Below are positions 1 to 35,133 of a stretch of 35,133 nucleotides of DNA, in pieces; within the stretch, counting starts at the first letter, position 1; every line of letters starts with the position of its first letter. Position numbers and translations under genes: made by a program. Below the pieces are notes generated by a model, which was not told the origin of the DNA, searched no databases, and saw nothing but the letters and a program-made list of their open reading frames with translations. The stretch comes from Candidatus Pacearchaeota archaeon (GTDB taxonomy: Archaea > Nanobdellota > Nanobdellia > Pacearchaeales > GW2011-AR1), in assembly GCA_016866995.1 (NCBI GenBank), contig VGKQ01000009.1, positions 1 to 35,133 of the forward strand, in the 5' to 3' direction.

Positions 1-2719
1 TTGCATTTACTCTTTCTTTTATGAATTTTTCCTGCAGTTTCAATTTATTGACAAAATTTTCAGGAGCAGAAATTTCAAGCTCAATTTTATTTTCTTTCAC
101 TAAGCCTGCTTTTTTTCTTTCTGCCTGAATATTTCTTGAAATTTCTCTTGAATATCCTTCAATTTCAAGCTTTTCTGTCATCTTTGTGTCTAAAATCACC
201 TCTAAATTTTTAAGAGAATTTTTTTCCTCAATTAACCCAAATTTTACCTTTTTGACATTAATTTGTTTTTTTATTATATCCTCATATTTTTTTATTATTT
301 CAGTCTCTTTTTGTTCTTTAAACAATATCTTTGCTTCAGATAAAGGCCATTTCAACCCAATTTTTGCCTTGTCTCTTTCTGCCAATCCCAATTCAATTAT
401 TTTTAAAATATTTTCAAAATCTTTTTCTAACTTGAGGTTAATTTTTTTATTATTATATTCTGGCCAGGATGAGAGATGAACTGAGCTATCTGAAAATTCT
501 TTATGAATAACTTCTGTAATGTTTGGGGCATACGGGGCAAGCAGTCTTGAAATCTTATCCAGAATTTCACAAATAGTACTCTTAACATTTTTATCATCTC
601 TTTCTCTGATTATTTTTATATAAGTTTTTGAAAAATCATTTACAACAAAATCAATTATTGGATTAAGAGCTTTTTCTATCTGATAGCTTTCAAGATATTC
701 TGTAGATTGTTTTATCAGAGAATTCAGCCTGGAAATAATCCATTTATCCTCAATTTTTATTTTTCCGCTTTCTCTATTATTTATTTGTTTGCAATACTGG
801 AAGGCATTCCATAAAACATTAAGAAATGGGAGAACTTCCTGTTTTACAATATTTATTCCAAATCTCTTGCTTGAGCCTATGTCTGTAACGCAAAATTCCA
901 ATCTTGCAGCATCAACCCCAACTTCTCCAAGAACAGCATCTGGATTCAAAATATTGCCCTTGCTCTTGCTCATTTTCTCGCCATTTTCATCAATTATATG
1001 CCCGGCACAGATAACATTTTTATATGCAACATCATCAAAAAGCAGGACACCCAGGGCATGAAGAGTATAGAACCATCCTCGCGTCTGGTCAATTGCTTCT
1101 GCAATAAAATCATATGGAAATCTTTTCTTAAATTCCTGCTGATTTTCAAATGGATAGTGAAACTGGGCAAAACTTGAGGCTCCGGAATCATACCAGCAGT
1201 CTATCACATCTGAAACGCGTGACATTTCTTTTCCGCACTTGCATCTCAACTTGACAGAGTCAATCCAGGGCTTATGCAAGTCAATTTCTTTTTCTGAGAT
1301 TTTTTTTGCTGATTTTTTTATTAATTCTTCAATACTGCCTATAACAATCTCGTTTCCACAGCTACATCTCCATACAGGCAGAGGAGTGCCCCAGAATTTT
1401 TTTCTTGACAGCGCCCAGTCCTTGATATTTCTAAGCCACTCTCCAAATCTTCCTTCCTTAATGTGCTTTGGAATCCAATTAATTTTTTCATTTAATTCAA
1501 TTAATCTGTTTTTCTTGGCAGTAACTTTCACAAACCAGGATTTTATTGCATAATACATCAAAGGAGTATTGCATCTCCAGCAAAAAGGATAATCATGCTC
1601 GTATTTAACCACCCTGAGTAATTTGCCTTCTTCGCTTAGTCTTGCTATAATTTCCGAATCTGTATCTTTGATAAATTTTCCTGCATAATCTGGAACTTCT
1701 GAAGTAAATTTTCCTGTCTCATCTATTGGCTGGACAAAAGGAAGCCCTTCTGACTTGCATGCTTCATAGTCAACTTCGCCAAAAGCAGGAGCCATATGAA
1801 CCAAGCCAGTGCCGTCTTCTATTGTTACAAAATCTCCTGCAATTACCCGAAATGCATCTTTATCCTCAAAATATGAGAATAATGGAAGATATTTTTCTCC
1901 TATAAGCTTTTTCCCCTTGATTGTTTTGATTATTTCCGGCTTTTTAAAGAAATTATTTGCCAAATTTTTTGCAAGAATATAAATTGAATTTTTTTCTTTT
2001 ACATAAACATAATCTAATTCAGCATTTACTGCAATTGCGAGATTGCTTGGAAGTGTCCAGGGAGTTGTTGTAAAAATCAAGAAGTATTCATTCTTTTTTC
2101 CTTTTAACTGAAATTTTACAACAACAGAATCTTCCTTTACTTTTTCATATCCCTGCGCAACTTCATGGCTTGACAATGGCGTCTGGCATCTTGGGCAGAA
2201 TGGGACAACCTTATGCGCTTCATATAACAAATTTTTATCATAAAGCTGTTTCAAGCTCCACCAGACGCTTTCAATATACTTGTTCTCAAGAGTTATATAT
2301 GGATTTTCCAAGTCAATCCAGTATCCTAATTTTTCTGTTGACTTGTTCCATGCTTCAATATACTCGAAGACGCTCTTTTTGCACTCATTTATGAATTTTT
2401 CCTCTCCAAATTTTTCAATATCTTTCTTGCTGTTTAATCCAAGCTTTTTTTCAATCTGGACTTCAACAGGCAATCCATGGCAGTCCCAGCCTGCTTTTCT
2501 TGGAACATTCATTCCCTGCATGTATCTGAATTTTGTTATAATATCTTTGTAAGTTCGGACTTCGAGGTGGTGCAAGCCAGGAGGGGCGTTTGCTGTTGGA
2601 GGGCCTTCTAGAAAGCTGAATAATTTTTTTCTTTTTTTGTCATCAGAAACAGCTTTCTTGATTTCTTCTTTTTTCAGCAGTTTTGCTGCTTCTTTTTCTA
2701 TTTCTTTGAAGTTGTACAT
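1..2719 (-). CDS. ileS: Isoleucyl-tRNA synthetase (3' end outside window)
   Basis: Class I aminoacyl-tRNA synthetase charging tRNA-Ile in the cytoplasm. I translated it from the ATG at 2717-2719 (MYNFKEIEKEAAKLL...). It is open to the window edge, giving about 906 codons, so roughly the last 100 residues of a ~1000-residue enzyme are missing. Visible motifs: the HIGH-equivalent GPPTANAPPGLHH near residue 40, GWDCHGLPVE just after it, a CPRC zinc-type knuckle followed by TPLSSHEV, the CP1 editing-domain signature TTPWTLPSNLA, a second knuckle FCWRCNTPL, DCWYDSGASSFAQFHYP, and the KMSKS loop GEKMSKSKGN near residue 585 (about nt 955-980). The GWDCHGLPVE and DSGASSF wording is specific to IleRS rather than ValRS or LeuRS. 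It stands alone on the minus strand; the next gene upstream is a small hypothetical one. Confidence 0.96.
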   Translation of the reverse strand, partial: MYNFKEIEKEAAKLLKKEEIKKAVSDDKKRKKLFSFLEGPPTANAPPGLHHLEVRTYKDIITKFRYMQGMNVPRKAGWDCHGLPVEVQIEKKLGLNSKKDIEKFGEEKFINECKKSVFEYIEAWNKSTEKLGYWIDLENPYITLENKYIESVWWSLKQLYDKNLLYEAHKVVPFCPRCQTPLSSHEVAQGYEKVKEDSVVVKFQLKGKKNEYFLIFTTTPWTLPSNLAIAVNAELDYVYVKEKNSIYILAKNLANNFFKKPEIIKTIKGKKLIGEKYLPLFSYFEDKDAFRVIAGDFVTIEDGTGLVHMAPAFGEVDYEACKSEGLPFVQPIDETGKFTSEVPDYAGKFIKDTDSEIIARLSEEGKLLRVVKYEHDYPFCWRCNTPLMYYAIKSWFVKVTAKKNRLIELNEKINWIPKHIKEGRFGEWLRNIKDWALSRKKFWGTPLPVWRCSCGNEIVIGSIEELIKKSAKKISEKEIDLHKPWIDSVKLRCKCGKEMSRVSDVIDCWYDSGASSFAQFHYPFENQQEFKKRFPYDFIAEAIDQTRGWFYTLHALGVLLFDDVAYKNVICAGHIIDENGEKMSKSKGNILNPDAVLGEVGVDAARLEFCVTDIGSSKRFGINIVKQEVLPFLNVLWNAFQYCKQINNRESGKIKIEDKWIISRLNSLIKQSTEYLESYQIEKALNPIIDFVVNDFSKTYIKIIRERDDKNVKSTICEILDKISRLLAPYAPNITEVIHKEFSDSSVHLSSWPEYNNKKINLKLEKDFENILKIIELGLAERDKAKIGLKWPLSEAKILFKEQKETEIIKKYEDIIKKQINVKKVKFGLIEEKNSLKNLEVILDTKMTEKLEIEGYSREISRNIQAERKKAGLVKENKIELEISAPENFVNKLKLQEKFIKERVNA

Positions 2720-2754
2720 ATTATATTGTTGTTGTTTAGCATTTAAAAATTTGA

Positions 2755-2964
2755 CTAAAACTGCATTCTTGCTGATTGCAGCACCCATTTATATTTTTCA
2801 TGCATTTGAATATATCTTCTTGCTTTTTCACCTAATTGATTAAAATAAGCAAGAGCTTCTTTTTTTCTTCCTTCTGCAACCATTCTTCTGAAATTTTCTG
2901 CTTTTTCTTCTAAATCTCCATTTAACTCATTTCCATCAGATTGAACATTTGTAATTAAGCTCAT
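2755..2964 (-). CDS. Small charged hypothetical protein
   Basis: Sixty-nine residues, no membrane segment, no recognised domain. The sequence is rich in Glu, Lys, Arg and Ala and looks helical (EEKAENFRRMVAEGRKKEALAYF). It lies 35 nt upstream of ileS on the same strand and could be co-transcribed with it. A perfect 9-bp hairpin lies 11 nt before the ATG. Function unknown. Coding status is supported by amphipathic composition, codon use similar to neighbours and the otherwise empty region, but not by homology. Confidence 0.5.
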   Translation of the reverse strand: MSLITNVQSDGNELNGDLEEKAENFRRMVAEGRKKEALAYFNQLGEKARRYIQMHEKYKWVLQSARMQF

Positions 2965-2974
2965 AGAACCTCAT

Positions 2975-3000
2975 GCAATCTCGAAAAGAAGCGAGATTGC
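2975..3000 (-). promoter_or_regulatory. Perfect hairpin in leader of the small hypothetical gene
   Basis: The arms GCAATCTCG (2975-2983) and CGAGATTGC (2992-3000) are exact inverted complements, 9 bp with an 8-nt loop. Read on the minus strand, the hairpin ends 11 nt before the ATG at 2964. A TATA-like stretch on the same strand lies at about 3001-3016, so the hairpin would fall at the very start of the transcript. It could be a leader regulator or a protein-binding palindrome; this is inference. Confidence 0.5.
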
Positions 3001-3349
3001 TAAATAATAATTATAATTCTGGCTGAGATAATTCTAGAATTCTTGTGTTTATCTCTTGCCATCTTATTGTTCAGAAACACGAATATTTAAACCTTTCTTC
3101 TGAATTAGTTTGAACTTGATTTTATTATTATGTTTTTATTAATTATTAACTGAAACATTAATTTCTTTATTAGCTTAAATTTGATTTGTTATTATTTATT
3201 ATGATTAATTAATATTGATGAGGTTTTGAATTAATGTGACAATAATGTTTAAATGGTTTATTAATTATTTTAGTCAATTTAAAGATGATATTAAAGCTAA
3301 TTAATGCTAATTGTGGCAAGATTTAAAAAATCAAAAAATATAAACTAAT
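3001..3349. other. 349-nt AT-rich intergenic region
   Basis: No convincing gene. It separates the minus-strand ileS side from the plus-strand gene at 3350. It contains another imperfect stem (GAGATAA ... TTATCTC around 3024-3054), several TATA-like stretches, and at 3321-3330 an ATTTAAAAAA box about 25 nt before the ATG at 3350, the spacing expected for a leaderless archaeal transcript. I looked for C/D-box guide RNA signatures and found none complete. Confidence 0.5.
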
Positions 3350-3832
3350 ATGAAAAATAAAAAATTAGAAATTGCTGTTATTATACTTGTTATTATTCTG
3401 GCTATTGCCGGAATTGCGGTTTATAATTATAAGATTACTGGAAATGCTGTCAAAACAAAGCAAACAAGCCCGGCTGTTCCTATAACTTACAATAATATTG
3501 CACAAGTTCTATCTTCGAGCGATCTTGTAGGAGCTTTGCCTGAAGGAGGCTCTATTCTTCTGAGATTTTATAATTATAATTCTGGCTCGAGACAATGGGA
3601 AAAAAGCTTTATTATCAAGAAGAGAAGTGTTAAAGAAGGAATTGAAGATGCTGATATTATCTTGAGTTTGCATTCAAAATATCTTTCTGGACTTACTACT
3701 GGAAATTTCTGCTCTATGATTAATATTGCCAAGAAAAATGGGGACTTGGGATTTGAGACTTCTCTTTCAACTCTTTCTCTTGCCTGGAAATACAAGTCAA
3801 TGTACAAGTTTAGAGATTGCCTTGGATTTTAG
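3350..3832 (+). CDS. Membrane-anchored extracytoplasmic protein with ITGNAV motif, possibly SCP2-like
   Basis: A 160-residue protein with an N-terminal membrane segment at about residues 7-26, directly followed by ITGNAV (about residues 29-34), a motif I associate with exported proteins of Pacearchaeota/Woesearchaeota-type archaea. The remaining ~120 residues would be outside the membrane. The second half (DADIILSLHSKYLSGLTTG, then NGDLGFETSLSTL) has the rhythm of an SCP2 sterol-carrier fold: a D-A-D strand, an L-x-G turn, then a 'gkl...' helix. That resemblance is by eye only and no ligand can be proposed. The start is supported by a TATA box 25 nt upstream. The 3' end overlaps the convergent DUF1616-like gene by 4 nt. 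Function unknown. Confidence 0.8.
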   Translation: MKNKKLEIAVIILVIILAIAGIAVYNYKITGNAVKTKQTSPAVPITYNNIAQVLSSSDLVGALPEGGSILLRFYNYNSGSRQWEKSFIIKKRSVKEGIEDADIILSLHSKYLSGLTTGNFCSMINIAKKNGDLGFETSLSTLSLAWKYKSMYKFRDCLGF

Positions 3833-4230
3833 AAATTTTTTCTTCTCCAGTATAGAATAATTCCAGAAATAATTAATATTCCGAGAATTGTGAGAAATGA
3901 GTTGATAATATTAATCTTTATTCCAATTAAATTTAGATAGAAAACAACAAGAGGCACTATTGCTATTGACAAGGCAAAACTTAAAGCTATTCTTTCTATC
4001 CAGTCAATGCTTCGTTTTTCCTTTTCTTTTTGTTTTTCTTTATTCTCAAACTCGCAAGTTTTTGGAAAGAAGATATAGCTTATAATAAATCCAGGAAGGA
4101 ATAAGACATAAACAGAGCCAAAAACTATCCTAAAGCTTTCAAATAAGCTTAAAGATGTAAATATGCCCGTGCCCAGAGCTATAACTGCCAGAACTGCTAT
4201 AACTATAATTATTGCTTTTAAATTATTCAT
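3829..4230 (-). CDS. DUF1616-like small membrane protein
   Basis: A 133-residue protein with about four hydrophobic segments (residues ~5-26, 34-54, 80-105, 110-128). The pattern FLPGFIISYIFFPKT, a charged loop, then WIERIALSFALSIAIVPLV matches the archaeal DUF1616 family (FPG...LFP...IERiaLSfglSiaivPL) in shorter form. Role unknown; the family is often seen beside cell-surface and glycan genes in archaea (established but vague). It is the last gene of the minus-strand run and overlaps the preceding gene by 8 nt, so translational coupling is likely. Confidence 0.82.
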   Translation of the reverse strand: MNNLKAIIIVIAVLAVIALGTGIFTSLSLFESFRIVFGSVYVLFLPGFIISYIFFPKTCEFENKEKQKEKEKRSIDWIERIALSFALSIAIVPLVVFYLNLIGIKINIINSFLTILGILIISGIILYWRRKNF

Positions 4231-4609
4231 TCTCTTCTCCTTGCAAAACTAACACAGAAAGCAGGATTATAAGTATTCCTGCTATAATTGAGATAAGCCA
4301 AGAAAGCCAGCCTAATTGTTCTGTTTTAAATTTGATAATAACAAAACCAGCAATTCCAAGCAAGATTATAAATAAATAATCTTTTTTTGTTGGTTTTTCA
4401 TTTTTGATTGATTTATGCTCTGAAAAAACATCTAATATTCCTGTTAAAATAACTAAAATAAGCAAATAATTTAAGTTAAAATAAACTGAAACACTTCCTG
4501 CCCAGATTTGCTCAATCAACAGCAAAATAAGATATGCAACAAGAAGAGATTGGAAGAGATAGTTAATTATCTCTGCTGGTTTCCCTTTAATCTCAAATTT
4601 TAAAACCAT
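4223..4609 (-). CDS. Hypothetical four-helix membrane protein
   Basis: A 128-residue protein dominated by hydrophobic segments at about residues 14-35, 43-62, 78-94 and 99-121, with short charged loops. I recognise no family. It overlaps the coiled-coil gene upstream by 17 nt and the DUF1616-like gene downstream by 8 nt, so the three are very likely one translational unit. The pairing with DUF1616 suggests a role in the envelope. Confidence 0.75.
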   Translation of the reverse strand: MVLKFEIKGKPAEIINYLFQSLLVAYLILLLIEQIWAGSVSVYFNLNYLLILVILTGILDVFSEHKSIKNEKPTKKDYLFIILLGIAGFVIIKFKTEQLGWLSWLISIIAGILIILLSVLVLQGEENE

Positions 4610-6173
4610 CTTTATGAACGGTTATATTTATCCAGTCTATTGGAATTGTGTAATTTTGTGTTGCATTTCTTGATAAATGAGGAATGCTGATATATACATT
4701 TAACTTGCCATCTTTAATATATAAATCTTTCAAATCAAAACTTGTGCTTGTAGTCAGCCATTTGTCTGTTGAATTTTTGAATAATGTTTCATTATATACC
4801 TCTTTAGGCACATAACTCCAATTTGTATCATTCCTTGCTCCTATTAACATTTTTGATTTTTTAGGGAAATTGTCTTTAAACATTATTTCAGCAGTAATAT
4901 TATTTGAGCCTCTTGGAATTGGCACATCAAAATAAACCAATCCATTATTAGTTATATTTCTATAATTTATATCTACTTCTTTATTAATATCAGAAATTCT
5001 TGCTATTGGAGTTAAGTAAGATGTTTTTGCGTCTGCTTGAGAGCCAATATCATAAAAATAATTGAAATCTTTTGAAGCGAGAAAGTTTGAATAAATAACA
5101 AAACTAATAAGAACTATTGGAATAAGTATAATTAAGAATTTAATAATTTTGTATGCATTTTCTTTTGTTTTTTCCTTAACTCTTTCATCTTCAATAATTT
5201 TCTTCCGTTCTTCTGGAGCTGAAGTGTACAATCGTGTCAGCCTGCCCTTTAAAACTGAAATCTCATTTCTTAAATCTGAATTCTGCTGTTCTATTTCTTC
5301 TCTTAACTTTTTATTTTCAGCTTTTATTTCAGAAAACTCTTCATTTTGCTTTTCTGCTTCCTGCTCTGCCTGCTCTTTTAACTGCTTTATTTCCTGCTTT
5401 AATGATAGAACAAGGGGCTGCCTTGCCATTTTTTCTGTTGCTATTTCTAACTGCTCTTGTTTTTTTTCCAGCAGAGAAATTTTCTCTGAAAATTTCTCAT
5501 CTATTTTTCCTGTTTCTCTTTTAAGATATTTCCTGCTTATTAATGAGCCTTTAATCTCTCCGATTTCTTTTGCCAGTTCATTAATATCTGAAGAATAATC
5601 TTTTTGAATTGGAAATTTGATATTCTTGATTTGTTTCTGTATTTCTTTTCTTAATTCTGAAAACTTGCTATCAACTTGCTCAAAATTTTCTTTTAATTCT
5701 GAAATATCTTTTGAATAATCTATCTGGACAGGAATTTTGATGTTTTCAATTATATCTTTTAATTCTGAAATATCCTGCTTTAATTCTGAAAATTCTATAA
5801 GATTTTTTACCTGGCTTTTTTCATCGCTTTTTTTATCAAATAAAAATATCTGTTTCTTAAGATAGTTTGTTTCCTGCTTTAATTCAGAAATATATTCTGT
5901 CAAGTCTGTAATATTTTTTGCTAATTTTTCTATTTCCGGAATTTCCTCTCTTTCATGCTTTTTTTCTGCTTTTTCCTGCAATTGTTTTATCTCTTGCTTT
6001 ATGTCTTCCTGCTCTTCTTTTATTTTTTTCTGCTCTTTTCCTGTTTCTTCTGCTGTTTCTTCAAAATTCTCATTAATTTTGTCAATACTTTCCTTTATGC
6101 CAGAAATGTCTTCCCTTATTGCTTTAAAGGATTTTGCAAGTTTTTTTTCTATCTCATTGAAACTTTCTACCAT
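4593..6173 (-). CDS. Coiled-coil membrane protein with sequon-rich ectodomain
   Basis: A 526-residue protein in three parts. Residues ~1-320 are Glu/Lys-rich heptad-like coiled coil with degenerate internal repeats (SELKQDISELKDIIENIK..., SELKENFEQVDSKFSELRKE...). Residues ~342-363 form one membrane span (IIKFLIILIPIVLISFVIY). The last ~163 residues are a beta-rich domain. There is no signal peptide, so the coil is predicted inside and the C-terminal domain outside. That domain has nine N-X-S/T sequons (for example NIT, NDT, NWS, NET, NST, NAT, NYT), fitting its place next to a glycosylation gene set. It is the first gene of a three-gene overlapping run and has its own promoter-like TATA about 53 nt upstream. 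Possible roles are a scaffold or a sensor; unproven. Confidence 0.82.
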   Translation of the reverse strand: MVESFNEIEKKLAKSFKAIREDISGIKESIDKINENFEETAEETGKEQKKIKEEQEDIKQEIKQLQEKAEKKHEREEIPEIEKLAKNITDLTEYISELKQETNYLKKQIFLFDKKSDEKSQVKNLIEFSELKQDISELKDIIENIKIPVQIDYSKDISELKENFEQVDSKFSELRKEIQKQIKNIKFPIQKDYSSDINELAKEIGEIKGSLISRKYLKRETGKIDEKFSEKISLLEKKQEQLEIATEKMARQPLVLSLKQEIKQLKEQAEQEAEKQNEEFSEIKAENKKLREEIEQQNSDLRNEISVLKGRLTRLYTSAPEERKKIIEDERVKEKTKENAYKIIKFLIILIPIVLISFVIYSNFLASKDFNYFYDIGSQADAKTSYLTPIARISDINKEVDINYRNITNNGLVYFDVPIPRGSNNITAEIMFKDNFPKKSKMLIGARNDTNWSYVPKEVYNETLFKNSTDKWLTTSTSFDLKDLYIKDGKLNVYISIPHLSRNATQNYTIPIDWINITVHKDGFKI

Positions 6174-6181
6174 TATAACTC

Positions 6182-6231
6182 ATCAGAACTCTTCTTGCAG
6201 GGTTATTTTTTTGAGTATTTTAAGGTTTATA
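6182..6231 (-). promoter_or_regulatory. Promoter and 17-nt leader element (copy 1)
   Basis: On the minus strand a TTATAAAC box lies at about 6224-6231. The expected start, about 25 nt downstream, falls near 6200, where GCAAGAAGAGTTCTGAT begins (6198-6182). This is followed by 8 nt and the ATG at 6173. The same 17-mer with the same 8-nt spacing precedes the unrelated gene at 16825. Confidence 0.6.
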
Positions 6232-6238
6232 AGGCTTT

Positions 6239-7840
6239 TCAACAGGCATATTTGTAAATTGAATTATTGCCTGATAAGTAAATTTTCTCAAAGCATCCTA
6301 AATTGTCAAATTGTTTAAGATTATCCTGCTGTTTTTCCCCTATAAAAATATATAATGGCTTTTGATATTTATTCATAAATTCTTGTATCTCTGCTAAATT
6401 TTGGCTTATCCAAAATTTAATCCATTCTGCTTGGTTGTGCTGATTGTAGTCAAATAAGCCTGGAGCAATTGTCTTTCTTTCAGAATAACCTAAAACCCAT
6501 GGAGAATAATATGAGTCTGTTGCCATTATAAATGAGTTCTTGGGAGTATTTTGAAGCTGTTTTATTGCTTCTAATTCCTGGCTATTGATTAATGGTTTGG
6601 AGTTTATTGCTTCTTTGTAAGCTAAAATTCCTCCTGATAGTAATAAGATTATTAAAAGTAGTACTCCAAGCTTTCTTTTTTGTTCAATTATCAAAGAAAA
6701 TCCAAATGCAGAGAAAATTACAAGGATTAAGTCAAGATGAATAATAAACCTATTAAAGAAGAAAAACTGAAAATAAACTATTATAAGATTAATTATTGCC
6801 CATAAAACAAGAATATTAACCTGTTTTTTTCTTAGAAAATAAAATAATCCTAATAATGCAAAAGGTAAATAAAATAATGATGAGAATTGATAAGTGAAAA
6901 AATTAATGAAAGTCCCTCCTGCCTCGCCTGGCTGAATAAATCCCTGCAGCACTGGCTCAAACATTGATGTAATTGCCTGGCTGAAATTGCCAAGATAGAA
7001 TAATCCTGCAATTATAATTATTAATATTCCATAAAAAATATTATTTCTTAGTCTTTTGAAATTATACGTTTTATTTTTATAAGGAGAAATAAAAACATAA
7101 AAAAAGTATGATAAGCCAAAAATATAAAAAGTCGGACGATGAACTGCCCCGATTAATCCTGCTAAAATGATAAACAAAGATAAATGAAGCAATTTATTTG
7201 TTTTTTCATATTTTCTTAGAAAATAAACAGAAAAAAGAATAAAAATTAATGCAATTATATTTTTGTAATACATCATTGAAAATGCCTTAAACTGAATTAT
7301 TGAGAAAGTGTAAATAAACAGAGCAATTATGGCAGTTGTTGAATTAGAAAATTCTCTCACTAAAAAGTAAATTCCTATTCCAAGCAGGATACAAAATAAA
7401 ATTAAAAGCCAAGTTAAAATGAATTGAGAAGAAAAAATATAATTTAAAAAAGTTATGAGATAAAGAAATCCCGGTTCCATTCCTCCCCGCAAAATCCAGT
7501 TATCAAGATGGTGCAAGCCATGTTCAATTCCGTATTTATATATTCCTGCATCATAACCAAGAGGAATTGAATTGTTAAAATATGGAATTGCCCTAAAAAG
7601 AAAAATTAAAGATACTGTAATTATAAATAAAATAATGTGAATTTTTCTATTTAATTTAATCCCTTTGCTTTCTTTATTGGTTATGGATATTCCAAAAATT
7701 GCAAGAATTATAGCAAAAATATGCAATTGAAAAGAATATTTCCAGAATAAGCCAAGAGCTACAAGGAGAATTATAATTGAGTAAATGACAAGAAGCTGGT
7801 AAAAGCTGTTTTCTATTATTGATTTAATTTTCTGTTTCAT
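6239..7840 (-). CDS. GT-C fold membrane glycosyltransferase (PMT/ArnT-like)
   Basis: A 533-residue polytopic protein with about 11-13 predicted membrane spans. The first outer loop reads AIPYFNNSIPLGYDAGIYKYGIEHG, where GYDAGIY is the acidic-loop signature of GT-C transferases that use polyprenyl-phosphate sugars. The C-terminal ~130 residues form a soluble domain (NSQELEAIKQL...FIMATDSYYSPWVLGYSERKTI) typical of such enzymes. Likely role: moving a sugar from a lipid-phosphate donor to a surface glycan or protein outside the membrane. It overlaps the upstream gene by 4 nt (ATGA) and ends the tight part of the glycan operon. Substrate cannot be read from sequence. Confidence 0.82.
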   Translation of the reverse strand: MKQKIKSIIENSFYQLLVIYSIIILLVALGLFWKYSFQLHIFAIILAIFGISITNKESKGIKLNRKIHIILFIITVSLIFLFRAIPYFNNSIPLGYDAGIYKYGIEHGLHHLDNWILRGGMEPGFLYLITFLNYIFSSQFILTWLLILFCILLGIGIYFLVREFSNSTTAIIALFIYTFSIIQFKAFSMMYYKNIIALIFILFSVYFLRKYEKTNKLLHLSLFIILAGLIGAVHRPTFYIFGLSYFFYVFISPYKNKTYNFKRLRNNIFYGILIIIIAGLFYLGNFSQAITSMFEPVLQGFIQPGEAGGTFINFFTYQFSSLFYLPFALLGLFYFLRKKQVNILVLWAIINLIIVYFQFFFFNRFIIHLDLILVIFSAFGFSLIIEQKRKLGVLLLIILLLSGGILAYKEAINSKPLINSQELEAIKQLQNTPKNSFIMATDSYYSPWVLGYSERKTIAPGLFDYNQHNQAEWIKFWISQNLAEIQEFMNKYQKPLYIFIGEKQQDNLKQFDNLGCFEKIYLSGNNSIYKYAC

Positions 7841-8778
7841 TTTTTATTGGTATTTCTCAAAAGTATATAAGAGAAAATTGGGCCGAGTATAAATATGATA
7901 ATTAACCCAACAGCTCGACTTAAAATTGTAGCTGCTATTGCTTCTGTTAAAGAGATGCCTATTATTGCTGCTGAGAATACAAAAATTGCATCTCCTATTC
8001 CCAGATTTCCAGGGGTTATTGCTATTAAAATTGACAGGCTTCCTATTGATGAGATGAATAATGCCTTGAAGAAACTAATTTCTATGCCAAAAATATGATA
8101 AGATATTATTAAGATAATTGCCCCTAAGATAAGCTGAATTATTGCTATTATTGCAGTTGTAAAAATAACTTTTTTGTTATTTTTAATAAGATGCCAGCCA
8201 TTTATAACTTTTATAAAGCGATTGAGCCAGATATTTTTTCTTTCTTTTATTTTTGGAGAAAAAATTATAATTGCAAGGAGAAAGATAAAAACAGCAAGAA
8301 AAAGCAGGAAAATTATTAAATTAAATAAACCATAATAGAGCCAGATAAATGCCATACTTAATAATCCTGCAATTGCAGCAATAAGAAAAATTATCACATA
8401 AATTGCAGAAAGTATTGCAAGAAAGTTTATATAAGGAAATTTATGCTTTTTCTTCAAGTAGATGGCTCGTGCAGCCATCCCTCCTCTAAAAGGAGTTATC
8501 ATGTTGTAAAAGTTTGTTATTATTGCCAAGCCAAATGATTCTTTAAATTTTAGTTTTAAACCAAATGGCTTCATTAATGTGTCAAGAAGATACCCATTAA
8601 GATATAAGCTAATAAGTGTAATTATTGCTACAATAATAAGGAGCCAGATATGAGACAGAGCCACATTAAAAAGCGTTTTAAAATCTGAAATATGCTTGTA
8701 TATGTAGAAGATAAATAGTGCTATGATTGCTATTAGGATTATTGCTGAGATTAGTTGTTTTATGCTCTTTTTTTTCAT
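7837..8778 (-). CDS. AglD/YbhN-type membrane protein (LPG-synthase TM / UPF0104 family)
   Basis: A 313-residue protein with about eight hydrophobic helices. Family signatures: GGMAARAIYLKKKH near residue 100, and TPGNLGIGDAIFVFSAA near residue 255, corresponding to the PGGLGxxE/D segment of the lysylphosphatidylglycerol synthase TM region family. In archaea these proteins occur in glycan loci as possible flippases or partners of polyprenyl-phosphate sugar synthases. It starts 10 nt after the acetyltransferase and overlaps the next gene by 4 nt. Confidence 0.86.
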   Translation of the reverse strand: MKKKSIKQLISAIILIAIIALFIFYIYKHISDFKTLFNVALSHIWLLIIVAIITLISLYLNGYLLDTLMKPFGLKLKFKESFGLAIITNFYNMITPFRGGMAARAIYLKKKHKFPYINFLAILSAIYVIIFLIAAIAGLLSMAFIWLYYGLFNLIIFLLFLAVFIFLLAIIIFSPKIKERKNIWLNRFIKVINGWHLIKNNKKVIFTTAIIAIIQLILGAIILIISYHIFGIEISFFKALFISSIGSLSILIAITPGNLGIGDAIFVFSAAIIGISLTEAIAATILSRAVGLIIIFILGPIFSYILLRNTNKK

Positions 8779-8788
8779 ATTATAAATA

Positions 8789-9346
8789 TTATAAAATCTT
8801 TTTAATTATTCCTTTTGTTTTTCTTATTTTAATCGCAGGGTTTCCTCTATAAACCCATCCGCTCTCTAATTCTCCATTTGCTATTGAACCTGCAGAAAGA
8901 ATTACATTATTACCAATCTTTGTTCCCGGAAGGACAATACAATTACTTGTTATCCATACACTATCCCCAATCTTAATGGGCTTTGAATAAAATGATTTTT
9001 GGTTTTCATATCTTATTTTATCTTTTTCAATATGGCTTACAGTTAAAAATTTGTTATCAAATCCTATTGAGCAATTATCTCCAATTTCAATTCTTGCAGC
9101 ATTATCAAAAAGATTTTTCCTGTTTACAAAACAGTTTTTACCTATCTTTAAGTTACCTAAATGAGTAGCATAAAAATATTTTCTAATTCTTGATTTTTTA
9201 TGAATATCCCAAAAAAAATTAGCAAAAATTTTTCTGATTGGTGAAAATATAGTCCAGTCAGGCAAGATAAAATCAGTTATATAATATAATGAAATAATTA
9301 TTTCACTGATAATTATTCTGATAAGATTAGATGTGAAGTATGTCAT
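8789..9346 (-). CDS. Left-handed beta-helix (hexapeptide) O-acetyltransferase
   Basis: A 185-residue protein. After an N-terminal hydrophobic helix (residues ~8-30), repeated isoleucine-led hexapeptides follow: LKIGKNCFVN, IEIGDNCSIG, IKIGDSVWIT, TKIGNNVILS. They are followed by SIANGELESGWVYRGNPAIKI, the usual C-terminal cap of maltose/galactoside-type O-acetyltransferases (…GVYaGnPAk.i). Likely acetylates a sugar of the glycan made by this operon, using acetyl-CoA. It overlaps the upstream GT-C gene by 4 nt. Confidence 0.9.
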   Translation of the reverse strand: MTYFTSNLIRIIISEIIISLYYITDFILPDWTIFSPIRKIFANFFWDIHKKSRIRKYFYATHLGNLKIGKNCFVNRKNLFDNAARIEIGDNCSIGFDNKFLTVSHIEKDKIRYENQKSFYSKPIKIGDSVWITSNCIVLPGTKIGNNVILSAGSIANGELESGWVYRGNPAIKIRKTKGIIKKIL

Positions 9347-10821
9347 TTTTTGTTTATTTTGTATAACCCTAAAGTTTTATTTACTTCTAATAGTTGATAG
9401 TTTTGATTTTTGAATTCTTGTAATATGGGATAATCATTAAAATCATTTGAGTATAAGAATAGATTATAGTCTTTAAATTTTTCTAATTCATCAAATGCTT
9501 TTTTATAATCAACTTCTCCTTTAGTTATCTCAAAATAACCAAAGGCAAAAGAATTTCTAAAACCATAAATAAATTTATCAGAATATTTTACTATAATTAT
9601 TGAATCTATAGGGGTTTCTGAGATAATTTGATCTCTAATAAAAAAACCTTTTTTTATAGATTCACTTCTTGAATTAATTAAAAGGGGTGTTGAAATAGTA
9701 AATAAAATTATAGTAACAAAAATAAACAAAATCTTAATTTTATTATTTTTTATATCTCCAACAAAATTAGCCAATAATATCGTTGACAGAATAAAAAAGA
9801 GTAAGAAATAACGAGTATAAGATATATGTAAAATATTTGATTCATTTAAGGGATGTTGCGATACTAGAATGTATAGAAAAGAGAAAGTATAAATTAGTAA
9901 AGCTAATAAAATAGAATAATAAATCTTTTTGTTTTCTTGAAGTTTAGGTTTATAAAAAAAAGATAATATGAATATAAAAAAAATCGGAATAAAAGTAATA
10001 AGGGCTATAATATACTCTAAGATATTTGACAGGCTTCTTTGAGGTAATCCTATCTTATTTTCTATTATCTTCTCTCCATAAGTAAAGAAAGATCCATATA
10101 AAAATTTGCTTTCAATTAAAGAAGGAGAGATAAAAAGAAAAAATAAAGAGAAGAAAATGATTAAATTAATAAGATTTAATTTTTTAATATTAAAAAAAGC
10201 AAGAGAACCACCAAAACACAAAAATGCTAAAGCTAAATCATACCTAAATCCAATACTCAATCCAAAAAATATTCCGGATAGGAGATAATAACTTATTTTT
10301 TGATAGGAATCTTCAAAAATTTTTAAAAGATAATACAATCCTACAATAAAAAAAGATGTTGCAGAAACATTTTCAATAAAAGGAATTGTTGTCCAATACC
10401 AAAAAAAAGGTAAAAAAATTAATAAACCTAGAGCCATAATTGATTTAATATTATTTTTGAAAATTAGAAAGGATATTTTGTATGCATAAAATATTCCAAT
10501 AATTGCAGTAAGCGCAGTGAAATAAAAGGAAAAATAAGGTATTATTGGAATTAATCCTCCTAAAAAAATTATATAACCTAAAAATTTTAATGGAATAATT
10601 TTATTATTAATATTTATGGTACCTCTTAATGTATTTTCTGATTTATTTATATCTCCAAAAATATAAAACTGCCCGGATTCTGAGTACAATTTAGAATAAG
10701 TTTTTAGCACAACTTCATCAGGGGATCCTGAATTAAAATTTGGTGCATTGACGGAATAGATTATAACAGCTAAAAAGAGTAAAAAAATTATACAACCTAT
10801 AAAAAATAAATTTTTTTTCAT
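9343..10821 (-). CDS. GT-C fold membrane glycosyltransferase
   Basis: A 492-residue protein with an N-terminal helix, an outer loop containing the acidic pair in NFNSGSPDEVVLKTYSK, and about 11 hydrophobic spans, ending in a ~110-residue soluble domain. SPDE at the first loop resembles the catalytic acidic loop of PMT_2/ArnT-like transferases. Codons here are even more AT-rich than in neighbouring genes. It overlaps the GT4 gene upstream and the acetyltransferase downstream by 4 nt each. Likely adds one sugar from a polyprenyl-phosphate donor; substrate unknown. Confidence 0.78.
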   Translation of the reverse strand: MKKNLFFIGCIIFLLFLAVIIYSVNAPNFNSGSPDEVVLKTYSKLYSESGQFYIFGDINKSENTLRGTININNKIIPLKFLGYIIFLGGLIPIIPYFSFYFTALTAIIGIFYAYKISFLIFKNNIKSIMALGLLIFLPFFWYWTTIPFIENVSATSFFIVGLYYLLKIFEDSYQKISYYLLSGIFFGLSIGFRYDLALAFLCFGGSLAFFNIKKLNLINLIIFFSLFFLFISPSLIESKFLYGSFFTYGEKIIENKIGLPQRSLSNILEYIIALITFIPIFFIFILSFFYKPKLQENKKIYYSILLALLIYTFSFLYILVSQHPLNESNILHISYTRYFLLFFILSTILLANFVGDIKNNKIKILFIFVTIILFTISTPLLINSRSESIKKGFFIRDQIISETPIDSIIIVKYSDKFIYGFRNSFAFGYFEITKGEVDYKKAFDELEKFKDYNLFLYSNDFNDYPILQEFKNQNYQLLEVNKTLGLYKINKK

Positions 10822-11975
10822 CTTAATAATATATTATATTTTTTTATCGTTTCAGTTATAGATAATTCCTTAATTAATTTATTTTTCAAAGTTCTGTAAG
10901 GATTATATTTTTTTATTAAATAAATTATTTTTAAAGCGATCTTATTTCCAGTCAATTTTTCTAGTAATAATCCATCTTTATTAATACTCAGAATATGTTG
11001 AATTCCTCCAACATTAGGACCAATTAGGTTACAACCACAAATTGCTGCTTCAGCGAATGTCAATCCAAATCCTTCTCTTAAACTTGGACAAACAAATATA
11101 TCTGCAGTGGCATAATATTTTGGAAGTTCTTCATGTTTTACCCAGCCCATAAAAATAATATTTTTTTCTATGTTCAATTTTTTAACACTTTTTTTAAGTT
11201 CTTCTTTCAAAGTTCCATCACCAATGATCATTAATTTCGCTTCTGGATATTCTTTTATGACTTTTGGCATGGCTTCCAGAAGAAATTTAATTCCTTTTTC
11301 AGGAGCTAATCTCCCAACAAAAAGTAAAAAGGGTCCTTTAATTTTATATTTTTTCTTTATTGACAAATCTCGTTTATGTGGATTAAAAAGTTTAGTATCT
11401 ACTCCCATTGGGATGACTTCTATTTTGAGATTGGGAGATATTTTTAATGCCTCATCTTTTAAAGAATTACTTACAACAGTTATATTTTTTGCATTTTCTA
11501 AAGTAAATTTTTTTATAAGTTTATAGCCTTTCAAACCTATAATATCACTTCCATGAGAAGTTACTACATAAGGAACATTTGTTGATGTCTTAACTAAGGC
11601 CGCAATAAAACCTTGAGGGATTATCCAGTGAGCATGGATTACATCTGGTTGAATTTTTTTTACTAAATTTTTTAATGCGAAATACTCCCAAAAAAGAAAA
11701 AAAGGAACTTCAAAATAATAAAAAGGATTTTTCTTTAAGACAGGAAGAATTCCGCCTTCGCCTGCTAATTTCTCATATTTTTGTAAGAAATATCTAAATC
11801 TATAAACTTTCATCTTGTCCATTATTTCAAAATCTTTTGCTCCAGGATAATGCGGGGCAAGAACATAAACATCAAAATCTTTTGTCAGTCTTTTAGAGAG
11901 CTCATAAACAAATGGAGGAATTGTATCATTTTTCCATCTTGGAAATGTTGAGGTAAAAACAAGGAGTTTTTTCAT
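10818..11975 (-). CDS. Family 4 glycosyltransferase (GT-B)
   Basis: A 385-residue cytoplasmic or membrane-associated enzyme using a nucleotide-sugar. The N-terminal domain has TSTFPRWKNDTIPPFVYELSKRL and DVIHAHWIIPQG. The C-terminal domain has LFVGRLAPEKGIKFLLEAM, LMIIGDGTLKEEL, and the EX7E signature EGFGLTFAE (near residue 310), all classic GT4 features. It follows the GT2 gene with a 4-nt overlap and precedes the GT-C gene with a 4-nt overlap, so it is part of the same operon. Likely elongates a lipid-linked glycan on the cytoplasmic face. Confidence 0.93.
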   Translation of the reverse strand: MKKLLVFTSTFPRWKNDTIPPFVYELSKRLTKDFDVYVLAPHYPGAKDFEIMDKMKVYRFRYFLQKYEKLAGEGGILPVLKKNPFYYFEVPFFLFWEYFALKNLVKKIQPDVIHAHWIIPQGFIAALVKTSTNVPYVVTSHGSDIIGLKGYKLIKKFTLENAKNITVVSNSLKDEALKISPNLKIEVIPMGVDTKLFNPHKRDLSIKKKYKIKGPFLLFVGRLAPEKGIKFLLEAMPKVIKEYPEAKLMIIGDGTLKEELKKSVKKLNIEKNIIFMGWVKHEELPKYYATADIFVCPSLREGFGLTFAEAAICGCNLIGPNVGGIQHILSINKDGLLLEKLTGNKIALKIIYLIKKYNPYRTLKNKLIKELSITETIKKYNILLR

Positions 11976-12928
11976 CTCATCTCAAGCTCTTTTTTCTTTA
12001 ATCTGTATAAAATTTCTTCCTGGTTTGCCTTCAGGGTTTTAAGCATATCTGCAAGAAGAGCGAGAACGCCTAAAGACAAGCCAAAAATAAGGAAGAAAAC
12101 TGAGACATTGAACAGCTGCCTTACTGGAGTTGTCATTAAGTGAGTAAGCCAATACCAGAAAGAAAATCCAGCCCCTATTATTCCAAGCAAAAAGATAATT
12201 GCCCCTGGAACTCCAAAAAAAGTCAGTGGCTGGGTGTCTCGTGTTGCTCTTGCAATTATGGCTATGCTCTTTAGCCCGTATTTTCCGAGTTTGCCTGAAA
12301 TATTTGATTTTCTTTCCCTAAAATAATTTACTTCAAGCGGAATTTCCTTTATTTTTATGCCTTTTTCAGCCAGGTCAATAAAAACTTCCTGCGTGTAAGT
12401 AAATCTCCCCTGAAGGTTTAATCTTAATGCAGCTTCTTTTGAATAAGCCCGAAAACCACACTGGGTATCTGTAAATTTCTGGTTAGTTATTCTGCTAATC
12501 AAATTAGTAAATCTTCTGTTACCCCATTTTTTTGCAAATGGCATATTCTTGGTTAATTGAGGATTTAAAAATCTGGAGCAAGTAACCATATCTGCTTCAT
12601 TGTCTAGAATTGGCTGTATAAGTTTTGGAATATCTCTTGGATTAAATTGATTGTCAGCATCAATATTAACAATTATATCTGCTTTAAGTTTCAGCGCTGT
12701 TTCAATTCCTTTTTTGAAATTTTTTCCTAATCCAAGGTTTTGCTTGTTTTTTATCACAAAATCTGCTCCTGCAGATTTTGCTGTTTCTGCTGTTCTATCT
12801 CTTGAATTATCATCCATAACAAGAACTTTTATTTCTTTTATTCCGGAAATTTTTCTTGGGATATTTTTAATTACATTTGCTATATTCTGCTCTTCATTAA
12901 ACGCGGGAATTACTGCAATAAGCTTCAT
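11972..12928 (-). CDS. GT2 polyprenyl/dolichol-phosphate sugar synthase (Dpm1-like) with C-terminal membrane anchor
   Basis: Makes polyprenyl-phosphate hexose from a nucleotide-sugar, supplying donors for GT-C enzymes such as the two in this operon. Motifs: IAVIPAFNEEQNI at the N-terminus, VLVMDDNSRDRTAE, the DxD-type VNIDADNQFNP, TQCGFRAYS, and two C-terminal hydrophobic segments (FFGVPGAIIFLLGIIGAGF and VSVFFLIFGLSLGVLAL). An upstream in-frame ATG at 12985 would add 19 residues, but a TATA box (12945-12958) lies inside that extension, centred 24 nt from the ATG at 12928, so I place the start at 12928 with a leaderless mRNA. First gene of the glycan operon. Confidence 0.92.
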   Translation of the reverse strand: MKLIAVIPAFNEEQNIANVIKNIPRKISGIKEIKVLVMDDNSRDRTAETAKSAGADFVIKNKQNLGLGKNFKKGIETALKLKADIIVNIDADNQFNPRDIPKLIQPILDNEADMVTCSRFLNPQLTKNMPFAKKWGNRRFTNLISRITNQKFTDTQCGFRAYSKEAALRLNLQGRFTYTQEVFIDLAEKGIKIKEIPLEVNYFRERKSNISGKLGKYGLKSIAIIARATRDTQPLTFFGVPGAIIFLLGIIGAGFSFWYWLTHLMTTPVRQLFNVSVFFLIFGLSLGVLALLADMLKTLKANQEEILYRLKKKELEMR

Positions 12929-12944
12929 ATTTTTTAAACCCGGA

Positions 12945-12958
12945 TTTAATATATAAAC
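12945..12958 (-). promoter_or_regulatory. TATA box of the glycan operon
   Basis: The minus strand reads GTTTATATATTAAA, centred about 24 nt before the ATG at 12928. This fits leaderless initiation and decides the start of the GT2 gene. Divergent from the plus-strand promoter at 13130-13139. Confidence 0.65.
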
Positions 12959-13129
12959 CTTATTGTTATCAGGGAAAAGTGGCAATAAATTTTATAGAAG
13001 AGAAAATATAAAAAATTCAAGAAACAAGCAAAACACATATTTTGTCTTCGAAAAAAATAATTAAAAGATAAAATTTTATACTAATTGGTAGTAAATATAA
13101 ATTAATATGAATTTTGTAAAACAACAAAG

Positions 13130-13139
13130 TTTATAAATA
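13130..13139 (+). promoter_or_regulatory. TATA box of the surface protein gene
   Basis: TTTATAAATA centred about 24 nt before the ATG at 13159. Confidence 0.6.
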
Positions 13140-13158
13140 AAACTTAACTCTAAAAACT

Positions 13159-14403
13159 ATGAATATTAAGGGAAGAGGGACAAAGATTATAGCAGGAATT
13201 CTTACTCTAGGAGTTTTAGTTATGCTTATTTTAGCAGGGCCTGCAAATGCTTTTAATGTTTCTTTGTCAGGATTTGCTGTTTCAAATCCTCAGCAAGGAG
13301 ATAAAATATCAACAACAGCTACAATAACAATAAACAGCAATGAGAGAATGCCCTTGCCAAATCCTGCAGGTGTTTTTATAGATGATAAAGTTGCATGCGC
13401 TTTCTCAATTAATTCTCCTGAAACAATCTGCGATGGAGTAACAGTCAAATTAATTTCAAGCACTTCAAGCTATGGATATGGCTATGGGTATAAATATGGA
13501 TATGGGTATAATTATGGATATAATCAGGGATATTCGAATGGGAAATTTACTTACAATATAACAATTGATACAAGCAAGTTTTCAATTGGAGAACATAAAG
13601 TTCAGATAGGGATTAATGTTAAAGAAAATCCGGCAGTGTTAGGATATGCTTCTGAAGAGAGAATTATAACAATTATACCTGCTGGCTCTCAGGCAGCAGA
13701 TTCAGAAACAATTCCCCCTACAACAAGCAGAACAATAAGCATGCCATCTGTTGGAGTTGATATTGAGCTTAACCTTGATTCAGCAGCAGGCGGAATAATT
13801 ACAGTAGCCAAGTACAATTCTCTGCCTTCTGGAACATCTGCATTTGGAGTTCCAGGATTGGGAAAATATATCCAGATTGAAGACAGGGATGGAAACTTCA
13901 CAGGAAAATTGAATAATACAAAAATAAAAGTTTATTATACAGATGCTGAAGTTAATGCTTCTGGATTGGTTGAATCAAGCTTAAGGCTTGCATATTATAA
14001 TTCAACATCAGGAACATGGATAATTTATGATGCTCCAATTGGAGGAGTTGATACAACAAGCAATTATGTCTGGGCTTTAACAGATCATTTTTCATTATGG
14101 GGAGTATTTGGAAACTTGCCAAAACCTGCAAATGTTGTGAGTGATTCTGGATGGACTACAAGCAAAGAAAAGACAACTCCTGCAACAACTCCTGAAAATG
14201 CAACTGCTGCTGTGTCTGAAACAACTGCTCCTATATCTTTAACAACTCCTGCTGCTCCTGCACAGGGCTTGCTTGCAAGAATAACTGGAGCAATTGTAGG
14301 AACATTAGGAACAGCCGGAACAATAGTTGTTATTGTGTTTATTGTTGGTATAATTATATTAGCTGTAACAGTAACATTAGTAAGAAGAAAAGCCAGAAAA
14401 TAA
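13159..14403 (+). CDS. Anchored surface protein with Tyr-Gly repeat
   Basis: A 414-residue protein with a signal peptide (hydrophobic residues ~10-26, AxA-type end GPANA|FN). The first domain (residues ~32-180) looks immunoglobulin-like. Residues 105-126 are an uninterrupted Tyr-Gly-rich run (YGYGYGYKYGYGYNYGYN). A second beta domain (~195-320) ends in ADHFSLWGVFG-like wording (TDHFSLWGVFG), common in large archaeal and bacterial surface proteins. A Thr/Pro/Ala-rich stalk (~330-372) follows, then ITGAIVG, a membrane span (~382-406) and the basic tail RRKARK. The N-terminus is therefore outside and the C-terminus anchored. Likely a structural or adhesive envelope protein; monocistronic with its own TATA box. 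Confidence 0.85.
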   Translation: MNIKGRGTKIIAGILTLGVLVMLILAGPANAFNVSLSGFAVSNPQQGDKISTTATITINSNERMPLPNPAGVFIDDKVACAFSINSPETICDGVTVKLISSTSSYGYGYGYKYGYGYNYGYNQGYSNGKFTYNITIDTSKFSIGEHKVQIGINVKENPAVLGYASEERIITIIPAGSQAADSETIPPTTSRTISMPSVGVDIELNLDSAAGGIITVAKYNSLPSGTSAFGVPGLGKYIQIEDRDGNFTGKLNNTKIKVYYTDAEVNASGLVESSLRLAYYNSTSGTWIIYDAPIGGVDTTSNYVWALTDHFSLWGVFGNLPKPANVVSDSGWTTSKEKTTPATTPENATAAVSETTAPISLTTPAAPAQGLLARITGAIVGTLGTAGTIVVIVFIVGIIILAVTVTLVRRKARK

Positions 14404-14588
14404 TTCTTTAATTTTGTTTAATCAGGGAGAGAATATAATTTTAATGAGCCTATCAAATAAAAACTTATTGTTATATTAATAAGGAGATTATATCATACTT
14501 TATCAAAGATTATTTGATTATATTAATTATCAAATCTGACAAATACAATTAAGGAAAAGGTTAAAAATGCAGTTTAATTAATAGAATT

Positions 14589-15452
14589 ATGCTAGAGGTG
14601 ATAGTTTATCCAAAAGAGGCGAGAAGAAGGCCGTGGGAGATGATTTTTGTAGGCTTGCTGTATTCCTCTCTCTCATTCTTAATTGTCAACTGGATTTTCG
14701 CGCAGGATGTTGTTTTATCGCGATATTCTGGCTTGCTTGTTGTGATGTTTTCAGTTCTTTTTTCAATTACATTTATTTATTATTCTATAAGGCTTGATGA
14801 AAGAAAAAATATAAAAGATAAAAGTGAAATAAAAGCAATATATGATGACTGGAAAATACTTTCAATGTTTCTATATTTATTTGTAGGGTTTATTATAGGA
14901 TTTACATTCTGGCAGGTGATTATTCCTTCTCATATTAACTTTAACTCGCAGATTGAAACTTACTGCGTCTTAAACAATCCATTGCAGTATGAAAACTGCC
15001 TTGACAATTACAAGATAAATGAGACAATTCAGGATATAGAAACAAAACCACAAGGAAATTTTTTCTCAATATTCTCAAATAATGTTTATGTTGCTATTTT
15101 TACCTTAGCTTTTGCATTGGTTTTTGGGGCGGGGGTTATATTTCTTATTTCATGGAATGCAAGTGTTGTTTCAAGTGTTATTGCATTGTCAATAAAATAC
15201 AAGCTTTCAAATCTTCCTCTTGGATTGACAAGATTTCTTGTTCATGGAATTCCTGAAATAGCGGGCTATTTTATTGTTGCAATGGCTGGGGGAATGACAA
15301 GCATTGCTATATCAAACTATTTGAGAAAGAAAATTTCAAAGGATAATCTTCTCAAGATTATCCAGAGATCAAGCTATCTTCTGATTATAGGAATAATTGT
15401 TCTGGCAATAGCAAGCCTTATTGAGATTTATATTACTCCTGTGTTTTTTTAA
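14589..15452 (+). CDS. SpoIIM-family (stage II sporulation protein M-like) membrane protein
   Basis: A 287-residue protein with about six hydrophobic helices and a ~50-residue hydrophilic outer loop between the third and fourth. The signature FLVHGIPEIAGYFIVAMAGGM is the HGxxEi...aGg motif of SpoIIM/DUF95 proteins, which are widespread in archaea outside any sporulation context. Role in archaea unknown, possibly membrane remodelling or transport. A TATA-like GGTTAAAAAT lies about 28 nt before the start. Not obviously in an operon. Confidence 0.88.
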   Translation: MLEVIVYPKEARRRPWEMIFVGLLYSSLSFLIVNWIFAQDVVLSRYSGLLVVMFSVLFSITFIYYSIRLDERKNIKDKSEIKAIYDDWKILSMFLYLFVGFIIGFTFWQVIIPSHINFNSQIETYCVLNNPLQYENCLDNYKINETIQDIETKPQGNFFSIFSNNVYVAIFTLAFALVFGAGVIFLISWNASVVSSVIALSIKYKLSNLPLGLTRFLVHGIPEIAGYFIVAMAGGMTSIAISNYLRKKISKDNLLKIIQRSSYLLIIGIIVLAIASLIEIYITPVFF

Positions 15453-15500
15453 TTTGAGAGAAACCGAAAATTTTAAATAAATTGAAAAACTGGACTTATA

Positions 15501-15977
15501 ATGGGAAAGAGGTGTATAGCTTGGCTTTTAATTATATGTATTGCTGTTATTTTGTTTTTATTAATTGTTGTTTCTGCTGCTGATACTGGAAAGATGAAAG
15601 TTGAGGCAAACATATTTAAGTCAGTTGTTTCTATTGAAGTACCAGATTATGCTTATTTTGGAGGTGTAACTAAGGGATACAAAAGCAATGATGTTAATAT
15701 TGCAATAAATAATACAGGGACTACTGATATATCTGTAACTCCAAGACTGGCAAACTCGCAGGAAAAAATTTTTAATTACACTTATTTCAAAAAAACCTCT
15801 TCTGATACATACAGATTAGTTGGAATGTTTAATGTTAATATTTCGCGTCCAACCCAAAATGGGGTTAAAGTGCAGTCTGTATATGCCAAGCTTGATTTGA
15901 CTGATTATGATGGAGATATAGATTATGATATGATTAAGCATAATGCCAGCATAATCTTCTGGGCTGTTGAAAAATAA
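15501..15977 (+). CDS. Hypothetical secreted protein
   Basis: A 158-residue protein with a strong signal peptide (hydrophobic residues ~7-25, then VVSAADTG). The mature part is beta-rich, with N-linked-type sequons (NNTGT, NYT, NIS, NAS) and no recognised family. The pattern FKSVVSIEVPDYAYFGGVTKGY...INNTGTTDISVTPRL resembles the conserved-edge strand of immunoglobulin-like domains. A TATA box (ATTTTAAATAAA, ~15469-15480) lies about 26 nt before the ATG. It overlaps the next gene by 11 nt. Confidence 0.78.
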   Translation: MGKRCIAWLLIICIAVILFLLIVVSAADTGKMKVEANIFKSVVSIEVPDYAYFGGVTKGYKSNDVNIAINNTGTTDISVTPRLANSQEKIFNYTYFKKTSSDTYRLVGMFNVNISRPTQNGVKVQSVYAKLDLTDYDGDIDYDMIKHNASIIFWAVEK

Positions 15978-16452
15978 ATTTTATAAAATTAAAATTAAAA
16001 GAAAATTATTTATATTAATTTTTATTATTTTTTTATCTAGTTTTGTTTCTGCTGTTGAGCTTGGAGTTTCTCCCGGCAGGATTGAATTTTTTGGAGAATG
16101 TGAGAATGTAACAATTTTTGCAACAGGAAAGATTATTGCTGAAGATAAATGGAGCAAAATAAACAGCAATAATCTTGACGATTATAATCTCAACTCGAGA
16201 AATGCTGGAGTTGAAATAAAATATGAGAAAAATTTTATTGTAAATGGAAATAAAAAAATTCCTGTTTGCATTGAAGGAGAAGGAGAGCATTTTGGTGTTC
16301 TTTTATTCAGGCAGGAAGGAAGCATGGCAGGAGTTGGAAGCTGGCTTTATGTTGATATAAACAATAAAAATGAAATCAGAAAGGAAATTTTTATGCTTGT
16401 TCCTGTAACTTTTGAGCTTGTTTTGTTGTTATTCTTGCTGAGAAAATTGTGA
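15967..16452 (+). CDS. Hypothetical secreted, C-terminally anchored protein (TTG start)
   Basis: A 161-residue protein with a signal peptide (KRKLFILIFIIFLSSFVSA, then VELGVSPGRIEFFGEC) and a C-terminal hydrophobic tail (FMLVPVTFELVLLLFLLRKL). The middle is a beta-type domain without recognised family; SPGRIEF and VGSWLYVDI resemble DPANN surface proteins of the Ig-like type. The only start that keeps the signal peptide is TTG at 15967, inside the end of the preceding gene, so coupled translation is likely. The two neighbours probably act together outside the cell. Confidence 0.72.
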   Translation: MKNKFYKIKIKRKLFILIFIIFLSSFVSAVELGVSPGRIEFFGECENVTIFATGKIIAEDKWSKINSNNLDDYNLNSRNAGVEIKYEKNFIVNGNKKIPVCIEGEGEHFGVLLFRQEGSMAGVGSWLYVDINNKNEIRKEIFMLVPVTFELVLLLFLLRKL

Positions 16453-16460
16453 TATCATAA

Positions 16461-16470
16461 TATTTATAAA
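16461..16470 (+). promoter_or_regulatory. TATA box of the SRP RNA gene
   Basis: TATTTATAAA, centred about 25 nt before 16491, where the terminal helix of the SRP RNA begins. Confidence 0.65.
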
Positions 16471-16490
16471 CAGCTCTAGTCTGCCTTTTT

Positions 16491-16755
16491 CAGCAGACTA
16501 GGCTGGCAGGTTAGCCCTCTGCCATTTGCAAACGGGCTTTAGGCAAGCTGCAAGGAAGCGAGTGACATGCAAACCAGAAGTCCTTTAGGTGGACGTTGAG
16601 GTCTTGTCTTGCTCGATCTTGCTCTTGCGAAACTGGTGAGGCCTTGACCGGAGCAACCATAAACATGAGTTAAGGTGCTTGCAAGAAAGCAGGGCTGAGA
16701 AAGCTTAAAGATAAACTGCTGGCAAGCATGAGGCAAACTTCCGAGTCTGCTAAAC
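16491..16755 (+). ncRNA. Signal recognition particle RNA (7S RNA), archaeal type
   Basis: RNA scaffold of the SRP, which targets secretory and membrane proteins. The 5' AGCAGACT (16492-16499) pairs with AGTCTGCT (16744-16751), the terminal helix 1 found in archaeal SRP RNAs. Next is an Alu-like domain: helix TGGCAG/CTGCCA with loop GTTAGCCCT, then a GCAAACGGGC segment. Long helix 5 is visible: CATGC, CCAG, AGT, CTTTA (16566-16587) pair in order with TAAAG, ACT, CTGG, GCATG (16706-16730). The S domain has the SRP54 site AGG-CC-loop-GG-AGCA (16639-16655), with a six-nt loop TTGACC. Ends are estimated from the TATA box and helix 1. RNase P RNA was considered and rejected. Confidence 0.88.
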
Positions 16756-16772
16756 CTTTTAGAAAAAGGTTT
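16752..16772 (+). terminator. Hairpin after the SRP RNA
   Basis: AAACCTTTT (16752-16760) and AAAAGGTTT (16764-16772) form a perfect 9-bp stem with a 3-nt loop directly after the terminal helix. It may be a 3' end or processing signal. There is no clear U-run after it. A further small hairpin, GCAAT/ATTGC, lies at 16781-16795. Confidence 0.45.
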
Positions 16773-16799
16773 CCAAAACTGCAATTTACAATTGCGGAG

Positions 16800-16816
16800 G
16801 CAAGAAGAGTTCTGAT
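16800..16816 (+). promoter_or_regulatory. 17-nt leader element (copy 2)
   Basis: GCAAGAAGAGTTCTGAT, identical to 6198-6182 on the minus strand. In both places it is followed by 8 nt (AAATTAAG here) and the ATG. It contains a small AGAA/TTCT inverted repeat. No clear TATA box lies 25 nt before it, so the transcript may come from SRP RNA read-through. Confidence 0.55.
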
Positions 16817-16824
16817 AAATTAAG

Positions 16825-17283
16825 ATGACAAGAATAATAGTTCCTGGAAGAGAAGCAAGCTCAGTTTATGAAGCAAAAGAAGGCGAGCTTGTTTTGGTTA
16901 TAGCTGGAATGGCATTGGCAAGCGAGCCTCCAAGTGCAGTTACTTTTGGTATTTTTGAAAAATTAAGAAAAGAAAAAAGAAGTGTTCAGAGAGATAACAG
17001 AATGTTTCCTGATAAAAAAAGAGAGCCAGTAATAATTGATACACAGGTTTTAGTTGTAAATCCTGCATATACTCTAAGGGCGTGCTTGGAATTTGGTGGA
17101 GTAAAAATTCCAATTGTTGGCAAAAGAAAATATACCAGTGCTGAGTTTGTATTGTATAGGGGAAAAAATTGTGTAGAGCTACATTTTGGAAAAAGAAATA
17201 TAATTACTTGCCTGTCACAATGGGATGAATATATTCCGCATGCAGAATGGATTGAAAGATTAAAAAAACCTTATTCTCAATAA
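16825..17283 (+). CDS. Hypothetical soluble protein
   Basis: A 152-residue protein, no signal peptide or membrane segment, mixed alpha/beta. It begins TRIIVPGREASSVYEAKEGE, has a basic stretch (EKLRKEKRSVQRDNRMFPDKK) in the middle, three cysteines (RACLEF, NCVELHF, ITCLSQ) and ends WDEYIPHAEWIERLKKPYSQ. I do not recognise a family. It follows the SRP RNA by about 70 nt and carries the 17-nt leader element shared with the coiled-coil gene at 6173. The basic loop would allow RNA binding, but that is a guess. Confidence 0.75.
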   Translation: MTRIIVPGREASSVYEAKEGELVLVIAGMALASEPPSAVTFGIFEKLRKEKRSVQRDNRMFPDKKREPVIIDTQVLVVNPAYTLRACLEFGGVKIPIVGKRKYTSAEFVLYRGKNCVELHFGKRNIITCLSQWDEYIPHAEWIERLKKPYSQ

Positions 17284-17380
17284 TAAACTTGATAAATATT
17301 AATTAGTTTGAATTAAATTTATTTTTTAATTATTTTAATGTTATTAATATTATCTAATAATATATTCTTGATTAGCAAGA

Positions 17381-17390
17381 TATTTAAATC
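17381..17390 (+). promoter_or_regulatory. TATA box fixing the start of the pilin-like gene at 17410
   Basis: TATTTAAATC, centred 25 nt before the ATG at 17410. It lies inside the reading frame if translation began at the upstream ATG (17338), which argues against that start. Confidence 0.6.
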
Positions 17391-17409
17391 AAAAATATCT
17401 AATATTTTT

Positions 17410-17994
17410 ATGAAAAAAGAGATGAGGAAAGGACAGTTCTACTTGGTTGCAGCAGTAATTATAATGTTAATTGTTTTTGGGATTTTTTCTGCCTCAAGTT
17501 ATTTAAGAAAGCCAAAAGAGCAGAATGTTGTTTATGATTTGAACAAGGAGCTTGGGTTTGAGTCTGGGAAAGTTGTTGATTTTGCAATTTACAACAAAAA
17601 TGAAACTTCTCCTATGGTTGAAAACTGGACCAGAACTTATGTTGACAATATGAATACAAAAGATGTTGATAACTGGGTTTTTGTATTTGGAGATGAGAAG
17701 AATATAACTATTCTTGTGTTTAACAAGGGAAAATCAGGAGTTATAACTATTGATGCAGGAGGGACATCAACTATAACTTTGCCAGGAGAAGAAGTAGACA
17801 AGACAAGTGTTGAAAGCCATGGGGGCATAATTGAAATTAAAATAGGAGAAATAACTTATGAATTTGCAATTAAAAAATACCAGAATTTTGGCATGGTTAT
17901 AAAGAAGGGAGGATATGTTGTTACAACAGAAGAGGTTGAAGAAAAAGATAAAACAGGTACAGGAAATTCTGAAACAAGTACAGGGGCTCCATAA
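17410..17994 (+). CDS. Pilin-like protein 1 (class III signal peptide)
   Basis: The preferred product is about 194 residues, MKKEMRKG|QFYLVAAVIIMLIVFGIF: a short basic leader ending in Gly, then a hydrophobic N-helix, as cleaved by archaeal prepilin peptidase. The mature part is a beta-rich domain (WVFVFGDEKNITILVFNKG, GTSTITLPGEE) ending in a Thr/Ser/Gly-rich tail. An ATG at 17338 would add 24 residues, but the promoter at 17381-17390 lies within that extension. First of seven such proteins around the secretion ATPase gene at 25316; probably a minor subunit or pseudopilin of the same filament. Confidence 0.82.
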   Translation: MKKEMRKGQFYLVAAVIIMLIVFGIFSASSYLRKPKEQNVVYDLNKELGFESGKVVDFAIYNKNETSPMVENWTRTYVDNMNTKDVDNWVFVFGDEKNITILVFNKGKSGVITIDAGGTSTITLPGEEVDKTSVESHGGIIEIKIGEITYEFAIKKYQNFGMVIKKGGYVVTTEEVEEKDKTGTGNSETSTGAP

Positions 17995-18188
17995 ACTCAC
18001 AACAAAATAAGATTAAATAAATATAATAAGGGTTAAGTGAGAAATAAACATTAAATTGCAGATAACAAGGCGCAAAGTTAACTAAGTTTAATTAAATTAA
18101 TAAAACCAAAATTAAAGTTAAAGTAAATAATTAAGGGTTCAACAATAACAATATTGGGTAATGAGCAATTAATTGAGCTGAATGAAAA

Positions 18189-19532
18189 ATGAGGAAAATA
18201 AAAAGAAATAATAAGGATAGAGAATATAGGCAAGAAACTAAAAATGTGTTTGTCTTGCGAAATAAGAAAGCAGTTACAGAAATGGTTGCATATGTTCTTC
18301 TTGTTATGATAGCTTTGATATTAAGCATTATGGTTTATGCATTTCTGAAATTATATGTGCTTAAGCCCAGTCCAGTATGCAGGGAAGGGATAAGCATTGC
18401 AATTGATGATTATGTGTGCAATGCTGGAAGCAAGGAAATAAATATAACATTCAAGAATACTGGGAGATGGGATATTGACGGCTTTGTTATTAGGGCGAGC
18501 AATATGACAGAAGGAAAAGCTGTTTATCCTCTTATTTCTCCTGGCATTTCTCTTGGGGAAAAAGTTTACTTGAATAATAAGCTGGGAATTGGGCAGAAAT
18601 TAAACTTAATTTTTCAGTATTCTGAACTTGGGAATATAACAAAAATAACTATTCAGCCTTTTATGTCAAATAAAACTCTTGTTTTATGCCAGGATGCTAT
18701 AATTACTCAAGAAATTGAAAACTGCAATGAGTTTGCTTTGCTTCCTGGAACTTGCACAGATAATAAAAAAAATCAGGATGAGAGTGATGTTGATTGCGGC
18801 GGGACAAATTGCGGCGGATGCGCTTTAGGAGAAGATTGTATGAGAAATATGGATTGTTTGTCAGGATATTGCAGCTTGGGAACCTGCCAGACTGCTCCTC
18901 CTGTTCCTAGTATACCTCCTTCACTTGTTTCGTGGTGGAAGTTTGAGGGAAATGGCATTGATGAGCTGGGGAGAAATAATCTGAGTATGGCTTTAATAAC
19001 ATCTTATGTGCCTGGAAAAGTTGGAAAGGCAATGAATGTTTTAGATAAAGATAAATTTGCACAAAATTCTACAACTCCTTGGAATAATTTGCAATTTACA
19101 GGAGATTTTACAATTGAAGCTTTAGTTTACTTAAATGCTATTCCTGCATTTACTTATGCTTTTATTATTACAGAATTAAGTGGAGCTAATCCTAATTATG
19201 GATTAAAAATAGAAACTTCTGGAAAAATTGGAAGTTATTATAATAATGTTAAGGTTATAGAAAGTTCTGATGCATTGCAAACAGGAACTTGGTATCATAT
19301 TGCTATTGTTAATTCAAGAAATAACCTCACATTATATATTAATGGGAAAGAAAAAGGAAGTGCAACACTAACTTCTATTCCTGTTTATTTAGGAAATGAT
19401 AGATTATTTGTTGGGAGAATAATTAACGGATTAACAGATGAAGTAGCTGTTTATAATACTGCTTTATACGGGACAGATATAAAGAAACACTCTGATAATG
19501 CTCTGGCTGGAAAAAATTATTTTTCTGAATAA
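18189..19532 (+). CDS. Pilin-like protein 2 with Cys-rich module and LamG domain
   Basis: A 447-residue protein read from the ATG. A TTG at 18255, inside the hairpin repeat 18223-18265, would give the compact prepilin leader MRNKKA|VTEMVAYVLLVMIALILSIMV and may be the true start. After the N-helix comes a small beta domain with sequons (NITFKNTG). A Cys-rich module (residues ~190-235: NQDESDVDCGGTNCGGC..., DCLSGYC, GTC) matches the 'DVDCGG..C..C' repeats of secreted bacterial and archaeal proteins. Residues ~245-447 are a LamG/concanavalin-type domain (LVSWWKFEGNGIDELGRNN, FTIEALVYL, GTWYHIAIVNSRNNLTLYINGK, DEVAVYNTALY). Likely a filament-tip adhesin that binds glycans or protein. Confidence 0.87.
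   Translation: MRKIKRNNKDREYRQETKNVFVLRNKKAVTEMVAYVLLVMIALILSIMVYAFLKLYVLKPSPVCREGISIAIDDYVCNAGSKEINITFKNTGRWDIDGFVIRASNMTEGKAVYPLISPGISLGEKVYLNNKLGIGQKLNLIFQYSELGNITKITIQPFMSNKTLVLCQDAIITQEIENCNEFALLPGTCTDNKKNQDESDVDCGGTNCGGCALGEDCMRNMDCLSGYCSLGTCQTAPPVPSIPPSLVSWWKFEGNGIDELGRNNLSMALITSYVPGKVGKAMNVLDKDKFAQNSTTPWNNLQFTGDFTIEALVYLNAIPAFTYAFIITELSGANPNYGLKIETSGKIGSYYNNVKVIESSDALQTGTWYHIAIVNSRNNLTLYINGKEKGSATLTSIPVYLGNDRLFVGRIINGLTDEVAVYNTALYGTDIKKHSDNALAGKNYFSE
18223..18265 (+). repeat. Hairpin repeat, copy 1 (43 nt)
   Basis: Begins AATATAGGCAAGAAACTAAA and ends GTCTTGCGAAATAA. It is identical over all 43 nt to 32181-32223; a 41-nt version with a shortened loop is at 30154-30194. GCAAGA and TCTTGC form the stem. 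A TTG codon overlaps the 3' arm (18255), in frame with the pilin-like gene. Confidence 0.8.
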
Positions 19533-19625
19533 TTTTTTCTTCTCTGTTAATAATGTCATATAAAACTTGACTTAATTGCTTAAAATATTTTAATTAATCT
19601 TATTGTAAGAATGCTTGTCTTTTTG

Positions 19626-20789
19626 CTAATTATTTTTTCTTTTGTTTCTGAAAGATGCCCATAATCCTGCTAATCCTAAGCCAACTAAAGAAAGAGTTGG
19701 AGCATCTGGTGTTTTATAAACATCTATATAATCAGAAAATGCAGGATTAAACTGAAAATAATCTGGATTTCCAAATTCCAAATCTTCTATTTTTGAATAT
19801 ATTCTAGTAATTCCTTCTTCTTGTAGTGTAAAATCAGGAATTCCAAACATAAACATATGTGTAATATATTCATCATACGGATTTATTTTTTTATCTTGTG
19901 GCTTGTAAAATTCAGGGTTATTTACTATGAAAATTATGTGGTTATCACTCTGCACAAGACTTCCATCTTCTCTTGTAAGCATAATATCGTTATCTTTATT
20001 TCCATCTTTTCCAACATCTTCCCAAAAAGTAATTCTGTATTTTGCATCTAATTTTGATTTATCAGAGCCAGGAATTGATGTGAAAAGATTATCTGCATAC
20101 CAATCAAATTCAAAAAATCCAACTTTAACTTGTGTATCATCTGAATTTCTTGGAGCAATTTCAGCATGAATATTTTTAACATAACCATTTGTTATGCTTA
20201 TTGATTGTATTGTTGCAAGAGTATTTTGCTGGGGAAATGGCTGAAATCCTGTAAAATAAATATGCTGTGGATTAATAAATTCTTTTGTATCTGGTGTTAA
20301 TACTCCTGTTTCTGTGTTAAGAGTTCCCACTTTTCCATCCCCATTTTTATCATAAAATCCAAAAAATCCACCTGGAACATTTCCACCAAGAACATCTCCA
20401 AAATTTTTAAATCCCCAGAAATTTGCATCATCTTTGTTAAAAAATCCTGTTGCAGTTGTTATAGGGGTGAATGGGTCTCCTGGTAAGTTTTCTAATCCAC
20501 CTATAAAAAGTTTAGAGTCTGATTGTAAACCAGGATATTGTATTAATTCTTCTTGAGTAGGATATCTATATCCAAAAGCAAGTATTAAAGCTGTAGGATC
20601 TTGTCCTTCGACTTTTAGGTTTTCAGTTGCATAATCTCTTGAAACTCCGCCTTGAGTTCCAGCCGCAGGAACAACATCTTGAATATGACTGACATTTATA
20701 ACATTGGCTTCTAAAGAAGAGGATAATCCTGCTAGTACAAGAAGAGAAGCTAATCCTGATTTTAACCTTGATTTTAAGCTGGATATCAT
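19626..20789 (-). CDS. PEP-CTERM-like secreted protein (long paralogue)
   Basis: A 387-residue protein with a signal peptide (KSGLASLLVLAGLSSSLEA|NV). The shared domain (residues ~30-210) is nearly identical in places to the upstream neighbour: INVSHIQDVVPAAGTQGGV, IGGLENLPGDPFTPITTATG, NVPGGFFGFYDKNGDGKVG, the last being a calcium-loop-like DKNGDG. About 150 residues then follow that the neighbour lacks, with a second loop VGKDGNKDND. The C-terminus has a PEP-CTERM-like layout: TPDAPT, a short hydrophobic helix (LSLVGLGLAGLWASF), then RNKRKNN. In bacteria such tails are cut by exosortase; no sortase-like gene is in the window. Function unknown, surface location likely. Confidence 0.8.
   Translation of the reverse strand: MISSLKSRLKSGLASLLVLAGLSSSLEANVINVSHIQDVVPAAGTQGGVSRDYATENLKVEGQDPTALILAFGYRYPTQEELIQYPGLQSDSKLFIGGLENLPGDPFTPITTATGFFNKDDANFWGFKNFGDVLGGNVPGGFFGFYDKNGDGKVGTLNTETGVLTPDTKEFINPQHIYFTGFQPFPQQNTLATIQSISITNGYVKNIHAEIAPRNSDDTQVKVGFFEFDWYADNLFTSIPGSDKSKLDAKYRITFWEDVGKDGNKDNDIMLTREDGSLVQSDNHIIFIVNNPEFYKPQDKKINPYDEYITHMFMFGIPDFTLQEEGITRIYSKIEDLEFGNPDYFQFNPAFSDYIDVYKTPDAPTLSLVGLGLAGLWASFRNKRKNN
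20631..20699 (-). repeat. 69-nt block identical to 21349-21417
   Basis: Part of the paralogous genes, coding for the segment after the signal peptide (VINVSHIQDVVPAAGTQG and following residues). The two copies are identical over 69 nt while flanking DNA differs. Confidence 0.8.
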
Positions 20790-20841
20790 ATAATTTATAT
20801 ATTCCTGAAATAATTAAATCTTTCTAATAGAATCACTTGAA

Positions 20842-21573
20842 TTATTTGAAATATTGTTTAACTCTATTTCCAAAATTTCTAGCTCTTTTTGCTAAAAGAG
20901 AAGCAACTAATCCCGCAACAATAAAAGCCCCTGTTGCTGGTTCTGGAACAAGGTTAATTGAATTTACTGTAGCTAAAACGTTTTGTTCTGGAAATGCCTG
21001 AAACCCTGTAAATGTAACAATAGGATAGCTTTCTCCTGTATCTGGTGTTAATACTCCTGTTACATCATTAAATGTTCCTATATTTCCATCTCCATTTTTG
21101 TCATAAAATCCAAAAAATCCACCTGGAACATTTCCACCAAGAACATCTCCATAGTTTTCTAAACCCCAGAAATTTGCATCATCTTTATTGATAAATCCTG
21201 TTGCAGTTGTTATAGGGGTGAATGGGTCTCCTGGAAGGTTTTCTAATCCACCTATAAAAACATTTCCAATTCCTGGAACTGTTCTGTATGCAAATGCAAG
21301 TGTTAATGCTTGTGGCTCTTGTCCATCAACTTTTAAATTATAAGTTTCATAATCTCTTGAAACTCCGCCTTGAGTTCCAGCCGCAGGAACAACATCTTGA
21401 ATATGACTGACATTTATGATTGAAGCCTGGGCTTTTCCTGCTAATCCAGATAATGCAACTGCTGCTGCAGTTGCTGTTCCTATTTTTGCGGCTGATTCAA
21501 GTTTGCTTCTTGTTTGTCTTCTCTGCCACCTTCTGGCCTGGCTTAATTCAAATCGTGATTTTGTGTAATTCAT
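20842..21573 (-). CDS. PEP-CTERM-like secreted protein (short paralogue)
   Basis: A 243-residue protein. The N-region is long and basic (QARRWQRRQTRSK), then a hydrophobic signal segment ends GLAGKAQA|SI. The mature domain matches the downstream neighbour (same INVSHIQDVVPAAGTQGGVS start, same GGLENLPGDPFTPIT and FYDKNGDG segments). The tail is a textbook PEP-CTERM signal: VPEPATG, hydrophobic helix, then KRAR. It ends 53 nt before the paralogue starts, and they share long identical DNA blocks, so they are a recent tandem duplication or undergo gene conversion. The RR pair in the N-region is not a clear Tat motif. Confidence 0.85.
   Translation of the reverse strand: MNYTKSRFELSQARRWQRRQTRSKLESAAKIGTATAAAVALSGLAGKAQASIINVSHIQDVVPAAGTQGGVSRDYETYNLKVDGQEPQALTLAFAYRTVPGIGNVFIGGLENLPGDPFTPITTATGFINKDDANFWGLENYGDVLGGNVPGGFFGFYDKNGDGNIGTFNDVTGVLTPDTGESYPIVTFTGFQAFPEQNVLATVNSINLVPEPATGAFIVAGLVASLLAKRARNFGNRVKQYFK
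21349..21417 (-). repeat. 69-nt block identical to 20631-20699
   Basis: Second copy of the block in the short PEP-CTERM-like gene. Further shared blocks lie near 21197-21234 (matching 20447-20484) and across the FYDKNGDG coding part. Confidence 0.8.
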
Positions 21574-21651
21574 AAATTTTACAGCATAAAAGAGTATATA
21601 AACTTTTCTGTTGTAACTTGATAATAGTTACAAAATTATACAGATTAATAG

Positions 21652-22314
21652 CTAAGCTAATTTTGCTATTTTTCTAAGCTGGGAAACGTCAATGTCAAAC
21701 TTTTTTTCCAGAAAAACTCCCTTAAAAGAATCAATAAAGTTTTTATCATTTAAAGCCCTTTCCAAATTCTTAAGATTTTCTTTAACCTGATTTAAGTTTC
21801 CAATAAACAGGAATTTTTTTATTATGCCAAGATTTGTATCTTTTGCCAGTGCTGCGATATCCCTGAAGTCAGCCAGCCTGCCTGAATGTATTTTCATGGC
21901 TATTAACGCCTCTTTATTTGGGACATAAGCAATAATTTCCTTTTCAGTCCCTATTATCTTTCTTTTTGCAGAGTTATTAACCAGCAAATCATAGCTGAAA
22001 ACAGCATTTGTTGTTCGTGAGGCAACAGCATTTATCAGTAAGTCAATGCTTGCTGCATCTTTTTCATATCTCTCAAACTTTGAAGAATAAATATTTTCAA
22101 GCTCCTTGCTGATTGTTTTTCTGAAATTATTTTTCCTTAGAATATCCTCAAACGCCGCCACATCTGCGCTTTTTACAACAATGTCAGCATCAATAGAGAA
22201 TCTATGCTTAAACGCAGAAACAGCATACCCTCCGACTATAACAAAGTCAAGCCCGGAATCTATGAATTTTTGCAATATTTCAAAAATATTATTCTCCCTA
22301 TCTGTCAAATCCAT
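21652..22314 (-). CDS. Nucleotidyltransferase toxin, AbiEii/MNT-like
   Basis: A 220-residue protein. The motif FVIVGGYAVSAFKHRFSIDADIVV (residues ~25-48) is the hG-G-x(9-13)-D-h-D signature of the DNA polymerase beta-type nucleotidyltransferase fold. A third acidic residue is likely in AASIDLLINAV (~88). ALIAMKIHSGRLADFRDIAAL fits the AbiEii-type 'K...R.KD..DI..L' helix. Such enzymes transfer nucleotides to RNA, tRNA or protein and act as toxins in type IV pairs. It starts within the stop codon of the upstream gene (TGATG, 1-nt overlap), the usual antitoxin-toxin coupling. Confidence 0.85.
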   Translation of the reverse strand: MDLTDRENNIFEILQKFIDSGLDFVIVGGYAVSAFKHRFSIDADIVVKSADVAAFEDILRKNNFRKTISKELENIYSSKFERYEKDAASIDLLINAVASRTTNAVFSYDLLVNNSAKRKIIGTEKEIIAYVPNKEALIAMKIHSGRLADFRDIAALAKDTNLGIIKKFLFIGNLNQVKENLKNLERALNDKNFIDSFKGVFLEKKFDIDVSQLRKIAKLA

Positions 22315-22949
22315 CAGAAATTTGCCTCCTTATATTTTACATTTAATTTTTTATTGTACATCTCAGCAATAATTTCCAAGGCGGGCTGAAAGTTGTAGAT
22401 TTTGTCTTTCATAAATTCTATTGTTTTATCCAACTTTTCGACAAAAAAATCGTTTTTCTTTTCACATTCAAAATCTTTTACAATTTCAGGAGAATAAAAA
22501 ACCCCTTTATTGGCATTAATCTTCAATCCCAATTTACTGCAGTATTTCAAAAACAACCCATAATCTTCCTCTTTAATTTTTATAAAAACAGGATAATAAT
22601 CTCTGTATCTGGCAATATTATACCTTCCTTCTGTCCAAATATAAACTGCGTCAGTTTTTGTGAAGCAATATTTTATGCCAAACAAGCTTAAGGCAGAATA
22701 ATAAAAATTAGCGTCAATAAAATTTTTTTTTATAAATTCTAAGATTCTTCTGTATCTTTTGTTGTTTTCCTGCAAGACAACACCCCTCCATTTTTCCTTT
22801 AAAATTCCCTCATTGATTAACTCATGAATCCATTTATGCGTCCAGCCATATGATAATTTTATCCTTTTGGAAACAGAGCTGGCGCTGTCTTCTTTCCTCA
22901 AAGATATCAAAATCTTTATTACATAAGGGTTTACTAATTCAATTTTCAT
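22314..22949 (-). CDS. Winged-helix antitoxin/repressor, AbiEi-like
   Basis: A 211-residue protein. The N-terminal ~65 residues form a winged helix-turn-helix (SSVSKRIKLSYGWTHKWIHELINEGILKEKWRG). The rest (FYYSALSLFGIKYCFTKTDAVYIWTEGRYN...) resembles the C-terminal domain of AbiEi-type antitoxins. It is coupled to the nucleotidyltransferase downstream. An imperfect palindrome lies between its TATA box and its ATG, as expected for negative autoregulation. Family membership is by layout and motif, not by search. Confidence 0.78.
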   Translation of the reverse strand: MKIELVNPYVIKILISLRKEDSASSVSKRIKLSYGWTHKWIHELINEGILKEKWRGVVLQENNKRYRRILEFIKKNFIDANFYYSALSLFGIKYCFTKTDAVYIWTEGRYNIARYRDYYPVFIKIKEEDYGLFLKYCSKLGLKINANKGVFYSPEIVKDFECEKKNDFFVEKLDKTIEFMKDKIYNFQPALEIIAEMYNKKLNVKYKEANF

Positions 22950-22969
22950 ACTATCATTATAGTGATAGT
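22950..22969 (-). promoter_or_regulatory. Palindromic operator of the AbiE-like pair
   Basis: ACTATCA (22950-22956) and TGATAGT (22963-22969) are perfect 7-nt inverted arms around a 6-nt centre. The site fills the gap between the TATA box (ATTTAAATAA, ~22971-22980) and the ATG at 22949, so a bound repressor would cover the transcription start. Confidence 0.7.
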
Positions 22970-23060
22970 ATTATTTAAATCTTTCCATTATTTTTTAAAA
23001 TAATAGAATAAAGAAATTTTAAAACTAAAGTTTTTTAAACATAAAATAGCATAATATAAT

Positions 23061-23504
23061 ATGAAAAAGAGAAGAAATAAAAATAGAGAACTGAAAAAAG
23101 GAATTTCTCCAATTATAGCAACTGTTCTTCTTATTGCAATTGTTGTTGTTATAGCATTGATTATATTTATTTGGGCATCAAGTTTTGTTAAGGAACAATG
23201 CGAAAAAAACAAGGAAGCGTGTGAAATGGGTTGTGGTGATGTGAGCTTGGATACAAGCCTTGACGGCGAGATATTGTCTTTGACAAATACAGGGAATGTT
23301 CCTGTTGTGAATATTGAAATAAGAAAAATAAGCGGGGGAGACACTGAAATCCAGAGAGAAAATGGATTAGGAACAGGGCAGGGAAATATATATGGTTTGG
23401 GAGGAAGCTATGACAAGATTGAAGTTGTCCCGATTATTCTCGGAGAAATAAAGAACTCAAAGCAAGAATTTATATGTGAGAAGAATAAGATTGAAGTTTC
23501 TTGA
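23061..23504 (+). CDS. Pilin-like protein 3 (class III signal peptide)
   Basis: A 147-residue protein: leader MKKRRNKNRELKKG| then ISPIIATVLLIAIVVVIALI, the archaeal type IV pilin N-terminal domain (formerly DUF1628: KG.sPvIatvLLiai.v). A Cys-containing segment (EQCEKNKEACEMGCGDVSL) follows, then a small beta domain with SLTNTGNVPVVNIEIRKI, the usual 'N-x-G' pilin strand. A TATA box (TTTTTAAACA, ~23031) lies 25 nt before the ATG. It is divergent from the AbiE-like pair. Candidate major or minor pilin. Confidence 0.88.
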   Translation: MKKRRNKNRELKKGISPIIATVLLIAIVVVIALIIFIWASSFVKEQCEKNKEACEMGCGDVSLDTSLDGEILSLTNTGNVPVVNIEIRKISGGDTEIQRENGLGTGQGNIYGLGGSYDKIEVVPIILGEIKNSKQEFICEKNKIEVS

Positions 23505-23639
23505 ATAACAGAAATAAATCCAAAATAATCAAAGTTAATCAGTTAAATAAAAGAGCGGGAACAATTAATATCAAAAAAAATTAAATTAAGTCATCAATAA
23601 AAGATAAATTCAAGCTTATTAAATTAAAAATGAATAACA

Positions 23640-23760
23640 CTCGGGCTAAAGCCCGAGGTATTTACGCAAGGATACAAAAATGTTAAAAAAGAAAAACAAA
23701 TTTAGAACTAAATTGGAGAAGGCAATTCCTCCTCTGCTTAAAAGTAGAGGTATCCTTGCC
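23640..23760 (+). mobile_element. Miniature palindromic element (IS200/IS605-like ends, no transposase)
   Basis: About 120 nt with a hairpin at each end. Left: CTCGGGCT-AA-AGCCCGAG (23640-23657), a perfect 8-bp palindrome, then GTATTTACGCAAGGATAC. Right: CCTCTGCTT-AA-AAGTAGAGG (23731-23750), 8 of 9 bases pairing plus one G-U, then TATCCTTGCC. In addition GCAAGGATAC (23666-23675) and GTATCCTTGC (23750-23759) are perfect inverted repeats. Subterminal hairpins and a TTAC tetramer recall IS200/IS605-derived palindromic MITEs. No coding capacity. It sits between two pilin-like genes, 10 nt before the ATG at 23770. Confidence 0.5.
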
Positions 23761-23769
23761 TAATTTGTA

Positions 23770-24264
23770 ATGAATAAAAAGGGGATTTCAGCTATTATAG
23801 CAACTGTTCTTATAATTATGATTACAATAGCTGCAGCTGCTATTATCGGAGGAGTTATAATTCCATGGGTAAAAAATAATCTTTGCGAGAAAAAAATTTG
23901 CTATGACATAACAAATTCTGAATATATCACGATAGGAGAGGATTTTACTTGCTACAGCCCAAGCAATACATCAATTATGATAAAAAGAGGCGCAAAAAAT
24001 ATCAAAATAGACAAGATTATTGTGGCTTTGACTGACAAGAATGGAGAGTCAAAAAAATATGAGATTATAGATGGAGAGACATTTGCAGGAGTTTGGATGT
24101 ATACAACAGGAAGCTCAACTCTCGCAATCCCAGAGACAGGTGGAAGCAAGAGATACGGATTTGACTTGGGAAATGCTATTGAGGCAAAAATAGGGGTTGT
24201 CTCTGGAGATTCTGACTGTGAAGTTACTTGTTCAGGGCCTGAAGAAAAAATATCTATATGCTGA
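23770..24264 (+). CDS. Pilin-like protein 4 (class III signal peptide)
   Basis: A 164-residue protein: MNKKG|ISAIIATVLIIMITIAAAAIIGG is a typical archaeal type IV pilin leader and N-helix. Cysteine pairs (NLCEKKICYD, FTCYSP, DCEVTCSG, SIC) suggest disulfides outside the cell. The rest is beta-rich. The start codon lies 10 nt after the miniature element, so that element may supply part of its promoter or leader. Likely a pilus subunit. Confidence 0.87.
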   Translation: MNKKGISAIIATVLIIMITIAAAAIIGGVIIPWVKNNLCEKKICYDITNSEYITIGEDFTCYSPSNTSIMIKRGAKNIKIDKIIVALTDKNGESKKYEIIDGETFAGVWMYTTGSSTLAIPETGGSKRYGFDLGNAIEAKIGVVSGDSDCEVTCSGPEEKISIC

Positions 24265-24500
24265 GATATTTTTTCTATAATTAAATACAAAATAGAATCA
24301 GCTTAAAACTAATAATAAAAATATAAATAAACTCGCAACAAAATAAAGTTTAAATTAAGATAATTGAGAGCTAGTAGTTTAAGTGAGTGATAATCAATAC
24401 TAAAAAAATTAATCAAATAACAATACAATAATTAATAATAAGATAAATGCAAATTGAAGCTAATTAATAGAAATAACAAAATATAGGAAAAAAGAAGAAA

Positions 24501-25028
24501 ATGAAAAAGGGGCAAATATGGATTGAAACTGTAATTTACACACTTATTGGACTGGCTTTAATCGGAATTGTCCTTGGATTTGTAAAGCCGGCAGTTGATG
24601 AGAAGAGAGATTCTGTTGCAGTAACTTCAAGCATTGAAATGCTCAATAATATAGACGGAAGCATAGAAGAAGTGAGGTATGTTGCAGGAAATTCAAGACC
24701 AGTAGAAATAAAAATGAGCAAGGGAAAAATGATTGTAGACAGCGAGAATGACAGCATAGTTATATTAATTGAAGACAGCGTATATGCATACGGGCAGCCC
24801 GGCTCTGAAATAAATGCATCTGGAAATGTGGTAGTATTGACAACACAAAAAGGAAACAAGTATACAATAAGGCTCTTCCTGAATTATAAAGACAAGCTTA
24901 ACATAAAATATAATGGAAAAGAATCAAGCTACACATTCCAGAAAGCCCAGACACCATACAAAATATCAATAACAAACACTGGAACAAAAAACGACTTGTC
25001 TCAGATAGATTTCTCAAGTCTAAGTTAA
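24501..25028 (+). CDS. Pilin-like protein 5 (class III signal peptide)
   Basis: A 175-residue protein: MKKG|QIWIETVIYTLIGLALIGIVLGF, with Glu at +5, the position that matters for pilin assembly. The pattern GQiwIETviyTLIGLaliG is shared by many archaeal pilus proteins. It then runs VKPAVDEKRDSVAVTSSIEMLNNIDGSI, a helix typical of TadE-like pseudopilins, followed by a beta domain. It lies 287 nt upstream of the ATPase gene and may be co-regulated with it. Confidence 0.87.
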   Translation: MKKGQIWIETVIYTLIGLALIGIVLGFVKPAVDEKRDSVAVTSSIEMLNNIDGSIEEVRYVAGNSRPVEIKMSKGKMIVDSENDSIVILIEDSVYAYGQPGSEINASGNVVVLTTQKGNKYTIRLFLNYKDKLNIKYNGKESSYTFQKAQTPYKISITNTGTKNDLSQIDFSSLS

Positions 25029-25315
25029 AACTCATATAAATTGAGGGAATTTGAATATTTTTTAATTAGTTGTTTAAATATGAAATCAATTAATAATAGC
25101 TCAAAAATAATAATTTATGATGATTATATTTAACAGCTTAATTTAAACAGAGCATATTAATAGCATACTTATTAAAATAGATTTGTTTAATTGTTTTTAA
25201 TAGCTTTATAACAAATTATCTGACATAAGTAAAAAATCTATTGATAAGGAAGATTTAAATAGATTTTTTACCACTAATTCTATATAAAAATTTAAGATAA
25301 AAAAAGAGGAAGAAT
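25029..25315 (+). other. 287-nt AT-rich intergenic region before the ATPase gene
   Basis: No gene seen. It contains two candidate TATA boxes for the ATPase gene: GATTTAAATAG near 25254-25264 (leader of about 34 nt carrying AGAGGAAG) and TATATAAAAA at 25281-25290 (near-leaderless). AGAGG lies 4 to 9 nt before the ATG and could act as a ribosome binding site. Confidence 0.5.
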
Positions 25316-28300
25316 ATGCCTGAAGAATTAACTGATGAATTGGAAATAAATCTTAATCCAGGAATTCCCGCTCTCCCGAGATTTGAGGACAAGACAAAAG
25401 TGGATGTAAGATATGCTTTGATTTCTCCGTATGCGTTTGCCCATATTTACTGGAACAAGGAAGCTTCTGAATTAATTTATGAATTAGAAGAGCCGCTCCT
25501 GACTGAAAATGAGAGGGAGATGCTTGAAGAAATTGAGAGAAGCATGAGAGAGATTATCAACATAAATGTTCTTGTGGAAAGAACACCCGAAGCAATGATA
25601 GCTTATGTGAGCAAGACAGCAAAACTTTTAATTTCAGAATTGAACTTAAAGGTGAACAAGGAAGAATATAAAAAAATTTCATACTACTTGTACAGGGATT
25701 TTATTGGATTAAATGAGATTGAAGCATTGTCAAAAGATTATTTTATTGAGGATATAGAGTGCAATGGAGTTAATACTCCCATTTATATTATCCACAGAAT
25801 TTACAGGAATTTGAAAACAAACATTATGTATAAAGATGTGGAATATCTCGCTTCATTTGTCGAAAAGCTTGCACAAAGAACAGGAAGATATATTTCGTAT
25901 GCTTCTCCTCTTCTTGACGGCACCTTGCCAGATGGAAGCAGAGTAAATGCAACATATACAGCAGATGTTACAAGCAAAGGGCCTACTTTCTGCTTTAAAA
26001 ATGGGTATATTCAGATGAGCGACGGGAGAATCAGGGATATAAAAGAGCTTTTTGAAGAATGCAAAAAAAATTTTGGGTTCAAAATTGAGGGCGGAAATGA
26101 AGTTATTGAGGTTTCAAATTTTGCATGCCAGGGAGTTGATGAGGAAACACTTGAACAGACAATCTGCAGGATTAAGTCAATCATAAAGCTGAAAGCTCCT
26201 GATAAAATTGTAAGATTAAAGCTTGAAGACGGCGGAGAGATAGAAGTAACTCAAAATCACATATTTCATGTTGCAGATGACTCTTTAAAAATGGTTGAAG
26301 CAAAAAACCTGAAGAAAGGAATGATTCTGCCTATGCCCAAGGAAATAGGCATAAATGGTTACAGGCAGAAAATAGATGTTTACACATTAATCAAAGATTT
26401 TTCCTATTTAAAAAAAGTATGCATAATAAGCACAGAGGCTGTGAAAAATATTGTGAAGGAAATAAACCTGGGCAGGCAGGCTCTGTCCCAAAAATATGGT
26501 GTGGGAGAATCATATTTTTATGAAGTAATAAGCAGGGGAAATTCAATATCTTTCAATGTGCTTGACAAGATATGCAGTGAAAGAAACATAAATTTTTCAG
26601 AACTTGGAGAAATTTCGCTGAATGTTTATGGCGGAGGAACAAGGGAAAAAACAAAGTCAATCAAGATACCAAAAGAAATTGATGAGGATTTGGCTTATCT
26701 TGCAGGGGCGCTGATAAGTGACGGGTATTTGTCAAAAGAGTTTATTGACTTTTCATGCTATGAAGAAGGTTTTAAGAATTCAATAAAGGACAGGCTGTTA
26801 AAAAAATTTGGAAGATTTGATTCTTATTATAATGACAACAGGATTTATTTATGCAACCTTTTTGCGCCGTATTTTTTCAACAGGGTGTTTGGAATTCCAA
26901 TAGGGAAAAAATCAAGAATAGTTGAAATTCCAGAGGCAATATTCAAGTCTGACAATAATGTTATTGCCTCATTTATTAAAGGATTGTTTGACGGGGACGG
27001 AACATGCAAGTCAGGGTTAAGCTACAAGACATTTTCAAAAAAACTCGCAGAAGGGCTGGCATATCTTCTCGGAAGAATTGGAATTTATTCTTATTTAAGG
27101 CAGGACAAAGAAGGATACAGAGTCAGCATACCTTCTCCCTATTATTTGAAATTCAAAGAAGTTGTGGGGTTTGGCAATATTTACAAAAAAAGCTGCCTGA
27201 ATATTCTGACTGAAAAACAAACAGAGCATAAAACATTTATCAGGCATAGCAGAATTCCTGGAGCTCCGATTTTAGAAATAATAAGGAAACTGAAGCTGAA
27301 TAAAAGCAAATTGACAAATAATTGCGGTTTCAGCCTAAATCGGTTTTATTACAGCTCATTTTCAAGATATTTTGCAGAAAGATTATGCGAAGAAATAAAA
27401 AAGGAAAAAAATTCAGGGATTGTGAAAAAAGAGCTGGAATATATAGGCTGGCTTTTAAATTCAGGGCAGGAATTTGTGAGAATTGAAGATGTTGAAATTC
27501 TTGATAATAAAGATGAAGTTTATGATATTGAAATAGAGCCTTGTAAATTTTTTATAGCAGGAAACAAGCCAATGAATATTTTTGACACAATCAGAAAGTT
27601 CACAAAAGTTCCGTGGACGCCTCCGCAGCTTGTTTCTTTGAATACGCTTTCTCCTGAAATGCTTGCTTACTTCTGGATACTTGTGCAGTATAAGTGCAAT
27701 ATTCTGATTACAGGCGGGACAGCTTCTGGAAAAACAACATTACTGAATGCAATATCTTTTTTTATCCCCCCAGAAGCAAGAGTTGTTTCTATTGAAGATA
27801 CACGAGAGATTAATCTGTCAAGAGAAAACTGGCTTCCAAGTGTTGCAAGAACAGCAATCGGGACAGGGCAGACAGGAGAGGTTGATTTATTCAGCTTGTT
27901 GAAAAACTCGTTCAGGCAGAACCCGGAATATGTGATAGTTGGAGAGGTGAGAGGCAAGGAAGCTTTTGTCTTATTTCAAGGAATGGCTTCAGGACACTCT
28001 TCAATATCAACAATGCACGCTGATTCTGTTGACACTGTCATAAAAAGACTTGAAACTCCTCCAATCGAGCTTTCTCCTACTTTAGTAAATACTCTTGATG
28101 CTGTTGCAATAATGACTCATGCTATTGTGAAAAAGCAGCAGACAAGAAGATTAAGAGAAATAGTTGAAATTGTCAAGGTAGACCCTGAAGGAGTTGCACT
28201 GACAAATACTCCATTTATGTGGAACCCTTCAGAGGACAGATTTTATTTTAAAAAAGACTCAAGAGTTCTTGACAAGATTACATTAAGATATGGATTATCA

Positions 28301-28453
28301 AGAGAGGAGATACAGAAAGATTTTGAAAACCGCGCCAAGTTAATATTTGAACTGTTCAAGAGAAAAGTATTTAATTTTGAGGAAGTCCAGAACATAATTA
28401 ATGAATATTACAAGAACCCCGAGAGTGTTCTCGCTAAATATGATATCAAATAA
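25316..28453 (+). CDS. Type IV pilus/archaellum secretion ATPase (ArlI/TadA-like) interrupted by an intein
   Basis: A 1045-residue precursor. Removing residues 226-757 leaves a 513-residue hexameric ATPase that drives filament assembly at the inner face of the membrane. N-domain: VDVRYALISPYAFAHIYW and YELEEPLLTENE, standard for archaeal ArlI/TadA ATPases, then SPLLDGTLPDGSRVNATY. After the intein: TIRKFTKVPWTPPQLV, Walker A GGTASGKTT (residues ~800-808), Asp box VVSIEDTREINL, Walker B-type EYVIVGEVRGKEA, and His box ASGHSSISTMHADS. All catalytic elements are intact once spliced. Two TadC/ArlJ-like genes follow, with two tiny genes between. The intein splits the enzyme before Walker A, so activity should depend on splicing. 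Confidence 0.95.
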   Translation: MPEELTDELEINLNPGIPALPRFEDKTKVDVRYALISPYAFAHIYWNKEASELIYELEEPLLTENEREMLEEIERSMREIININVLVERTPEAMIAYVSKTAKLLISELNLKVNKEEYKKISYYLYRDFIGLNEIEALSKDYFIEDIECNGVNTPIYIIHRIYRNLKTNIMYKDVEYLASFVEKLAQRTGRYISYASPLLDGTLPDGSRVNATYTADVTSKGPTFCFKNGYIQMSDGRIRDIKELFEECKKNFGFKIEGGNEVIEVSNFACQGVDEETLEQTICRIKSIIKLKAPDKIVRLKLEDGGEIEVTQNHIFHVADDSLKMVEAKNLKKGMILPMPKEIGINGYRQKIDVYTLIKDFSYLKKVCIISTEAVKNIVKEINLGRQALSQKYGVGESYFYEVISRGNSISFNVLDKICSERNINFSELGEISLNVYGGGTREKTKSIKIPKEIDEDLAYLAGALISDGYLSKEFIDFSCYEEGFKNSIKDRLLKKFGRFDSYYNDNRIYLCNLFAPYFFNRVFGIPIGKKSRIVEIPEAIFKSDNNVIASFIKGLFDGDGTCKSGLSYKTFSKKLAEGLAYLLGRIGIYSYLRQDKEGYRVSIPSPYYLKFKEVVGFGNIYKKSCLNILTEKQTEHKTFIRHSRIPGAPILEIIRKLKLNKSKLTNNCGFSLNRFYYSSFSRYFAERLCEEIKKEKNSGIVKKELEYIGWLLNSGQEFVRIEDVEILDNKDEVYDIEIEPCKFFIAGNKPMNIFDTIRKFTKVPWTPPQLVSLNTLSPEMLAYFWILVQYKCNILITGGTASGKTTLLNAISFFIPPEARVVSIEDTREINLSRENWLPSVARTAIGTGQTGEVDLFSLLKNSFRQNPEYVIVGEVRGKEAFVLFQGMASGHSSISTMHADSVDTVIKRLETPPIELSPTLVNTLDAVAIMTHAIVKKQQTRRLREIVEIVKVDPEGVALTNTPFMWNPSEDRFYFKKDSRVLDKITLRYGLSREEIQKDFENRAKLIFELFKRKVFNFEEVQNIINEYYKNPESVLAKYDIK
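25991..27586 (+). other. Intein with LAGLIDADG endonuclease and HTH insert (532 residues)
   Basis: In-frame insertion between host Phe225 and Thr758, at the conserved GPTF/TIRKF junction. Block A begins at Cys226 (CFKNGYIQMSDGRIRDIKEL). Block B has EVTQNHIFHV with Thr312 and His315. The endonuclease domain has both motifs, LAYLAGALISDGY (Asp469) and FIKGLFDGDGT (Asp559/Asp561), so it looks active. An HTH-like stretch lies at ~385-430 (RQALSQKYGVGESYFYEVIS). The C-terminus is unusual: block F reads VYDIEIEPCKFFIAGN without the usual His, and block G reads PMNIFD|T, with Phe for the penultimate His and Asp for the terminal Asn. The +1 residue is Thr. Confidence 0.92.
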
Positions 28454-28507
28454 AATTTTATTAATACTATAATATTATAAGTATATTATTAATAGTAATA
28501 TAGTAAA

Positions 28508-28517
28508 GTTTATATAC
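28508..28517 (+). promoter_or_regulatory. TATA box of the small-gene/TadC operon
   Basis: GTTTATATAC (about 28507-28517) lies roughly 33 nt before the ATG at 28545; a second candidate, TTTTATAAAC (28525-28534), is closer. This suggests the TadC operon can be transcribed apart from the ATPase gene. Confidence 0.45.
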
Positions 28518-28544
28518 TATCTTCTTTTATAAACAGAATAAAAG

Positions 28545-28679
28545 ATGGGAAAAATAAAGATTGAGGGGTATTTTTGCGAGAGATGCTCTCATAAATGGGT
28601 TTCTAGAAACAAAAACATGCCAATTGTATGCCCAAGATGCAAATCTCCATACTGGAATAAAAAAAGGAGGAAAAAATGA
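28545..28679 (+). CDS. Tiny zinc-ribbon protein
   Basis: Forty-four residues, with two CxxC knuckles: YFCERCSHKW and IVCPRCKSPYW. This is a rubredoxin-like zinc ribbon of the kind found in many tiny archaeal proteins, followed by a basic tail (NKKRRKK). It lies 91 nt after the ATPase gene. Its TGA overlaps the ATG of the next small gene (ATGA). Position in the pilus operon suggests an assembly or regulatory role, perhaps nucleic-acid binding through the basic tail. Short, but the paired knuckles and the tight coupling support it. Confidence 0.82.
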   Translation: MGKIKIEGYFCERCSHKWVSRNKNMPIVCPRCKSPYWNKKRRKK

Positions 28680-28843
28680 TAAGCAGGGAGGAAATCCAGA
28701 TTATTGCACAGCTTCTTGAAGCATTGAAAGAAGCTGTCAATCAGCTTGAATATTATTATATGAAGAGGGATATTGAAAATTTTAAAAAAAGCCAGCAGGC
28801 TGTGCTTGATTTTCAGAAAAAAATTTCAGAAATTCTAAAATGA
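28676..28843 (+). CDS. Tiny helical protein in the pilus operon
   Basis: Fifty-five residues (MISREEIQIIAQLLEALKEAV... to KKISEILK), predicted all-helical with a heptad-like pattern and no membrane span. It overlaps the zinc-ribbon gene and the TadC-like gene by 4 nt each, which strongly supports translation. A coiled-coil adaptor for the membrane complex is a reasonable guess. No family recognised. Confidence 0.78.
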   Translation: MISREEIQIIAQLLEALKEAVNQLEYYYMKRDIENFKKSQQAVLDFQKKISEILK

Positions 28844-30123
28844 CGCTGGAAAACTTGAAGCAGAATCTTGAAAGAGAAAAAGAAATCATAAAAGAGATAA
28901 TAGTCTTGCATAATCAGATTAATAATGTGCAGGAGAAGGAAAAGACAGTCATAATAAAAACTCTTGATTCGCTTGAAAACATGATGAGAATACTTAATAA
29001 TTCTGTGCCCGCGCTTGCTGAAAATATCTCTCCTGTGAAAAAGCTAGGAGAAGAAAGCAGCGTGAAGGGACTTGTGAAAATGAAATATGAAGACAAGTAT
29101 GTCACAGTAAATGAAAAAGACAGAAAAAAATTTATTGATGAATTAAGCCTGACAAGCTTTGCAATAAAAAAAATAAAAAAAGACTTGGGAAAAGAAGTTG
29201 TTTTTTCTGACTTCAAAAAGCCAAGCATGTATGCAAAGATTTCGAATAAGTTTTTTTCAAGAATTTCAAACAAGCTCATTTCACAGGGAAACTTCAAGGA
29301 GCTGAATACAAGCTTGAGAAAAGCAAACCTGCCCTTCCTGCTTAATACTTATGTTTCAATGATTTTTTTTACAACATTGCTGGCTGCTGTTTTCTCTGTG
29401 ATATTGTTCATTGTGCTTTTATTTTACAGAATTGAGATAAATTTCCCGTTTTTCTTTGCAGAAGAGCTTACATTAAGCAGGCTGGCTACAAATGTTGTTA
29501 TATGCCTTGTTATCCCTGCAGCAATGTTTCTTTTTGTGTATATTTATCCTATTCTTGAAAGGCAGGGGATAAATAAAAAAATAAACCGCGAACTGCCTTT
29601 TGCAGTAATACACATGGCAGCAATCGCAAGAAGCGGGATTGAGCCAAGCCAGATATTTAAGGTAATAGCATTAAGCAAGGAATATCCGTATACAAGGCAG
29701 GAAATCAAGAAAGTAATCAATCAAGTAAATATTTATGGATATGATCTTGTTAATTCTCTTAAAAATTCTGCGAAATCAAGCCCTAGCAATAATGTAGCTG
29801 AATTATTTAATGGGTTAGCAACAACAATATCAGAAGGCGGAAATCTGCCTGACTTTCTTGACAAAAGAGCTGAAACTCTCTTATTTGATTACAGGCTTGA
29901 AAGAGAGAAAGCAACAAAAATGGCTGAAACATTTATGGATTTGTATATAAGCATAGTCATAGCAGCACCAATGATATTAATGGTGTTATTAGTGGTAATG
30001 AGTGTGAGCAAAATCAGCATTGGCTTAACTCTTACAGGAATAACTATTATAATTGTCTCAATAGTTGCCCTGATTAATATTGTCTTTTTGGCATTTTTGC
30101 ACATCAAGCAGACAGGATACTAA
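28840..30123 (+). CDS. TadC/ArlJ-like pilus assembly membrane protein 1
   Basis: A 427-residue type II secretion F-domain protein. The N-terminal ~150 residues are cytoplasmic and Lys/Glu-rich. Membrane helices lie at about 165-190 and 205-235, then the F domain (RELPFAVIHMAAIARSGIEPSQIFKVIALS ... NNVAELFNGLATTISEGGNLPDFLDKRAE), then helices at ~365-390 and ~397-420. The platform protein works with the ATPase at 25316. It starts in ATGA overlap with the preceding tiny gene. Confidence 0.93.
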   Translation: MTLENLKQNLEREKEIIKEIIVLHNQINNVQEKEKTVIIKTLDSLENMMRILNNSVPALAENISPVKKLGEESSVKGLVKMKYEDKYVTVNEKDRKKFIDELSLTSFAIKKIKKDLGKEVVFSDFKKPSMYAKISNKFFSRISNKLISQGNFKELNTSLRKANLPFLLNTYVSMIFFTTLLAAVFSVILFIVLLFYRIEINFPFFFAEELTLSRLATNVVICLVIPAAMFLFVYIYPILERQGINKKINRELPFAVIHMAAIARSGIEPSQIFKVIALSKEYPYTRQEIKKVINQVNIYGYDLVNSLKNSAKSSPSNNVAELFNGLATTISEGGNLPDFLDKRAETLLFDYRLEREKATKMAETFMDLYISIVIAAPMILMVLLVVMSVSKISIGLTLTGITIIIVSIVALINIVFLAFLHIKQTGY

Positions 30124-30153
30124 AATAAATAAAAAAATATAAAATGCAAGCAA

Positions 30154-30194
30154 AATATAGGCAAGAAACTAAAATAAATTGTCTTGCGAAATAA
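30154..30194 (+). repeat. Hairpin repeat, copy 3 (41 nt)
   Basis: Same flanks as copies 1 and 2 (AATATAGGCAAGAAACTAAA ... GTCTTGCGAAATAA), but the loop is 2 nt shorter and differs in sequence, while the GCAAGA/TCTTGC stem is unchanged. A short frame from the ATG at 30144 reads MQAKYRQETKINCLAK and stops at the end of the repeat, overlapping the TTG start at 30184. Confidence 0.75.
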
Positions 30195-31047
30195 AATGCA
30201 GCTGGAAAAAAAGCACATTGTTGGAATTATAGCAGCATTAGTAATAATTGCAATAAGCCTGATATTTTTGAGAAAAGACAAGCTGTTTTATTTTTTTATA
30301 GGAATTGCTGTGATAAGCGGTGTTCTTCCTTTTATATTATCTATGATAACAGAATCCAAGGAAGAAAAAGAAAATAATGAGATGTTTCTTGAGTTTTCTA
30401 GAAATCTTGTTGAATCTGTCAAGGCAGGAACGCCGATAAGCAAGAGCATAATAAATATCAAGAATAAAAATTACGGAACTCTGACTCCGCATATTCACAA
30501 GCTTGCGAACCAGATTGCTCTTGGAATTCCTGTTAAAGAGGCATTGCAGAATTTTGCCAGTGATGTGAACAGCGGGACAGTTACAAGGGCTGTTATGCTT
30601 ATAAGCGAGGCTGAGAAAGCCGGCGGAGAAATAGAAAGCATTCTTGATTCTGTTGCAAAATCTGTTTCTGAAATTGAAAAGCTGAAAAAAGAAAGAAGAG
30701 CTGCAATTTACGCGCTTGTTGTTCAGGGATATATTATATTTATGATTTTTATAATAATAATGCTTGTTCTTGAGATTAAAGTATTGCCTATAGCAGGAGA
30801 GCTTGGAGGCGGGTTGGGAATGGGGGACTCAAGTTTTTTCGGAGGAGGTAGTGTTGCTGGCGAGAGCTTTGATATAAAAGAATTGTCAAAGCCTTTCCTT
30901 ATTTTAATTTTAACTCAGGGATTATTTTCAGGATTGATTATAGGAAAGCTTGCAGAAGGAAACATCAAGGCAGGAATAAAGCACTCTTTCATACTTATGG
31001 CGCTTGCATTCATGATAAATGAGGGAGTGAAGATATTTTTCACATGA
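30184..31047 (+). CDS. TadC/ArlJ-like pilus assembly membrane protein 2
   Basis: A 287-residue protein, second type II secretion F-domain protein. After two N-terminal helices (residues ~14-30, 37-58) comes the F domain: FSRNLVESVKAGTPISKSI, LANQIALGIPVKEALQNFA, RAVMLISEAEKAGGEIESILDSVAKSVSEIE. Helices follow at ~175-195, 235-255 and 263-285, with a Gly-rich loop (ELGGGLGMGDSSFFGGG). Either TTG at 30184 (MRNKMQLEKKHIVG) or ATG at 30196 may start it; the TTG lies in the hairpin repeat. Pairs with TadC-like protein 1, as in archaea with two ArlJ-type components. Confidence 0.92.
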   Translation: MRNKMQLEKKHIVGIIAALVIIAISLIFLRKDKLFYFFIGIAVISGVLPFILSMITESKEEKENNEMFLEFSRNLVESVKAGTPISKSIINIKNKNYGTLTPHIHKLANQIALGIPVKEALQNFASDVNSGTVTRAVMLISEAEKAGGEIESILDSVAKSVSEIEKLKKERRAAIYALVVQGYIIFMIFIIIMLVLEIKVLPIAGELGGGLGMGDSSFFGGGSVAGESFDIKELSKPFLILILTQGLFSGLIIGKLAEGNIKAGIKHSFILMALAFMINEGVKIFFT

Positions 31048-31204
31048 TAAAATATCAGATAATAAAGGTTGAAGATTAATTAATAACAACAAAAAGAGGT
31101 TAAATTGACTAAAAAATCAAAATTAATTGCCATAAAATCATAGTGTTGATTGTAAATAATAAAATAAATATAAAACAAAAAATTAAGCTAATAAAAGGGG
31201 GAAA

Positions 31205-31915
31205 ATGATGAATAAAAAAGGCGTGTCGCATCTTGAAATGATTATATCATTTATAATATTTTCAGGATTTGTTTTATTCCTGCTGATTTATTTTCCAATA
31301 ACAAATCCGGGAGGCAATAGTATGGCATTGGATTATGCGGAAAAAGGGGTTTTAGATTTTGTAAATATGAAGATGATTTATTATACAATTGCTTTAGATG
31401 ATAGTATAATTCCAAATCTTCCAAGTGAGGGCTGTTTTAATTTAAGCTCTGAATTAAGAAATATAAGCGTGAGGGATGAGACAGATAATATTATAGATGC
31501 TTATTCTGACAGCAAAAATAATTATATTCAGATTTCCGGCAAATTTTACACAATTTATTCTTCAAGCCTTTTTTATGAAAAAAATCCGGGAAATCTTGTT
31601 TCGTGCACTGTTTTGAAGGAAATTGAGCATTATTTAATTGGAACCACGAGAGTTTACAATATTGTTTCTTATGAAAAAATAAGCCAGCTAAGAAACAATT
31701 ACGAGCATGATTATTCAAGTTTGCATGACAGGCTTGGAATTCCTGTAAAAAATGATTTTGGATTTATATTGAGGGATACAGAAGGAAAAGAAATAATGAA
31801 AGCAGTAAAGCAAAAACCGAACAGGGCTGAGGTTTTTGCAAGAGATATTCCTGTTCAGGTGGCTTATAATAATGGCACATTTAATTATTTTATATTAAAT
31901 GTTCAGGCATGGTAA
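31205..31915 (+). CDS. Pilin-like protein 6 (class III signal peptide)
   Basis: A 236-residue protein: MMNKKG|VSHLEMIISFIIFSGFVLFLLIYF, with Glu at +5, a clear prepilin leader and N-helix. The mature part is ~200 residues, beta-rich, two cysteines (GCFNL, LVSCTVL), ending in NGTFNYFILNVQAW. It probably forms a filament subunit or the tip complex. It is preceded by 157 nt of AT-rich DNA without a gene. The next frame starts 1 nt after its stop codon. Confidence 0.85.
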   Translation: MMNKKGVSHLEMIISFIIFSGFVLFLLIYFPITNPGGNSMALDYAEKGVLDFVNMKMIYYTIALDDSIIPNLPSEGCFNLSSELRNISVRDETDNIIDAYSDSKNNYIQISGKFYTIYSSSLFYEKNPGNLVSCTVLKEIEHYLIGTTRVYNIVSYEKISQLRNNYEHDYSSLHDRLGIPVKNDFGFILRDTEGKEIMKAVKQKPNRAEVFARDIPVQVAYNNGTFNYFILNVQAW

Positions 31916-31916
31916 A

Positions 31917-32057
31917 ATGAAAAGAAATAAAGAAAAAACCGCAGTGATAAGTTGCGGGTTCGATGAAATGACAAACCACCTTACCAAAGTCAATTATTAT
32001 AATTATAAGAAGATTATAAATCTTTCGGTGTGCAAAGCCGGGTTGGTGAAATGGTAG
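31917..32057 (+). CDS. Small reading frame that runs into the tRNA gene
   Basis: Forty-six residues (MKRNKEKTAVISCGFDEMTNHL...), starting 1 nt after the pilin-like gene's stop and ending at a TAG inside the tRNA D-loop. Past this single TAG the frame is open to a TGA at 32157-32159 that overlaps the ATG at 32156. If 32036-32140 were excised (105 nt, in frame) the frame would read through to a 45-residue product ending NPKLKK. Alternatively it is an untranslated remnant. Weakly supported as a gene; recorded because of its geometry. Confidence 0.3.
   Translation: MKRNKEKTAVISCGFDEMTNHLTKVNYYNYKKIINLSVCKAGLVKW
32001..32009 (+). promoter_or_regulatory. Possible tRNA promoter (TATA)
   Basis: AATTATAAG, centred about 25 nt before 32030 and 32 nt before the first tRNA base. 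A second candidate, TTATAAAT (32015-32022), is too close. So the tRNA could have its own promoter inside the operon. Confidence 0.45.
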
Positions 32058-32135
32058 CCACGCTGGCCTGATAAGCCAGAGACTTACCAAAGTCATGTGG
32101 GTTCGAAATCTCTGACGAGAATCCCACACCCAGCG
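32037..32135 (+). tRNA. Class II tRNA with GAU anticodon and a T-loop intron
   Basis: After removing a 14-nt intron (32108-32121) a full tRNA folds. Acceptor GCCGGGT/ACCCAGC, six of seven pairs with a C-A mismatch at 3-70. D-arm GTG/CAC with TGG in the loop. Anticodon arm CTGGC-CTGATAA-GCCAG, five pairs, anticodon GAT (GAU) at 32070-32072. Long variable arm GACTT-ACCA-AAGTC. T-arm GTGGG-TTCGAAT-CCCAC. Discriminator G73 at 32135, no encoded CCA. The anticodon loop is the standard archaeal tRNA-Ile one, but a long variable arm and G73 are serine-type (the D-arm looks leucine-like). The amino acid it carries is therefore uncertain. Confidence 0.85.
32108..32121 (+). other. 14-nt tRNA intron in a canonical BHB, position 59/60
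   Basis: The T-stem GTGGG/CCCAC is the outer helix. TTCG (32102-32105) pairs with CGAG (32116-32119), one G-U, as the 4-bp central helix. Three-nt bulges AAA (32106-32108) and AAT (32120-32122) lie on opposite strands. TC/GA closes a 3-nt loop in the intron. Cutting after the second base of each bulge and joining gives the normal 7-nt T-loop TTCGAAT. Confidence 0.85.
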
Positions 32136-32155
32136 CACTTTCCGAAACTAAAAAA

Positions 32156-32599
32156 ATGAGAAAAAATAAGAAAGCTGGAAAATATAGGCAAGAAACTAAA
32201 AATGTGTTTGTCTTGCGAAATAAAAAGGCATGGATAAGAATTGTTGAATCATTTATGGCAGCCATGATACTTGCGATTTTTTTGCTTACTTTTTATTCCA
32301 GCCAGGCAAAAAAATCAAATGAAGAAATTCCAACATTAGGAGACAGGATAATTGAAGAAATAATACAGAACAATAATTTCAGAAATGATGTTTTTGCAAA
32401 TAATCTTGTTAATATAAATAATTTTGTCAAGGAAAGAATTTCAAGCGATTTGAATTTTTCTGTGAAAATTTGCCTGATTAATGATATCTGCAACCCAGAT
32501 GTTTTTATTCCAGAGGTTTATGCAAAAGAAAGAATTGTTTCATCCAATCTGCATATATATGAGCCGAGAAAAATCAAGCTTTTTATCTGGAAAAAATAA
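32156..32599 (+). CDS. Pilin-like protein 7 (class III signal peptide)
   Basis: A 147-residue protein from the ATG at 32156. A TTG at 32213, inside the hairpin repeat, would give the compact leader LRNKKA|WIRIVESFMAAMILAIFLLTFYSSQ, with Glu at +6, and may be the real start. The mature part is ~120 residues with two cysteines (KICLINDICNPDVF). The ATG overlaps the TGA of the frame that includes the tRNA. Possibly a minor pilin or anchor. It ends the pilus locus. Confidence 0.82.
   Translation: MRKNKKAGKYRQETKNVFVLRNKKAWIRIVESFMAAMILAIFLLTFYSSQAKKSNEEIPTLGDRIIEEIIQNNNFRNDVFANNLVNINNFVKERISSDLNFSVKICLINDICNPDVFIPEVYAKERIVSSNLHIYEPRKIKLFIWKK
32181..32223 (+). repeat. Hairpin repeat, copy 2 (43 nt)
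   Basis: Identical over 43 nt to 18223-18265. GCAAGA/TCTTGC stem; a TTG overlaps its 3' arm at 32213, in frame with the pilin-like gene. Confidence 0.8.
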
Positions 32600-32605
32600 A
32601 GAAAA

Positions 32606-32767
32606 TCAACAGACATAAGCTGTTGTATTGTATCCTAGTCCTGAATTTGTCAGTGTCCATTGATTGGTGTTGGTTTCTGCTGTTGTCCAGGCATAATCAT
32701 CAGCTATTCCAGAATATAATGCAGCATAAGCTTTTTTTCTATATTTATTTTCACCATCTTTTATAAT
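32606..32767 (-). pseudogene. C-terminal remnant of a secreted protein gene
   Basis: An open frame on the minus strand encodes DGENKYRKKAYAALYSGIAD, then DYAWTTAETNTNQWTLTNS and a TGA stop at 32606-32608, but no in-frame ATG/GTG/TTG start precedes it and an in-frame TAA lies at 32768-32770. The 'YAWTTAE...W' wording resembles the end of DUF1566-type or similar surface domains. Read as a decayed 3' fragment between the pilus locus and archease; it could instead be a live short gene with an odd start. Confidence 0.5.
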
Positions 32768-32812
32768 TTATACAAAGAATAGTTATTTAAATACTTTTCC
32801 ACTAATTTAAAA

Positions 32813-33220
32813 ATGAGATATAAATTCCTAGAGCATACAGCAGATGTAAAGTTTCAGGCTTATGGAAAAAGCCTGAATGAGGCATTTGAAAATTCAGCTT
32901 TAGCTTTAGTTGAGATTATGACTAAAAAAACCAAGATTAAATCAAGATTAAAGAAAAAAATAAAAGTTTCTGGAAAGGATAATTCAAGTTTGCTGTATAA
33001 TTTTCTTGAAGAATTCTTGTTTTTATATGACTCGCAAAGTTTTGTTTTAAGTAAGATAAATAAAATTAAAATTAAAGGCGACAAGATTGAAGCAGAAGTT
33101 TATGGAGATAATGCTGGAAATTACAAGATATCGCAGGATGTGAAAGCTGTAACTTACAATTCTATGTTTGTGAAGAAACTTGGAAATAAGTTTGTTGCTC
33201 AGGTTGTCTTAGATGTATAA
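32813..33220 (+). CDS. Archease, cofactor of RtcB
   Basis: A 135-residue protein starting MRYKFLEHTADVKFQAYGKSL, the archease signature (EHTADv.f.a.G.sl.eaF..aa), with LLYNFLEEFLFLYDSQSFVL and VKAVTYNSMFVKK typical of the family. It promotes guanylylation and multiple turnover of RtcB during tRNA splicing. A TATA box (TTATTTAAATAC) lies 25 nt before the ATG. RtcB follows 100 nt downstream under its own TATA box. Confidence 0.95.
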   Translation: MRYKFLEHTADVKFQAYGKSLNEAFENSALALVEIMTKKTKIKSRLKKKIKVSGKDNSSLLYNFLEEFLFLYDSQSFVLSKINKIKIKGDKIEAEVYGDNAGNYKISQDVKAVTYNSMFVKKLGNKFVAQVVLDV

Positions 33221-33288
33221 TTCTGAATTAACATAATTTAATTTTTAATTGTTTGTTTATTATTAAGAGTTGTGATTTATATTAATTA

Positions 33289-33300
33289 AGCTTATAAACT
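33289..33300 (+). promoter_or_regulatory. TATA box of rtcB
   Basis: GCTTATAAACTT, centred about 26 nt before the ATG at 33321. Confidence 0.55.
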
Positions 33301-33320
33301 TCTCTTTCTTCTAGTAAAAT

Positions 33321-34745
33321 ATGACAAAGAAAATTGAATTGAAGAAAATTTCAGAAGTAGAATGGGAAATTCCTAAAACTGGGAAGATGAACGTGCCTGT
33401 AAGAATTTTTGCATCAGAAAAATTGCTTGAAAAGATGAAAGAAGATGAGACTTTCAAACAAGCAAGTAATGTTGCAATGTTGCCTGGAATTGTGAAAAAT
33501 ATAATTCTTCTTCCAGATTCGCATTGCGGATATGGAATGCCAATTGGAGGAGTTGCTGCTTTTGATATTAACTCTGGTGTTATTTCTCCTGGAATGTGCG
33601 GGTATGATATAAATTGCGGAATTAGGATTCTTTCTACTAATTTAACTCTGAAAGATATAGAGAAAAAGAAAAAAGAAATTATAGACAAGCTATTCAGAGA
33701 TGTTCCAAGTGGTGTTGGAGAAAAAGGAAGAATTAAATTAACTCGTGAAGAATTAAATGAAGTTCTTGTTGAAGGGGCTCAGTGGGCTGTTAAAAAAGGT
33801 TATGGAGAAGATGAGGACTGGAAACATACAGAAGATAATGGAAAAATTTTAGGTGCAAATCCTGCTGATGTTTCAGACAGAGCAAGAGCAAGAGGGATGC
33901 CTCAATTAGGAAGTTTAGGAGCAGGAAATCATTTTTTAGAAGTTCAAGTTGTTGATGAAATCTTCGACGAGAAAATTGCAAAAGCTTTTGGACTGGAAAA
34001 AGGGCAGGTTACAATTGGAATTCATTGCGGCTCTAGAGGATTGGGACATCAAGTAGCTTCTGATTATATTAAGTTAATGGAAGAAAAATATGGATGGCCT
34101 GAGCAGGATAGAGAGTTAGTAAATGCTCTGATAAATTCTGACTTAGGAAAAAAATATTTTTCAGCAATGGCGTGTGCTGCTAATTTTGCATTTGCAAACC
34201 GGCAGTTAATAACTTACTGGGTTAGAGAAACAATGAAAAGAATTTTTCCTAAATTTAAATCAAAATTAATTTATGATGTCTGCCATAATATTGTAAAATT
34301 TGAAGAGCATTTTGTTAATGGGAAAATTAAAAAACTGTGCATACATCGAAAAGGAGCTACTCGCTCGTTTGGAGCAGGAAGAAAGGAAATTCCAGAAGAT
34401 TACAGGAAAATAGGGCAGCCTGTAATAATTCCAGGAAGCATGGGAACTGCTTCTTATGTTTTAGTTGGGACTGGAAAAGCAGAGGAAGTTTCATTTGCTA
34501 GTGTGGCTCACGGGGCAGGCAGAGTTTCCTCGCGTTCTGCTGCATTGAGAAATTTAAGAGGAGAGGAAGTTAAAAAAGAATTGAATGATAAAGGAATTGA
34601 AGTTGTTTCTGGGAGCTGGAAGGGGCTGGCAGAAGAAGCTCCTTCTGTGTATAAAGATATAGATGAAGTTGTTTCTGTCTCGCATAAAGCTGGAATTGGA
34701 AATCTTATAGCTCGAGTCAAGCCTGTTGCTGTGATGAAAGGATAG
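33321..34745 (+). CDS. rtcB: RtcB 3'-phosphate RNA ligase (tRNA splicing ligase)
   Basis: A 474-residue protein, full length. It joins the 2',3'-cyclic phosphate and 5'-OH ends left by the splicing endonuclease, using GTP and Mn2+. Conserved segments: PDSHCGYGMPIGGVAAFD, SPGMCGYDINCGIR (the metal-binding Cys), GSLGAGNHFLEVQ, IHCGSRGLGHQV, YDVCHNIVKFE, and HRKGATRSFGAG with the guanylylated His, then PGSMGTASYVL. A BHB-intron tRNA lies 1.2 kb upstream. Convergent with the truncated gene at the right edge. Confidence 0.97.
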   Translation: MTKKIELKKISEVEWEIPKTGKMNVPVRIFASEKLLEKMKEDETFKQASNVAMLPGIVKNIILLPDSHCGYGMPIGGVAAFDINSGVISPGMCGYDINCGIRILSTNLTLKDIEKKKKEIIDKLFRDVPSGVGEKGRIKLTREELNEVLVEGAQWAVKKGYGEDEDWKHTEDNGKILGANPADVSDRARARGMPQLGSLGAGNHFLEVQVVDEIFDEKIAKAFGLEKGQVTIGIHCGSRGLGHQVASDYIKLMEEKYGWPEQDRELVNALINSDLGKKYFSAMACAANFAFANRQLITYWVRETMKRIFPKFKSKLIYDVCHNIVKFEEHFVNGKIKKLCIHRKGATRSFGAGRKEIPEDYRKIGQPVIIPGSMGTASYVLVGTGKAEEVSFASVAHGAGRVSSRSAALRNLRGEEVKKELNDKGIEVVSGSWKGLAEEAPSVYKDIDEVVSVSHKAGIGNLIARVKPVAVMKG

Positions 34746-34752
34746 TCAGATA

Positions 34753-35133
34753 TTATATTTTTGCTAAAAACTTATTCTTCGTTTTCTTAAGATTTGCCGG
34801 AGTCATGTTCAGAGAATTATAATCCTTAAAATTTATCAGCAATTTTTTCAAGCTAATTAAATAATCAAGAGAATACTTTTTTAAGATGTCTCTATATTTC
34901 CCAAAATTAATATCAGAGAAAAACAACAGGGAGATTATGTCTATCTTATCTTTTTCTCCTTTCGCAGAATTTTCCCTATCTTTGTATGCTGCCTGCTTTA
35001 AAACTAAGAGCAGTTCTGGGCAGGCTACTTGAAATCCCTCTATCTCTACTGCAAATTTTTTTATGTCTTCAACAGGAATTGCAAGTCTTGAATAATGCTC
35101 CAGATAAATGTCAATATCTATATTCTGTTTTTT
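34753..35133 (-). CDS. Nucleotidyltransferase-like protein (5' part outside window)
   Basis: C-terminal 126 residues only, on the minus strand, translated from the window edge (KKQNIDIDIYLEHYSRLAIP...) to the TAA at 34753-34755. IDIDIYLEHYS could be the end of the D-h-D catalytic strand, and PELLLVLKQAAYKDRENSAK followed by GEKDKIDIISLLFF fits the 'L...K..R.g.KD..DI..L' helix of AbiEii/MNT-type nucleotidyltransferases, like the protein at 21652-22314. The start and catalytic core lie beyond the window. Could be a second toxin or a housekeeping transferase. Confidence 0.65.
   Translation of the reverse strand, partial: KKQNIDIDIYLEHYSRLAIPVEDIKKFAVEIEGFQVACPELLLVLKQAAYKDRENSAKGEKDKIDIISLLFFSDINFGKYRDILKKYSLDYLISLKKLLINFKDYNSLNMTPANLKKTKNKFLAKI

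Follow-up and report, generated by a model that had tools for sequence, protein, structure and literature searches.

Serine-like class II tRNA genes with foreign anticodons, each adjoined by a putative antisense RNA gene, in DPANN archaea

The window, the whole 35,133-nt stretch of DNA that was analyzed, corresponds to contig C9 in the draft genome (G000; 1.06 Mb; 85.6% complete) of a Candidatus Pacearchaeota archaeon. It carries a tRNA gene and, beside it, a putative antisense RNA gene (Table 1). The tRNA acceptor stem is formed by GCCGGGT (32037-32043) and ACCCAGC (32128-32134), followed by G73. The D stem has 3 bp (GTG/CAC), as has that of tRNA-Ser L027 in the same genome (GCG/CGC). The anticodon arm, CTGGC-CTGATAA-GCCAG (32063-32079), presents the isoleucine loop CTGATAA, the T stem is GTGGG/CCCAC, and the variable (V) region of 17 nt (32080-32096) contains a 5-bp stem, GACTT/AAGTC. 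The long V arm and the cloverleaf place the tRNA in class II, and the fold, the GAU loop and the serine-type G73 are all as described in an earlier note on this DNA. G73, the V arm and a serine-like body occur with GAU instead of a serine anticodon, while the isoleucine anticodon occurs without the class I body and A73 of the genome's own tRNA-Ile.

Table 1. Features of the tRNA locus and of the neighboring antisense-like unit (positions within the window)
Feature	Position	Strand	Remarks
Class II serine-type tRNA gene	32037..32135	+	Anticodon GAU (32070-32072); G73 at 32135
T-loop intron, bulge-helix-loop type	32108..32121	+	14 nt; UUCG (32102-32105) with CGAG; bulge AAU
Outer stem, 5' half GTGC	32030..32033	+	Pairs with GCAC (32135-32138), AAA bulge between
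Outer stem, 3' half GCAC	32135..32138	+	First base is G73
Predicted antisense small RNA	31928..31992	-	About 60 nt, ends inferred (about 31992 to about 31930); complements tRNA V arm and D loop
Exact 13-nt complement of tRNA V arm	31980..31992	-	CTTACCAAAGTCA; tRNA copy 32083-32095
D-loop-complementary segment	31962..31973	-	7 nt exact, TGAAATG
Intrinsic-terminator-like hairpin	31933..31957	-	CCGCA/TGCGG, then TTTTTT; 2/60 shuffles as good
Conserved TATA-like box	32014..32021	.	TTATAAAT, then CTTTCGG

ARAGORN did not report this tRNA in the raw window, and the Rfam tRNA model gave the unspliced gene 20.1 bits, short of its cut-off of 29, because 14 nt split the T loop. After their removal ARAGORN called tRNA-Ile(gat), which bears out the need for splicing anticipated earlier. 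The insert fits the archaeal bulge-helix-loop motif, with UUCG/CGAG, the 3-nt bulge AAU and then CCCAC, and its predicted excision leaves the T loop TTCGAAT. A pattern search for such T-loop introns found three genes in this genome. The V region was also considered as a second intron and rejected: it is without the bulge-helix motif, and the V arms remain hairpins across the family members described below. No Rfam family matched the window locus at the gathering threshold, and only weak chance matches were seen nearby. Genes for Archease (32813-33220) and the RtcB tRNA-splicing ligase (33321-34745) lie directly downstream of the tRNA; this proximity may be coincidental, since the paralog on contig C24 is not beside them. 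Elsewhere in the window, a T2SSE/PilB-like ATPase of 1045 aa (25316-28453) contains an intein with a LAGLIDADG domain.

The genome has 37 Rfam tRNA matches. A separate normal tRNA-Ile(GAU), for which the earlier note had proposed to look, is present (L022), as is tRNA-Ile(UAU) (L019); both are class I with A73 and the common acceptor GAGCCTG. The tRNA-Ser genes, also to be checked, comprise CGA, GGA, GCU and UGA. Another of the matches (G000:C24:3486-3596), just before gyrB, is a class II paralog with anticodon UAU. It shares with the window tRNA the acceptor including a C3-A70 mismatch, the T-loop intron position and the outer stem GTGC-AAA...GCAC. A further relative, a class I tRNA with anticodon CAC, lies within the korA-korB operon (C16).

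Related genomes contain such genes too, and what had been taken for a lone gene is part of a gene family with at least 13 members, 12 of them class II and one class I, in eight genomes from six genera of one taxonomic family. The searches were non-exhaustive and all of the genomes are draft assemblies. A covariance model (R1) built from the window and C24 genes matched close homologs in two other genera, G178 and G150. The G178 gene, with loop TTGAAAA, is the same as that in JAHIVP010000023 (Nanoarchaeota MAG), and the G150 gene, with loop TTAATAA, the same as that in JAFCDK010000014 (Ca. Pacearchaeota MAG). A further model (R2) and a hairpin pattern added the class I gene C16 and class II genes in G188, G108, G210 and G095 (two), as well as a second one each in G178 and G150. 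A class II member in G211 (L135) has a leucine CAA anticodon, yet G73. Outside the window's own genome there are ten class II members in seven related genomes. In G178, G150 and G188 a tRNA lies between gyrB and gyrA; the gyrA of G178 (L071 596-4441) appears, from its translation only, to contain an intein-like insertion. A strict pattern for members with TGATAC had no match in 371 genomes of the phylum, a sample without the known carriers, so it says little about absence.

The anticodons of the 12 class II members are GAU (five), AAU (two), GAA (two), UAU, GUC and CAA; none is a serine anticodon, while every member has G73. The serine profile outscored the leucine profile in all 11 members scored, using isotype profiles trained on 8 Ser and 30 Leu sequences. 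A serine identity is therefore likely from sequence comparison; the suggestion of serine or leucine in the earlier note is upheld in its first part and less so in its second. The tRNA fold is held by compensatory change despite the differing anticodons: eight pairs in the helices are altered on both sides, and the covariation score was reached by none of 500 shuffles (4 sequences). The C3-A70 mismatch, found in both the window and C24 copies, had been read as a possible hint of decay or of a special identity. By itself it does not indicate decay, and it may be a half-way state, because the two closest relatives have C-G (G178) and U-A (G150) at this position. The T-loop intron is identical in position and length in the C24, G178 and G150 members, and across the order sampled such introns are found mostly in these modules. 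At L104 (G156:C5:9966-10010), a seemingly ordinary class I tRNA is interrupted by an intron near the anticodon and by another in the T loop. The outer stem GTGC/GCAC is retained in C24, C16 and G178, with a G-U variant in G150.

The most important feature of the locus, absent from the earlier note, is the adjacent antisense-RNA-like unit (31930-31992, minus strand). Beside every family member lies a short stretch that partially copies the D loop and the V or anticodon loop of that tRNA. At all 11 class II loci tested, an own-tRNA match was found at -103 to -44 from the tRNA, as against 0 of 300 shuffles for each. In the 11 x 11 cross-matrix the diagonal dominates, such that a unit almost always matches its own tRNA alone. 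The L135 locus has an own-tRNA match as well (score 40), and at C16 the unit lies downstream of the tRNA, with exact runs of 11 and 9 nt. The loops are identical, while the stems are often re-paired with other sequence, as in G095 (AATAGA-CTGTCAA-TCTATT versus ATCGA-CTGTCAA-TCGAT). No such unit adjoins the 29 ordinary tRNAs of the genome, where the top score was a 14-nt A-rich match, or the ordinary Leu and Ser loci of relatives, with the exception of one tRNA-Leu fragment in L129 (G016:C21). There, about 20 nt of the 5' end of tRNA-Leu lie on the minus strand just upstream of the intact gene, as a plain truncated tandem copy.

Terminator-like sites, consisting of a hairpin and a U tract, were found at 11 of 13 units on the minus strand and at none of the 13 on the plus strand. 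Following this test, the copy was no longer considered as a second sense-strand tRNA or guide, and the antisense reading was favored. A stricter generic terminator scan (loop limit 8) did not pick up the window hairpin. The conserved TATA box is followed by NTTTYGG, which on the opposite strand reads as a BRE, and the spacing suits a start of transcription to the left. At a distance of only about 20 nt, the box lies too near the tRNA to act as its promoter in the window, C24, G178 and G150. Palindromy of a shared promoter was not clearly above that of ordinary promoters, and a strongly palindromic shared promoter was rejected, being convincing in G108 and G178b only. Because of the cognate matches, the minus-strand terminators and the TATA/BRE spacing taken together, the neighboring unit is regarded as a putative small antisense RNA gene on the minus strand, facing away from the tRNA. 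Predicted duplex energies (RNAduplex) ranked the cognate tRNA third of 39 for the window unit, third of 39 for C24 and first for C16, a ranking biased to longer, intron-bearing tRNAs. With the cognate first in one of three modules, the energies are non-discriminating in this genome and were not taken as proof of specific pairing.

The joint encoding of two putative RNA genes is supported by the own-tRNA matches and the minus-strand terminators, and the existence of a module of tRNA and antisense unit is, at the level of sequence, well supported. Expression, splicing, charging, pairing and toxicity of the module RNAs are inferred. The reading preferred here, with a probability of roughly 0.4, is that of a missense serine-type tRNA together with a dedicated antisense RNA that restrains it, a combination comparable to an RNA–RNA toxin–antitoxin pair. 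The host endonuclease would splice the T-loop intron from the tRNA precursor. Archaeal SerRS recognizes the V arm and the discriminator, not the anticodon. SerRS would thus charge the family tRNA with serine, and, as a consequence of charging without anticodon reading, a GAU tRNA would read AUC and AUU and place serine at isoleucine codons. A small RNA from the minus strand, ended by the hairpin and U tract, would complement the D loop and the V (or anticodon) loop. It would pair with the tRNA or its precursor at these exposed loops, leaving the tRNA inactive. Were the short-lived antisense RNA lost, the missense tRNA would be set free, as an addiction module or stress switch of RNA–RNA toxin–antitoxin type. 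The broader proposal of a new RNA-only toxin–antitoxin class in DPANN archaea is tentative and may well be wrong; in it the toxin would be a missense tRNA, the antitoxin a kissing RNA antisense to the tRNA's D and V or anticodon loops, and the modules would spread into operons as small cassettes.

Some loci show possible signs of insertion. At five of the 12 loci, a stretch of 18-26 nt from the start of a downstream gene is directly repeated to the left of the module; the null maximum was 16. These loci are C24, both G150 members, G178 and C16, with repeats at L070 684/1044, L040 3181/3637, L098 1370/2093 and L071 about 5066/4444 (minus). An extra gene is enclosed in G178 and C16, and passenger genes within repeats sometimes encode a GNAT or a small secreted protein. 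The repeats suggest that modules enter operons as small cassettes, although no enzyme for this step was found; the flanking repeat of the window copy is non-significant. A SINE-like or retro-element was set aside, as reverse transcriptase was not found in G000 and showed no association with carriers. Viral origin was likewise rejected, viral-contig patterns having given nothing, chance coding matches without tRNAs, or one chance match.

The same repeats and the patchy, multi-copy distribution also suit decaying or selfish tRNA copies, that is, an insertion cassette spreading into operons, whose half-copies would be functionless leftovers of local duplication. The truncated tandem copy at the ordinary tRNA-Leu of L129 and the C3-A70 mismatch point the same way; from this mismatch and an odd TATA spacing, the window copy itself could be decaying. 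Nevertheless, the constant distance, the loop-only identity with re-paired stems and the minus-strand terminators are unlike debris, and the compensatory changes in the tRNA helices argue against it. This explanation is considered unlikely.

A similarly unlikely alternative is a serine-type tRNA with a drifting, unselected anticodon, used off the ribosome as a serine donor or regulator, or inactive, with the antisense copy as an ordinary level regulator. The members near gyrB-gyrA carry UAU, AAU, GAA and GAU, so the anticodon drifts while the body is retained. Moreover, the nev-tRNAs of nematodes mature normally, with no detectable mistranslation in vivo (PMC4300185). Silent or off-ribosome use is opposed by anticodon loops that are otherwise canonical, by an anticodon stem held by compensation and by the absence of a candidate user enzyme beside the genes.

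Open frames run through the modules in the sense direction. Such an ORF was found in 9 of 11 modules, against about 4% expected in shuffles. At L071, L113, L100, L096, L121, L040 and L098, frames of 74-87 codons open at an ATG upstream of the antisense unit, cross both this unit and the tRNA, and often stop at the start of the next gene. A conserved protein across the tRNA was rejected: because the reading frames differ between members, the common part of the modules is not protein. The sense ORF may be needed for translation coupling in the operon; it is left unexplained by the antisense model. In L112 (1-3021; G210:C39) the module lies in frame within an ORF of >1000 aa that begins an intein-like domain, and inspection by eye suggests a RelBE-like pair on the reverse strand of this stretch. 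The co-direction of tRNA and copy in operons, often within one open frame, and hairpins on both strands would be compatible with a sense-strand tRNA mimic (mRNA or DNA) that binds a protein of the tRNA, such as a synthetase, modifying enzyme or transposase. The restriction of terminator-like sites to the minus strand speaks against it, and each match follows its cognate tRNA in sequence, something that binding by one shared protein would not call for; a mimic is accordingly held to be very unlikely. An odd yet genuine tRNA-Ile charged by IleRS, as the normal GAU loop and the ARAGORN call would have it, is most improbable given the V arm and G73, the two normal tRNA-Ile already in the genome with A73 and a different acceptor, and homologs in which a body of this type carries a Phe, Asp or Leu anticodon.

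If the antisense-restrained missense tRNA is real, cells carry tRNAs made for on-demand code-breaking, with a dedicated antisense RNA as the safety catch. Archaea would then have their own equivalent of the nematode nev-tRNAs, one whose means of control is visible and which could for that reason explain how such tRNAs are tolerated. Members with T-loop introns are easily overlooked in genomes, because ARAGORN does not see them in genomic sequence. No description of a tRNA pairing with its own antisense RNA in this way was found in the open-access literature, and a two-RNA system of this kind looks to be previously undescribed.

The comparison with nev-tRNAs made in the earlier note is apt. The nematode genes, for example nev-tRNA-Ile(UAU) (PMC4300185), likewise combine a class II body with a foreign anticodon, including Ile(UAU), and are conserved beside normal tRNAs. 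They are leucine-type, whereas the genes described here are serine-like and archaeal, with T-loop introns, an antisense partner and several anticodons. Introns at non-canonical positions are known in archaeal tRNAs, and the bulge-helix type in the T loop with two predicted cut sites resembles them; the difference is that the T-loop pattern is here mainly module-bound in the order sampled. Type I antisense antitoxins are similar in having a cis-encoded antisense RNA with a terminator beside its target. Here, however, a tRNA would take the place of the toxin mRNA as target, and pairing would proceed via two separate loops. In CreTA of Haloarcula (type VIII), CreT RNA sequesters a tRNA and CreA acts via Cascade (PMC12737573). 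A CRISPR-linked CreTA was rejected for the present modules, as Cas1 was not found in seven carrier genomes (drafts, 71-86% complete). Both systems are archaeal, and both would consist of an RNA that hurts translation through tRNA biology and an RNA that restrains it; in the present case a tRNA would act as the toxin, and its partner is complementary to that tRNA. The nev-tRNAs are thus the nearest tRNA analog, and type VIII systems such as CreTA the nearest RNA–RNA system.
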